A stretch of DNA of 45,019 bases from Halobellus salinus. GTDB taxonomy: Archaea > Halobacteriota > Halobacteria > Halobacteriales > Haloferacaceae. The notes below the pieces were generated by a model, which searched no databases, was not told where the DNA came from, and saw only the letters and a program-made list of their open reading frames with translations. The position numbers and the translations under genes are program-made. The stretch is taken from assembly GCF_014646875.1 (NCBI RefSeq), contig NZ_BMOC01000019.1, positions 1 to 45,019 on the forward strand, given 5' to 3'. Below, piece by piece: positions 1 to 45,019 of this stretch (positions are counted from its first letter, which is position 1; each line of letters begins with the position of its first letter).

Positions 1-124
1 GATCGACACGGCTCTTGATCAAATATCTATCCCAAGTGTGAGCAATTACTTCTAACGTCTACTATAGTGGTAACACATAGTGTTTAAATTACTTGTCTCG
101 TGGGTACTGAGCACTAGAAACTCA

Positions 125-559
125 ATGGTCGAAATTCCCAACTCCCTTCGCTCTCTGTTCAGTGCTCCAATTAAAGAGCAGGATGGGAGGTACATAGTGG
201 AGGTCCCATCGAGTGAAATCGACTTTGAAGCGTTGTCAGCTGACGAAACGTATCGCGTAGCGATTCTGGAATCTCCTGTCTCGACGGAGTCGTCAGTACA
301 ACAGGAGTCACAGAGAGCACCTTCTCGTGAGACTGCGAGCCATTCTTTCTCAGGACCTCCCGTGGAGGAAGGCGAAGTACGTGATGTGACCATCGAGACA
401 GTCGGCGATCAGGGCGATGGTATCGCAAAGGTCGAACGTGGCTACGTCGTGATCGTTGCCGGCGCTCAACCCGGCGACGAGCCAACCGTCGAAATTGAAC
501 AAGTTCAGGAGAATGTCGCGTTTGCGAGCATTGTCGATAGCGATCCACGAGCATTCTAA
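125..559 (+). CDS. TRAM-domain protein
   Basis: Small acidic protein of 144 residues. The last 60 residues form a TRAM domain: GEVRDVTIETVGDQGDGIAK, a valine-rich strand (VERGYVVIVAGAQPGDE), then a VEIEQVQENVAFASIV strand. TRAM is a beta-barrel that binds RNA. In haloarchaea, short TRAM proteins are proposed RNA chaperones, so the role is an inference from the family. The first 80 residues are a less conserved acidic region (SLFSAPIKEQDGRYIVEVPSSEIDF). I start it at the ATG at 125 because residues upstream of it in the same frame (from 80) look non-coding. It stands alone on the plus strand ahead of another small gene. Confidence 0.8.
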   Translation: MVEIPNSLRSLFSAPIKEQDGRYIVEVPSSEIDFEALSADETYRVAILESPVSTESSVQQESQRAPSRETASHSFSGPPVEEGEVRDVTIETVGDQGDGIAKVERGYVVIVAGAQPGDEPTVEIEQVQENVAFASIVDSDPRAF

Positions 560-682
560 CTGCTGTTCTTTCTGTGGATCAATCTGCTTCTCGGTAAACC
601 ATCGGTGTGAGAAGGCTCCGTTCGAGTTTGTCTGATGGAGGTGGTTCTGAAAGTCACGTTACGCCCTCTCCGTTCGTTCACG

Positions 683-988
683 ATGGCACAACCTTCCAAA
701 GCCGAAATTCAATCTATGACAAAGGAACCGATTGAGGTACTCGACGACTTGGCCGACCAGGTCGCCGATGAGTTCGAGGCGTATAGACAGCCGGACGAAT
801 TCAAGGATGTCTCGCTCGTGATCGAGAACAGCGACGAGGAACATCCGACGTTGATCGTCCACGTCGATAGGGAGGATGCGGAGTCCCTTGCCGACCGTAT
901 TGATGAGTTCCTCCGCGAACACGGTGCCCGTACTGAACGGGAACGACACTCAGCCACGGATGTCCGTGTGTTAGCGACGGTCAACTGA
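683..988 (+). CDS. Small acidic hypothetical protein
   Basis: About 101 residues, very acidic, no recognised family. It has an N-terminal helix (EIQSMTKEPIEVLDDLADQV), a central beta-rich stretch (DVSLVIENSDEEHPTLIVHV) and a helix with arginines (ADRIDEFLREHG). The pattern fits a small soluble alpha/beta protein. The ATG at 683 is preferred over an in-frame ATG at 635, since the 16 residues between them are arginine- and leucine-rich and unlike the rest. Same strand as the TRAM gene, 123 bp downstream. Function unknown. Confidence 0.6.
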   Translation: MAQPSKAEIQSMTKEPIEVLDDLADQVADEFEAYRQPDEFKDVSLVIENSDEEHPTLIVHVDREDAESLADRIDEFLREHGARTERERHSATDVRVLATVN

Positions 989-1072
989 CATCACTCCTCC
1001 AATTTTTTGACCGACTGTAAGCACCGTTGAAGGGCCCTATCTTCACTTCCGATTAAGGGGGTCCCGACCGCT

Positions 1073-1768
1073 TTAGCTCAGGTGGTCAATCTGTGCAGAC
1101 AGATACCCTTGGAGAGCGGTGACCGTTTCTTCTGAGACAGCTGAGGCCCCGAAGTCACTCCGATACCCGTGCTTGAGTTCATCGCTCTCTATGATCTCCA
1201 GTCCACGCTCAAGCTGCTCCCGTAGCGCATCGTCGTCCCCTCGCCGAAGGTGAGGCGTGACAGCGTCGAGGTCGATCTCTTCTGCGACTGCCAGGACGTC
1301 CCGAAGGTCCGTTTCTCTGCCGCTGTGGAGCTTTGCCGCGACGAGGACTGCTCCATCGATGACTCTAGCCATCGTCGTCACTGTGCCCCCGCTCACCTCC
1401 TGTTGGTGGCTATGGTCGTACAGGTAGTCGAACGACCACTGTGCCTCAGTCTGACGACACCCAAGTCCGTTTACCAGGAGATCGAAGCCGATCGGCTGCT
1501 GCGGCGTGAGCCGCTTCTCGTACTCGATCACTTCGGTGTCGTAGAACCACTCCTTGGCGTGGCTGTCCGTTTCCTCGAAGCCCTGCCGTTCGAGGAATTC
1601 GACGAAGTCAGCCTTGGAGTCCGGCGCGACAACGATATCGAGGTCCGTTGAGAAGCGAGCATTGAACGCTGAGACAGCGTAACCGCCGACAAGGACGTAC
1701 TCATGGCCCTCTTGGGTGAGCTCCTCGAGCAGTTCGATGAGCGCGTCACTTCGGTTGTTGAAACTCAT
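1073..1768 (-). CDS. Nucleotidyltransferase-fold protein (DUF6036-like), toxin candidate
   Basis: 231 residues. The N-terminal half has the nucleotidyltransferase signature: GGY at 28-30, a following serine, and TDLDIVV at 41-47, where D42 and D44 would hold the metal. A third acidic strand follows (DFLLVNGLG-like at about 95). Such DUF6036/AbiEii-like enzymes add nucleotides to RNA or protein and often are the toxin of a pair with a winged-helix protein. Its start overlaps the stop of the upstream HTH gene by 4 bases (ATGA), so the two are translationally coupled. A second pair with the same design lies at 26071-27797. Toxin activity is inferred from family and context. Confidence 0.75.
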   Translation of the reverse strand: MSFNNRSDALIELLEELTQEGHEYVLVGGYAVSAFNARFSTDLDIVVAPDSKADFVEFLERQGFEETDSHAKEWFYDTEVIEYEKRLTPQQPIGFDLLVNGLGCRQTEAQWSFDYLYDHSHQQEVSGGTVTTMARVIDGAVLVAAKLHSGRETDLRDVLAVAEEIDLDAVTPHLRRGDDDALREQLERGLEIIESDELKHGYRSDFGASAVSEETVTALQGYLSAQIDHLS

Positions 1769-2439
1769 GGCTGCGCCCGTTCGGTCTCTCGATACGTGAC
1801 GCCGATGTCGAGGTCCTCGTACATCCGGTCGAGCATTGCCAGCGCCGACTGGAACTGGGCGTAGTTCTCGCGCATATACTCGATTGTCTCTGCTCTCGGG
1901 ATTACCGGGTACCCTTCGACGTGCTCGATATCGAGTGACGCGCGTGGCTCGAGGACAATCTGCAGCGGTCCGTCCAACTCGTCTCGGGGCTGTCGTTCGA
2001 ATGCGGTCGGGAGGTCGAACGATTCGAAAAACGCCTCCCAGGCGTCGACGTCCTGCTCACGAACAGCGAGGAATAGTGGATAGTCGTCGGGCTCGCGACC
2101 GACCTGGTAGCCGCCCTGAGTCCACACGTAGACGGCGTCGATCCGCGTGAACGCGAACGGCCAGTCACTGAACTGTGGGATGGCGTACGTTTCCTCGATG
2201 GAGGGTGGACTGACGCCGGCGCTGGCAGCGACGAGCTCGAGTGCTGCGTCGCGTACGCGCTCGTCGACGACAGTGAGGCCGTCGTCATAGGAAACGTAGC
2301 CTGCGTCTTCCAGCCGATTGACGGCCTGTCTCACCGTTTCGTACGGTGTGTGGAGGTGTTGGGCGACACGGCGGATGGAGTCACCACTCTCGATAGCGAG
2401 GATGACCTGCGCCGCAGTGTCGTCGAGCACCTCGTACAT
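1765..2439 (-). CDS. Winged-helix regulator paired with nucleotidyltransferase, antitoxin candidate
   Basis: 224 residues starting MYEVLDDTAAQVILAIESGD. Residues 9-50 are a helix-turn-helix (SIRRVAQHLHTPYETVRQAV, then RLEDAGYVSYDDG as the wing). The remainder is an alpha/beta domain with YPLFLAVREQDVDAWEAF that resembles no family I can name. The reading frame stays open further upstream to 2718. That part is translated 9-bp repeat DNA (VFLVQFVLFVEFVIVV), and a TTTTAA box lies near 2468-2473, so 2439 is the right start. A 20-bp inverted repeat sits between that box and the start codon. It is likely an autoregulated antitoxin-type partner of the nucleotidyltransferase gene. Confidence 0.75.
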   Translation of the reverse strand: MYEVLDDTAAQVILAIESGDSIRRVAQHLHTPYETVRQAVNRLEDAGYVSYDDGLTVVDERVRDAALELVAASAGVSPPSIEETYAIPQFSDWPFAFTRIDAVYVWTQGGYQVGREPDDYPLFLAVREQDVDAWEAFFESFDLPTAFERQPRDELDGPLQIVLEPRASLDIEHVEGYPVIPRAETIEYMRENYAQFQSALAMLDRMYEDLDIGVTYRETERAQP

Positions 2440-2445
2440 CTGGTA

Positions 2446-2473
2446 GTTACCAATAATTCGGTAACAGTTAAAA
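2446..2473 (-). promoter_or_regulatory. Promoter and operator of the HTH/nucleotidyltransferase pair
   Basis: GTTACC (2446-2451) and GGTAAC (2460-2465) form a perfect inverted repeat with an 8-base centre. A TATA-like box, TTTTAA on the minus strand, is at 2468-2473, about 31 bases before the start codon at 2439. An operator between TATA and start fits autorepression by the HTH protein. This is inference. Confidence 0.55.
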
Positions 2474-2550
2474 GTCTTACTCGACTGTCTGTGAAGCACG
2501 ATCTCTCCATACTTTCGAAGGTAGTCCTGATTCCCGCTGAAAACACGTGG

Positions 2551-2838
2551 AACGACTATAACGAATTCAACGAACAAAACGAACTGAACGAGAAAAACGA
2601 ATGTATTGAACACATACTGAGGAACGAACTGGCACCCTCTACTCAATGAACAAAACGAGGGGAACGAACGTAACGAACAGAACGAATGCGTTGATGGCAA
2701 CGAGTGCGTTTGCATCAACGAGTGAACGAACAGTTGGTTTTAACATCGTAGTAATCCTTTCACCGAGTGAAACACTCTCACCGAACGCACCGAACTAAAC
2801 GACCAAAACGAATGAAACGAACACAACGAGAGAAACGA
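2551..2838 (+). repeat. Three blocks of 9-bp AACGA iterons, candidate centromere (parS)
   Basis: AACGA recurs with an exact 9-base step. Block 1: 2551, 2560, 2569, 2578, 2587, 2596 and 2623 (same phase). Block 2: 2654, 2663, 2672, 2681, 2699, 2717, then 2725, one base out of step. Block 3: 2762, 2780 and 2789 (ACCGA variants), then 2798, 2807, 2816, 2825, 2834. Each block covers about 77 bp and they start 103 and 108 bp apart. The last repeat ends just before the parA start codon. Known plasmid centromeres such as that bound by omega in Gram-positive plasmids are runs of short direct repeats. The parS role here is inferred from this likeness and the parA gene next door. Confidence 0.75.
2738..2743 (+). 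promoter_or_regulatory. Possible TATA box of the par operon
   Basis: TTTTAA in the gap between iteron blocks 2 and 3, about 100 bases before parA. If used, the leader would contain all of block 3, so a repeat-binding protein could also control transcription. Weak evidence: one AT-rich hexamer in a suitable place. Confidence 0.3.
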
Positions 2839-2843
2839 AGATA

Positions 2844-3662
2844 ATGACCGATACCAATACCGCACGAATCACGGTGGCGAATCAGAAGGGAGGGGCGGGG
2901 AAGACAACCGACGTCATTCATACTGGCGGCGCACTCGCCGCCCGAGGCCACGACGTCCTCCTGGTCGATATCGACTACCACGGGGGGCTCACCTGCTCGC
3001 TTGGCTACAACGATCTGTACTACGATACCGACCGTACAACACTGTTCGACGTCCTCGACTTCGATCAGATGGAGTCGGTGAAAGACATCATCGTTGAGCA
3101 CGAGGAATTCGACATCCTTCCCGCCAGCGAGAAGCTCGCGAACAACAAGAACATCCAGACGCTGCTTGAGGCGCCGAAGAGTCGCGAGCGGTTGGAGATG
3201 ACTCTCGACGAACTCGAGAAGGACTACGACTACATCATCGTCGACACGCCGCCATCCCTGAACGTCCTCACCGACAACGCCCTGGTCGCGACCGGCAACG
3301 TCGTCATCCCCGTGATTCCCGAGAAGCTCAACGCCAACAGTCTCCAGATTTTCGCAAAGCAGCTGAGCTCTCTCGAACAGGCGTACGGAGACATCAATCG
3401 GCTCGCGATTGTCTGTAACCGCGTCGAGCAGAACGCCGAACACCGCGACACCATCGAGGAAATCAATTCGGCGTACTCTCTCCCCGTGTTCGAGATCCCG
3501 AAGCGGACCGACCTCTCTCAGTCGATTGGCAAGGGGGTGTCCGTCTTCGGCTTCGGCAAGGAGAACCAGAGGGTCGAGGATGCACGCGACCTGTTCAACG
3601 AGATCGCCGATCTGTTCGACGAGACGTTTGAGAAGACCGCACCTGAGGAGGTGAAAGCATGA
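2844..3662 (+). CDS. parA: ParA/Soj-type partition ATPase
   Basis: 272 residues. The deviant Walker A motif KGGAGKTT is at 15-22 with the signature lysine K15. Walker A' is DIDYHGG at 42-48, where the usual DxDPQGN has Y-H in place of P-Q. Walker B is YIIVDTPPS at 130-138. The C-terminal half has the usual IPVIPEKLNANSL stretch. ParA proteins bind DNA non-specifically with ATP and move plasmid copies apart when a centromere-bound partner triggers hydrolysis. Iterons end directly upstream, and the next gene overlaps the stop codon by 4 bases. That gene is the likely partner. Start at 2844 fixed by the family's short N-terminus before Walker A. Confidence 0.9.
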   Translation: MTDTNTARITVANQKGGAGKTTDVIHTGGALAARGHDVLLVDIDYHGGLTCSLGYNDLYYDTDRTTLFDVLDFDQMESVKDIIVEHEEFDILPASEKLANNKNIQTLLEAPKSRERLEMTLDELEKDYDYIIVDTPPSLNVLTDNALVATGNVVIPVIPEKLNANSLQIFAKQLSSLEQAYGDINRLAIVCNRVEQNAEHRDTIEEINSAYSLPVFEIPKRTDLSQSIGKGVSVFGFGKENQRVEDARDLFNEIADLFDETFEKTAPEEVKA

Positions 3663-4066
3663 GCGACGGCTGGGGTGATGCTTCCGGTATCGAGGGCAAC
3701 TACGAAGAGGAGGACGATGAGACAGATTCCGGCGAAACGACTGAGGTGAGTGAAACGGTGGAAACCAGTTCATCGACCGAAACGACCGAATCGACTTCAA
3801 CGAGTGAAACGAACGAAACGAGCAAAACGAAGACGAACATCAAGGACGAGTGGAACGGGCGAACGATCTACATTCCCGACGATGTCCTCGACGAGATGGA
3901 GGATACCTACCTCGAGTCCCAGCTGAAGCTCCGCAAGGCGGGGCAGGACGAGTTCAAGAAGAACCGCCACTTCTACCCGCTACTCGTTCAGTTCGGTGTA
4001 GAAGCGCTCTCTGATGCGGATGCTGAGGAAATTCAGGCTCGGCTATCGGAACTCGGAGACGAATGA
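3659..4066 (+). CDS. Small partner of ParA, candidate centromere-binding protein
   Basis: 135 residues, coupled to parA by an ATGA overlap. Residues 1-25 are acidic. Residues 25-60 are a low-complexity run of tripeptides of the type E-T-x (SGETTEVSETVETSSSTETT and on). Residues 62-135 form a compact domain: GRTIYIPDDVLDEM, a strand followed by a helix as in ribbon-helix-helix proteins, then a lysine-rich helix and LLVQFGVEAL. Position and size fit a ParB-like or RHH centromere-binding protein. I cannot assign it to a named family. The tripeptide run is encoded by the same 9-bp repeat as the DNA upstream of parA. Confidence 0.7.
   Translation: MSDGWGDASGIEGNYEEEDDETDSGETTEVSETVETSSSTETTESTSTSETNETSKTKTNIKDEWNGRTIYIPDDVLDEMEDTYLESQLKLRKAGQDEFKKNRHFYPLLVQFGVEALSDADAEEIQARLSELGDE
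3736..3838 (+). repeat. 9-bp AACGA repeats inside the coding sequence
   Basis: AACGA or one-base variants at 3736, 3754, 3763, 3772, 3781, 3790, 3799, 3808, 3817 and 3826, all in the same 9-base phase. Because 9 is three codons the frame is kept and the repeat codes for E-T-x or S-T-x. The unit and period match the blocks at 2551-2838. It may be a further binding array for the partition protein, or DNA copied from it that was then tolerated as a linker. Confidence 0.7.
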
Positions 4067-4096
4067 CCTCGCGCAGAGCGAGGTCCGGTATTTTGT
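4067..4096 (+). terminator. Hairpin after the par operon
   Basis: CCTCGC (4067-4072) and GCGAGG (4078-4083) form a perfect 6-bp stem with a 5-base loop directly after the stop codon, followed by a T-rich stretch (TATTTTG). A likely transcription end for the parA operon. Confidence 0.5.
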
Positions 4097-4191
4097 ATAG
4101 CGATATACGATATACATTTTCCTTTTGTGCGGAATTTCGGCGCTAAGAGACTCTAAATGCCCGATTTCTCCCGATGGGCCGAATACAATAA

Positions 4192-4223
4192 GTGGTCCTG
4201 ATTATTCTGGTAATCACGACCAC
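4192..4223. other. 32-bp interrupted palindrome, candidate dif/res-like recombination site
   Basis: Two 13-base arms around a 6-base centre: GTGGTC-ct-GATTA, TTCTGG, TAATC-ac-GACCAC. Eleven of the 13 positions pair. Xer/dif sites have two arms of about 11 bases around 6-8 bases and are often beside the recombinase gene. This one lies 116 bp before the tyrosine recombinase start. It could instead be an operator for that gene. The 4099-4191 stretch before it is AT-rich and also has a short repeat pair, GTATA and TATAC, around 4097. Confidence 0.5.
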
Positions 4224-4339
4224 TTTGAAGTACCCCGCCGCCGTCGGTGAAGCACGAATGCTGCAACCGCCTCACGACGGCGCTTCCCCCGGGGTAGAGC
4301 CACCGAGACTGTGCCCGCAGGACGGTGGAGGGCCGGTGG

Positions 4340-5572
4340 ATGCCTGATCGAGCGCTTTCGACGCCGCTCGACGACAGCTTCGAGCGCTACCTTCAGGACA
4401 AGGGGAAAGGCCGCGGTGGGGACGGTGGAAACTATCGACGAAACGCTGCACGCGAGCTGGAGCGGTTCGCCGAGTGGGCCGCCGGCGACCGCGGCGCCGA
4501 CGACTGGACCGGGGTCGTCCCCGACGGCGTCGATCGGGAGCCGACCTTCGATGAACTCGATGAACGAGTGTTCCGGGAGTACGCCCGGCATCTCGGTGGA
4601 GATCGGGGACTCAAGCAGAACACGGTACAAACCTACTACCGCTATATCTCTGCGTGGTGTGGCTGGTGTGTCAACGAGGGCTATTTCGAGGCCCACTACG
4701 CGCAGCGGGCGAGTGCGATGGCACCGTTGCCGGAAGACGACGGCCGCAAGCCCGGCGACCAGCAGGCCTGGACGTCCGAACAGCGTCACGCCCTCACTCG
4801 CTACGTCGACGAACAGGCCCGCGACGCCGTCGAGACGTACACGACACTCCCAGAGGATACTGACCTCATCGACAAGCAGCGAGGACGCTACGCGGCGCTG
4901 AAGGCTGCTCGTGACCGGGCTCTAGTTTTTATCCTCGCGTACACCGCCGTTCGGGTCGGGGAGCTACTACGGGATCCAAACGACCCGCGCCGGCGCGGCG
5001 TCCGCTGGGAGGACCTCTCCATTGACGACGGGAGTATGGACGTCTACCGGAAGAAACAGCAGTGGGACGCCGCGAGTCTTCCCGACCCCGTGATCTCGCC
5101 GCTGCGAAGCTACCGCCAGCTGATGGACCCGCCAACGGACCGCTGGCCGGTGTTTCCGACGTTCGACCAACGGACGCTCGCAGGGCTCGTCCAGGATGAG
5201 TTAGCCGAGCGAGGGGAACGCCCAGAAGCAATCGGTGAACGCCGTGAGGAGTACGCTCGCGACCTGCTGCTGGCGCTCGATGAGGACCTCCGGCCGCCAT
5301 CGATTACGACGGACGGCGCACGATCGATTCTCCAACGGCTCTCGGATGACGGCGAGATCGACATTGACCATCCGAAACACGATTATCTTGCTCCGCACGG
5401 TGGTCGACGTGGGATGGGTGAAGTTCTTGTTCGAGCGTTCGGGTATACGGTCGCGGCTCGGTACTTAGACAACTCTGAGGAGATGGTGAGAGAGCGGTAC
5501 TCCCATATTGAAGCTGGTGAACTCGGGGACGTCGCAACTGAAGCACTAGAAGAGATTGATAGTCTCTCATAA
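4340..5572 (+). CDS. Tyrosine recombinase (XerC/D or phage integrase type)
   Basis: 410 residues. The N-terminal SAM-like core-binding domain is at about 30-125. The catalytic domain has R205 in YTAVRVGELLR, a K near 239 in VYRKKQQWD, the H-x-x-R box at H353-R356 (LAPHGGRRGMGE), and the nucleophile Y387 in VRERYSHIE. All key residues are present, so it should be active in strand exchange. A GTG start at 4325 is possible, but the ATG at 4340 follows a GGAGG sequence at a normal distance. It is 273 bp downstream of the par operon and close to a dif-like palindrome. That suggests multimer resolution rather than a phage role. Confidence 0.85.
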   Translation: MPDRALSTPLDDSFERYLQDKGKGRGGDGGNYRRNAARELERFAEWAAGDRGADDWTGVVPDGVDREPTFDELDERVFREYARHLGGDRGLKQNTVQTYYRYISAWCGWCVNEGYFEAHYAQRASAMAPLPEDDGRKPGDQQAWTSEQRHALTRYVDEQARDAVETYTTLPEDTDLIDKQRGRYAALKAARDRALVFILAYTAVRVGELLRDPNDPRRRGVRWEDLSIDDGSMDVYRKKQQWDAASLPDPVISPLRSYRQLMDPPTDRWPVFPTFDQRTLAGLVQDELAERGERPEAIGERREEYARDLLLALDEDLRPPSITTDGARSILQRLSDDGEIDIDHPKHDYLAPHGGRRGMGEVLVRAFGYTVAARYLDNSEEMVRERYSHIEAGELGDVATEALEEIDSLS

Positions 5573-5634
5573 TCGTGGTCCCGTTCTCAATACATTACGT
5601 TTTCAGGAAGACAGGGTAGATAGCCAAATGAGAG

Positions 5635-6870
5635 CTATTCGTTTTTGAGCATCTGCCGGATCAACGGAGTCAGAACCGCAGCCGCGTAACCTGCGGCACC
5701 CCACTTCGATGTCATCGAGTAAGCAATATACCCAGCTATCCCTCCAATAACTGCCCGCTGGTAATTTGCAGGTTGCTCATTGAACCACTCTCTGGTCTCA
5801 GAACCTGTTAAAATGAAATACGTAATCTGGGCCGGGACCTCCAACGCCAGTTCAATAGAGAAACTACCTGCATCCGGCAAAGTAGCATCCACAGTAGCCT
5901 CAACAGGGCCCGCCTCCGGAACAACTTCGTCAGTAGCCTCCGCCGGCTCAGCGTCTACACTTGTCGTCGATGTCGGATTAACAACCGACCTCTCAAACTG
6001 GGAAGACGGGTAGCTACTGGCCGCAGCAGCCGCACTTACGGACGGCTGAATCGCCGCCAAATCAGCCAATACTGACTGAGGGACCCGGATATCTGCAATC
6101 ACATCAGATAGCATCAAAGCAGTTGATCGAGCAATCATATTTTGCTGTTCTTCAATGACAGCAGACAACTGAGCCAAACTCCGTGTGAGCGCCATCTCCT
6201 GCTGAGCAATAATCGGTTGGAGGGCACTGGCCACCATCTTTTCCGTTCGAAACAGCTCTGAACCCACGACGCCAGCTAAAAGAGAAGTCTGATTCTGAAG
6301 AACCGTATCGTAGAGGTCCTGAAAATTAGCCACCGCAGCAATCGTAGAAGTCGGGATTTCAATACTCGGAACTAGCGCACTCATATCCAGATTCAACCCT
6401 TCCCAATCAAAGGGTAGCGGCGGTGTCTCCTCCTCTGGTGGCTCACCTACCGATAAATCCTCAATATCGTGGTCTAAGTACAGTGCGCCGACATACTCTC
6501 GAAGCAGATCTTCAACTGGCTCATCATCATCATCATCATTGTCCTCACCGAACTTCTCCCCCAACTCTTGTTCCAAAGAAAAGTACGCTCGTGATGGCCT
6601 CGACGCTTTCGTCGCCACATCCGAGGGGTCCTCGAAGATCAAACGGTAAACAGTGAGTGCCTCCTTCGTAGATTCCACAGACAAGTCAGTCTCCTCAACA
6701 ACTGTTTCTACATCTCCTACATCACGCCATAATTCGCCGACCTCACGAACCGTCTCTACCCACTCAAACGACACCTGCTCCTGCCGCTTCTGGCGCTCCT
6801 CCTGAATCGCCTCCATCAACTCCTCAAAATCAGCTTCACTACTCGGTTCCTCGTCTTCTTCCCCACTCAT
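5635..6870 (-). CDS. Hypothetical protein with C-terminal membrane segments
   Basis: 411 residues, no family recognised. The N-terminus is strongly acidic. Residues 40-85 look like a helix-turn-helix fold (VETVVEETDLSVESTKEALTVYRLIF). A D-rich spacer follows, then a helical middle of about 120 residues with regular leucines (LAQLSAVIEEQQNMIARSTA), likely a coiled bundle. Next is an A/E/P/T-rich linker. The last 40 residues are hydrophobic, glycine- and alanine-rich (AVIGGIAGYIAYSM, YAAAVLTPLI), fitting two short membrane segments. ATG at 6870 rather than 6906, since the upstream part is a leucine-rich non-acidic stretch. Lower GC than its neighbours, so possibly acquired. A membrane-acting effector is conceivable but unproven. 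Confidence 0.65.
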   Translation of the reverse strand: MSGEEDEEPSSEADFEELMEAIQEERQKRQEQVSFEWVETVREVGELWRDVGDVETVVEETDLSVESTKEALTVYRLIFEDPSDVATKASRPSRAYFSLEQELGEKFGEDNDDDDDEPVEDLLREYVGALYLDHDIEDLSVGEPPEEETPPLPFDWEGLNLDMSALVPSIEIPTSTIAAVANFQDLYDTVLQNQTSLLAGVVGSELFRTEKMVASALQPIIAQQEMALTRSLAQLSAVIEEQQNMIARSTALMLSDVIADIRVPQSVLADLAAIQPSVSAAAAASSYPSSQFERSVVNPTSTTSVDAEPAEATDEVVPEAGPVEATVDATLPDAGSFSIELALEVPAQITYFILTGSETREWFNEQPANYQRAVIGGIAGYIAYSMTSKWGAAGYAAAVLTPLIRQMLKNE

Positions 6871-7048
6871 TACCAGTAGGGTGAGTAGTACGGCGTAAAA
6901 AGACACTTCCTCCAGTAGGCTACACAGGCGCTTCAGCTCTAGTTTTATGATTGAATATTTTTCTGAAGCCCATCCAATGAGGGCTCTTCTAGATACGTAA
7001 TGTATTCTTATTCCGTTGACCCTTGCTGATCGAGTGGATCGCTTCTTT

Positions 7049-8272
7049 TTACGGCGGAATCCAGCTCGTGTGGTCGCGGAGAGTTGTATTGGGGGATTCC
7101 ATCGTCACACCGCACTTGGGGCAGTAGTCTTCGATCGCATCCTCTTCGTAGAGATAGTGATCGCACTCGGGAGGGCTGGCTTGGAAATACACGTCGTCCC
7201 AGTCGAGATCAGGCTCTCGACCGTAGAGACAGAATGTACTGTGTCCTGACCGCCCTCGATGGTTCGTCACTAACCGAACGGGGCAGTACATACACTCGCG
7301 GAGTTCGATTAACGGCTGGTCGGCATGGTTTGTCCAGAGCGTTTCTCGCCGCCCCCATTCGTGAAATCCCTTTGGCCCCCGGCAGCGCTCTATCTCGGGT
7401 CGTGTCGCAAGCAGTTTCTCCACCTGTGCGGAATGGTACTGGCTTCCTGCCCACTTCCAGAACGGGTCTCGGTCGTACTCACGGACAATCGCGTTCTTGA
7501 GAGCTTTCAGGGGAAAATCGGGGCCGTGCTCATCGCTCGCGGTGTAGGTGTGACTGTCGTCGGGTTCGTGAAGCCGGCGTAGCTCGCAACCCTGGGCAGT
7601 ACAGATATCGTACGTAATCAGGTCTTCCTGTCCGCGGGGATGGGCATAGGGCGGCACGCGCTCCCACGCGTGTTCGCCGTCGTAGAGGAGCGCTTGGCAA
7701 TTCGTAAATCGGCTAGCTTTGCTCGTTCGTTGGGCGTATCCAGAACCGTCGTCTTGCTCAAATTCGGCACTGATCGTATCGTAGTTGAACGTATCGAGAA
7801 GGACTGTTGCCGCGCGTATCCAGACGACTGAGTACCCAGCGGCCAAGTAGTCATGCGTCACCTGATGGACGTCCTTGTCTTCGTGATTGTGCTGTACTTC
7901 AACGGCGAGCCCTTCCCCGAAGTAAGGGTTCCAATCGTCAAAGGTCGCGAGTGCATCCGCCCGGCGTTCGGTCACAGGTGTCGGTACCTCGGCCACGTCG
8001 ACGTCCACCTCCGTCTCGATGCGGGCGTTTTCTCCGAATTGCTGGTGTAGAGCGACTTCGACACGGGCGACTGCGCGTTCGTGGGTCTCTGACTCGCCGC
8101 CATTCGAGCAGCGCTGGCCGGCGTCGTCTGATACGTGGTAGAAGTGTCGAGACTTGCCCGGCGCCGATCGCGGGTACATCGTCCCGCCGCATACCGGACA
8201 GGTGACGGCTTCTCCATCGTCGACTATAGCGGGGACGACCGGGCGACCGTCACGACGACCGCGGAAGGGCAT
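7049..8272 (-). CDS. CoiA-like nuclease with zinc-finger motifs (copy 1)
   Basis: 407 residues. Cys residues CPVCGG at 25-30 and HFYH at 43-46 make a metal site, with another at the C-terminus (CPKCG). The nuclease core is RRADAL with D106, then GLAVEVQ with E125 and Q127, then EDKD at 131-134, followed by THDYLAAGYSVVWIR. This is the PD-(D/E)XK arrangement of the CoiA competence-protein family, thought to process DNA. The role in this host is unknown. It is a paralogue of the gene just upstream (8338-9423), sharing nearly all of these motifs in the same order. ATG at 8272 is preferred over an upstream in-frame ATG at 8371 because both copies then begin with MPF. Confidence 0.75.
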   Translation of the reverse strand: MPFRGRRDGRPVVPAIVDDGEAVTCPVCGGTMYPRSAPGKSRHFYHVSDDAGQRCSNGGESETHERAVARVEVALHQQFGENARIETEVDVDVAEVPTPVTERRADALATFDDWNPYFGEGLAVEVQHNHEDKDVHQVTHDYLAAGYSVVWIRAATVLLDTFNYDTISAEFEQDDGSGYAQRTSKASRFTNCQALLYDGEHAWERVPPYAHPRGQEDLITYDICTAQGCELRRLHEPDDSHTYTASDEHGPDFPLKALKNAIVREYDRDPFWKWAGSQYHSAQVEKLLATRPEIERCRGPKGFHEWGRRETLWTNHADQPLIELRECMYCPVRLVTNHRGRSGHSTFCLYGREPDLDWDDVYFQASPPECDHYLYEEDAIEDYCPKCGVTMESPNTTLRDHTSWIPP

Positions 8273-8337
8273 ATCAGCAACGAATATCTCGGTAAGCAAA
8301 TAATCACTCCCAGCCGTAGAGTGCAAGACGGAACTGG

Positions 8338-9423
8338 TTAGAGCGGGTCCTCGAGTCCGCAGGAGATACATCGCATGTAGCCGTCCTCACGTTCCCAAAT
8401 GTGGTCACAGTACTGTGGGTCTGTGGTCGCCATCTCAGAGAAGTCCTCAAACGGATCATTTGAGATGATCTCCTCTCCGTTGTGCTCTTTGAGACGGGCC
8501 CCACACCGGCACCGATAGCGGTTCTCTCCTCGAGGTTCCCAGACGTGTTGATGATCTTCTTTCTTCTCCTCCTTTTCTCGTTGTTCAAACGCTGCTTGAG
8601 CAGCTCTGTCAGCAAGATCGGAGCCCGTCTTGATGGTCGACTCATCATAGATGTAGGCATCAACAGCTCTCTCTTTCCAGCGCTCAAGCCGACAGTGTTT
8701 ACAGAAATCCCGGTCGTGGAGGTCACTCCCTCCGTATTTCCAGGTATGGTTACAGTCCGGATTCGGGTCGGAGAAAGTTAGAGAGTCACCGTTCACGAAC
8801 CGCTCTAGATACTCCTCAGGTGGATCTAGCTCTGGAGGGTCTGCCCACGAAGCTGCGAAGGCGGTGTCAGCCCGTTTGTCGAATGCGACGACCATCTCCT
8901 CAATACGGAATCGGTCGTTCGTAAAATCGTCAGGGCTGGCCCAGTAGACGCTATATCCGGCCGAGAGATAGTCGTGCGTGACCGCGTCGAGGTCTTTGTC
9001 TTCGTTTGCGTATTGTACCTCAACGATTAATCCACGACCAAGGTATTCGTTTGTGTCATCAGCTGGAAATTCGACGAGGGCATCTGCCCGGCGGGAATCA
9101 GTAAGCGTCGGCGTATTGGGGACATCGACGGTGAGCTCGGGTCCGCAACGAGCATGTTGGTCAAATCGCTGCCGCAGGGCCGAAACTGCGAGAGATTTCA
9201 TCTTTCGATGCGGATCCGACTCTCCTCCGGAGCAATTGGTCGTTGAGGCCCCTGAACCCGCAGTAGCATGGTAGAAATGGCGGGCGCGACCATCATCAAA
9301 TGGGCCTCGTGGACGCATCGTTCCGCCACAGGCTGGACACACGACGTCAGTACCGTCCTCTACTTCCTCTGGAAGAACCGTGGTGTCCCCATCTTCGGAA
9401 GAGGGCTGGGCGATGAAGGGCAT
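8338..9423 (-). CDS. CoiA-like nuclease with zinc-finger motifs (copy 2)
   Basis: 361 residues. The same pattern as the downstream paralogue: CPACGG at 29-34, HFYH at 49-52, RRADAL with D114, GLIVEVQ with E135 and Q137, EDKD at 141-144 and THDYLSAGYSVYW. Two further C/H clusters follow (CNHTWKYGG..CKHC, and CDHIWERE..CISCG). They are zinc-ribbon-like and could bind DNA. The two copies are 65 bp apart on the same strand, so probably one operon after a tandem duplication. A TATA-like stretch on the minus strand lies around 9455-9466. Confidence 0.75.
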   Translation of the reverse strand: MPFIAQPSSEDGDTTVLPEEVEDGTDVVCPACGGTMRPRGPFDDGRARHFYHATAGSGASTTNCSGGESDPHRKMKSLAVSALRQRFDQHARCGPELTVDVPNTPTLTDSRRADALVEFPADDTNEYLGRGLIVEVQYANEDKDLDAVTHDYLSAGYSVYWASPDDFTNDRFRIEEMVVAFDKRADTAFAASWADPPELDPPEEYLERFVNGDSLTFSDPNPDCNHTWKYGGSDLHDRDFCKHCRLERWKERAVDAYIYDESTIKTGSDLADRAAQAAFEQREKEEKKEDHQHVWEPRGENRYRCRCGARLKEHNGEEIISNDPFEDFSEMATTDPQYCDHIWEREDGYMRCISCGLEDPL

Positions 9424-9572
9424 CTATTCCGATATCGCGACTTCGTTCGTGATTTAGATATAATCTTCTCTTACAGTCATCCGGTTTTAATCTCAACCCG
9501 CCTATGCGGATGGCCAACTACTGCGCTATCTCACCAGCAAAGCCTCAGTATCTATGACCCGTAGCTTACAGT

Positions 9573-10085
9573 ATGCCCTACTGCCCGAATTGCGGAAACC
9601 AAATTAAAGAGATGCACCACTATTGCGGATCCTGTGGACAGGCGTTGTCCGATATTGCAGGATCGGAAATCGATCCACCGATGGCGATAGAGAGGGAGGG
9701 ATTCCTGTCGATGCGCTCACTCTCATACGTCAACGAACTTTTGGAGGGTGAGCAAGATCTCAATCACGACTCAGTCTCCTACAAACAGTTATCTCGGGAA
9801 TTAAGCGCTGCATTTGCTGATTTCGCTCGTCTGGCGATGGTGGATGATCTTGATCTTCTTCACCTCTGGGCCGCCGGTTCGAATACGAATGCACTGAGTA
9901 TGTCCGTCGACGATATGAACAGCAATCAGTTCCGAGAATGGCTCGCTGCCATCGGTCTGGGACGAACGCTTCGGATGTACGATGATGCGCTCCACACCGA
10001 ATTCGAGGAGGAGTTCAACGACAGATTGCAGAAGCTGATTGAGTTCGCAAATGAAGAGCTCAATGACGAAGAATCCACAGAGTAG
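9573..10085 (+). CDS. Zinc-ribbon protein of unknown function
   Basis: 170 residues. The first 25 residues hold CPNCG and CGSCG, a classic double-knuckle zinc ribbon. The rest is helical and acidic: MRSLSYVNELLEGEQDLN, then ELSAAFADFARLAMVDDLDLLHLWAAG, and a C-terminal helix (EEEFNDRLQKLIEFANEEL). No catalytic motif is visible. It is divergent from the CoiA-like pair, with 149 bp between starts, and somewhat AT-richer than the GC-rich neighbours. A regulator or nucleic-acid-binding adaptor is possible. Confidence 0.65.
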   Translation: MPYCPNCGNQIKEMHHYCGSCGQALSDIAGSEIDPPMAIEREGFLSMRSLSYVNELLEGEQDLNHDSVSYKQLSRELSAAFADFARLAMVDDLDLLHLWAAGSNTNALSMSVDDMNSNQFREWLAAIGLGRTLRMYDDALHTEFEEEFNDRLQKLIEFANEELNDEESTE

Positions 10086-10212
10086 CTGTTTACAGTGAGT
10101 GCTGTATCGATCTCTTGACCAATAATTCTCCGATGAGGTTTTATTCTACAGATCTGGTTTTCCCACTCGAACGTAGCTTCTTGAGATTCTGTTCACAGGT
10201 TAGTAGACGAAT

Positions 10213-10410
10213 ATGGCGGAGGCACCGGATACCGAACGGTGGGCGGTCGACCCCGATGCGAGAGAAATCCTCAGCGTGTCACAGCTGAACGACCAGATTA
10301 CATCGGTCGTCTAAGACGCGCCTGCCCTCAGCGGCGTCTGCTGGATTAGCGAAATCACTGACTTCCATTAGGAGAGTACGGCACTCTGTTCCACGCTCAC
10401 CGGCGACGAC
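10213..10410 (+). pseudogene. xseA: xseA (exonuclease VII large subunit) N-terminal relic
   Basis: From the ATG at 10213 the frame reads MAEAPDTERWAV...EILSVSQLNDQITSVV, then a stop (TAA at 10312), then DAPALSGVCWISEITDFH, a second stop (TAG at 10369), then ESTALCSTLTG. This is the start of the haloarchaeal XseA OB-fold (ILSVSQLND, DTPALDGV.CIGEITDFH, YFTLTDG). The rest of the roughly 350-residue protein is missing and the frame is lost after about 10410. Two nonsense changes plus truncation make it a dead fragment. Exonuclease VII degrades single-stranded DNA; an intact copy would be expected on the main chromosome. Confidence 0.65.
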
Positions 10411-10478
10411 GATTCCCGGTTTAGTCTTGGTAAACCGCTGCTGAGACATGGACGCGGAATTTAAACACGGAAGCGAGG

Positions 10479-10934
10479 TCATTCCGTTCTACGACAGTCT
10501 TCGATATCTGCGATGAGGGCTTCAGCTTGTGCTTCTGCCGTTTCGGAGTTCCCCTCCGGGGCATCCGCTTTTCCATCTGGATCGAAGGTCGGGAGTTCCT
10601 GTTCCCAGCCCTTCTCGGCGTAGTTGTCGTCAGGTGCTGACTCGAAGAATTGAACGAGTGAATCGAGCGATTCGAGCCGTCGCTTTAGCTCACTGGCTCG
10701 GCTTGGGTCGACGTAATAGACGTTGTCTGCTCGTTCGATAAGCCCGTACTCGAAGAGACGAGCCATCGTGTTCGACACGGCGGTCTTGCTGAGGGCTGTT
10801 CGAGCTGCGATTTCGCGTGGGGTGAAGCCGTATTCGCGGTGTGCGACAAGGAAGCTGAGAGCGTGGTACTCGTTCGTGTCCGGCTTGATCGGGAATCGAT
10901 CGTCACTCGTGAGTTCGTCAACCGGAACGGGCAT
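10479..10934 (-). CDS. MarR-like winged-helix regulator
   Basis: 151 residues starting MPVPVDELTSDDRFPI. The winged HTH covers roughly residues 20-80: EYHALSFLVAHREYGFTPRE, then IAARTALSKTAVSNTMARLFEYGLI and a wing VYYVDP. The C-terminal 60 residues are acidic and variable. In haloarchaea this family often sits directly before a MazF/PemK-type toxin gene. Here the DNA after the stop is the xseA relic on the other strand, so the usual partner appears to be lost. ATG at 10934 fits the conserved family N-terminus better than 11054. Confidence 0.75.
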   Translation of the reverse strand: MPVPVDELTSDDRFPIKPDTNEYHALSFLVAHREYGFTPREIAARTALSKTAVSNTMARLFEYGLIERADNVYYVDPSRASELKRRLESLDSLVQFFESAPDDNYAEKGWEQELPTFDPDGKADAPEGNSETAEAQAEALIADIEDCRRTE

Positions 10935-11077
10935 CTGTACCAATATCTGTCGGCGGACGATAATACGGTTTTCGCAGATGGATATGCCTCGGCAGATCTC
11001 CGAAGGAATCTTCAGAGAATTTCGCTGTTGGCGAGTGGAAGTATAATTCGACACTCGCTGTCCAATTCTGTAGAGAC

Positions 11078-12124
11078 TTAATGACCAGCAGCGGGATGCA
11101 CATCGTCATCCCGATTATTCTCAATCGGTTCGTAGTCCACGTCGTTTCCGACTGGCTTGAACCCAGGGACGTAGCTGAAGCGTTTCCCAGGCTCGCTACG
11201 GAACATCAACGGGAACCTGCCACGATGCTCGCGAGCGCGGTACTGTGGCTCCCACTCTCGGAATTCCATCGTCGGTTTGGCAACCTGTGGGGCAGGCAGC
11301 TCTGCACGCTCCAGGTCTGATAGCTCAAGCACGCGCACTTCGAGCTCGCGCGCCAGTTTCTCGGTTCGAGGGGTTAGCTCGGTCGTGTGACAGAGCACCG
11401 GCATCGCACGACAGGCAAACGCCACGGTACACAACCGGAAGAGCGCCGCCGGGGTGATTGGGTCGGCTTTCCAGTCTTTACACTGGGCGACAATCCAGTC
11501 GCTGGGCTGCTGCTGTTTCTCTTTGCGTTTGGCGACGACATCTACCTCCAGACTGTAGAGGTGCTGGCGTGTCGCTGCACGGTATCCCCAGCGTCCGAGT
11601 GCACGCTCGAGTTGATACTCCAGCCACCGCCCATCACCATTGCCGCGCCCTCCGACATGAGGGTCGACCTCGTCGAGACTGATGTCCTCAACGTCGGCGA
11701 GAATTGGGCTGTCTTCCGGGACCGATGGCAGAATGTCTCGAAGGGCTGTAGCGTACTCAAGGGCTGTTGTGAACTTCTCAGCGGGTGATTCGTCGTAGTG
11801 GTGGGCTGCCGGGTGTGCAGCACGAAGTGAGCGAATCAGCCAGCACAACTGCCGCTCGATTTGGGAGACTGCATCCGCGTACTCAACTGTCGAATCCGCG
11901 GGCCGGCCATCCGCCGAGTCATCATATCCTTCTGGCTCGGGGAGTAGGCGTTTTACCTCCGTGATCGGCTCGTTCGCTAAGTACAGCAGCCGGTGGGCGA
12001 ACATTCGGTGATCGGTCGGCAGTGTATGGTCGGTCTTGAGCGTTCCACGGAGCGATTCGATTGTCGCCGTGAGCGAGCACAGGCGGTCGGCGTACCCATC
12101 TGGGAGCGGCTCATCCTTCGTCAT
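11078..12124 (-). CDS. Mrr-like restriction endonuclease, third gene of an operon
   Basis: 348 residues. The N-terminal 150 residues are a helical domain without a name. A PD-(D/E)XK nuclease follows: GRWLEYQLERALGRWGY with E169, LEVDVVAK with D195, then IVAQCKDWK with Q214 and K216. The next segment (AALFRLCTVAFACRAMPVLC) is the usual helix and strand after the Q-x-K. Type IV Mrr enzymes cut modified DNA. It overlaps the preceding gene by 14 bases and ends a three-gene operon running from 13195. Confidence 0.75.
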   Translation of the reverse strand: MTKDEPLPDGYADRLCSLTATIESLRGTLKTDHTLPTDHRMFAHRLLYLANEPITEVKRLLPEPEGYDDSADGRPADSTVEYADAVSQIERQLCWLIRSLRAAHPAAHHYDESPAEKFTTALEYATALRDILPSVPEDSPILADVEDISLDEVDPHVGGRGNGDGRWLEYQLERALGRWGYRAATRQHLYSLEVDVVAKRKEKQQQPSDWIVAQCKDWKADPITPAALFRLCTVAFACRAMPVLCHTTELTPRTEKLARELEVRVLELSDLERAELPAPQVAKPTMEFREWEPQYRAREHRGRFPLMFRSEPGKRFSYVPGFKPVGNDVDYEPIENNRDDDVHPAAGH

Positions 12125-12812
12125 CGGTGAGTGGACTCGGCGTGAAGTGCTGGCGCGTCAGAGAGGTCTCTGAGAGCGACTGGACGACCGGCTGACCCTT
12201 TTGCTGCAGATGATGAGAGAGCTCCGCTTCGTTGGTGACGGTGTACCACTGGGGGCTACCAGCGTCTCGATACCGGAGTTCGCCGTCGACAGCCACTAGG
12301 ACTCCCTGTTCAGTCATCCCTAGCGTATCGAAGACAAGGACGTCCGGGTCCGGATTCGTCCAAGTGCCGCGAATCAAGGCGAGGAGCGTGTCGAGTATTG
12401 GCGGATCGACGGGGTCTGGGTAGCGTGGTTCAGCGGGGGCGCTGATCGCAACATCACGGATGGTGTCGCGACGACAGGTGCGCCAGCCGGCGCCTGTCCA
12501 CTCGAGTTCACGCCGCGTCCATTTGTCGCCGTCGCCATCGGGCTCAAGAACGAGCCGTCGTGGTGGCGTATCACTTGGAGTCCACTGGAGGACACACGAG
12601 CCACCATCTGGAAGTGGTTTATCGTCTGTTCGACGGTGCTGGTCTAAGAGCGCAGCATCGATCTGAGAGCGTACACGTCGTAGTATGGTGATCGGGTCTG
12701 CGACTGGAGTGGCTGCTGTCTCATCCGCGTTATCGACCGCCTCAAAGAGCCGATGGAAACAGGCATCGATGTCTCGAAGCACTGCGAGAGCGTGCTCTTG
12801 GGCGTCTGTCAT
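12111..12812 (-). CDS. Hypothetical protein, middle gene of the Mrr-like operon
   Basis: 233 residues, no family recognised. The N-terminal part is a helix pair (HALAVLRDIDACFHRLFEAV). The middle is beta-rich with tryptophans (CVLQWTPSDTPPRRLVLEPD, WTRRELEWTGAGWRTC), and a strand-rich region DVLVFDTLGMTEQGVLVAVD follows. There are no clear catalytic residues. It overlaps the upstream DUF7344-like gene by 4 bases and the downstream nuclease by 14, so all three are probably made together. A substrate-recognition or inhibitor role for the nuclease is a guess. Confidence 0.6.
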   Translation of the reverse strand: MTDAQEHALAVLRDIDACFHRLFEAVDNADETAATPVADPITILRRVRSQIDAALLDQHRRTDDKPLPDGGSCVLQWTPSDTPPRRLVLEPDGDGDKWTRRELEWTGAGWRTCRRDTIRDVAISAPAEPRYPDPVDPPILDTLLALIRGTWTNPDPDVLVFDTLGMTEQGVLVAVDGELRYRDAGSPQWYTVTNEAELSHHLQQKGQPVVQSLSETSLTRQHFTPSPLTDDEG

Positions 12813-13195
12813 GTGGATTCCTCCGACTCGGGCTTGTAGCAGGCCGTCTGGAGTCGACGAATGTATTCAGCGAGCGGTTCCGTAGCGTCCGTCGAAGTCA
12901 CAGTCTTCGAACGGTCATCATAGTCGACCGCGCCGACCTCATCGAGCGTATCGAGGTGGCGTTGGGTCAGCGAAATGTAGGCCGATGCCCGCTCGTTACT
13001 TCTGACCTTGCTGGGATCGAGTTCGTTTTCGATGGCCGCGATTTCGACCGCAAGGTCGTTGACGGGAACGTCCCCCGTAGAGCGTGACAAGGACAACACG
13101 ACGCGCCGCCGGCGACTGTTCGCGATCGCGTCAAACGCCCCAGCTGGAGCCATCGGAATGGCGAGAGACGCCCTCTCGTCGGTCGGCGCCGCCAC
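12809..13195 (-). CDS. DUF7344-like winged-helix protein
   Basis: 128 residues. The core (FDAIANSRRRRVVLSLSRST, VNDLAVEIAAIEN, ASAYISLTQRHLDTLDEVGA VDYDDRSKTV) is the haloarchaeal DUF7344 type of winged helix, in which a conserved N-S-R-R-R-x-V opens the fold and Q-R-H-x-x-x-L-D-x-x-G forms the recognition region. It likely controls the operon. Both an ATG at 13195 and one at 13153 are plausible starts. First gene of the three-gene operon. Confidence 0.7.
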   Translation of the reverse strand: MAAPTDERASLAIPMAPAGAFDAIANSRRRRVVLSLSRSTGDVPVNDLAVEIAAIENELDPSKVRSNERASAYISLTQRHLDTLDEVGAVDYDDRSKTVTSTDATEPLAEYIRRLQTACYKPESEEST

Positions 13196-14096
13196 TCAAC
13201 TCGCCCCCGTTGATGGTGGTGTCTGTCCACGTCGCGGTCGCAGTCTCGAGGATGTACCCTCGTCAAGTCGGGACTCGCCAATGCTGTCCCGCCGCCACCC
13301 ATGTGAACCCGTAACCTGTTCACTGAGTTGGTTGGCTGTGCTGTCGGCATCGGCGCTGCTGTTCGCTATATTGCGCTGGTATGGGGGTTGTACAACTCGG
13401 TGTGTCCGTGGGTCGGTTTCCGGAGTGGGGCTCTGAGAGACAGAGTTATTACTCCTGACCCAAGTAGTCTGGCTTGCTGTCATTGCTCTGGCAGCACGAG
13501 TCCGCCGGCGCCCTAGCGCCGGGGGATTCTACTGGAATCGTGCTATAGTGGTGGACGAGCGCTTGTGTCTTGTATATTAGTATCACAAGTCTCGAACACC
13601 GAATTCGCGTCTCAGAACGGCGATGCCACTCGAAGTAGTCTTTAGTCTTAACTACCTGTTAAATCACACTCTACCCCCACCGGTGGTCAAAAACCCACTC
13701 ACAGCAACCACACTGGAGTATTCTCTACCTTGTCTTATCGCAACTGAGAGGATCCTCAGACGCTCCCACGAGAAGATTCCGCCAATAAACACGACGCTCA
13801 TGTGTAGCATATTGTTGATGGGTCGCAGCCTTGCGGTTTCACGGTGACAGATAAACGATAGGAATGTGCGTGACAGGCGCTCAGATCAGCGGTTCCCTGG
13901 TCGGCTCTTGCGATCATCACTGTATCAACAATCTCCTAATGAAGAGCGTATTCCTACGTCAGACGTGACAGGTCGAGTAGTCAGGCAGATACGTTCCTGT
14001 AGCCCTCAGCTATCTGGATGAGGTCATCTATCCGCTCGAGGGTTTTCTCCGGCTCCGACCGAAGGAGAGGCTCGAGTTGTACATACAGGTAAGTGA
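13196..14096. other. Stretch without a supportable gene
   Basis: About 900 bases. Short open frames exist on both strands, but none has a family signature or steady codon use. A perfect 7-bp stem with a 4-base loop (CCGGCGC / GCGCCGG) lies at 13505-13522. On the minus strand, 13981-14090 reads as a coherent C-terminal-like peptide (LLRSEPEKTLERIDDLIQIA) without a start. Most likely decayed DNA. Confidence 0.5.
13505..13522. terminator. Strong hairpin, possible terminator
   Basis: CCGGCGC, CCTA loop, GCGCCGG: seven GC pairs. There is no gene directly before it and no clear T-run, so the role is open. Confidence 0.3.
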
Positions 14097-14414
14097 CTAC
14101 TCAGAGCCATCACCTCCAGAGAGTTTCTTACCTACTGATATATTTTTGAGCCTGATATACGTTTTTTCTCCCTTGATACCAAGGAGAGTACGAACTTCGA
14201 CGGGGATAACGACTACCCCCTCCTCGCTCATCTTCACAATTCCAGCACTTTCAACTCGGTCAGATGATCCACCATCTGATCGTTCAGCGACCTCAACGTG
14301 TGGCAATCTCAAAAGTGCCTCTTGATCTTTGACAGAGAGAACCTCGCGAACCTCTGCCGGGATCGTCACGCTGCCGTTTTTAGATATCGTGACTACACCC
14401 GCATCCTCGCTCAT
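14097..14414 (-). CDS. Tandem AbrB/SpoVT-like protein
   Basis: 105 residues made of two copies of the swapped-hairpin AbrB motif. Copy 1: VVTISKNGSVTIPAEVREVL (about 7-26). Copy 2: IVKMSEEGVVVIPVEVRTLL (about 59-78). The copies align well, so the gene arose by internal duplication, which gives a single-chain version of the usual dimer. The linker is RSDGGSSDRVES. AbrB-type proteins bind DNA and often serve as antitoxins or regulators. No toxin gene lies beside it. It is divergent from the RHH/integrase pair and probably part of the same AT-rich island. Confidence 0.7.
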   Translation of the reverse strand: MSEDAGVVTISKNGSVTIPAEVREVLSVKDQEALLRLPHVEVAERSDGGSSDRVESAGIVKMSEEGVVVIPVEVRTLLGIKGEKTYIRLKNISVGKKLSGGDGSE

Positions 14415-14764
14415 ACCAACAACATTTGTAAGCTTCCTTGAATACTTTACGCAGCCTTATTCAGTCAGATTTGTAATCTTTCACTATAGACTGCCACCCG
14501 GTAATATATTTGTTTTATCGCCGATGAACCAGTCGGCAATAGAAATAATATGTCCTACACCACCTCCTTCTTGCGGTTTATATTATTGACATTTTGTACC
14601 CCAACAAACGATTATAAAATGACGCCAGTATAATCACTTAATCGCATATTTCCTCCAGAAGTCAATCAAACCGTTATATTTTAGTTTCTATAAGTCTGAG
14701 TAAGGATGAGAACAGACGTGAATGGTCTCGGTTGAACGAACGACACTAAATCAGCTTGAAAACT
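14415..14764. promoter_or_regulatory. AT-rich divergent intergenic region
   Basis: About 350 bases, clearly AT-richer than the window. A TATA-like CTATAAG on the plus strand near 14689 may serve the RHH/integrase genes starting at 14765. No gene and no convincing palindrome seen. Confidence 0.4.
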
Positions 14765-15160
14765 ATGAGTGAGCTAAACGAAAGGATCACGGTTGCTGTG
14801 ACAGAGGAAATGTACGAACGAGCTGAGGAAGACGACGAATATAGTACCAGAAGCAAAGCAGAGTACATTCGTCAGATGTGGTTAGCCGGTGAGTCAGCTG
14901 TCGCTGAACTTGATCCACGAGTAGGAGATTCCGGCAAAGCAAACAGAGAGATCGATTCAGCGGAGGCCGCTGCACAGGCACTTGACGATAGTGTTCTAAT
15001 TAAAATTCTATCTGATGAGAAACAAGAAATCGGAGAGGTTGTCCAGCCCATCACTCAAGAGTTTGAAAACGTTGTGGCCGACAGACTGTTTGAGTTAGCA
15101 AAAGATGAGCAATCCGTTATTGAAACCGACGGGCGCGGGAACTACTACTTAGAGAGATAG
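14765..15160 (+). CDS. RHH-like accessory protein of the integrase
   Basis: 131 residues starting MSELNERITVAVTEEMYERA. The first 45 residues look like a ribbon-helix-helix: strand ITVAVTEEM, helix, turn, helix SKAEYIRQMW. The C-terminal half is helical and acidic (LIKILSDEKQEIGEVV, then a helix-rich EFENVVADRLFELAKDEQ). It ends one base before the integrase starts, so the two genes are one unit. A small DNA-binding partner that regulates or directs the integrase is the likely role. Codon use is AT-rich, as in the integrase. Confidence 0.65.
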   Translation: MSELNERITVAVTEEMYERAEEDDEYSTRSKAEYIRQMWLAGESAVAELDPRVGDSGKANREIDSAEAAAQALDDSVLIKILSDEKQEIGEVVQPITQEFENVVADRLFELAKDEQSVIETDGRGNYYLER

Positions 15161-15161
15161 T

Positions 15162-16271
15162 ATGTCGGTATCCAGAGACAAAGTGGATGTGGATGGTAGC
15201 GTCTTATGGTACTGGTATGAAAATACTCAGGATTATTCTGCGGAACGTACAAGAGAGACATACAAAAAAAGGATTACAACATATGAGAAGTGGCTGGCAG
15301 CCAGAGGTGATTATACTCATGACTGTCATTGGACGGATATTAATGTGGATAATGTCCCCCGTGAGCAGATGAAACTTCCGCGTGATATCGATGAGACCGA
15401 CTCTGAAGCCTTCCTGAATGATATCTCAGATGCGTTCGCGGGGAATACACAGCAAGGGCTCGCTTCCATGCTCAGCCAAGCGTATGAGTGGTTGGCATCC
15501 CAAACAACAAACGTCTCAGACGACCCAATTGGCTATGTCCTCGACGTTGAAGCGAAAGATATTCTCGACAGTGTAGACAGTCGAAATCCACATATCATCC
15601 CGATAGAGGATGTAAGATACTATATCCGGTCTTGGAATGATCCTGGGTGGTCCTGTATAAATCAGATAGCTGCCAAGTACACGAGGCGGGCAGGCGGTAT
15701 AAGTAATCTTGACATCGAGGACCTGAATATCGACCATCCTGCTTGTGACTGGACTGTTCATCCTGAGATTCGGCACTGGGACGATCATATTCTCTTTCGC
15801 CCTGACAAAGCTGCGAGTGATCCGGGGCGCAAGTCCGGTAACAAAACCAGCGCTATCGCAAAATACCCTCTCGATGATGAACTGAAGCAATCACTTCTCT
15901 GGTATCTCGCTTGTCGATTTGAGCCCGAAAGTCCAACTGATCCGCTGTTTTTGGACAGAAGTTATACGCGAATGTCTAGGCATCTGATAGGTACTCGGTT
16001 CAGGGAAAAATCAAAAGAGATCACACAGAAGGACAACGGGCCGAAATGTTGGTACGAACCAGGTGACGATGATAATCTTAATGTCCACTACTGGAGACAC
16101 TGGGCAACGACTTGGTACCAGGATCAGACTGGAGAAGACGCACTAGTTGATTATCTCCGTGGCGACACCGGACAAGGGAGCAAAGCAACCTACGACCAGT
16201 ACAGTAAGGTGAAAAAACAAAAGATCCTCAAAGCGATGCCGAAGTTCTTCGAGCCGTTTATCCATGACTGA
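15162..16271 (+). CDS. Divergent tyrosine integrase
   Basis: 369 residues. The core-binding domain lies at about 25-125 (ERTRETYKKRITTYEKWLAA). The catalytic box I arginine is R175 or R176 in KYTRRAGGISNL. Box II is H309-x-x-R312 in NVHYWRHWATTW, and the nucleophile is a tyrosine in ATYDQYSKV (Y344 or Y347). So the R-H-R-Y set can be seen, but the protein is far from the recombinase at 4340. It is AT-rich until about 16225 and then turns GC-rich over its last codons. That fits an insertion whose right edge lies near the 3' end of this gene. Confidence 0.8.
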   Translation: MSVSRDKVDVDGSVLWYWYENTQDYSAERTRETYKKRITTYEKWLAARGDYTHDCHWTDINVDNVPREQMKLPRDIDETDSEAFLNDISDAFAGNTQQGLASMLSQAYEWLASQTTNVSDDPIGYVLDVEAKDILDSVDSRNPHIIPIEDVRYYIRSWNDPGWSCINQIAAKYTRRAGGISNLDIEDLNIDHPACDWTVHPEIRHWDDHILFRPDKAASDPGRKSGNKTSAIAKYPLDDELKQSLLWYLACRFEPESPTDPLFLDRSYTRMSRHLIGTRFREKSKEITQKDNGPKCWYEPGDDDNLNVHYWRHWATTWYQDQTGEDALVDYLRGDTGQGSKATYDQYSKVKKQKILKAMPKFFEPFIHD

Positions 16272-16578
16272 CGGCTCCCACGACTGTCGCGACGACCACT
16301 CTAACTGGCCGACGCCCGGCCCGAACGAGTCGGTTCCGGCATGAGCCGAATACGAGCAGCTGCGCGAAGCCGTCCACGACTAACTCGATCACTAGCCGAA
16401 CAACCCGGCTTAGAACGACATCTGGCGAGCATTCGGCGCAATCATAGGCGAGTATCAGCATGATGCGTTCGTCGAAGCGTTTGGCTTCGATGAGCCAACC
16501 GAGCCGGCCTGTATTCGACGGCCCATCACTGGCGACAACGAATGCCCCACCACCCGCTCGAAGCCGATAATGTTGTGA
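16264..16578 (+). pseudogene. Relic of an unknown gene with four in-frame stops
   Basis: Starting from an ATG that overlaps the integrase stop, one frame reads coherently for about 100 codons with GC-rich codon use: MTDGSHDCRDDHSNWPTPG, ESVPA-stop-AEYEQLREAVHD-stop-LDH-stop-PNNPA-stop-NDIWRAFGAIIGEYQHDAF and VEAFGFDEPTEP. The stops are TGA, TAA, TAG and TAG. There is no frameshift. The last three fall where tyrosine would suit (HDYLDHY, PNNPAYND). Family not recognised. The frame then runs into the minus-strand fragment at 16455-16787. Confidence 0.55.
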
Positions 16579-16787
16579 CACCCACGACAGAGATAGATTC
16601 CTTGGTCTGGATAGTGCGACCAGTAGTGGAAATCCAGATTCCCACCCGCTATTGCAGACGCCCGGTCGAGTCCCGTGAGTGAGGGTCGACAGTCCGGATA
16701 GGCGACTTCCCAGTCCCAGCCGAACGCTGTTTCCTTCGCAGCGATCCGGCTCGTGTATTCGTCGTTCCGCGGTTCGTCCCTTGCCAT
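16455..16787 (-). pseudogene. Truncated gene with a CxxCH zinc-knuckle motif
   Basis: 110 residues starting MARDEPRNDEYTSRIAA. About 75 residues look real: WDWEVAYPDCRPSLTGLD, then NLDFHYWSHYPDQGIYLCRG and CHNIIG. The H-Y-W ... Y-L-C-R-x-C-H pattern is HNH- or zinc-knuckle-like. Past about 16560 the frame is the antisense of the plus-strand relic and makes little sense. So two broken genes meet tail to tail at about 16555-16580. Probably a truncated gene, possibly still expressed. Confidence 0.45.
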
Positions 16788-16929
16788 TGGTGATGCCGCT
16801 CCCGAGCCAATTATCCCAGAACGAGGGTGTCATAGATCTCTTCTCACACCGTGATGATCGTGCTTCCCGGATTGTCTCCGCATTCGTAGTTGGTAACTTG
16901 TCGCCGAATCGGCGTGAGAACGCGACGGG

Positions 16930-18294
16930 TTAGATGACGCCACCGATGACGAGAAGGACGATGAGGGTCAGCAGCGTCGCGATGACGCCTCCGCCAGCGA
17001 GAATCTTGTTCTCCATCGCCTTCTCGTGGATGGGCATGGCAGCGTACTCTTCGCGGAACGCCTCGAGGTTCTCCTCCTCGTAGAAGTACTTCGTATTCAG
17101 CGCGAACCGCTCGGTGACCGCACAGCCCGTACAGACCGGCTCCTGCTCGAGCCGTTCGGTCTTGGTGTGGCTGTCGCAGGCGATCGCCCCGCAGTTGGGA
17201 CAGTAGGTGTACGTCTCGTCGACGCCACTCGTCCCACAGTGGACGCATCGATGAATGCCGTCCTCCAGAGTGACCCGTGAGGGGCCAGCAGCATAGTATT
17301 CGTACGGATACGAGTACTTCTGTACCTCTGTTGTCTGCCGTACCTCGGGAAGATACACCGGCTCGATCGATTGCACTGAGATGTCCGAGATATTCGGCTC
17401 ACACGTCTTGTTGTAGGTGACGTTGTTGTCGCCGGTGTAGGTCACCGTCGTCGTGTGGTAGTCCTGAAGACGGTCAACAGCCCACTCCTTGTACTCCGTT
17501 TGGGTCTGCCCGAATCGGCGTTCCTCGACGTCGTCGAATACCTCGGTAAACTGCCCGGTATCGAGGGGAATCGTCGCGTGGAAGTTCTCGGTAACCAGCG
17601 TCGCGACATCGTCGTCAGCCACCTTCGGATGGCCGCGCTCAGCGTGGACAACAAACTGTGTGCGGTCGTTGATCCGATGGATAACGCCGACGGAGGTCTC
17701 GAAGATAGCGTTCGTGTCGGCGGTGATCGCAACGACCGGCCGAAACGTTACCTGCGAGTGCGGCACTGGCAGATCCGCAGCCTCAATGTTCTCGATGTCG
17801 TGGAACGCCTCCTGGACGGGTGCGTCGACGTCCGCAGCCGGGTCGTACGGTCGGAGCGTCTCCTCACACAAGATCTCGATGCGGCCGTTGTAGAGATCGA
17901 GACCTATCTCGTCGGCAATCTCTCGGAGAGCCTCACCGTCGATCAGCTCGATGGGATGAGGATCATCGTTCTGCTGGAGCCGATCTGCGTACTCCTCAGC
18001 AGGGTTCGTAAATCGACCAGTGGTGGCGACCATCCCTCGCTTTGGGCCGTCGAAGTCGAACGTCGCGATGGCCGAGTGCAACTTCTGGACGACCGGCCGA
18101 CCAACAGTCCCTGTGTGCTTGCACTCGACGATGATCGCCCGTCGCGTCCCATCGACGACTTCCTCCATGATGACGTCGCGACCTTCATCGGCCGTCCGCT
18201 CGGCCTGGCGGACGTTCTCGTAGCCGAGGTTTCGAAAGACATCCTCCATCAAGTCCTCGAACTCGAATCCAGAGAGGTCGTCCAGTACAGCCAT
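16930..18294 (-). CDS. Mrr-type endonuclease with zinc fingers and a membrane anchor
   Basis: 454 residues. Residues 8-110 are the Mrr nuclease fold: GFEFEDLMEDVFRNLGY, DEGRDVIME with D40, IIVECKH with E57 and K59, then RPVVQKLHSAI and a GMVATTGRFT strand. The middle 220 residues are an unnamed domain. Two CxxC pairs follow (HRCVHCG, YCPNCG, then CTGC), a double zinc ribbon. The last 25 residues are hydrophobic (VIATLLTLIVLLVIGGVI), a C-terminal membrane anchor. A membrane-tied Mrr may cut incoming DNA at the cell edge; this is inference. ATG at 18294 is preferred, with a TATA-like box about 30 bases upstream; 18402 is less likely. Confidence 0.8.
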   Translation of the reverse strand: MAVLDDLSGFEFEDLMEDVFRNLGYENVRQAERTADEGRDVIMEEVVDGTRRAIIVECKHTGTVGRPVVQKLHSAIATFDFDGPKRGMVATTGRFTNPAEEYADRLQQNDDPHPIELIDGEALREIADEIGLDLYNGRIEILCEETLRPYDPAADVDAPVQEAFHDIENIEAADLPVPHSQVTFRPVVAITADTNAIFETSVGVIHRINDRTQFVVHAERGHPKVADDDVATLVTENFHATIPLDTGQFTEVFDDVEERRFGQTQTEYKEWAVDRLQDYHTTTVTYTGDNNVTYNKTCEPNISDISVQSIEPVYLPEVRQTTEVQKYSYPYEYYAAGPSRVTLEDGIHRCVHCGTSGVDETYTYCPNCGAIACDSHTKTERLEQEPVCTGCAVTERFALNTKYFYEEENLEAFREEYAAMPIHEKAMENKILAGGGVIATLLTLIVLLVIGGVI

Positions 18295-18464
18295 ACGGGT
18301 ATAGTTGGACAGTATCTTGCTATAACTAAATACGTTTCCGGCGGTAGCGACGACGTGAGAGCTGTTATTGCTATGCGTCTCGCAAGGGGTGCGGGACGAC
18401 ACATCCGTCCGGGTTACCGATGCTTTCTGAGAGCAACAGCGAAATTGATCCCGACAACTAGTGG

Positions 18465-18755
18465 TTACATCAATAAACAGACGATGACCATTTCGTGTTC
18501 GCCTACGAGTTCTCGAAATTCGTCCTCTGCCACGTCCAGCAATCCTCGGACTGGCTGGTCCGGATCGAGCGAGCCGGTTGGACGATCCTCATCAGCCAGC
18601 ACGACCTCCGCTCTCGAGCGGCGACTTTGGGCCTCGTTAAGAGTAGTATGGGAATTTGTACGATTCTCCATCAAGAGTTCGTCACGGAGCGGCGCCAAGC
18701 GCGGAAAACGATAGACATCGAATCTTCGACCAACCGGGGTCCGAGAGTGGGGCAA
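18465..18755 (-). CDS. Doubtful small frame
   Basis: 96 residues, or 68 from an internal ATG (MENRTNSHTTLNEAQSRRSR). The C-terminal part (GLLDVAEDEFRELVGEHEMV) looks protein-like. No family and no promoter were seen. It lies in a 570-base gap between two minus-strand genes. It could be the tail of a decayed gene. Listed only so the gap is not left blank. Confidence 0.25.
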   Translation of the reverse strand: MPHSRTPVGRRFDVYRFPRLAPLRDELLMENRTNSHTTLNEAQSRRSRAEVVLADEDRPTGSLDPDQPVRGLLDVAEDEFRELVGEHEMVIVCLLM

Positions 18756-18862
18756 ACAGCCAACCGAGATCGGTTCAGATACCGCCCGTCGCCCATCAGG
18801 TTTCTGTCCGCGACAACTTCCCGTCGCTCCACTTCGTACGGATTAGTAGGTCGGCAGTATGC

Positions 18863-19684
18863 TCAGGATTGTTCTTCATTTAGGAAATCTTCGTTTATAC
18901 CAGGGAACAGCTCTTCCTGTTTTTTGGCCATTTTGATGACTAGTTCATCACGTTCCTCAATCTCGTCGGTGTGAAGTTCGGACAGGTACTCTGAGAGCCA
19001 GTGGTAGAATTCAGTAAGTGTTGCGTGATAGTTCTCGATCACGCTCCGGATTTGGAACTCATCATCAAGCTCATCTAGTACCTCGTGAGAAGCAGTATCC
19101 CAGCCGTCCCATTCGAGCAGTTCTGTTTTATCGAAGAGAATCTTCGCAGTTCGTTCGGTGGGTCCACCACTGACAGCGTGAGTACTTGTACGGCCGGTGA
19201 CCACAGGAATCCGCCGGTGTTGCATATAATTCCGCAGCTTGATGATAAACGATGCTGGTGGAACCAAATCTAGCTCATCCATTGTCGCCGAATATTGCTC
19301 ATCAAGATCATCCCGATCCAGCTTATCCTTTACACGGTAGGTATGATCACGCAGCGAGAGACACATCGCGAGATAATTGTGGAGTTTCCGTGTGAAGTCC
19401 ATTAACGCATTCTGAGCCTGCTCTTCATCATCTGCCATCCACGTACCAGGATTATTCTCAAAATGGTCGAACGCGTTTATCAAATCAGCATAATTGTCAT
19501 CGAGCATTTGTTTCGACCGGCTCAAATCATTGAACAGGCTATGGTACTGCTGTCCCGGCGACTGTTCCAGTCGCTCATGCATCGTTTTCAATTCATCAAC
19601 CGTGTCCGGCATATCCTCGGGATCAACATTTCCTAACAGTCGATCAAGTTGAGGCGGATCCAATAAGGTCACTTCGTTCATCAT
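18863..19684 (-). CDS. HEPN-like protein, candidate RNase
   Basis: 273 residues, all helical. Residues 151-156 read RNYMQH, the R-N-x-x-x-H motif of HEPN ribonucleases, set in FIIKLRNYMQHRRIPV at the head of a helix. A long helix before it (ALMDFTRKLHNYLAMCLSLR) fits the HEPN bundle. A C-terminal helix pair follows (VIENYHATLTEFYHWLSEYL). HEPN proteins cut RNA in many defence and toxin systems. The motif alone does not prove it. Codon use is AT-richer than the neighbours. It sits after the membrane-anchored Mrr gene in a region full of nucleases. No antitoxin partner is obvious. Confidence 0.6.
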   Translation of the reverse strand: MMNEVTLLDPPQLDRLLGNVDPEDMPDTVDELKTMHERLEQSPGQQYHSLFNDLSRSKQMLDDNYADLINAFDHFENNPGTWMADDEEQAQNALMDFTRKLHNYLAMCLSLRDHTYRVKDKLDRDDLDEQYSATMDELDLVPPASFIIKLRNYMQHRRIPVVTGRTSTHAVSGGPTERTAKILFDKTELLEWDGWDTASHEVLDELDDEFQIRSVIENYHATLTEFYHWLSEYLSELHTDEIEERDELVIKMAKKQEELFPGINEDFLNEEQS

Positions 19685-19707
19685 CAGAGTGTCGGAGAGA
19701 CAGGTAC

Positions 19708-20208
19708 TTGGATTCTGATAGACAATTTAGTTTAGATATTCCCCTCGCTAGTTTCGAAGACGGGTTAGCTTCATCTAGGCGTCTCTCGGTGCTAGAACCG
19801 GCCTTATTCCAACCCGTTATTTCGAACGACCTCCAAGCTGAGTGTATGCCGTTGAACGATATTATCCCAGCACATCCGCCTTTGACATCCTTCGAACAGC
19901 TACTTGATCAGCATCTCCCTCTTGGGTGGCGACAGGCGGACGAGCGCCGTCGACAAGTCCGGTTAGTGGTCGGTGTCTTTCTCCTCCTCCCAGCAACTCT
20001 AAGAACCAAGGAGCGACGGAAGAATGCACAGAAGATCGTGACTGCCATGCTACCCGAGGTTGAGGATCTTCAGACGGTACAGCAGAAGTGTCATAAGGAT
20101 ACCTTCGATGGCGAGGTCGTGGATCGCAACCGGTACCACCGAGAATTTGATTCCAGGCTCGATGATATCGAGGAGGACTATGGCGGCGAACTAAGCCATT
20201 CGCTGTGA
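19708..20208 (+). CDS. Hypothetical protein, possibly a fragment
   Basis: 166 residues, no family recognised. It has a hydrophobic helix (VRLVVGVFLLLPATL) within a basic region, then an acidic C-terminus (FDSRLDDIEEDYGGE). The start is only 23 bp from the divergent HEPN-like gene, which leaves little room for two promoters. It may therefore be the surviving end of a longer gene. Codon use is reasonable through its length. Confidence 0.4.
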   Translation: MDSDRQFSLDIPLASFEDGLASSRRLSVLEPALFQPVISNDLQAECMPLNDIIPAHPPLTSFEQLLDQHLPLGWRQADERRRQVRLVVGVFLLLPATLRTKERRKNAQKIVTAMLPEVEDLQTVQQKCHKDTFDGEVVDRNRYHREFDSRLDDIEEDYGGELSHSL

Positions 20209-20286
20209 AAAGACCCTATTGTCCGGGTATCGCCAGCTCTATTGCAACACTAGTGGTTTAGCAAACGCTGAGTCTGGGAAACGAAC

Positions 20287-20640
20287 GTTCATCTCCAGAG
20301 TGCAATTGCTGGGTATCGAAACTCCCCGCCAAAACCGCTCGTCGAGGTGCGCGATCGGGAGAATGAGGCTGACCGTGCGCGGACGCTGATCCACGAGTAC
20401 GCCCACGCCCTGCTCCACTTCGACGTCGGCGACGACACCGAACGGTCGAAACGCTAAGTCGACGCCGAAGCCGTCGCGTACGTCGTTGGACGTTGCTGCG
20501 GGCTCAACACCTGCGGCTCGGCGTTCTATCTCGCAGCCTGGGAGTCAGACGATCCCGAGGTCCTCCGCGAGCGGCTCGGACGAATCAGTCGGACGGTAGA
20601 GGGCCTCATCGAAGTGCTCGAAGAGCCGCCTCCGCGCTAA
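20287..20640 (+). pseudogene. ImmA/IrrE-like metallopeptidase relic
   Basis: The frame reads AIAGYRNSPPKPLVEVRDRE, NEADRARTLIHEYAHALLHF, DVGDDTERSKR, then a stop (TAA at 20455), then VDAEAVAYVVGRCCGLNTCG, SAFYLAAWESDDPEVLRERL and GRISRTVEGLIEVLEEPPPR to a final stop at 20640. HEYAH is the zinc-binding HExxH and the E in VDAEAVAYVV the third ligand. This is the C-terminal peptidase half of haloarchaeal ArdC/ImmA-type proteins. The N-terminal part is missing and a nonsense codon splits the rest. Such proteins are anti-restriction or regulator-cleaving factors. Confidence 0.65.
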
Positions 20641-20645
20641 ATCTA

Positions 20646-20686
20646 TTAACCAACAGATTGTTAGAATTCCCTCTTTTGTTGGTTAA
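20646..20686. repeat. Dispersed inverted repeat, copy A
   Basis: TTAACCAACA (20646-20655) and TGTTGGTTAA (20677-20686), a perfect 10-bp inverted repeat with a 21-base centre. It lies between the ImmA-like relic and the sacsin-type gene. Same arms as copies B, C and D at 27881, 30802 and 39676. Confidence 0.75.
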
Positions 20687-20752
20687 GTTTTCTTCGCCGC
20701 TTGAGGGTGGCGCCTGAGTGCGATGTCGTAGCCGTACCGTAGTAGTCAGACC

Positions 20753-20759
20753 ATATTTA
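20753..20759 (+). promoter_or_regulatory. Likely TATA box of the sacsin-type gene
   Basis: ATATTTA centred 27 bases before the ATG at 20783. This spacing suits a leaderless haloarchaeal transcript. Confidence 0.5.
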
Positions 20760-20782
20760 CGCCCGGGAAGAGATGTCAGACC

Positions 20783-23700
20783 ATGAATGACGACGTCCCG
20801 GAGTCGATAGCCGACATCCAGTCGCTTCACGTCGGGACCTATGAGAGCAACCCGGACCGAATTGAGTCCGACGCCGGGACGGAGCGGCAGGACCGCGCGG
20901 ACTACCAGGGGCGGTTCATCTTCGAACTCCTGCAGAACGCCGTCGACGAGATGGACGAGACGGCGACGCCGGCGGTCAAGATCCGCCTCACCGACGACCG
21001 GCTGCTGGTCGCCAACAACGGTGCTCCATTCTCGATGGGAGACCTCTACGCGCTGACGCTGACGACTCGGACGACGAAAGCCGGGGACACTACGATCGGC
21101 CACAAGGGCCGGGGGTTCACCTCCGTGCTGGGTGTCACCGACAACCCTCGTGTCTTCTCAGAGTCGGTACAGGCTCAGTTCCACCGGGGGCATTCCGCCG
21201 AAACCTTGACCCAGAATCAGGTGATCGCCGACGCGTTCGACGGAGAGGTCGAAGCAGATCAGGTTCCGCTGCTCTCGCTCCCCCACTCGGCAGACCCGTC
21301 CACAGACGTCGAGTCACTCCTTGAAGAGGGATTCACGACCGTGTTCGAACTCCCGCTCCGAGACTCGGCACAGCACCACGGCGCCATCCAGCGGAAGCTC
21401 CAGTCACTGGGCGCCAATACGGTCGCACTCCTGCCGGAGTTGGCACGTATCGACATCGAGTGTCCGACCTGGGAGCGGAGCTGGCGTCTCTCTCGGCAGG
21501 AGTTTCGAGATGCGGAGAACGCGACGCTCATTGAGGTGGGACAGGAGACCGTCGACGGTGGGTCGACATCGGCGACGACCGACTGGTACTGTCTCTTCGA
21601 GCGCACGGAGATCGACAGCGACCGCATCGCCGAGCGAGCGGAGCTCACTGACCCGGAGATCGACGCGATGGGGCAGTTACGCGTCGGGGTGGCGTTTCGC
21701 GCGACGCCCGCGACCAACACGCCAGCGGTCGAGATGAGCGACTGGGCGCTCGATCCCGTCTACGGGGAGTCCCAGGACCGCCCGCCGATGGTTCACGTCT
21801 TCCTCCCCACGAAAGAGCGTAGTCCGATCCCGGCGCTAGTCACAGGGACGTTCCAGTCCGACACGTCACGGCGGAACCTGACGCTTGATCACGACGATGA
21901 ACGGGGCTACGAAGGGCAGTTCAACGGCTACCTCTTCGAGGAGATCGGGACGTTATTTGCCCAGCGAGTACTGTCGTTTGTCAGCGCATCGGCGACCACA
22001 CCCGCGGCGTTTGTCGACGCGCTCGACCCCTCGCTCGGTCAGCAGCGGGAGTGGTCGTTCACCCCCGGCGATGTCGACCACTGCCTCTTCGAGCAGGTGA
22101 ATGCCGCTATCAGCCCGGTCCCGTTCCTACCGAGCGCGTTCGGCGACGATAACGTGAGTATCGACGACGTCCGTCTCCCGCCGACGTCGACCGAGCTCCC
22201 GGCGCTGGGTAAGCAGTTCGTCCAACTCCTTCAGACCGGAACCACCGTCCCGAAGGAGCTGGAGGGGCTCCCCGATGCGACACTGCTGGCTCACCGGAAG
22301 ACACGAGCGCTCGAAGCGTTCGGCGCGAGCCGACTCGACACCGCGTCGATCCCCGAACTTCTCACAGACGCGTCCGTTAATCCCCCGCTCCGGCTGACAA
22401 GCGAGGAGGAGTGGGAAATTTCGGTGCCCGATGATGCCGAGCCGTGTCGGCTCCTGATAGACCCCGTGCTCGAGTATCTTGTCGCCGTGCGGAAACCGCT
22501 CGAGAGTGACGACGATCGCGCCGCGTTCGACGACGCTTGCCGTCGTGCACCGGTGTTGCCGACAGCCGTCGAGTGTGACGACGAAACGACACACGCGCTT
22601 CGGCGCGCCAACCGTGACGGGACCGTGTTTATGCCGCCCGAGAACGACATCGCAGGCGGTGCGCTCCCGGATATCCAATTTCTTGCAAGCGAGCTCTACC
22701 ACGGCAGCGACCCGAACCGGGCCAAGCCGCTCAGGGAGGCGGCACTCCCGGCGGGGTTCGGGTCGGACCTCCGGACCATCTGGAACGTCAAAGAGTACCA
22801 GTTCACCCAAGTGTTCGACGCAGCCATCAGTCCACAGGTACCCGGTCCGAACTCCCCCGAAGCGGACCCATCGACACTCCACCAGCTGGAGACCCTCGGA
22901 ACGATCCGTCGGATGGCGGCGGTCCAGTCGCCCGAGAACGACCGGTCACCCGACGCCCCGCTGCTCTATCAGTCCTCGCGGAAGCCGTTCTCCGCGCTCG
23001 CCGGCCTCCCGGTCCCGACGGTTGGCCCAGACGACTCCGTCGAGTGGGAGCCCGCCCACCGGGTCTACTTCAGTTCAGCGTGGCAGACCGCACTCGGCCG
23101 GCCGGAGGACGCACACGTCGAGGAGCTGCTCCGGACGGTCGACGACGTCACCGACTCAGGCCGGTTCGAACCACGCTTCCTCGCGCCGCCCGAGTGGTTC
23201 GGGCTCGACCCGGCTGAGAGTGAACCTCCAGAACAAGAGCATCTCGCCTGGGCAGCATTCCTGCAGTGGCTCGGTGTCGCCGAGCACATCCGGCCCCTCC
23301 CGCTGTTCGCTCCGGACGCCGGGACCCGGCACCGTTACCGCGAGACACAGGAACTCAGCCGCCCGCCACGGTCGACAATCAGCTCGCACTCGGCGCTCGA
23401 AAACGAGTCACCGCCGGTCGACCACCGCTACCGCGGGTTGACCGAGTCCGAGTGGACAGCCTACCGCGAACAGCTCGCGTCCCAGGTCGACCCGGAGATC
23501 CCCGACAGTAGTCAACAGTATCTTTCCCAGGTCAACGCCTTAGAGTACGCCGACGAGCTGACGAGTGCGGCACGCGAGGAGTCAGCAGTCGGCGTTCAGC
23601 TCCTGCGCCATCTGGTGTGCTGGTGGGACAGCGGACTTTCAGCCCACCGCCACGCCGAGGTGGCGGCGTTCACCAACAAACAGTGGCGTGGGAGCAACCT

Positions 23701-25789
23701 CAGCTACTTCTTCACCACGGACGAGCGCGAGCGCCTGGGACAGAACCTCTGGGTTTGGCAGCTCCGGCAGGCAGCGTGGGTTCCGACGACGTTCGGTGCG
23801 GTCCGGCCGCCCGACGCCTGGCGGCTCCCCGACGCCGACGAGGAGCGGTTCAGCCTCGATGTCTCGGGGGAGCGCCCGTTGCTCCCGTTCGTCACGGCGG
23901 GGTTCCCGGCCAGGGAGACGGACGAACCCGAGGCAGTCTCGACGCTCGCCGAGGCGCTGGGAATCGGCCGGCGCCTCAATCAGGAGTCGTTCTCGCCACG
24001 GGATGCCTACCATGCAGTCAACCGTATCGGGGAGCTGATCGAAATCTCCGAAGACCCCGCCCAGTTTGCCAGCAGCGTCGAGCTGCTGTACACGCGTATT
24101 GCGGAGCTGCTCCCCGGGCTGGAACAGGGTGAGCCACTTCTGGAGGAGTGGCGCCCAGAAAACACGGGGCTTGGGGATGTCGACCTGCTCTGTCGGGTCG
24201 GCCAAGAGTACGAACTCGTCCCCGCGAGTGAGGCGTACTATGTCCGGTCCCGAAGCAGCCGTGACCGGCACGCGAACCTCGGTGTCCCCATTCTGGCGCT
24301 GTTCAAGCCAGAGGCGGCGAGCTTCGGCAGCTACTGTGGGGCAAGGGACCTGCGAACAGCCGTCCGAAGGGAGCCGGCGTACGAGGACTGTCCACCGCTC
24401 CCCCTCTCGCTGGGTGGCACCGACATCGACCAAGAATGGCTGGAGACGTTGCTCGCTGCGCTCCTGCTCCGGCTCCGGACGAACCGGCAGTCGGCGTTCC
24501 TTGTTGACCAAGACCGCAGCGCCACCCGGACGTTCTATGAGCAACTGACTTTCGTTGAGAACCTCGATCTCCGGATCTCGCTGGCCGACGGAAGCTGGGA
24601 TGAAACCCGGCCGCCGGAACCACAGCCGTACCACCTCGAGCGGGATGGAGACCGAATCGTCCGGGTACTGGTCGACCGGACGCTGGACCGCGGGGCGCTC
24701 GTCGACGCTCTGACCGGTGCGTACACGGAACGGCTCGATGTTCCCCAGTACTACGAGGCAGTAAACACGCTGGTCGACCACGCACTAGGTGAGCCAGATC
24801 CCGGAACGACCCTCGAAAATCGCTTGAGAACCGTGGGAAGCGATGTCCCGCCGGGACAAGTCGAAGCGACCCGAAGAGAGCTGTTTGCGGAAGAACGGGA
24901 CGAGCCAGATATTGAGGAGGAGGAGCCGGAACCTGTCGCCCCTGAGCCGTACATGGCCGACGATACCGAGATTAACCGTCAATCGGAACACGAACCAACG
25001 GAGCGGGCCGTGAGCACGGAAACTAACGGCACTGCCCACTCCGCGCAGGTGCCGGATATCGACTCGGTGACGAGCATCGGTGACCGGCAGATAGCGGAGT
25101 CGTTGCTTGAAGCCGCTCCCGCGAACCGTTCGTCTACCGACTCCTCAGGGGAACAGGCACGGACGAACGGGGGAGGTGGTGGCGGAGGGGCCGGCCACGG
25201 GACATCACAGGAGTACCGGACCGAAATCGATGCGTTTGGGATGGAGCTGACAATAAAAGCCGAACGAGAGCGGCTCCGTGAGGCGGGCGAAGCCACTCCC
25301 GATGAGCAGGTGTTTGACGTTCACACGCCCGAAATCTACAATCAGATGCGGGAGGAACACCCGTCGCTTGACGATGCCATCGAACGGTTCGGGGACGAAC
25401 GAAGACTTTCCAGTACGGAGAACCCACTGAACAGAGGATTCCCTGGGTTCGACGTCCTCACGATCCGCAAGGATGCCGACGGACGAGCGATTATTGACCG
25501 CTGTATCGAGCTCAAGACATCTGGCGTGAACACACGCAAACCCTCCCTCTCGTGGAACGAGTGGAAGGCCGCCGGAGGTCCACTAAGTGAGTTCTACTAC
25601 CTCTACGTCGCCCGGAACATCAGAACCGGCAACAGCGGCGACGCGGAGCTCCTCGAGATTCCCCGCCCCTTCGAACGGCTCCGGAACCGGACCCAGGAGA
25701 AGCGAGAGCGGAACGTCCAGGTCGACCTGCGGAGCTTCGACTTCGACGCGGACACGATCATCCGGCAGCCCATCGAGTGGGAAGAGTGA
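20783..25789 (+). CDS. Giant sacsin-type GHKL ATPase fused to a PD-(D/E)XK nuclease (DUF3883-like)
   Basis: 1,668 residues. The N-terminal HSP90/GHKL ATPase has the N box FELLQNAVDEMDE (47-59), a G1-like box VANNGAPF (76-83) and the glycine lid IGHKGRGFTSVLGV (105-118). About 1,300 residues without a known family follow. Then comes an acidic region, a glycine run near 1460, and a C-terminal DUF3883-like nuclease: GFPGFDVLTI with D1557, RCIELKTSG with E1576 and K1578. So there is an ATP-driven conformational switch at one end and a nuclease at the other. Sacsin-like plus DUF3883 proteins occur among suspected anti-phage genes; a one-gene defence system is my inference. Uniform GC-rich codon use; no frameshift. 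Palindrome copy A lies 97 bp upstream. Confidence 0.8.
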   Translation: MNDDVPESIADIQSLHVGTYESNPDRIESDAGTERQDRADYQGRFIFELLQNAVDEMDETATPAVKIRLTDDRLLVANNGAPFSMGDLYALTLTTRTTKAGDTTIGHKGRGFTSVLGVTDNPRVFSESVQAQFHRGHSAETLTQNQVIADAFDGEVEADQVPLLSLPHSADPSTDVESLLEEGFTTVFELPLRDSAQHHGAIQRKLQSLGANTVALLPELARIDIECPTWERSWRLSRQEFRDAENATLIEVGQETVDGGSTSATTDWYCLFERTEIDSDRIAERAELTDPEIDAMGQLRVGVAFRATPATNTPAVEMSDWALDPVYGESQDRPPMVHVFLPTKERSPIPALVTGTFQSDTSRRNLTLDHDDERGYEGQFNGYLFEEIGTLFAQRVLSFVSASATTPAAFVDALDPSLGQQREWSFTPGDVDHCLFEQVNAAISPVPFLPSAFGDDNVSIDDVRLPPTSTELPALGKQFVQLLQTGTTVPKELEGLPDATLLAHRKTRALEAFGASRLDTASIPELLTDASVNPPLRLTSEEEWEISVPDDAEPCRLLIDPVLEYLVAVRKPLESDDDRAAFDDACRRAPVLPTAVECDDETTHALRRANRDGTVFMPPENDIAGGALPDIQFLASELYHGSDPNRAKPLREAALPAGFGSDLRTIWNVKEYQFTQVFDAAISPQVPGPNSPEADPSTLHQLETLGTIRRMAAVQSPENDRSPDAPLLYQSSRKPFSALAGLPVPTVGPDDSVEWEPAHRVYFSSAWQTALGRPEDAHVEELLRTVDDVTDSGRFEPRFLAPPEWFGLDPAESEPPEQEHLAWAAFLQWLGVAEHIRPLPLFAPDAGTRHRYRETQELSRPPRSTISSHSALENESPPVDHRYRGLTESEWTAYREQLASQVDPEIPDSSQQYLSQVNALEYADELTSAAREESAVGVQLLRHLVCWWDSGLSAHRHAEVAAFTNKQWRGSNLSYFFTTDERERLGQNLWVWQLRQAAWVPTTFGAVRPPDAWRLPDADEERFSLDVSGERPLLPFVTAGFPARETDEPEAVSTLAEALGIGRRLNQESFSPRDAYHAVNRIGELIEISEDPAQFASSVELLYTRIAELLPGLEQGEPLLEEWRPENTGLGDVDLLCRVGQEYELVPASEAYYVRSRSSRDRHANLGVPILALFKPEAASFGSYCGARDLRTAVRREPAYEDCPPLPLSLGGTDIDQEWLETLLAALLLRLRTNRQSAFLVDQDRSATRTFYEQLTFVENLDLRISLADGSWDETRPPEPQPYHLERDGDRIVRVLVDRTLDRGALVDALTGAYTERLDVPQYYEAVNTLVDHALGEPDPGTTLENRLRTVGSDVPPGQVEATRRELFAEERDEPDIEEEEPEPVAPEPYMADDTEINRQSEHEPTERAVSTETNGTAHSAQVPDIDSVTSIGDRQIAESLLEAAPANRSSTDSSGEQARTNGGGGGGGAGHGTSQEYRTEIDAFGMELTIKAERERLREAGEATPDEQVFDVHTPEIYNQMREEHPSLDDAIERFGDERRLSSTENPLNRGFPGFDVLTIRKDADGRAIIDRCIELKTSGVNTRKPSLSWNEWKAAGGPLSEFYYLYVARNIRTGNSGDAELLEIPRPFERLRNRTQEKRERNVQVDLRSFDFDADTIIRQPIEWEE

Positions 25790-25831
25790 ACGGCGACCCG
25801 TAGCTCTCAACAACAGCCCTGCCAGGAAGAA

Positions 25832-26059
25832 GATGGTACCACTCTGCCACACCAACCCACTGATATCCCAGAACTCGATCCGACCAGCCTCTATCCGATA
25901 AAAAGAGCTCGACAGATCGACTTCATCGACGAATCGTGTACCTGTCCCGACTGGCAGCAGCGCTCACCCGAAGGCGGCTGCAAGCACCTGCGTCGCGTCA
26001 ACCACGAGATCAAACGAGGCCTCGTTCCCCGACCAGACGGCCGCCTTCCTTCCCCGTAG
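25832..26059 (+). pseudogene. SWIM zinc-finger protein, C-terminal relic
   Basis: One frame reads ELDPTSLYPIKRARQIDFID, ESCTCPDWQQRSPEGGCKHL, RRVNHEIKRGLVPRPDGRLP, then a stop at 26057. C-x-C ... C-x-H is the SWIM zinc-finger signature, and the tail is typical of haloarchaeal SWIM proteins. There is no start codon or N-terminal domain in frame, so this looks like the 3' end of a lost gene. It fills the gap between the sacsin-type gene and the nucleotidyltransferase gene. Confidence 0.5.
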
Positions 26060-26070
26060 TCGTGACCAGA

Positions 26071-26874
26071 CTATTCCACAGGACGGACCGTGTCGCCATC
26101 CCGACGGACCCGGTCGAACGTTGAGAGATACGCGATCCGGTCGTGAACCTCGTCGACATCCAGCTCTAGTTCGACGGCCAGTTCGTCGACGGTCATCGGC
26201 TCGCCGAGTGCTTGGAGGACTTCGAGCCCCCAGTAGTACCTATTCGTGAGCTCCTGAACGCGGGCCTCGATCGGCGTGGTCACCCCGTACCGCTCCTCGA
26301 GTTCGACTAGGGCTTCGTTCGCGAACGTGGCAAACTGATCGTCCCCCAGGCGTTCGATCTGGGCTTCGAGTTCATCCCGGACGACATCGTAATCGAGACC
26401 GGCCTGCACGAGCATATTCATATCCTCGATGTCGTCGTCTCGGCCTGCGATCGCCTTGAACAGGAAGATATCCTCGTTGCTGACCAGCCGAACCGTCAGT
26501 CGATCCGTGTCGAGGAACGACTCGCTGCGCTCTTGCATCCCGTCGGTGAGGACGAGCTTGTTCGCGACCTGCTGGTTGAAGATATCGAGGCGACACCCAT
26601 CGTCGTTCTCGACGCAGCTCGTCGCCCCCAGCGCCCGGTAATCTGGATCCAGCGATTGAACCTCCGCATACCCGAGGTCCATCAGAACGGCCCACAGCTG
26701 GCCGTACGCGTCGCCATCCGGGACGACCAGGTCGATATCTTTCGTCGCCCCCTTGAGGTCGCGTAACGACATCGCACCACCACCAATCAGGTAGACCGTG
26801 AGCGATTCAGATAGCCCATCCCCAATGCGCTGGAATTCATTCTCGATGTACTCACGCCCGAATGTTGGTCTCAT
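26071..26874 (-). CDS. Nucleotidyltransferase-fold protein (second copy of the pair design)
   Basis: 267 residues. The catalytic signature is YLIGGGAMSLRDLKGATKDI at 28-47, ending D46-I-D48, followed by LVVPDG. A further acidic strand is CRLDIFN. The C-terminal third carries a second small HTH-like segment (MTVDELAVELELDVDEVHDR). Related to DUF6036/AbiEii nucleotidyltransferases, several of which are toxins. Coupled to the upstream HTH gene by a 4-base ATGA overlap (26871-26874). Compared with the pair at 1073-2439, the enzyme is longer and only the motif region is alike. Confidence 0.75.
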   Translation of the reverse strand: MRPTFGREYIENEFQRIGDGLSESLTVYLIGGGAMSLRDLKGATKDIDLVVPDGDAYGQLWAVLMDLGYAEVQSLDPDYRALGATSCVENDDGCRLDIFNQQVANKLVLTDGMQERSESFLDTDRLTVRLVSNEDIFLFKAIAGRDDDIEDMNMLVQAGLDYDVVRDELEAQIERLGDDQFATFANEALVELEERYGVTTPIEARVQELTNRYYWGLEVLQALGEPMTVDELAVELELDVDEVHDRIAYLSTFDRVRRDGDTVRPVE

Positions 26875-27797
26875 GATGGTAGTGGCACCTCGTAGTCAGC
26901 AGCCAGCTCCTGGAACTCGTCCCACTCCGGGAGCCGGGCATCGTCGACCTCACCGTGCGTCTCGAGGTAGCGGAGCAAGGCGTCGATGTCGTCTTCGAGG
27001 CCATACTTCGCTGCCTGCTCTCGGAGGTCTTCCTCGTCGACGTCGACGTGGCTGAGCAGGAGGAGGCAGTACGAGCGGTGGCGGCTTCCGTCGTCGATTA
27101 ACAGCGTGTGACAGCACAACTCCGCTGGCGAGACGGCGTCGATCTCCTCGGAGTAGAGGTAGTAGCGGTGGCCGGTGAGCAGGAACTGGAGGTCGAAGGC
27201 CGCGAATCGAGCGAGTCCGGTTTCGTGGAACCCCGCCGCGTCAATCTCCGTTTCGGCTTGGGCCAGAAATTCGTCGTAGTCCTCCCAGAGAATCGTCCCC
27301 TTCGGGGCAACGGCTTCGAGATGTTGACGATGGAGATGGTGTGCGAGTTCCCGGGCGAACTTATGGAGGCGGTCGAAGTCAGCGTTGAACTCATAGCAGC
27401 CGTCGACCGTCCCGACGAGACCCCGGTCGCGAAATTGCTTGAGGACTCGGTTTACCGTGTTGCGGTAGTTGTCGCTCCGGTCGGCGATCTCGGAGACGGT
27501 TCGCGGCTGGTCGAGGTAGTACAGCACCTCGAGTGCCTTGCCGGTCAGCAGCTCGGGGAATTCGATGTGGGAGTGCTGGCGGACGAGGTCCCGATAGAGT
27601 TCGACGGCGCGAGCATCCGACGGGACGACTCGTTTTCGACGGCCATCGCGTTCCGTGTAGACGAGACCCTTCTCAACGAGGTCACCGACGGCACGGGAGA
27701 GGTAACTCTCGCTGTGGTCGAGCTTCGTCGCGAGTTCGGAAATCGTGTCGCCGCGGTCGACCGTGGCGAGGACCTCGAGTTCGATGCGCCGGAGCAC
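26871..27797 (-). CDS. Two-HTH regulator paired with nucleotidyltransferase
   Basis: 308 residues. The first winged helix (TISELATKLDHSESYLSRAV, then GLVYTERDGRRKRVV) is at about 17-60. The second (TVSEIADRSDNYRNTVNRVL) is at about 98-120. The C-terminal half is alpha/beta with AFDLQFLLTGHRYYLYSEEI and a run LCCHTLLIDDG. The start is a GTG at 27797. A TTTATAAA box 24-31 bases upstream fits a leaderless transcript and lies in the centre of a 50-bp symmetric operator. Likely represses itself and the enzyme gene, as in antitoxin/toxin pairs. Confidence 0.8.
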   Translation of the reverse strand: MLRRIELEVLATVDRGDTISELATKLDHSESYLSRAVGDLVEKGLVYTERDGRRKRVVPSDARAVELYRDLVRQHSHIEFPELLTGKALEVLYYLDQPRTVSEIADRSDNYRNTVNRVLKQFRDRGLVGTVDGCYEFNADFDRLHKFARELAHHLHRQHLEAVAPKGTILWEDYDEFLAQAETEIDAAGFHETGLARFAAFDLQFLLTGHRYYLYSEEIDAVSPAELCCHTLLIDDGSRHRSYCLLLLSHVDVDEEDLREQAAKYGLEDDIDALLRYLETHGEVDDARLPEWDEFQELAADYEVPLPS

Positions 27798-27799
27798 GG

Positions 27800-27849
27800 T
27801 GTAACATATTACGAAACTTGTTTATAAAGAAGTTTCGAGTAGTGTTACA
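27800..27849 (-). promoter_or_regulatory. 50-bp double-arm operator over the promoter
   Basis: Nested symmetric arms: TGTAACA (27800-27806) with TGTTACA (27843-27849), and CGAAACTT (27812-27819) with AAGTTTCG (27830-27837). Both 5-base spacers are equal and the centre holds TTTATAAA (27821-27828), the TATA box of the HTH gene. All 15 arm bases pair. A repressor bound here would cover the TATA box fully. Confidence 0.75.
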
Positions 27850-27880
27850 GTCAGCAGACACGAGAACCGACTCCACCGAC

Positions 27881-27921
27881 TTAACCAACAAAACTATGGA
27901 GGCGTGAGTAGTGTTGGTTAA
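27881..27921. repeat. Dispersed inverted repeat, copy B
   Basis: TTAACCAACA (27881-27890) and TGTTGGTTAA (27912-27921), perfect 10-bp arms with a 21-base centre, the same spacing as copy A. It lies in the divergent region between the HTH gene and the DUF6788-like gene, 14 bases before the latter's start. Confidence 0.75.
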
Positions 27922-27935
27922 CACGAGAGGAGCCG

Positions 27936-28259
27936 ATGTCCTACGAACCCCCGACCCCACCGGCGAATCTCCCGACGGAGATCGTCAACACGCTCAACGA
28001 GTCGGACCCAGAACAGCTCCGAGACGTTGCTACGTACGCTGAAGCGCTCGCCGAACACAAGGAACGAGAGGCCCGTCTCGAGGAGTCGGCAGATCAAGAA
28101 GAGGTCGAAGAGCGACCAGACGATCTTCCGGACGACGTCCCTGCCAAAGCGACGATCACGATCAAGGAAATCAACGACAATCGCTACTACTACTGGCAGT
28201 GGCGAGAGGGAGAGAAGATTCGCTCACAGTACAAAGGCCCGGTCAACCCGGACGAGTAA
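27936..28259 (+). CDS. DUF6788-like small protein
   Basis: 107 residues. Proline-rich start (MSYEPPTPPANLPTEIV), then a helix (DPEQLRDVATYAEALAEHKE), an acidic linker, and the C-terminal signature NRYYYWQWREGEKIRSQYKG. The latter is the DUF6788 pattern common on haloarchaeal plasmids and viruses; function unknown. A GAGAGGAG ribosome-binding site stands before the ATG. It lies next to orc1 but on the other strand. Confidence 0.7.
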   Translation: MSYEPPTPPANLPTEIVNTLNESDPEQLRDVATYAEALAEHKEREARLEESADQEEVEERPDDLPDDVPAKATITIKEINDNRYYYWQWREGEKIRSQYKGPVNPDE

Positions 28260-28350
28260 AACTCGAAGCAGAAAGACACCCACCCCACGTTTCCGACGTG
28301 TCGAGAGATACACTCGTGATCAGGGGTGTGGTGAACGACCGAACTGATAG

Positions 28351-29631
28351 CTAAGCCAAGTCTTCCAGCCGGCTGTCCCGGAGGACAGATTTCAACACGA
28401 TACCGGTGTCCTGAACCAGCCGATGCTCGAGGTAGCTGCCTTCACCCCGGCCACCACCGGTCCGAGTTGATTCGACGACACCGAGGAACGCCTGCTCTTT
28501 CAACAGCTCATAGACGCGGTGCTCGCTGAGAGTCTTCGCATCAGCTTTCTCGGTCGTCGCTTCATATCGTTCGTAAATTCGGTTGGTCGAAAACCCGTCC
28601 TCATTCGGATTCTCCTCGGTGAGCAGCGCGAGAGAATACAGGATGAATTTGACCTGGGTCGTCGAGCCACGGAGTAGCTCCTCGAAGCGATCAATTTCAG
28701 CCCACTCCTGGGCATCGCGAACGTGTTCCTCGACGACTGTATCGACATTTTCTCGCTCGGCTAGCTCGCCGGCGTGACGAAGAATCTCGATTGCCTTTCT
28801 GGCATCACCGTGTTCTTGCGCCGCTAGTGCCGCCGTCAGCGGGATCACATCATCCGAGAGAACACCATCGTGGAACGCGTCCCGTCGGTGCTTCATAATC
28901 TCGCGCAGCTGATTTGCGTCGTAGGGTTGGAAAACGAACTCTTCCTCGCGAAGACTGGACTTGACGCGTTCGTTCAGCTGGTCGCGATACTCGATCTTGT
29001 TGCTGACTGCGATGACGCCCAGGTGGCAATCTGCTTTCCCCGATTCGCGTGCCCGCGACAGCTGCATCAATATATCATCATCATCGAGTCGGTCCACCTC
29101 GTCGAGAATGATGATGACTGACTCGTAGGCAGTATCCAGAATCTCCCAGAGATAGTCGTAGTATTCACCGCTCCCGATCCCGGCGCGTGGAATATCGAAG
29201 TCAGTCTCGTCCGTCTCGTTGAGAGACCGAGTTACCGTCCTGGCAACACGCGTCTGTGTATTGTGCTGCGCGCAGTCGACGTAGACCGTGCCCACGGACA
29301 CACCGTTCGACTCCGCGGCTCGTCGGGCTCGTTCGGTGACGTGACGGGCGACTAGTGACTTTCCCGTACCCGTTTTGCCGTAAATAATCACGTTATTCGG
29401 TGGATCACCACGAACGATCGGCCTGAGCTCAGCGGCAACGGCCTTGATCTCGCCATCTCGGCCGACGATACGCCCGCTTTCAGGAACGTGACCCACCTTC
29501 AGCAGTTCCTTTCGAGCGAAAATGTTGGCTCGGTCGGGGTCGTCTTCATCAAAGTCGAAGAGGGGATCGTCAGCGGGGTCCTCGTAGCGGCCGTCGAAGT
29601 CAGAAAGTTGGGACGGTTCCTCAGCCATCAA
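28351..29631 (-). CDS. orc1: Orc1/Cdc6 replication initiator
   Basis: 426 residues. AAA+ ATPase with Walker A GKTGTGKS at 85-92, Walker B IIILDEVDRL at 173-182, a sensor-1 GVIAVSNKIEYRD strand, and the sensor-2/arginine region GDARKAIEILRHAG. The C-terminal winged helix (about 325-426) would bind ORB repeats. ATG codons at 29631 and 29628 are both usable. Its promoter side faces an array of ORB-like repeats (29803-30752), the usual arrangement of an archaeal origin. This is most likely the initiator of this replicon. Confidence 0.92.
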   Translation of the reverse strand: MMAEEPSQLSDFDGRYEDPADDPLFDFDEDDPDRANIFARKELLKVGHVPESGRIVGRDGEIKAVAAELRPIVRGDPPNNVIIYGKTGTGKSLVARHVTERARRAAESNGVSVGTVYVDCAQHNTQTRVARTVTRSLNETDETDFDIPRAGIGSGEYYDYLWEILDTAYESVIIILDEVDRLDDDDILMQLSRARESGKADCHLGVIAVSNKIEYRDQLNERVKSSLREEEFVFQPYDANQLREIMKHRRDAFHDGVLSDDVIPLTAALAAQEHGDARKAIEILRHAGELAERENVDTVVEEHVRDAQEWAEIDRFEELLRGSTTQVKFILYSLALLTEENPNEDGFSTNRIYERYEATTEKADAKTLSEHRVYELLKEQAFLGVVESTRTGGGRGEGSYLEHRLVQDTGIVLKSVLRDSRLEDLA

Positions 29632-29802
29632 TATCAGACATCGCGGATGGGACCTACTTAATGATTTGGCTACCTCGACCAGAGTGTAAATCGGGCTATG
29701 GTCGTCTTCTGATGTTTTGTCGCTGCCGTATCATCCTCACAAAGGGTCGAGTCGGTCCCGAGTGAAATCGGATTCGGAGCGAAAGTTCCAAACTCGGACC
29801 GG

Positions 29803-30752
29803 CACCCCTAATCCAGAGTGAAAACGCCGGACTGAAGCGGGTTTGTCACACCCCTGGTCAAGAGTGAATAGCTCTCCACCCGGGACCGGAGCACTTGGTT
29901 GAGACCACACCCCCCATCCAGAGTGTATCTCCCGAATGGAGGAATCAGTCAGTTCCATGAGAAAACACAACGGCACTTGGCGTCTGACGCACGGCAGACA
30001 CCCCTCATCCAGAGTGTAAACGCCGGCGTGACGAACTGGCTTCGAATGGGAACATCGAGGGATGATGACGAGCATTCGTCGGCACCCCCGGTCAAGAGTG
30101 AATAACGAGACAGTAGAAGACACACAGATACAGGCCGCATCTCCAGCTGAAGCAAAGCAGGGTGAAATCGGATCAGTCGGAATCGGGTATCTTGATGCCG
30201 TACTGACGGAGGAGATCAGGAGAAACCGTCCCGACACCGGCTTAAAGGACGGATTGCTGGCCGAAGAATAGTCAAAACAACGATTGTTCCTTCAACGTTT
30301 CACAATACACGGACGACGAGATTGGACCCACACACCCCTCGTCCAGAGTGAAACGGTGAAAGAGTCCCTCGGTGGGACCAACAGAAACCACACGACGAGT
30401 CGGCAGGAAAGCACCGAAATCACAAGACGTGGGACGAGTACACCTATTACAGCAGTCGTCTCAGAGTCGATGATCTACCAAACATACCAATATTCAAAGT
30501 ATTACCTAAAAGTTTTATTACTACCTACCCCCTACCACCCGCCAAGTGCATTCAGCACAGGAAAGAGGACAAAGGCGGCATTCGTCCGGGTGGTTCTGAA
30601 CCGCTGCTCGTGTTCGCTGTTCCCTTTCTTTCGTGTTTCTCCGTGTCAGGCTGTCTTCCCGTGATTCTCGTTGATCTCTCCCTACGAGAACCCCCGTTTC
30701 CCGTGGACCTTCCCCCACACCCCTGATTGGTTTTCACTCTGGACGAGGGGTG
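29803..30752. other. Replication origin with seven ORB-like repeats
   Basis: Consensus CACCCCTCRTCCAGAGTG followed by AAA or TAA. Copies on the plus strand: 29803-29824, 29849-29870, 29908-29929, 29999-30020, 30083-30104, 30333-30354. One inverted copy: 30731-30752. They run from the orc1 promoter side to near the polB end and enclose an AT-rich stretch. Archaeal ORBs are 20-some-base elements with a G-run, placed in opposite orientations around an unwinding element. The match in layout is close. Copies 29849 and 30083 form a subtype with GGTCAAGAGTGAATA. Confidence 0.8.
30481..30530. other. AT-rich stretch, candidate unwinding element
   Basis: A run rich in A and T (with AATATTCAAAGTATTACC and AAAAGTTTTATTA) inside the origin, between the plus-oriented ORBs and the inverted ORB at 30731. 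A pyrimidine-rich stretch follows. Placement fits a duplex-unwinding element. Confidence 0.5.
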
Positions 30753-30801
30753 TGTGGGCGACGTATCCTCTCCGACTTCCAGTCCGTCTATCCGTTCGTC
30801 A

Positions 30802-30843
30802 TTAACCAATACATCTCCTGAAAACCCTGATGTTGTTGGTTAA
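30802..30843. repeat. Dispersed inverted repeat, copy C
   Basis: TTAACCAATA (30802-30811) and TGTTGGTTAA (30834-30843), nine of ten arm bases pair, 22-base centre. The right arm overlaps the polB stop codon. It lies between the last ORB and polB. Confidence 0.7.
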
Positions 30844-33005
30844 GTTCTTTCAACCTCGATGAAGGCGGCCAAGTTCGTTTCACGGGCCTCCGCAATTTCG
30901 CTTTGAATTTCCGTCCGATCCCAGCCGAGTGGTGACAGCACGCTCTCGACAGCTCTGACGAGTTGTGTCTCGTAGTACGACGCATCGTACGACTCAATCT
31001 CCTCGTGAGCCAATGCAACCCGCTCTCGTGAGTTTTTCTCGTCGTCGACGACGACGTACTCGAGGTCCTGTCCTGGGTGGACAGCGAGATCCTGCTCGCG
31101 AGCCCGCTTTAGCGCCGCCACGTTCTGGGTGTTCTGAGAGTAGCCTTCCAGCGGCTTCGAGACGCGATTCCGTTCGACGAGCTGCTCGACCGGCACCGTT
31201 CCAGTGTGGAGGCGCTTGATCGCGTCTTGGAGACAGTCGAGGACAGCGTCCGGAGATCGAGTCACGTCGAGCCGTTCGAGACAGTCCCGCTGGATGTCCT
31301 CGATGAACTGCGGGGTCGAACGCTGCCGGGCTTCGATCCCTCTGATCTTGAAGTCGTCGTCGCCGGCGACCTTCCCGAAGTACTTCGTCAACGCCCCGGC
31401 GTCGCTCTCGCGCTGCGGCACGAACGCGACCCAGTCGTAGTGGGCTTCGTGTTCAAGCCGAATCTCGACGCGCTCCGTGATCTCCGTCGCGAGCGTGTCG
31501 AGGTTTTCGCGTTCATCATCGTCGACGTCGGGGTCCGGGGTCACCCAGATGGAGTCGACGATACCGTGAACGACCCGCCAGCCGCCAGCTTCCAGCCGCT
31601 GTTTCGCCGTCAGCAGAATCTCGCGAGCGAACGCGTTGATTGCCTCGTGGCACTCGATGCGACCGAACTTCGCGTTGCTGAACCCTTGATAGCCGAAGCA
31701 GGCGACGAGGATCCACTTCAGCGCTCCCGACCGCCCCTCGAGCTCAGCCAGTCGTTCCTCGTCGGGATCGTCCCGTTCCTTCTCGCGACGGATGGCCGCC
31801 TTGATCTCGTCGCGGGCGTCGATGATCGGCTGGAGGACATCGACGAGGTAGCCCGGGTCGTCGCAGATCGAGTACCCGAGGCCGGGGACGTCGTCGCGGT
31901 CGCTGTGGCAGCTACACCGGATGACGTCCGGTGAGACGTTCCGAGTGCAGATGATATTCGGATACAACGAGGAGAAGTCGAGTTCGTGGACGTTCTCGTG
32001 GAGCCCGACTTCGGGTGCGAAGATGAAGCCGCCGCGGTCGGCGTCGTGGAGCGTCCCCATCGGCTTGTAGAACTCGTGGCGCCAGGAGTTCCATGGGACG
32101 AGGACGCCGCGGTCGTGGGCCTCACAAATCTGGATCGCCGTGAGTACGTTCCCGATCGACGCCCACGCGAGTTCCTGGACGGGCTTTTTCGAGCGCGACA
32201 TGAGGTCGAGGACGCCGTCAAGGTTCGTCTCCCCGTAGAAGAACGTGTTCGACTCGTCGATGATCGCCCGGCCGGGCACGTTGTACCGCGCCGGCGAGTG
32301 ACCGACGCGGCCGTAGCTCGAGTACGTCGACCGGCTCGCCAGCTGCTGGTAGTTGACGTCCGGCCACCGACTCAACGAGAAGTCGTCGACGCTGGCGTCC
32401 GTCGCCATCTCGTGGAGGGTCGGGACGATCTCGCTCGTCGAGCAGACCAGGACATCCGGATCGTGTGCTTCGAGCGCCCCTTGGACGGCGGTCAGGATAT
32501 CCGTCGACGAGCCAGTGACGGTGTCGCCGGCGACGGACAGCTCCCCATAGACGTCGTTGCTCGTTTCGGTCACCGGGACGCTGAGCCGGAGCGTCGACAG
32601 CTCGCTCGCCGGTGTCGGATCGATGCCGGTCTCCAGACAGTACCGGAACTCTCGCGAGAAGTCGACATTGAAACAGGCGAGATCTCCGACTGGATAGGAC
32701 GACAGCTGGCGCGCTTGCTGGGCGAGTGGAGTTACGCGGTCGATGTGGGCAACGTCGACGGCAAGGACTGTCTCCTCGTCCCGTCGAAAGCCTGGTCGTC
32801 GCGCAACCATTTCGGTCGCGACGACGTTCGGGTGCTGGTCGTACACCGACTGGAGCGTCGTGAGGTCGAGGTCGGACGCTGGGTCGCGAGCGGCGACGTA
32901 GAAGCGTGGGGTGTAGTCATCGCGCTCGGTCGCGACGGCGCCGTCGGCAGTTGCCTCCCACTCCAAGACACGGCCGTCGTCTAGGAAGTCAATACTGAAT
33001 GGCAT
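30840..33005 (-). CDS. polB: Family-B DNA polymerase, PolB2-like, with degenerate exonuclease
   Basis: 721 residues starting MPFSIDFLDDGRVLEWEATA. Polymerase motif A is ELDFSSLYPNII with D343. Motif B is KWILVACFGYQG, where N-S of Kx3NSxYG is V-A. Motif C is HGIVDS at 480-485 in place of YGDTDS. The retained D484 matches the metal-binding second aspartate, while the first is I. Exonuclease motifs seem lost: the ExoI site reads LSVPVTET for FDIE, and no Y-x3-D is seen near NVLTAIQI. So synthesis may be kept and proofreading not. A separate exonuclease is encoded at 37611-38255. ATG 33005 chosen from the family N-terminus; 33032 is an alternative. Confidence 0.85.
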   Translation of the reverse strand: MPFSIDFLDDGRVLEWEATADGAVATERDDYTPRFYVAARDPASDLDLTTLQSVYDQHPNVVATEMVARRPGFRRDEETVLAVDVAHIDRVTPLAQQARQLSSYPVGDLACFNVDFSREFRYCLETGIDPTPASELSTLRLSVPVTETSNDVYGELSVAGDTVTGSSTDILTAVQGALEAHDPDVLVCSTSEIVPTLHEMATDASVDDFSLSRWPDVNYQQLASRSTYSSYGRVGHSPARYNVPGRAIIDESNTFFYGETNLDGVLDLMSRSKKPVQELAWASIGNVLTAIQICEAHDRGVLVPWNSWRHEFYKPMGTLHDADRGGFIFAPEVGLHENVHELDFSSLYPNIICTRNVSPDVIRCSCHSDRDDVPGLGYSICDDPGYLVDVLQPIIDARDEIKAAIRREKERDDPDEERLAELEGRSGALKWILVACFGYQGFSNAKFGRIECHEAINAFAREILLTAKQRLEAGGWRVVHGIVDSIWVTPDPDVDDDERENLDTLATEITERVEIRLEHEAHYDWVAFVPQRESDAGALTKYFGKVAGDDDFKIRGIEARQRSTPQFIEDIQRDCLERLDVTRSPDAVLDCLQDAIKRLHTGTVPVEQLVERNRVSKPLEGYSQNTQNVAALKRAREQDLAVHPGQDLEYVVVDDEKNSRERVALAHEEIESYDASYYETQLVRAVESVLSPLGWDRTEIQSEIAEARETNLAAFIEVERT

Positions 33006-33342
33006 TTTGGCTCTTTCTCTACCAAAATTCATGAGTCGCCGGTCAATAGGCGGTGGCGTGTCATTTCCAGAATTCAGAAATTTTGCTCATGAACGCGCAA
33101 CAGACCCTATGCCGTCTGTTTCTCCCTTTTGTACCTTTCCGGAATGCGTTCCGGAATCCGTGTCTGCTTTCTGTAATATGAGCTACCGCTAACCCAGTCT
33201 GCTAATATATTCAAAAATGACAAAGGATGTTGAATACAGAGGAGGACTATCTGTGTCCACCATCTTCCGATGAATCAGACGTTAGAGTAGGTTTCAGTAC
33301 TGACCGAAAACTTACTGGGCACTCATCAGAAAACCATATTTA
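33006..33342. promoter_or_regulatory. Divergent region between polB and a membrane-protein gene
   Basis: Contains TTTCCAGAATTCAGAAA (33064-33080), a near-symmetric element, and two copies of TTCCGGAAT (33137-33145 and 33149-33157) 12 bases apart. Similar TTTCCGGAA elements precede other replication genes in this window. No gene seen. Confidence 0.5.
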
Positions 33343-35571
33343 ATGCAGAAACGTCGATGGATCGTTCTCAAACTGACAGGCCTGCTCAAACCTGTCTATC
33401 GCCGGCTAGGATTCTTCCCATATCGAGGTTCCATATTACTGCAGAGAAACACCGAGACGAAACCGTGGGCCAGCAGAGAGAAACTAAAACAGACTATCTA
33501 CGGTCTCTATGAGCGACGATATACATCGGCCACAGCGCTTCTACTGCTGATTAGTACATTTCTTCTCACTGCCGCAGTGAATATCTCCCCGTTCGCCACC
33601 CCCAGCTGGTTTGCTGTCAGCACTGTGTGGCAAACCCATGCAACGATAATCGGGCTAAGCTTCGTCGTTCTAGTTTTTCTCCTTGAAATAGTTTCGCGAA
33701 GCCGCCTTGTTGAGGGTGCGTTAGAACAGTTCCTGCGGAAATCGATGGTGCTACCCATCCTCGTCTACTCACTTCTTGGGAGCCTGATTATCGGTATTTT
33801 GGTCCTGTATCCGGGTCTCCGAACAGATTGGATTAATCCGAATCTACCTGCTATATTTTTCACCGTCACTATTCTTGGCGTAATGTTTGTCTATTGGAAA
33901 GTTGTTACACTGGTGCTGACCGACGAGACCGACCAGGAAGCATACAGCATATTGAAAACCAATATCACCCAGAAAATCCATCAAGATGTCACGATATATG
34001 AATACGACCAGATCCTAGAAACTGAACTACCAGAGGGCGTTGAAACACAGAAAACGCTGTATCCATACTATGGTGGTGGAAAGGATTCTCTGACAGCTGA
34101 GGACCTTGATCTGGATGGAGTGGTCGCAGACATACACACTCCGACTTTGGCCTATGGCGTCTCTGAACTCATACGCATCGGTGAAATCCATCAAGAAGAC
34201 AGTGACGAACCAGATGAAGAGAAGGATCACCCCGTCGAGATCCGCGTCAAAATCGGGGATCAGCTACAGGAGTTCTCATCAATCCTTCACATTGATTCAG
34301 ATTTCTTCCACAAGGAGATGGAATCAGTCTATCCTATCATCGCATCTAGCATACTCACCCGACCGGGAACAGGACGAAACGATACTATCCGGACCATCCA
34401 CAAGTATACCGATTTTATGGATCAAGAAGGCAAGCGAATCGTCCGAAATGCAGAGACACGATCATTCCTCTACTTCTTAGAACAATACGAAGACGTGGTG
34501 CTTCACTCGTTGAATGAGTTGGAGGAAGCTCGATTCCTAATCGAGGAACACCGCTACACAAACGCCGATCTCCCATTCTATAACCTTGATCAGATCCTGT
34601 TCCGCGTCTTCGAGGAGTCGCTTGATGAGATGAACCGTGAATTTGCCAACCACATCTTAGACTTAGTTGACGCCATCGTCAAAACGACGGCAGAAAGGGA
34701 ACTGTTTGGAGCCTACCAACGATATATGAACCTCTATTCCCGGTTCTATTTCGCTGTGGCACTACGGAAGGATACCCTCCCTGAGAATTTCTCGATCGAA
34801 ATCACCGATCATCTCATCGAAAACTTCCAATTCTCCGTAATAAACGGAGAAAATAAAGACTATGACGTGCTTGATGATCTTGACGGGTTTGACCACTCCG
34901 TTACCAGCTACAGCGAGGTCGCGCTGGACCAAGCTCACCGGATGTTCAAATATGCATTTGAAAACCAGGATGCTCGAGCATTCACGAAGTTATGGAATGC
35001 AGTTAGCCCGCTCCGAGACACCGATAATAACGCTGTATTAGAAACCGTCCGGCGAGAATCAGAGAATCTGCGGTTTAATGCTGCTGCGATGACTTATGAT
35101 ATCTCGAAGGACAGCGAAAAATACCAAGACACGTTTGACACGATCTACAACCGCTGCATATTGAAGACGTATCACGAGCTCCCTAGGCTGTTTGACATCT
35201 ATTTCAGGATCCAGGAAAAAGACGGTCACCGCACCCGATGGGGACGGTGGGGCCACCAAGAACATGATATTATTCAAGAGATGCATGGGAAGCCATACTC
35301 AATTGAGCCAGAGTACAGCTTGGGCGAGTTCTACTGCTTTACCGGAATTATGTCCGGTTTTCTTTCCGATGACCGTGAACTCAACCCGTTGAATGGGAAG
35401 TCACTGAGCGATGAGGATTTTCGCCGCATCAGGATGTCCTCCCATGATGTGAGACGGAAGAAGCCATTTCTTGGGGTGCGACAATACGTTGATGAAGACG
35501 ATTATGAGGAGAGGGCTGACCGGTTCATAGAGTACCACGAAGAAATCGTTGAGGAGGACCAGTCAGAATAG
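33343..35571 (+). CDS. Large membrane protein of unknown function, AT-rich
   Basis: 742 residues. Four membrane segments near the N-terminus: 62-84 (ATALLLLISTFLLTAAV), 98-117 (ATIIGLSFVVLVFLLEIV), 135-157 (MVLPILVYSLLGSLIIGILV) and 168-192 (PAIFFTVTILGVMFVYW). About 540 cytoplasmic residues follow, helical and acidic, with no known domain (for example AETRSFLYFLEQYEDVVLHS). Codon use is clearly AT-richer than polB or the genes after 35.9 kb, and it lies between polB and a scar of a second polB, so it looks like acquired cargo. A membrane-effector role in defence is possible, not shown. Confidence 0.7.
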   Translation: MQKRRWIVLKLTGLLKPVYRRLGFFPYRGSILLQRNTETKPWASREKLKQTIYGLYERRYTSATALLLLISTFLLTAAVNISPFATPSWFAVSTVWQTHATIIGLSFVVLVFLLEIVSRSRLVEGALEQFLRKSMVLPILVYSLLGSLIIGILVLYPGLRTDWINPNLPAIFFTVTILGVMFVYWKVVTLVLTDETDQEAYSILKTNITQKIHQDVTIYEYDQILETELPEGVETQKTLYPYYGGGKDSLTAEDLDLDGVVADIHTPTLAYGVSELIRIGEIHQEDSDEPDEEKDHPVEIRVKIGDQLQEFSSILHIDSDFFHKEMESVYPIIASSILTRPGTGRNDTIRTIHKYTDFMDQEGKRIVRNAETRSFLYFLEQYEDVVLHSLNELEEARFLIEEHRYTNADLPFYNLDQILFRVFEESLDEMNREFANHILDLVDAIVKTTAERELFGAYQRYMNLYSRFYFAVALRKDTLPENFSIEITDHLIENFQFSVINGENKDYDVLDDLDGFDHSVTSYSEVALDQAHRMFKYAFENQDARAFTKLWNAVSPLRDTDNNAVLETVRRESENLRFNAAAMTYDISKDSEKYQDTFDTIYNRCILKTYHELPRLFDIYFRIQEKDGHRTRWGRWGHQEHDIIQEMHGKPYSIEPEYSLGEFYCFTGIMSGFLSDDRELNPLNGKSLSDEDFRRIRMSSHDVRRKKPFLGVRQYVDEDDYEERADRFIEYHEEIVEEDQSE

Positions 35572-35606
35572 GAGGTGTTCGCTTAGAAACGCCCTCAAGT
35601 TTAGGT

Positions 35607-35785
35607 AACTGAGAAGCGCCGGCGGCAGCGGGTTCCGGTGGTTCAACAGCCCGCTCGCGTCAGCGTGCTCGCGGGCGTACTCGAACAGCCGGTCGAACCA
35701 TGGCTGGTCGCGACGCCGCTGTCGGCGATTGCCTCCCACCCCTGGACGCGACCATCATCCAGAAGTCGATAGTATACTGCTCCAT
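35607..35785 (-). pseudogene. Scar of a second polB joined to a DUF8156-like gene fragment
   Basis: Read on the minus strand from the ATG at 35785: MEQYTIDF, then (after a one-base shift) LDDGRVQGWEAIADSGVAT. This matches the start of the intact PolB (MPFSIDFLDDGRVLEWEATADGAVAT). The text then changes to RDQPWFDRLFEYAREHADAS and GLLNHRNP, the middle of the gene at 38252-38572. Both parents share GGTCGCGACG at the switch point, so the join is probably a deletion at a 10-bp microhomology. TTTCCGGAATTC at 35814-35825 resembles the polB upstream element. Confidence 0.7.
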
Positions 35786-35914
35786 CCTACTCGTTCACCC
35801 CTCCGTCGTTCGCTTTCCGGAATTCACCTGGCTGAATTCAGCCAGTGCATCTCCTGTGAGGAGAATATAGCATTTCACCTATGAACTATGTTACTCTGAA
35901 CTGTGCGTTTCCAT

Positions 35915-36504
35915 ATGAACGACCGAATTCCACCAGAGGAGTTTGCAGACGTCAACGAAGCGGTCGGCGAGGAATGGGAAGCAGAAACACACCCTATGAG
36001 CGCATTCGACACGTCGTTGCGCATACGTACAACCCCGTTTCAGCTGATGCCGTAGCTGACGATGCACGGACGGCTCCAAAGACCGCTCGAAAGCACCTGA
36101 ATACACTCGCGGATGAGGGGTTTGCCGAGACGACACCCGGCGAATATGGCGGCACGCTCTATCGGCGCTCTCCTGAATCACTCGTCGTCGAACAGGCTGT
36201 TGACATCCTCGAGCACGTTTCGACCGACGAACTTGTAACGCGAATCCAGGAGATACGTGAGCAACTCACCGAGTATAGGTTGGAATTCGGCGTCGAATCT
36301 CCCAAGGAGTTGGTTGTTGACCAGACGAATCAGACGCTCTCCGAATCCGGGTCTCCAGAGGACGAGATTGACCTAGAGACGATTCGTGAGTGGAAGACGC
36401 TCCGCCGAGACCTCGCGTTCGCGAACGCTGCGATCTCGATCGGCAATGCCGAGCAATTCGTCGGCACTGGCCATCGCTCAATCGGCGATAGCGGTCCTGC
36501 CTGA
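35915..36504 (+). pseudogene. DUF7342-like winged-helix gene with a 2-base frameshift
   Basis: From the ATG at 35915 the frame reads MNDRIPPEEFADVNEAVGEE WEAET. It then must jump frame to go on as TPYERIRHVVAHTYNPVSAD, the expected family sequence. The jump falls in AAACACACCC at about 35985-35994, where an extra AC would explain it. Past this point the frame is intact to 36504: HTH (AVADDARTAPKTARKHLNTL), a wing with GGTLYRRS, then helices (LVTRIQEIREQLTEYRLEFG). It could still be made from a start at 35974 (MGSRNTPYERIRH), lacking the first 25 residues. No toxin gene follows it, unlike the next copy. Confidence 0.65.
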
Positions 36505-36607
36505 GTGAGCGAACTGGGTGGGGTTGTCGACCTGACAGCATGGCAAGACAAAAGAATATATTTTGGTCGGAGAAAGAAATATGTGGTCTTAACCCGTTGG
36601 TCGAAGT

Positions 36608-37126
36608 ATGTCAGATGACGTCCGTCGCGACGGCCCGCCGTCATTCGACCGGCCATTCGAAGGCGAGGACACGAAACAACGCGTGTACGGCGCGGTCCTC
36701 CATGCACGAGAGCCGATGACGGCCGCCGAGATTGCCGAGCGTGCAGACTGCTCCGAAGAGTCCGCACGGACGCATCTGTCCTTCTACGCTGACCTTGGCA
36801 TCGTTATCCACCACGATGGCCGTCCAGCTCGGTACGAGCGCAACGACGACTACTTCGAGTGGCGCCGAGTGAATGAGTTGGCGAACGTACACACCGTCGA
36901 AGAACTACAGGCTCGGGTCTCGGATCTCACCGACCAAATAGAAGCATACCGCGAGGAGTACGACGCTGACTCGCCCGGTGATGTCGATGTTCTCGAATTC
37001 GACGCCGAGCGCGTTGACGCCGTGTATGCGGACCTCGGGGACTGGGCGACCACAATCGAGGAGCGCCGACTCCACGAGCGTGCCCGCCAGAAGGCGACTA
37101 GCTCCACAGCGTCCTCCCACGGCTGA
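36608..37126 (+). CDS. DUF7342-like winged-helix protein, antitoxin candidate
   Basis: 172 residues. HTH at 33-60 (PMTAAEIAERADCSEESART), then a wing region (HDGRPARYERNDDYFEWRRV) and a long helix (EELQARVSDLTDQIEAYREE). This is the haloarchaeal DUF7342 layout. A TATA-like AATATATTTT is about 50 bases upstream. Two bases after its stop the next gene begins, so they form a pair. The pairing with a TumE-like protein suggests regulator and antitoxin. Confidence 0.7.
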   Translation: MSDDVRRDGPPSFDRPFEGEDTKQRVYGAVLHAREPMTAAEIAERADCSEESARTHLSFYADLGIVIHHDGRPARYERNDDYFEWRRVNELANVHTVEELQARVSDLTDQIEAYREEYDADSPGDVDVLEFDAERVDAVYADLGDWATTIEERRLHERARQKATSSTASSHG

Positions 37127-37128
37127 CA

Positions 37129-37560
37129 ATGGTACCGGCCGACGACGGCGCGAGTCCCGCGCCACTGGACCGTGCGGTGTTAGAGCGGATACAGTCCCGA
37201 TTCGCTGGCCGTCGGATGTTCGAAGCAGTGGACCTCGTCAAAGGGGGGAAGCTCTATCTCCGTGTCGAACTCGCCGGTGATTACTACCCGGGTGATGTGT
37301 CTGCTCGGTTCGAGATTCGATGGTATCGCAACGACGACTTCACCGTTCACTATCAAGAAGAGCGCCAAGAGAGCGTATGGAAGTGTCGCTGGGACCGCCA
37401 CCCCAGCAGTCACAACGAACGAGACCACTTCCATCCGCCGCCGGACGCAAGTCGCGCCGACGCAGAAGACGCACAGTGGCCTCAAGACCATCGTGACGTC
37501 TGCCGCCTTGCCCTCGATTACGTCGAAGAACGGATCGAAACTCTGTGGGAACAGCAGTAG
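37129..37560 (+). CDS. TumE-like (DUF6516-like) protein, toxin candidate
   Basis: 143 residues. A beta-rich core: KLYLRVELAGDYYPGDVSAR, FEIRWYRNDDFTVHYQEE, then WKCRWDRHPSSHNERDHFHP. A strand ending in a W-D-x-H followed by an H-x-H-P run is reminiscent of the DUF6516/TumE toxins, but here it is longer than usual. The C-terminal helix is HRDVCRLALDYVEERIETLW. It follows the HTH gene by 2 bases. Family assignment is tentative and rests on the W-D-x-H and H-x-H-P pattern plus gene order. Confidence 0.5.
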   Translation: MVPADDGASPAPLDRAVLERIQSRFAGRRMFEAVDLVKGGKLYLRVELAGDYYPGDVSARFEIRWYRNDDFTVHYQEERQESVWKCRWDRHPSSHNERDHFHPPPDASRADAEDAQWPQDHRDVCRLALDYVEERIETLWEQQ

Positions 37561-37610
37561 GACGCAAAACAGCCTCGCTGCCTTCAATCCTGCTTGAAAC
37601 GCGTGATCTT

Positions 37611-38255
37611 CTATGCGATAGGCTCCAGCGACTTCATAGAGAAATCTGACTTTGAGCAATAGCGTTCTGCAAGGTTCATCAACGCTCGAGTCCGTCGGAT
37701 ATCGGCCACGTTGTGGATGATGAGTGGCTCGTAGGCGCCCTCCTTCCATGCGGTGACCGCTTCACTACTGTCGGTGAATGGATCAAGGTCGTTCAATCCG
37801 GCGCCAATCAGTTCCTCGTAGACGCCACTCAGCGTATCTTCACTCGTATTGAAGCGCGTCTCGAAGACGTCCATCACGTCGACGTATGGCAACGTGCCAA
37901 AGGGCCACTCAAGCCCGTGCGTACAGAGCCGTGTGCGAAGGAACGGGAGGTCGAATCCTCCGTTCCACCGCTCACCGTTGTACGCAACCAGCTTAGCATC
38001 ACGTTGGGTGAGTGTCGACGTGACAAACGTCGCCAGTTCGTTCAGGAGTCCCTGTTCGCTGTCGTGGAGTGAGAGCTGTACCGGTGTCTGGAGGGCGTCA
38101 TTGAGCCGATCTGCTAGGCCTGCTTCTGGTGTCGTTCCGGTATGGAGAAACACTCGCGACGAGACCGCCGAATCGAACCCAACTACTGTGAGTTCATCAC
38201 CGGCCTGAAATCCCGTTGTTTCGATGTCGAAGGCGATTGTCGTCAACTGAGTCAT
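37611..38255 (-). CDS. Stand-alone 3'-5' exonuclease (DEDD, RNase H-like fold)
   Basis: 214 residues. ExoI FDIETTG with D10 and E12; ExoII AYNGERWNGGFDLPFL with N93 and D102; ExoIII IIHNVADIRRTRAL with H181 and D185. All four metal-binding acidic residues are present, so it should be an active DnaQ/PolB-type proofreading exonuclease. It has nothing beyond the exonuclease domain. It overlaps the DUF8156-like gene by 4 bases and closes an operon RecA-like, DUF8156-like, exonuclease. Since the PolB at 30840 seems to lack exonuclease residues, this protein could provide proofreading in trans. Confidence 0.85.
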   Translation of the reverse strand: MTQLTTIAFDIETTGFQAGDELTVVGFDSAVSSRVFLHTGTTPEAGLADRLNDALQTPVQLSLHDSEQGLLNELATFVTSTLTQRDAKLVAYNGERWNGGFDLPFLRTRLCTHGLEWPFGTLPYVDVMDVFETRFNTSEDTLSGVYEELIGAGLNDLDPFTDSSEAVTAWKEGAYEPLIIHNVADIRRTRALMNLAERYCSKSDFSMKSLEPIA

Positions 38256-38572
38256 TCCGACCCTCCAGTGGTGCCTTCGCTAGACGATTGCTGCTGTTCG
38301 CCCCCAGTTTCCGAAAGCCGTCGTTCAAGCTCTGTTAGGCGTTCCTCGTGGTCGTCGAGGCGGGCCTCCTGTTCGAGATCAATGCTGAGCAGCGCCGGCA
38401 GCAGCGGGTTCTGGTGGTTCAACAGCCCGCTCGCGTCAGCGTGCTCGCGGGCGTACTCGAACAGCCGGTCGAAGCGCGGCTGGTCGCGACGCCGTAGTGC
38501 CCGCCGGAACTCCGCCCACCGTTCTTCGATGGCCCGGAGCGCATCCCGGTACGTCGGGTTCGTGCGCCCCAT
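38252..38572 (-). CDS. DUF8156-like small helical protein
   Basis: 106 residues starting MGRTNPTYRDALRAIEERWA. Arginine-rich helical N-terminal half (EFRRALRRRDQPRFDRLFEY, then AREHADASGLLNHQNPLLPA) and a C-terminal coiled coil (ARLDDHEERLTELERRLSET). Common near PolB genes on haloarchaeal plasmids as far as I recall. Starts two bases after the RecA-like gene and overlaps the exonuclease gene by 4 bases. The ATG at 38572 is preferred to 38605. A damaged copy of its middle part is in the scar at 35607-35785. Confidence 0.7.
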   Translation of the reverse strand: MGRTNPTYRDALRAIEERWAEFRRALRRRDQPRFDRLFEYAREHADASGLLNHQNPLLPALLSIDLEQEARLDDHEERLTELERRLSETGGEQQQSSSEGTTGGSE

Positions 38573-38574
38573 CG

Positions 38575-39519
38575 CTATCGGCCTCCTGTCCCGGTCGCGG
38601 TCCACGCATCGAGCAAGGGATCCGCGGTAGCCGACACTGTCTCCCCGTCAGCGGTGACGCCCGTCCCGACGCCTTCGGGAGTTGGCGTCGACGGCGCCGC
38701 CGTCGTCGGTTCAACGCCGAGCTGCGTGGCGCGTGCCGCGAGCAGCTGCTGCCAGTACGCGAACGTCGTCTGGTAGTACGCGCCGTCGTCGACGGGATAG
38801 ACGAGCGTCTCGAAGTCCTCGCCGACGACCCGTGGGCCCATCCGCGTCTGCTCGCACTCCAGGTGGTGGTCGGCGACCGTCGCGACTGTTTCGGTGAATT
38901 CGTTTCGTTCGTTTCGCGTAACGAGCACCGGGATGTCGTACCCCTCGGCGAACGTCGCTAACCGGGCGAGCGTTCGAGCCTGGAGGGTTTTCGCGTGGGT
39001 TTCACCGAGAGTATCGTCAGCACGGTACTGGGCGTCGACGGCCGGTGCGACGATGAGGGCAGGTGTGTGGGGCGACGTGTCCTCGTCACGACTCGGTTCC
39101 CCTCGACTGGCCGTCCCGGTGTCGGTGGTAGACATCTGGATCGACTTGTTCACTGCCGTTGGGAGATCACAGACGGCGCCGTAGTGCTGGTAGGCGGTAA
39201 ATCCGCGTGCCACGTGGATTCGGTTGAGCAACCGTTGACTGGGCGCGATCTGGGCGAGTGTCGTCGTCGTCGCGTGACCGTTTGCGTCGACCCAAAAGGC
39301 GGGCCCGTCGTTAAGGAGGAGGTGGTCGAGCACGAGCGACTGCAGGATCGGGACGCCGCGGCCTCCCTCGACGTCGAGCAGCGTGATGCCGTCGCTGAGT
39401 GACGGCAACAACATCTCGTCCGTAGCCGGATCGGCCTGGTCAGCGAGGGACCGATTGCGGTCAGCGCCCCGTGTCGGCTGGTCCACCGCCAATCGGTTCG
39501 ACGTTGAGTGTTCTCCCAT
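38575..39519 (-). CDS. RecA/RadA-like protein without Walker A
   Basis: 314 residues. Fold cues of RadA: SDGITLLDVEGGRGVPILQS (42-61) where the P-loop should be, PAFWVDANGHATTTTLAQIA, then LLNRIHVARGFTAYQHYGAV, and later PALIVAPAVDAQY in the Walker B place. The P-loop G-x4-G-K-T is absent (EGGRGVPILQ), so ATP hydrolysis is unlikely. It resembles the inactivated RecA-like partners of mutagenic polymerase cassettes (ImuA-type in bacteria). First gene of the operon with the DUF8156-like and exonuclease genes. A role in loading or guiding PolB is inference. Confidence 0.7.
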   Translation of the reverse strand: MGEHSTSNRLAVDQPTRGADRNRSLADQADPATDEMLLPSLSDGITLLDVEGGRGVPILQSLVLDHLLLNDGPAFWVDANGHATTTTLAQIAPSQRLLNRIHVARGFTAYQHYGAVCDLPTAVNKSIQMSTTDTGTASRGEPSRDEDTSPHTPALIVAPAVDAQYRADDTLGETHAKTLQARTLARLATFAEGYDIPVLVTRNERNEFTETVATVADHHLECEQTRMGPRVVGEDFETLVYPVDDGAYYQTTFAYWQQLLAARATQLGVEPTTAAPSTPTPEGVGTGVTADGETVSATADPLLDAWTATGTGGR

Positions 39520-39791
39520 ACTCGATTAGTTGTCTACGTTCCCGATAAGCCGCGGCGTGTCGCTTCCGCGTTTCAGGAAACTCGATGTGATCCCCTCCAA
39601 TCCCGGTACAGTCCCGGGTAGTCTCCGTTTGGATTCTGTTTCCGAGAATAGTTCCTGAATCGACCGTACTTCGTGTTAACCAACGCCCGGCCGTATTGAC
39701 GGCGGTGTGTTGGTTAAACCTACCCAGCTGCAGTCTCGAGCCTGACTGCTCGGAATGTTAATGCTCAACGCCACGTTGGAAGAGGTGCTCT
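39520..39791. promoter_or_regulatory. Divergent region with GTTTCAGGAAAC and palindrome copy D
   Basis: Between the RecA-like gene (minus) and an unknown gene (plus). GTTTC-AG-GAAAC at 39570-39581 resembles the TTTCCGGAA elements near polB and orc. Copy D of the TTAACCAAC palindrome is at 39676-39717. No gene seen. Confidence 0.5.
39676..39717. repeat. Dispersed inverted repeat, copy D
   Basis: TTAACCAACG (39676-39685) and TGTTGGTTAA (39708-39717), nine of ten bases pair, 22-base centre, the same spacing as copy C. It lies upstream of the RecA-like operon and of the gene at 39792. Confidence 0.7.
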
Positions 39792-40382
39792 ATGAGCTAT
39801 CCACGAACCCACGTCGACCACCGAAACCCCGACCACCACGAGTCAATGCACCCAACTCGAAATATCGTGAACGCCCACGTTGTTGCCGGGGAATTCCTCA
39901 CTTCGCGGTACCACGAGGCGCTTCAAACTGTTCTCCATCCCCTCGGCGAGTCTCTGGACACCAAAGACCAACATGCGCTCAACGACCTTGGCATCGTCCA
40001 TGCTAATGGTTCCTTGAACGAGCTTTCCCCTATCGTTCGCACATACGTCAAACTCGATGAGTATTGGACACGCACCCATCGTACTGCGCTCAACGAACTA
40101 TTCGCTGTTCGACGTGCTCACGTCCTGAGTTGCTGTACGCGGTTCCTTTCTGAGTTCCCTCGCCACACTCTTGAAGCCGAATCTGGCCGTTCCGGAACTG
40201 CGCTGGATACTACCCTTGCTCCGCTTCTCGAGTGCGGATTTCTCTCGCACACAGATGATGAGAAAACCCCATACTCTGTTGATGAACACCACGCGCTATA
40301 TCGACCGATTGAACGGCTCTTCGACGCACTTCTTGACCAAGCAGCTGTTCTCTGTGATCTTCTGCCCCCGACCGAGCTCTAA
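39792..40382 (+). CDS. Hypothetical protein
   Basis: 196 residues, histidine-rich N-terminus (THVDHRNPDHHESMHPTRN), then helical: EFLTSRYHEALQTVLHPLGE, HRTALNELFAVRRAHVLSCC and IERLFDALLDQAAVLCDLLP. No family or catalytic motif recognised. Starts 75 bp after palindrome copy D, so it may be governed by it. Codon use fits the replicon. The gap after it (40383-40558) shows no gene. Confidence 0.6.
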   Translation: MSYPRTHVDHRNPDHHESMHPTRNIVNAHVVAGEFLTSRYHEALQTVLHPLGESLDTKDQHALNDLGIVHANGSLNELSPIVRTYVKLDEYWTRTHRTALNELFAVRRAHVLSCCTRFLSEFPRHTLEAESGRSGTALDTTLAPLLECGFLSHTDDEKTPYSVDEHHALYRPIERLFDALLDQAAVLCDLLPPTEL

Positions 40383-40558
40383 TCGGCGATTCAGAGACTT
40401 TCGGCTCTATAGAAATCATCTTGGTCACATACTATCGGCGGTGAAGCACCCGGTAGGTGGGCTTGCATATGCTCCCCTCGTTGATTGTAGCCTGAGAGGG
40501 TTTGGGGGGTGTAGCACAGCAAAACTACCTTGTAGCTAGTTAGCAAATACAAGATGGA

Positions 40559-41491
40559 ATGAGACATCCCCGGAATGAAACTCCATCAATTTTCTGGAAA
40601 ACTACTCCAATCGGATATGGGTATAGTGACCGTAAGTCAGAGCCATTCATTGCATCCGGGTTTTATTATAACCATCAGTGGGGAGTTTCAGAACAACATA
40701 AGAGTGCAGATCTACCCAACACTGGTCCGTATCTTGTCACAAATAAACATGTTATCCAACCCTCAGACTATCCTCAACCGGATTCTGTGATCGCATATAC
40801 CCGAAATCCTGGTGAGGTTCAGGAAACGACCAGACATCACATTGATCTCTATAAGTCAGATGGAGAACCAAAGTGGCGCGAACACCCTGAGAACAATAAT
40901 ATTGATATTGTACTGATACCGCTTGATTTTGAACTGCGAGAAACTGCAATGTTTCATAGAGCCAATATCGTTTCAGACCCTACTTCTATATCTGGGGGCG
41001 ATCTTGCGGAGGTAGTTGGTTATCCTGCTGAGATGCGTAATTTCCATAGACTACCAATTCTCCGACAAGCACTGATATCTAGTTCATATCAGGTATCATT
41101 TTATGATTCCCCATATTTCGTGATTGATGCACGGCTTCACGATGGAATGAGTGGCAGCCCTGTGGTCTATGCGCCATCTGTTGTGGATATTGAAGTTGAC
41201 GAGCAAGAAATTGATTCAGATTGGGGGACAGTTGAACCGTTTACAGTAGAGGGCACTACTGAAAGAAAACATACACGCCTACTTGGAGTCCATTCAGGGG
41301 AACGTCTAGAATTTGATGACGAAATCTCTATGGAAGATATTGAATCAGATCTCCCTAACCGTGATTCTGACCCTGACTTGAGAGATTTCTTGAGAGAATT
41401 AGAAGGTCGTTTAGAGAATATCGAGCGTGAAACAGGTATTAACCGAGTCTGGCACGCAAAATACATTGATGACATAATTAGGAATTATTGA
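40559..41491 (+). CDS. Trypsin-like serine protease, AT-rich
   Basis: 310 residues. The catalytic triad of a chymotrypsin-fold protease can be seen: H64 in LVTNKHVI, D116 in NNIDIVLIPL, and S198 in DGMSGSPVV. No signal peptide, so it should act in the cytoplasm. The C-terminal 70 residues are acidic and helical (LRDFLRELEGRLENIERETG). Trypsin-like domains occur in several anti-phage systems and in protein quality control. Codon use is markedly AT-richer than the gene after it, so probably acquired. It stands alone; no obvious partner. Confidence 0.75.
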   Translation: MRHPRNETPSIFWKTTPIGYGYSDRKSEPFIASGFYYNHQWGVSEQHKSADLPNTGPYLVTNKHVIQPSDYPQPDSVIAYTRNPGEVQETTRHHIDLYKSDGEPKWREHPENNNIDIVLIPLDFELRETAMFHRANIVSDPTSISGGDLAEVVGYPAEMRNFHRLPILRQALISSSYQVSFYDSPYFVIDARLHDGMSGSPVVYAPSVVDIEVDEQEIDSDWGTVEPFTVEGTTERKHTRLLGVHSGERLEFDDEISMEDIESDLPNRDSDPDLRDFLRELEGRLENIERETGINRVWHAKYIDDIIRNY

Positions 41492-41637
41492 TTGAATGAT
41501 TATTTTCAGGTAGCAATATGGTGTCTGATCTGTACTTACCGGCCATCCCCCAAATCTACCATCAAACGAAGGAGCATCAGAACCAGCCCTTCACATTTTC
41601 AAATACGTTGAAGACTCTCACGGTCGGACTGGGAGGT

Positions 41638-42324
41638 ATGTGTGGCCGAAACTCGCTTTTCATCGACCAGGCCGACCTCGAGGCCCGCTTCGATGCCGAG
41701 GTCGTCGCAGACGGCGGGTACACACCCCGATACAACATCGCGCCTGGCGACGACCTCCACATCATCACGAACGAGGCTCCAGACGAGATCGACGCCTACC
41801 ACTGGGGGCTGATTCCGTTCTGGGCGGACGAGCCCGAGGAGGGAATCATCAACGCTCGCTCCGAGACAGCCGACGAGAAACGTGTCTTCGAGCGGGCGTG
41901 GGAATCACGTCCCTGCCTCGTCCCCTCGTCGGGGTTCTACGAGTGGAAATCGCCGAACGGCGGGTCGAAACAGGCCTATCGGATTCACCGCGAAGACGAC
42001 CCCGCGTTCGCGATGGCTGGCCTCTGGGACGTCTGGGAGGGCGACGACGAGACGATCTCGTGCGTCACGATTCTCACAACGGAGCCGAACGACGTGATGA
42101 ACTCAATCCACGACCGGATGCCGGTTGTCCTTCCGCAGGACGCGGAGTCCGACTGGCTCACCGCAGATCCTGACACGCGCAAAGAACTGTGCCAGCCGTA
42201 TCCGAAGGACGATCTAGACGCCTACGAGATTTCGGCGCGGGTCAACAACCCCGGCAACGACGATCCCCAGGTCATCGAGCCGCTGGACCACGAGCAATCG
42301 GGCCTCGGCGAGTTCAGTTCCTGA
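41638..42324 (+). CDS. SRAP (YedK/HMCES-like) abasic-site protein
   Basis: 228 residues starting MCGRNSLF. Cys2 forms the DNA-protein crosslink with abasic sites in single-stranded DNA once Met1 is removed. Other family residues are present: YNIAPG at 32-37, WGLIPFWA, N72 in NARSET, E102 in GFYEW, and H158 in IHDRMPVVL. The frame is open further up to 41518, but Cys must be residue 2, so 41638 is the start. SRAP protects stalled single-stranded DNA, which fits a replicon with its own polymerase. GC-rich again, in contrast to the protease gene. Confidence 0.9.
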   Translation: MCGRNSLFIDQADLEARFDAEVVADGGYTPRYNIAPGDDLHIITNEAPDEIDAYHWGLIPFWADEPEEGIINARSETADEKRVFERAWESRPCLVPSSGFYEWKSPNGGSKQAYRIHREDDPAFAMAGLWDVWEGDDETISCVTILTTEPNDVMNSIHDRMPVVLPQDAESDWLTADPDTRKELCQPYPKDDLDAYEISARVNNPGNDDPQVIEPLDHEQSGLGEFSS

Positions 42325-42342
42325 TAGCTGACGGGGTCACGG

Positions 42343-43371
42343 TTACTGCATCGGCGACGCCGCTGCCGAATCGACGAGCGAGTACTCCCGATCCCGACTC
42401 GTACCCTCCGCTTCGAGGAGGTTGTACTGCTCCATCTTCGAGAGGTACGTGCGGATCGTCCGTTTCGTCCGTGGGTCGTCGACGTCCTCGGAGTAACGCT
42501 CGTGAATCTCGCTCGGCCCGATCGGGCCGTGTTCGCGAACGATGTCGTAGACGACTCGCTGGTGCGGCGTGAGTGAATCGAGGCTCTTCTGCTTGATCTG
42601 AGCCCGGGCATCCTCGGCGGCGTCCAGGAGGATATCGTCGGTGATGCGCTCGTGGTTCTCGCGATCTGCCTTGCCGGCGGCCGTTCGGAGGATGCCGATT
42701 GCGAGGCGGGCGTCGCCGGCGGCGGCGTCGGCGATCCGATAGAGCTGGTTGTCGGTGATGACGTCCTCGTCGAGCCCCCACTTCGTCCGAGCACTCAAAA
42801 TGTCGTACAGCTGCTCGTCGTGGTACTTGTCCATCCGGACGTGCTCGCTGGAGCGCAGCCGACTCACAAGGCGGTCGTCGACGCGGCTGAACAGCTCTTC
42901 TTCCTTGTTCGCGATGCAGATGATCGCGAACTGCGGGAGGCTGTGGAGGTCGTAGATGACGCTGGGGTCTTCGAGCTGGTCGACCTCGTCGAGGATGACT
43001 ACCGTCCGCGGACCGTCGTGCTGCTGGAGGCGATCGACGAGTTCGTCGTGGGGCGTCGACTGCCGGTGGATGTCGATTGTTGCGCCTAGGTCGTCGAGGA
43101 TCTGGTAGAGCGTCCGGAATCGGGTGTAGTTGCGCCAGCAGTTGACGTAGGTGGTTTCGACGTCGAGCACTTCCTCACGCAGGCGTTCGGTGACAAATTG
43201 CGAGATGCACGTCTTGCCGGCGCCGCTGGGTCCGGTGACGATAGCTGTGTCGGCGGGTTCACCGTTCGTGATGGGCTCGAGGACGCTAGAGAGGTGGTTG
43301 ACTTCGGCGTCGCGATGCTCAACTTCCCGAGGGACGAACCCGGCGCGGAGAACGCGAGCATCGCGGATCAT
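42343..43371 (-). CDS. Second Orc1/Cdc6-family protein
   Basis: 342 residues starting MIRDARVLRAGFVPREV. Walker A GPSGAGKT at 47-54, Walker B VVILDEVDQ at 124-132, sensor 1 IICIANKEE, sensor 2 GDARLAIGILRTAAG, and a C-terminal winged helix (RVVYDIVREHGPIGPSEIHE). It is convergent with the SRAP gene. No ORB-like repeats of the 29.8-30.7 kb type are seen next to it, so it may act at another origin or as a regulator. A GTTTCCGGAAAC palindrome lies 52 bases upstream. The frame is open to 43437 but the ATG at 43371 suits the family. Confidence 0.88.
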   Translation of the reverse strand: MIRDARVLRAGFVPREVEHRDAEVNHLSSVLEPITNGEPADTAIVTGPSGAGKTCISQFVTERLREEVLDVETTYVNCWRNYTRFRTLYQILDDLGATIDIHRQSTPHDELVDRLQQHDGPRTVVILDEVDQLEDPSVIYDLHSLPQFAIICIANKEEELFSRVDDRLVSRLRSSEHVRMDKYHDEQLYDILSARTKWGLDEDVITDNQLYRIADAAAGDARLAIGILRTAAGKADRENHERITDDILLDAAEDARAQIKQKSLDSLTPHQRVVYDIVREHGPIGPSEIHERYSEDVDDPRTKRTIRTYLSKMEQYNLLEAEGTSRDREYSLVDSAAASPMQ

Positions 43372-43422
43372 CTTTGCTTGATAAACTGATTTTCTGGCTA
43401 GTACTAAAAACGTGATTGGGTT

Positions 43423-43434
43423 GTTTCCGGAAAC
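43423..43434. promoter_or_regulatory. GTTTCCGGAAAC palindrome before the second orc
   Basis: Perfect 12-base palindrome, 52 bases before the start codon. A related AATTTCCGGAATT lies at about 43515-43527. Similar elements precede polB, the polB scar and the RecA-like gene. Confidence 0.5.
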
Positions 43435-43715
43435 CATCTATTCAGTTCCATATTACTTGTCTTATCCCTCTGCTGTCGTGCGATTTCTAATTGTGGAAAA
43501 CCAAGATTTCTGGGAATTTCCGGAATTGGCTCACTAACGGGAGAACCACTTTCTCGTATGCGCATTCTGTCGCCGACAGCTAGGTACTCGATGGCGTCCT
43601 GATTTCGAGACCGTCCGTGCGAGATCCCCTGTTGGGGAGGGGATTGGCCGTCCAAAAGACGAACCAGCCACGTTACTACAGAACGCTAATCAGACACGTC
43701 TTCGATACGTCGAAT

Positions 43716-43949
43716 ATGGCAGACGAGAGAACCGAGGGTGTGATCGTCCACCTCGTGGACAAGCACGGGGAGGGCGAGATCGAGCGCGAATACGACGACT
43801 GGGAGATTGTGGACGAGGGATGGATTAGGTGCATCGGCCCGTCGCATGGTGGCGAACTCGACAGTGGCCACGTACCCGTCTCGTACTACCCACCCGAGCG
43901 TGTGGTCTCCGTCGATGTTTACGAGAAGCCTTCGCGAAAGTCGGTCTGA
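43716..43949 (+). CDS. Small acidic hypothetical protein
   Basis: 77 residues starting MADERTEGVIVHLVDKHGEG. Beta-rich (VIVHLVDKHGEGEIEREYDD, WEIVDEGWIRCIGPSHGGEL, VSYYPPERVVSVDVY). It looks like a small barrel or ribbon. No family recognised. The frame is open from 43617 but the part before 43716 is basic and unlike the rest. It is convergent with the helicase-like gene. Confidence 0.6.
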   Translation: MADERTEGVIVHLVDKHGEGEIEREYDDWEIVDEGWIRCIGPSHGGELDSGHVPVSYYPPERVVSVDVYEKPSRKSV

Positions 43950-43996
43950 CGCGCCGATAGGGAAGCGATCTCGCCCCTGTCCAGATCAGGATTTGA

Positions 43997-45019
43997 TTAG
44001 ACCGGGAGAGCAAAGCAAAGGTTCTCTACCTCGGGCGCAAGTGAAATGACCCGAGCTTTCCGCTGCAATTCTTGGCGACGGTCTTCGATACGCTGCTCAA
44101 GTTTGTTGAGCCGTTCCCGTTGCCCACGAATGGCGATGTCCATATTCGACCCGGCCTCTGCTTTCCGCTCATAGTTCTCGATGAACTCCTCGATCCGCTG
44201 GCGTTCAGCTTCGGCATACTCCTCGAGGTCATCCAGTTCTTGCTGGGTTTCCTCTCGGCGGCGCTCCTGTAGTTCTTCCCGCAAGGACGTGACCTGCTGG
44301 CTGATGTACCGGTCCGCAGCTTCTCGCAGCTGATCCTGACTCTGTATCAGCGATCGCACACGGTCCGCGTCGGGCGACCCTTTGATACTGTCACCCTGAA
44401 CAACACGCTGACCCATCCGTTGCCGGGGGTCATGATGGCGGGCATCGACATACACAGGGATCATATCTTCCCGAATGACCTCGCCCGTCCCGTCCTCGAA
44501 CGTCACACGGTAGTTGTACGCAATTCCCGGTTCGTCGACGAACGGGAGGAGCTTTAGCCCAACATCTCCGTGCTCACTATCCAGGATTTGCTGCATTAGC
44601 CGCTGGACCAGATCATCATCGGGTGAGACGTAGTCGATACCATCGTGGTCCATCGCGAAGTCTCGGCTAAACGTGAACGGCCCGTATTCCTCGTTTGTTC
44701 CTTGCCGTAGGGAGCGTGGCAGCTGTGCCCTGTAGAGATTGCTTCCGGCTTTCTCGACGTCGCCACCGAGCGCCTCGACGCCGCGTTCCACGAACTCGTG
44801 GATGTCGGCCTCCGTCCCGTAGACATCCTCGGACTCGTCCATCACCTCCTGAATCTTCTCTCGGCTCTCTTGATCAAACGTGCTCGTGTCGATGAGGCTG
44901 CGTTCGTACCACTCCTGGAGCGTGCGTTGACGCTCGTCGATGAGCTCCTCAAGTTCCTCCTTGGTTGCACTCGCCGGTTCGTCGTTCTGGATGGACTCCA
45001 TGATGAGCGAGTCGACGTT
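43997..45019 (-). CDS. C-terminal part of a large helicase-like protein (cut by window edge)
   Basis: The frame is open to the window edge (VDSLIMESIQNDEPASATKE), so the 5' part is missing. About 340 residues are visible. Residues from the edge: a helical region (ELIDERQRTLQEWYERSLID), a domain EFVERGVEALGGDVEKAGSN, a beta region GIAYNYRVTFEDGTGEVIRE, then a long coiled coil (QVTSLREELQERRREETQQE through RERLNKLEQRIEDRRQELQR), and the end VISLAPEVENLCFALPV. This is the tail seen on haloarchaeal SNF2/DEAD-type helicase-related proteins, including DrmD-like ones of DISARM. The helicase motifs would lie outside the window, so this is tentative. Confidence 0.55.
   Translation of the reverse strand, partial: NVDSLIMESIQNDEPASATKEELEELIDERQRTLQEWYERSLIDTSTFDQESREKIQEVMDESEDVYGTEADIHEFVERGVEALGGDVEKAGSNLYRAQLPRSLRQGTNEEYGPFTFSRDFAMDHDGIDYVSPDDDLVQRLMQQILDSEHGDVGLKLLPFVDEPGIAYNYRVTFEDGTGEVIREDMIPVYVDARHHDPRQRMGQRVVQGDSIKGSPDADRVRSLIQSQDQLREAADRYISQQVTSLREELQERRREETQQELDDLEEYAEAERQRIEEFIENYERKAEAGSNMDIAIRGQRERLNKLEQRIEDRRQELQRKARVISLAPEVENLCFALPV

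Follow-up and report, generated by a model that had tools for sequence, protein, structure and literature searches.

In the 45,019-nucleotide stretch of Halobellus salinus DNA analysed here (the window), a ParA ATPase gene is followed by the gene of a small protein, and the sequence makes it quite probable that the two form a partition system whose centromere and operator is an array of 9-bp direct repeats lying partly inside the binder's own gene. The initial annotation had put forward the repeats upstream of parA as a possible haloarchaeal centromere, with the 135-residue protein as its binder; this proposal is strengthened by the presence of the array in all 36 close loci and by the covariation of the repeat unit with a putative recognition strand of the protein, but it overlooked one block, as the array runs on inside the coding sequence of the partner. 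The overall logic of ParA, small binder and repeat array is already known. In a search of the open-access literature, however, no report was found of a partition-site array encoding the linker of its own binder, nor any precedent for an archaeal or haloarchaeal centromere of 9-bp direct repeats.

The upstream array occupies three blocks, all read on the forward strand, which fill the region from a divergent gene for a helix-turn-helix (HTH) protein to parA. Block 1 (2551-2627) consists of six contiguous 9-bp AACGA units (starts at 2551, 2560, 2569, 2578, 2587 and 2596) and one in-phase outlier at 2623. Block 2 (2654-2729) has four contiguous units (2654, 2663, 2672 and 2681) and two more in phase at 2699 and 2717, while a further AACGA, at 2725, does not share this phase. 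Block 3 (2762-2842), located between a TATA-like element and the parA start codon, begins with ACCGA units at 2762, 2780 and 2789 and continues with five contiguous AACGA units at 2798, 2807, 2816, 2825 and 2834. Together with AATGA at 2645, GTTGA at 2690 and ATTGA at 2605, the ACCGA units are degenerate members in phase that lengthen the blocks, which explains the reported block starts 103 and 108 bp apart, the latter because block 3 is carried leftward to 2762. Five of the nine bases (AACGA) are fixed in the unit consensus, and the rest, mostly [AG][CT][AG][AG], are loosely constrained. Hence the recurrence of AACGA at 9-base steps in three blocks, as first described, is far above chance, but the units are not exact 9-mers and block 1 is out of register, being in another 9-bp phase than blocks 2 and 3 (2623 to 2654 is 31 bp). 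Likewise, the last repeat is close to the parA start rather than right before it, the final AACGA stopping 5 bp short of the ATG at 2844.

The periodicity is borne out by autocorrelation of 2551-2840 against dinucleotide shuffles, in which lags 9 and 18 stand out with identities of 0.448 (z 6.4) and 0.522 (z 8.5), while identity never exceeded 0.411 in 1000 such shuffles at lags 3 to 30. Four tandem copies of AACGANNNN occur at seven places in the 3.07-Mb genome, all of them at the parA locus, one of the seven being 3799, within the partner gene. No further AACGA array was found in the 45-kb contig; a cluster of AACGA near 14501 was rejected, since on inspection it is not an array. Between blocks 2 and 3, the sequence GGTTTTAAC (2736-2744, forward strand) resembles a TATA-like promoter element of the parA operon, so that block 3 would cover the expected transcription start and leader.

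The gene parA (2844-3662, forward strand) encodes a 272-residue deviant-Walker ATPase that carries the motif KGGAGKTT near its N-terminus and matches AAA_31 (E 3.9e-36), and the domain search returned no match to an HTH in it. Directly downstream in the same operon, the gene of the partner, a putative centromere-binding protein of 135 residues (3659-4066, forward strand), overlaps parA by ATGA, here and in most relatives. A short deviant-Walker ParA without an N-terminal HTH, a small putative DNA-binder gene just 3' of parA and an array overlapping the putative parA promoter are features of Type Ib-like ParA/small-binder loci, and all three are found here. AlphaFold2 models of the partner, which are of moderate quality (mean pLDDT 65 and 76), predict residues 1-58 to be disordered and a core (60-132) of two strands and three helices. 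The predicted order of strand, helix and helix would be compatible with a ribbon-helix-helix fold, though an extra strand is present. Neither the full-length model nor that of the core had a significant match in fold searches, a profile of 23 partners retrieved no solved chain from the PDB at E up to 10, and profile searches of Pfam, NCBIfam and the PDB gave no credible family; a scan of viral contigs for the partner core also found nothing. Homologues of the 135-residue protein are nevertheless present in 189 of the 391 genomes searched in the class.

The 9-bp array precedes parA in each of the 36 close loci fetched, which were drawn from many haloarchaeal genera and have ParA proteins 87-99% identical, so the array accompanies parA throughout this set of close orthologues. 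It is absent as an AACGA array from loci with 40-45% identical ParA. Among the genomes searched, only one (G341) has, by eye, two intact AACGA-type loci on different contigs; counting such genomes as a test of incompatibility was dropped, the expectation being too uncertain.

Inside the partner gene, the coding array (block 4; 3736-3833, forward strand) is built of GAA ACG Axx units, dense at 3781-3833 and weaker from 3736. AACGA occurs there in phase at 3781, 3799, 3808, 3817 and 3826, of which the last four are contiguous, and also at 3736. Read in phase, these units encode the predicted disordered E-T-x linker of the partner, which sits between its conserved N-terminus and the putative DNA-binding core, and the three-residue period of the linker is the 9-bp step of the array as read by the ribosome. 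Codon choice preserves the repeat in the linker DNA, that is, the repeat is maintained at the DNA level. Threonine following glutamate or lysine in the linkers is encoded by ACG in 344 of 417 cases, compared with 354 of 1193 for threonine outside the linker, and glutamate by GAA in 410 of 616 cases in linkers versus 461 of 1828 outside. Moreover, when codons are drawn from each gene pair's own usage, the draws rarely match the observed number of ACGA pairs spaced by 9 bp in 54 of 55 distinct genes (p <= 0.014; the exception is L030, p 0.09), although these genes are related and do not amount to 55 independent tests. Six diverged linkers (L023, L025, L027, L028, L029 and L049) each still pass this test.

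It could be argued that the coding block, and this block only, is a by-product of selection for an acidic or polar disordered linker combined with tandem slippage, with no role at the DNA level, and such an origin would be compatible with a centromere in the upstream blocks. Acidic linkers are favoured in haloarchaeal proteins, the linker changes in length mostly by multiples of three residues, tandem duplication alone would yield a synonymous 9-bp periodicity, and similar N-G-T-N-E stretches are found in unrelated genes. We consider this origin unlikely, as it accounts neither for a preference for ACG and GAA that departs from the usage of the gene pair itself nor for the finding that, in diverged clusters, linker DNA matches the non-coding unit found upstream at the same locus.

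This match emerges from 80 further loci, which together with the others form 37 clusters at 75% core identity; the distant partners have modest E-values (1e-9 to 1e-19), supported by the adjacent ParA. Many distant linkers are also periodic by three residues, but in other residues, and the distant clusters tend toward another repeat unit, so what the wider family shares is the 9-bp step and not the AACGA sequence. With one representative per cluster, the representatives being not fully independent phylogenetically, the 250 nt upstream of parA were compared with the DNA of their own linker for shared k-mers. Without the H. salinus cluster, own upstream regions and own linkers share 113 9-mers, compared with 30.6±9.3 when partners are permuted (0 of 5000 permutations), 33±8 with synonymous codons drawn from the own genes (0/500) and 65±10 when synonymous codons are shuffled within the linker (0/500). 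As these controls are all exceeded, neither composition nor protein sequence explains the match. Across all 37 clusters, 244 shared 8-mers are observed, versus about 85 for windows of the own parA. Exact runs shared by upstream region and linker reach 18-19 nt, examples being TCACAGAACGCACAGAAC in L117, GTTCCAAACGTTCCAAACC in L159 and, on the opposite strand, TCTGAAACGATCGAAACG in L110. About half of the 37 clusters drive the signal, and no match is found in L121, L123, L133, L146, L156, L171 and others.

Over the last 70 nt upstream of parA, lag 9 gives the strongest signal (Stouffer z 6.6 without H. salinus), followed by lag 4 (5.2). In the linkers of the 37 clusters, Stouffer z against synonymous shuffles is 7.0 at lag 9, 7.5 at lag 18 and 6.8 at lag 27, and negative at lags 3, 6, 12 and 15. 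In most distant subfamilies (L110-L177), a promoter-like GTCTGACGTAG-TTTA also recurs 30-60 nt before parA, with differing arrays.

Across distant subfamilies, the strand preceding the first core helix, putatively the DNA-recognition strand (NGRTIYI in H. salinus, partner residues 66-72 by alignment, codons at 3854-3874 of the forward strand), varies together with the repeat unit. NGRTIY pairs with AACGA, K/RNVNMY with CAAAGA, NVRSFY with ACAGA(A)C, TGR(M/N)VY with AGATAA and TGRYMY with TCCAAA. The cleanest case of a switch is the L110 group. Beyond the strand it shares 63% identity with the NVNMY/CAAAGA group and 29% with the H. salinus group, yet it has the strand NGRTIYL(P/S), the unit AACGA and no CAAAGA. 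Such covariation, which comprises few independent switches, is as would be expected if the strand recognized bases. The broader proposal that this haloarchaeal partition family carries part of the centromere within the binder gene, and that strand, unit, arrays and linker change together upon a switch of specificity, appears to us evenly balanced between right and wrong.

In the partition system favoured here, a haloarchaeal partition locus of the ParA type would have its cis-acting site in the array. Partner dimers probably bind the AACGANNNN units side by side, one per 9-bp unit. Because 9 bp correspond to about 309 degrees, each dimer would be set back by about 51 degrees, with about seven units per turn, and geometry alone suggests a cooperative left-handed spiral of dimers around the DNA. 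From what is known of the families, nucleoid-bound ParA would then capture and move the coated array. Block 3 separates the TATA-like element from the start codon, so binding of the partner at the array would also repress the parA operon. Repression might even be the whole function, the array being an autoregulatory operator through which the partner represses parAB while the centromere lies at a different, unseen site. The units adjoin the TATA-like element and the start codon here and in many distant loci, as an operator would, but blocks 1 and 2 extend about 290 bp upstream, beyond what an operator needs, the coding block is located some 1 kb downstream, and the 45-kb contig is without any other AACGA array. 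In addition, the promoter-overlapping repeats of the best-studied analogue are themselves parS (PMC9499535), and we regard a purely regulatory array as improbable.

By analogy, the omega/heptad system and StbA/stbDR appear closest in mode of action. In delta-omega of pSM19035, contiguous short non-palindromic repeats overlap promoters at several sites of 7-10 units, and at least four contiguous repeats are needed for ParA activation (PMC9499535); here, blocks 1, 2 and 3 and the coding block have six, four, five and four contiguous AACGA units, respectively. The comparison with omega made in the initial annotation is apt, as in both cases a ParA and a small (here putative) centromere binder accompany short contiguous direct repeats that overlap the promoter of the parA operon, but it is incomplete because the array also lies in the partner coding sequence and itself encodes a long linker. 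The present locus further differs in being archaeal, in having a partner without sequence or fold match to solved structures, and in its units, which are AACGANNNN of 9 bp instead of the 7-bp WATCACW. StbA of plasmid R388, required for stability, binds 9-bp direct repeats (stbDRs) arranged in groups of five around its own operon's promoter (PMC3098194). It thus shares with the array a 9-bp direct-repeat motif at the promoter of the binder's operon, although the stbDR units are 2 bp apart (an 11-bp step) in sets around promoters, and StbA works without needing a ParA-like partner.

The nearest parallel to binding sites arrayed within the gene of their own binder is the lambda O protein. The iterons of the lambda origin reportedly encode the inter-domain region of O. 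The O gene contains the repeats bound by its own product, two domains of which are joined by a flexible linker (PMC6022878), but they form a replication origin of four 18-bp inverted-repeat iterons and neither a partition site nor a direct 9-bp array. SegB sites are palindromic, and Bacillus subtilis has one parS inside spo0J. Among archaea, SegAB and AspA-ParB-ParA of Sulfolobales likewise combine a ParA-type ATPase with an archaea-specific (here putative) DNA binder, the target of AspA being a 23-bp palindrome (PMC5120986), whereas direct 9-bp arrays and a partner that matches no solved chain are found here. Palindromic sites of the SegAB type were not found, as a repeat search of 2300-3000 listed none that are inverted, though at 2759-2773 a short TTTCACCGAGTGAAA palindrome can be seen.

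Iteron plasmids typically have short direct repeats beside a small DNA-binding protein. The repeats and the small putative DNA-binding protein of H. salinus have this arrangement, so the former might be replication iterons and the latter an initiator. In the loci analysed as pairs, however, the partner follows a ParA ATPase, and the contig has its own replication genes at a distance from the array, two for Orc1/Cdc6 and one for a family-B DNA polymerase. A role as replication iterons is unnecessary given the two Orc1/Cdc6 genes elsewhere on the contig; we rejected it on these grounds as highly improbable. The contig may be an incomplete replicon, and its ends showed no exact terminal overlap as proof of circularity.

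Next to the array lie, on the reverse strand, the divergent HTH gene (1765-2443; the mechanical reading frame is longer, and comparison places the start near 2440) and, downstream of it, a conserved neighbour, an AbiEii-like nucleotidyltransferase gene (1073-1768). The same order of nucleotidyltransferase, HTH, parA, partner and integrase genes is found in pNG600 of Haloarcula marismortui, where only genes were compared. The HTH/AbiEii-like pair (1073-2443) could be a toxin-antitoxin-like stability module that shares the intergenic region with the array. A second pair of nucleotidyltransferase (DUF6036) and HTH (HVO_2833_C) genes is present at 26071-27794 of the same contig.

How several large replicons are segregated in halophilic archaea has been listed as an open question (PMC5120986). 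The locus offers a concrete and widespread candidate, which brings predictions of the site and of the recognition strand as well as a natural switch of specificity. Should the coding block serve as a site, DNA recognition and not protein function would dictate the sequence of a disordered linker. Binder and site would then also be in physical linkage, a point relevant to the origin of plasmid incompatibility groups.

AACGA runs also occur at other places in the genomes. Short 9-bp runs inside coding sequence (L201, L202, L205, L206 and L209-L212) encode N-G-T-N-E stretches, some toward the C-terminal end of an ATPase-like gene whose P-loop motif is GDTGSGKS, others within another large gene. 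Contigs with such runs often also carry a parAB locus, and two genomes with them (G001 and G092) are without a close AACGA-type partner. On a 406-kb replicon (G059:C2), two more AACGA arrays of 5 and 4 units (L203:1459 and L204:1495) lie tens of kb from the parAB of the same replicon, apparently between longer reading frames, and are possible remote partition sites.

Follow-up and report, generated by a model that had tools for sequence, protein, structure and literature searches.

Low-copy plasmids such as P1 (Cre/loxP) and F (ResD/rfsF) carry a tyrosine recombinase gene beside a palindromic site, together with partition genes. Excerpts of one account state that Cre keeps P1 monomeric (PMC2409434). 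For the plasmid sites used by XerCD (xrs, such as cer and psi), parts of another account describe the inner arm bases as the most conserved palindrome, one arm as better conserved, the 6-8 bp centre as not conserved, and about 200 bp of accessory sequence as needed by the ColE1 and pSC101 sites (PMC11724359). The archaeal dif site is presented, in extracts from two papers, as a 28-bp element of 11-6-11 layout that occurs once per chromosome and is unlinked to the gene for XerA (PMC2958812, PMC8371274). An extract from the latter paper also describes the SNJ2 integrase, which integrates the virus at a short target at a tRNA end (PMC8371274). In extracts from a 2020 review of replication in Haloferax volcanii, XerC/D-like genes are many, dif sites are only possible and the role of the enzymes is undetermined (PMC7776575). 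No description of the site reported below was found for haloarchaea in the open-licence literature; a prior description elsewhere is possible.

The DNA analysed here, referred to as the window, is a stretch of 45,019 nucleotides from Halobellus salinus. A preliminary description of this DNA had placed a 32-bp palindrome of 13-6-13 layout at positions 4192-4223. The sequence GTGGTCCTGATTATTCTGGTAATCACGACCAC was located exactly there as the single match in the window allowing up to three mismatches, and none of 100 dinucleotide shuffles contained a match. At the same tolerance the palindrome was single-copy in the whole genome (54 contigs). The 6-nt centre was as described and the arms turned out longer, the full palindrome being 15-6-15 with 15-nt arms that are 93% complementary (Table 1). 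Since the same block recurs beside relatives of the neighbouring recombinase, the element lies far beyond chance. The distance of about 116 bp given for the recombinase downstream agrees with our count when the gene is taken to start from ATG 4340. This start is most likely, rather than GTG 4325, because a stop codon follows four codons past the GTG-equivalent in two relatives and because one plasmid annotation begins at the ATG-equivalent. The partition operon was also correctly described as adjoining, with ParA and a small second open reading frame upstream.

Table 1. Coordinates of the palindrome, its flanking regions and the neighbouring genes in the window.
Feature	Position	Strand	Remarks
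ParA-family ATPase, left partition module type P1	2844..3662	+	Pfam AAA_31
Small protein in operon with parA	3659..4066	+	Without Pfam match; presumed centromere-binding partner of ParA
Left accessory region	4085..4189	.	Left edge approximate, where insertion sequences or partition modules abut in relatives
Left accessory motif GTATAGCGATATACGATATACA	4095..4116	+	95 bp left of the palindrome
Core palindrome	4190..4225	.	Left arm 4190-4204, centre 4205-4210 (TTCTGG), right arm 4211-4225; presumed recombinase binding and strand-exchange site
Right accessory/leader region, non-coding	4226..4324	+	First 62 bp conserved even with cargo genes intervening
Tyrosine recombinase, 410 aa	4340..5572	+	Pfam, catalytic residues, alignment, profile match

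The enzyme belongs to the tyrosine recombinase superfamily, having the R-K-H-R-Y residues and a SAM-like N-terminal domain (PF13102, above the cut-off and the only domain that Pfam sees). Residues R205, K238, H353, R356 and Y387, presumed to be catalytic from the alignment with XerA, were invariant in 37 sequences (the window and 36 of the 79 usable proteins), and N378 occupies the usual H/W position. When PDB was searched with the single sequence, no match was obtained, while a 30-sequence family profile matched XerA (E=7.6e-6) and XerD (E=1e-4). The recombinase alignment contained the window and 29 of the 35 references, excluding L114 and L117 (4 codons each) as well as L122, L126, L128 and L075. 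Against the XerA equivalog model NF040815 the enzyme scored 17.9 bits, the cut-off being 220, and its AlphaFold model (pLDDT 53.8) was too poor for confirming the fold. The gene at 15162-16271 (plus strand) may encode another integrase, its SAM-like match being weak. In five genomes of family f4, chromosome-sized contigs encode recombinase relatives (L154-L158) that are devoid of the C-terminal H, R and Y motifs; judging from these motifs they look catalytically dead, though recurrent.

Repeats of AACGAA/AACGAAC, candidates for a centromere or iterons, are abundant just upstream of parA (2549-2850) and in the small partner gene (3760-3840). Farther away in the window, a gene for an Mrr-type restriction endonuclease (16930-18402) lies near that for a 1668-aa protein (20783-25789) with a Sacsin-like domain below the cut-off, and the two are possible defence genes.

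The wider occurrence of the site was determined by several searches. BLAST with the site plus the recombinase gave 142 plasmid records, of which 84 cover at least 80% of the query in one place, and the closest plasmid matches of the window were haloarchaeal. The set of loci for comparison consisted, besides our own (L001, omitted from counts), of 6 plasmid records and 80 genome loci, the latter being the best 80 of 182 relatives. As a check of its claim, the preliminary description had proposed a search for the same element near orthologous recombinases. In this set, with the window included, 85 of the 87 sequences carried the site upstream of the recombinase. At L081, without a site, the contig ends roughly where the site is expected, and L076 has the recombinase and no recognised site, as has L142, one of the further loci described below. 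Four family-wide searches (170, 146, 125 and 26 genomes) located a total of 219 sites, mostly on secondary contigs, in 154 of the 467 haloarchaeal genomes. Exactly one site was found on 197 of 207 contigs, draft-genome contigs standing in for replicons. The viral contig collection contained no relative of the recombinase, and a phage search with the 256-bp unit gave no match.

Among these loci, which are partly non-independent and in which sites were chosen by a 20-of-28 arm score that favours similar arms, the sequence TGATTA-N6-TAATCA was invariant in all 70 distinct 36-mers, the right arm being almost constant and the outer left arm variable, with a conserved half-site of about 12 bp. Changes in the outer left arm are uncompensated in the right arm, and arm pairing equals the prediction from column make-up. 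Therefore the symmetry looks like that of two protein half-sites, not of an RNA stem. An RNA hairpin was rejected on this pairing and on the lack of a match in Rfam.

A total of 55 different centres were identified among the 219 sites, mostly of the pattern Y-N-C-Y-R-R as read in the direction of the recombinase. None is self-complementary, and therefore the site has a direction. Coresident plasmids showed no significant tendency to avoid equal centres, a centre being shared in 2 of 78 pairs against 4.1 expected (P=0.22); for pairs on different contigs, the figures were 2 of 78 against 4.0 (P=0.23). The same-contig statistic, with an equal centre in 7 of 14 pairs, was withdrawn as evidence, five of the seven coming from contigs with a second copy. 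In four of them (G425, G451, G513 and G294) the copies are near-identical across the whole compared 11-12 kb, and in G170 the two sites sit at the two ends of the contig; all five look like untrimmed circular overlap or duplication. The other two equal-centre pairs are a 10.8-kb duplication in G496 and the case of G447, described below.

Beside the close relatives of the recombinase, the palindrome forms the core of a conserved unit of about 220 bp. The 62 bp to its right showed a mean identity to the window of 0.97 at loci without cargo genes (n=37) and 0.91 at those with cargo (n=47). To its left, GTATAGC with at most one mismatch was detected at 78 of the 80 loci with enough sequence, compared with 0 of 77 in a control window. 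An exact search for the left motif in 382 genomes, in which the pattern allowed spacings of -70 to -100 only and the matches overlap with the locus set, gave 119 matches in 92 genomes. The motif was located at -93 to -97 in 84 of these, at -84 to -86 in 34 and at -75 in one, probably by chance, with none at -87 to -92. The two spacings, which include 118 of the 119 matches, are 11 bp or about one DNA helical turn apart, as expected if a bound protein has to face the core; two old lineages separated by one indel would look similar.

The fixed left motif also bears on two other interpretations of the site. If the palindrome were the left end of a Tn916-like element, with the variable 6 bp as coupling sequence and the left arm as target DNA, a nearly constant right arm next to a variable left arm and centre would be accounted for. 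We rejected this interpretation as hardly credible, because the left side has its own motif: GTATAGC keeps its spacing in the 78 of 80 loci, so the left side is not random target. In addition, TGATTA is invariant on the left too, and no second end was found in loci of up to 11 kb. The left motif is, on the other hand, TATA-like, and the site and leader remain at the head of the operon despite cargo insertion, both of which would suit an operator or a 5'-leader hairpin of the recombinase operon with the left motif as promoter. As the sole function this is very improbable, given that outer-arm pairing is no higher than column make-up, that Rfam gave no match, and that the homology breakpoints, cointegrate junctions and left-left junction described below fall inside the palindrome. 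A promoter could nevertheless function there in addition to recombination.

The distances between site and recombinase are discrete, about 100 bp or about 1.2, 1.5, 2.1, 2.9 kb and more, because cargo genes sit between the leader and the recombinase. The cargo consists of gene pairs, alone or in combinations (as in L003, 3296-4336, and L004, 3218-4278). One pair encodes a DUF7342 winged-helix protein and an unknown protein; the other encodes a TrmB/DUF7437 protein and a protein without Pfam match that appears PIN-like by eye. These pairs could be helpers or addiction genes. On the left, the unit is adjoined by a ParA pair like that of the window, by a diverged ParA, or by insertion sequences, of which the right end stops at nearly one position. 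Insertion sequences of two DDE transposase families end there in one orientation, about 105-125 bp left of the palindrome (L006, L009, L003 and others). One of the two families is ISH3-like, below the NCBIfam cut-off, and one family also adjoins diverged recombinase families (L133, L135, L136 and L143). These elements behave like res-site hunters.

More distant relatives were taken from a recombinase search of 59 genomes and 20 extra stretches. At 46-54% identity, seven of eight recombinases (L132, L133, L134, L135, L136, L137 and L145) had their own upstream palindromes, in which different arms enclose a 6-bp centre with TTA...TAA edges, the arm pairing reaching 15/15. The eighth locus (L146), with a partial gene, showed no palindrome. 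In dinucleotide-shuffled segments, picked after the palindrome had been seen, scores as high were obtained in 0 of 200 shuffles for L132, L133, L136 and L145, in 1 for L134, in 2 for L137 and in 3 for L135. The recombinase of L144 (63% identity) is preceded, 143 bp upstream, by GTGTGATTA-N10-TAATCACAC, with the same inner bases and a 10-bp gap; for a 6-bp gap, its best score was equalled in 60 of 200 shuffles. At 83% identity, L143 has the site (3 of 200 shuffles) and L142 does not. Among 14 loci at 33-43% identity, no such site was detected within about 5 kb. A motif similar to GTATAGC, with 0-2 mismatches, was located at -84 to -95 in five of the seven distant loci (L132, L135, L136, L137 and L145) and at -114 in L133, none being clear in L134. 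The right leader is recognisable in these relatives, best in L135-L137. The compared sequences thus indicate that the arms change along with the recombinase and that the accessory elements stay.

The AT-rich left motif and the palindrome adjoin parA, a position that would suit a partition centromere or an origin of plasmid replication. Such a role is most improbable, however, in view of three observations: the site stays while the left partition modules differ in type, its arms co-diverge with the recombinase, and the Orc1/Cdc6 gene is 24 kb distant. The latter gene, for an initiator, is located at 28351-29631 on the minus strand.

Traces of past recombination were sought by an all-against-all comparison of homology (identity of 96% or more across 700 bp or more, in register; L012 was dropped, being the same plasmid as L014). 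Of the 61 left ends of homology, 40 were located at -20 to +21 of the palindrome and 14 at -125 to -90, close to the limit of the left region; the other 7 lay elsewhere. The 40 breakpoints in the palindrome form six groups and are non-independent, most pairs coming from a single 11-member group, in which plasmids or contigs of different genera have nearly identical right sides. For the right ends, 14 of 18 were at +69 to +126, roughly where the leader ends.

Plasmid unnamed3 of Halorientalis marina GDY88 (G447:C4, 558,567 bp) carries three sites about 113.25 kb apart. The right side of the first site is the same as that of the second, the left side of the second is the same as that of the third, and the switch of sequence falls within the palindrome. 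The intervals, for which samples and site flanks were compared, were 100% identical over two 3-kb samples (BLAST). The simplest reading of these sequences is that a larger plasmid received, at its site, two tandem insertions of a 113-kb plasmid. Four of the six positions differ between the centres, CTCTGA and CCTGAA, each of which was kept with its left side; identity of the centre was therefore not required, or was repaired. At G018:C22, one centre joins two facing left halves that belong to different families, and there is no recombinase. A right-right partner of this junction was not found, and misassembly of the draft is possible. The natural junctions display fusion and module exchange, not resolution.

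The cointegrate in G447:C4 could also be the product of an integration module, in which the recombinase is an integrase, the palindrome is its attP/attB and plasmids are chiefly inserted into other plasmids or chromosomes. The presence of some sites on chromosome-sized contigs (e.g., G105:C1 and G172:C1) and of plasmids across genera with a common right side and different left sides would agree with such a module. We consider it unlikely as the main role, because 197 of 207 contigs have a single site instead of an attL/attR pair, and because the site lies beside parA in several module types. In addition, no tRNA target was noticed in unsystematic inspection.

Taken together, the locus is best explained, with good probability, as a self-encoded system of site-specific recombination of circular haloarchaeal plasmids, probably used for multimer resolution every day and for fusion or module exchange on occasion. 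The architecture, the conservation, the co-divergence with the recombinase and the natural junctions inside the palindrome make recombination at the site well supported, and crossover by the adjacent recombinase very probably takes place in the palindrome. Presence beside orthologues and natural breaks inside the palindrome thus strongly support the earlier proposal of a recombination site for the neighbouring tyrosine recombinase. The adjacent enzyme would be the catalyst, and the conserved left motif and right leader may be bound by accessory proteins. Multimer resolution would be the likeliest everyday role, because there is mostly one site per contig, parA lies beside it in several types and the enzyme is self-encoded.

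In the proposed mechanism, the adjacent tyrosine recombinase would bind both arms, with a half-site of about TGGTCnTGATTA, and would exchange strands where the arms meet the 6-bp centre. A host or plasmid protein could use the left motif and right leader as accessory sequences for assembling a synaptic complex, one that favours a pair of sites within the same molecule, as in cer/psi. Day to day, the reaction would turn plasmid multimers into monomers beside the partition genes, and rare intermolecular reactions would fuse plasmids and swap modules. More tentatively, the 6-bp centre might be the identity tag of a replicon in a lox-like system, a possibility that we regard as doubtful. Resolution would then be confined to one plasmid lineage, rare cross- or matched-centre reactions would fuse plasmids of different genera and swap partition or cargo modules, and directionality would come from a helically phased accessory complex that recombinase subfamilies with differing arms have in common. 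The locus provides a concrete pair of recombinase and site that is widespread in haloarchaea and for which half-sites, crossover position and accessory motif are predicted, so that resolution and plasmid fusion in haloarchaea become directly testable. Such a pair would also explain why long near-identical segments, beginning precisely at one palindrome, are common to plasmids from different genera.

Compared with the systems described so far, the present enzyme is, like the SNJ2 integrase, a haloarchaeal tyrosine recombinase, and the small helper genes of the SNJ2 operon, as far as the extracts describe them, resemble in layout the cargo genes of some relatives. Unlike SNJ2, it has no relative in the viral contig collection. 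The designation as Xer/dif-like holds for the 6-bp spacer between inverted repeats, as given for archaeal dif in the extracts; it does not extend to the longer arms (15-6-15, not 11-6-11), to the enzyme, which is far below the XerA equivalog cut-off, or to the unit of about 220 bp with accessory sequence on both sides. The site is also linked to its recombinase and mostly on secondary contigs. We therefore do not assign it to dif/XerA, from which it departs in three defining features: the equivalog, the 11-6-11 layout and the unlinked single chromosomal site.

As in Cre/loxP and ResD/rfsF, the recombinase adjoins a palindromic site on a plasmid with partition genes, and adjacency of the two and one site per replicon, with the 197 of 207 contigs as a proxy, bring the locus close to that class. 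In contrast to these two, the site has 15-6-15 arms, conserved flanks on both sides and a hypervariable centre, and the system is archaeal with a recombinase only distantly Xer-like. With cer and psi, on the partial account cited above, it has in common a conserved inner palindrome, a variable 6-bp centre and one better-conserved arm. The arm sequences are different, and the recombinase is self-encoded and adjacent; instead of depending on host XerCD, the site co-occurs and co-diverges with this plasmid-borne enzyme, in addition to which a host enzyme could act. The haloarchaeal site also has a conserved, helically spaced left motif and a conserved right leader, which may correspond to the protein-bound accessory sequences of cer and psi.
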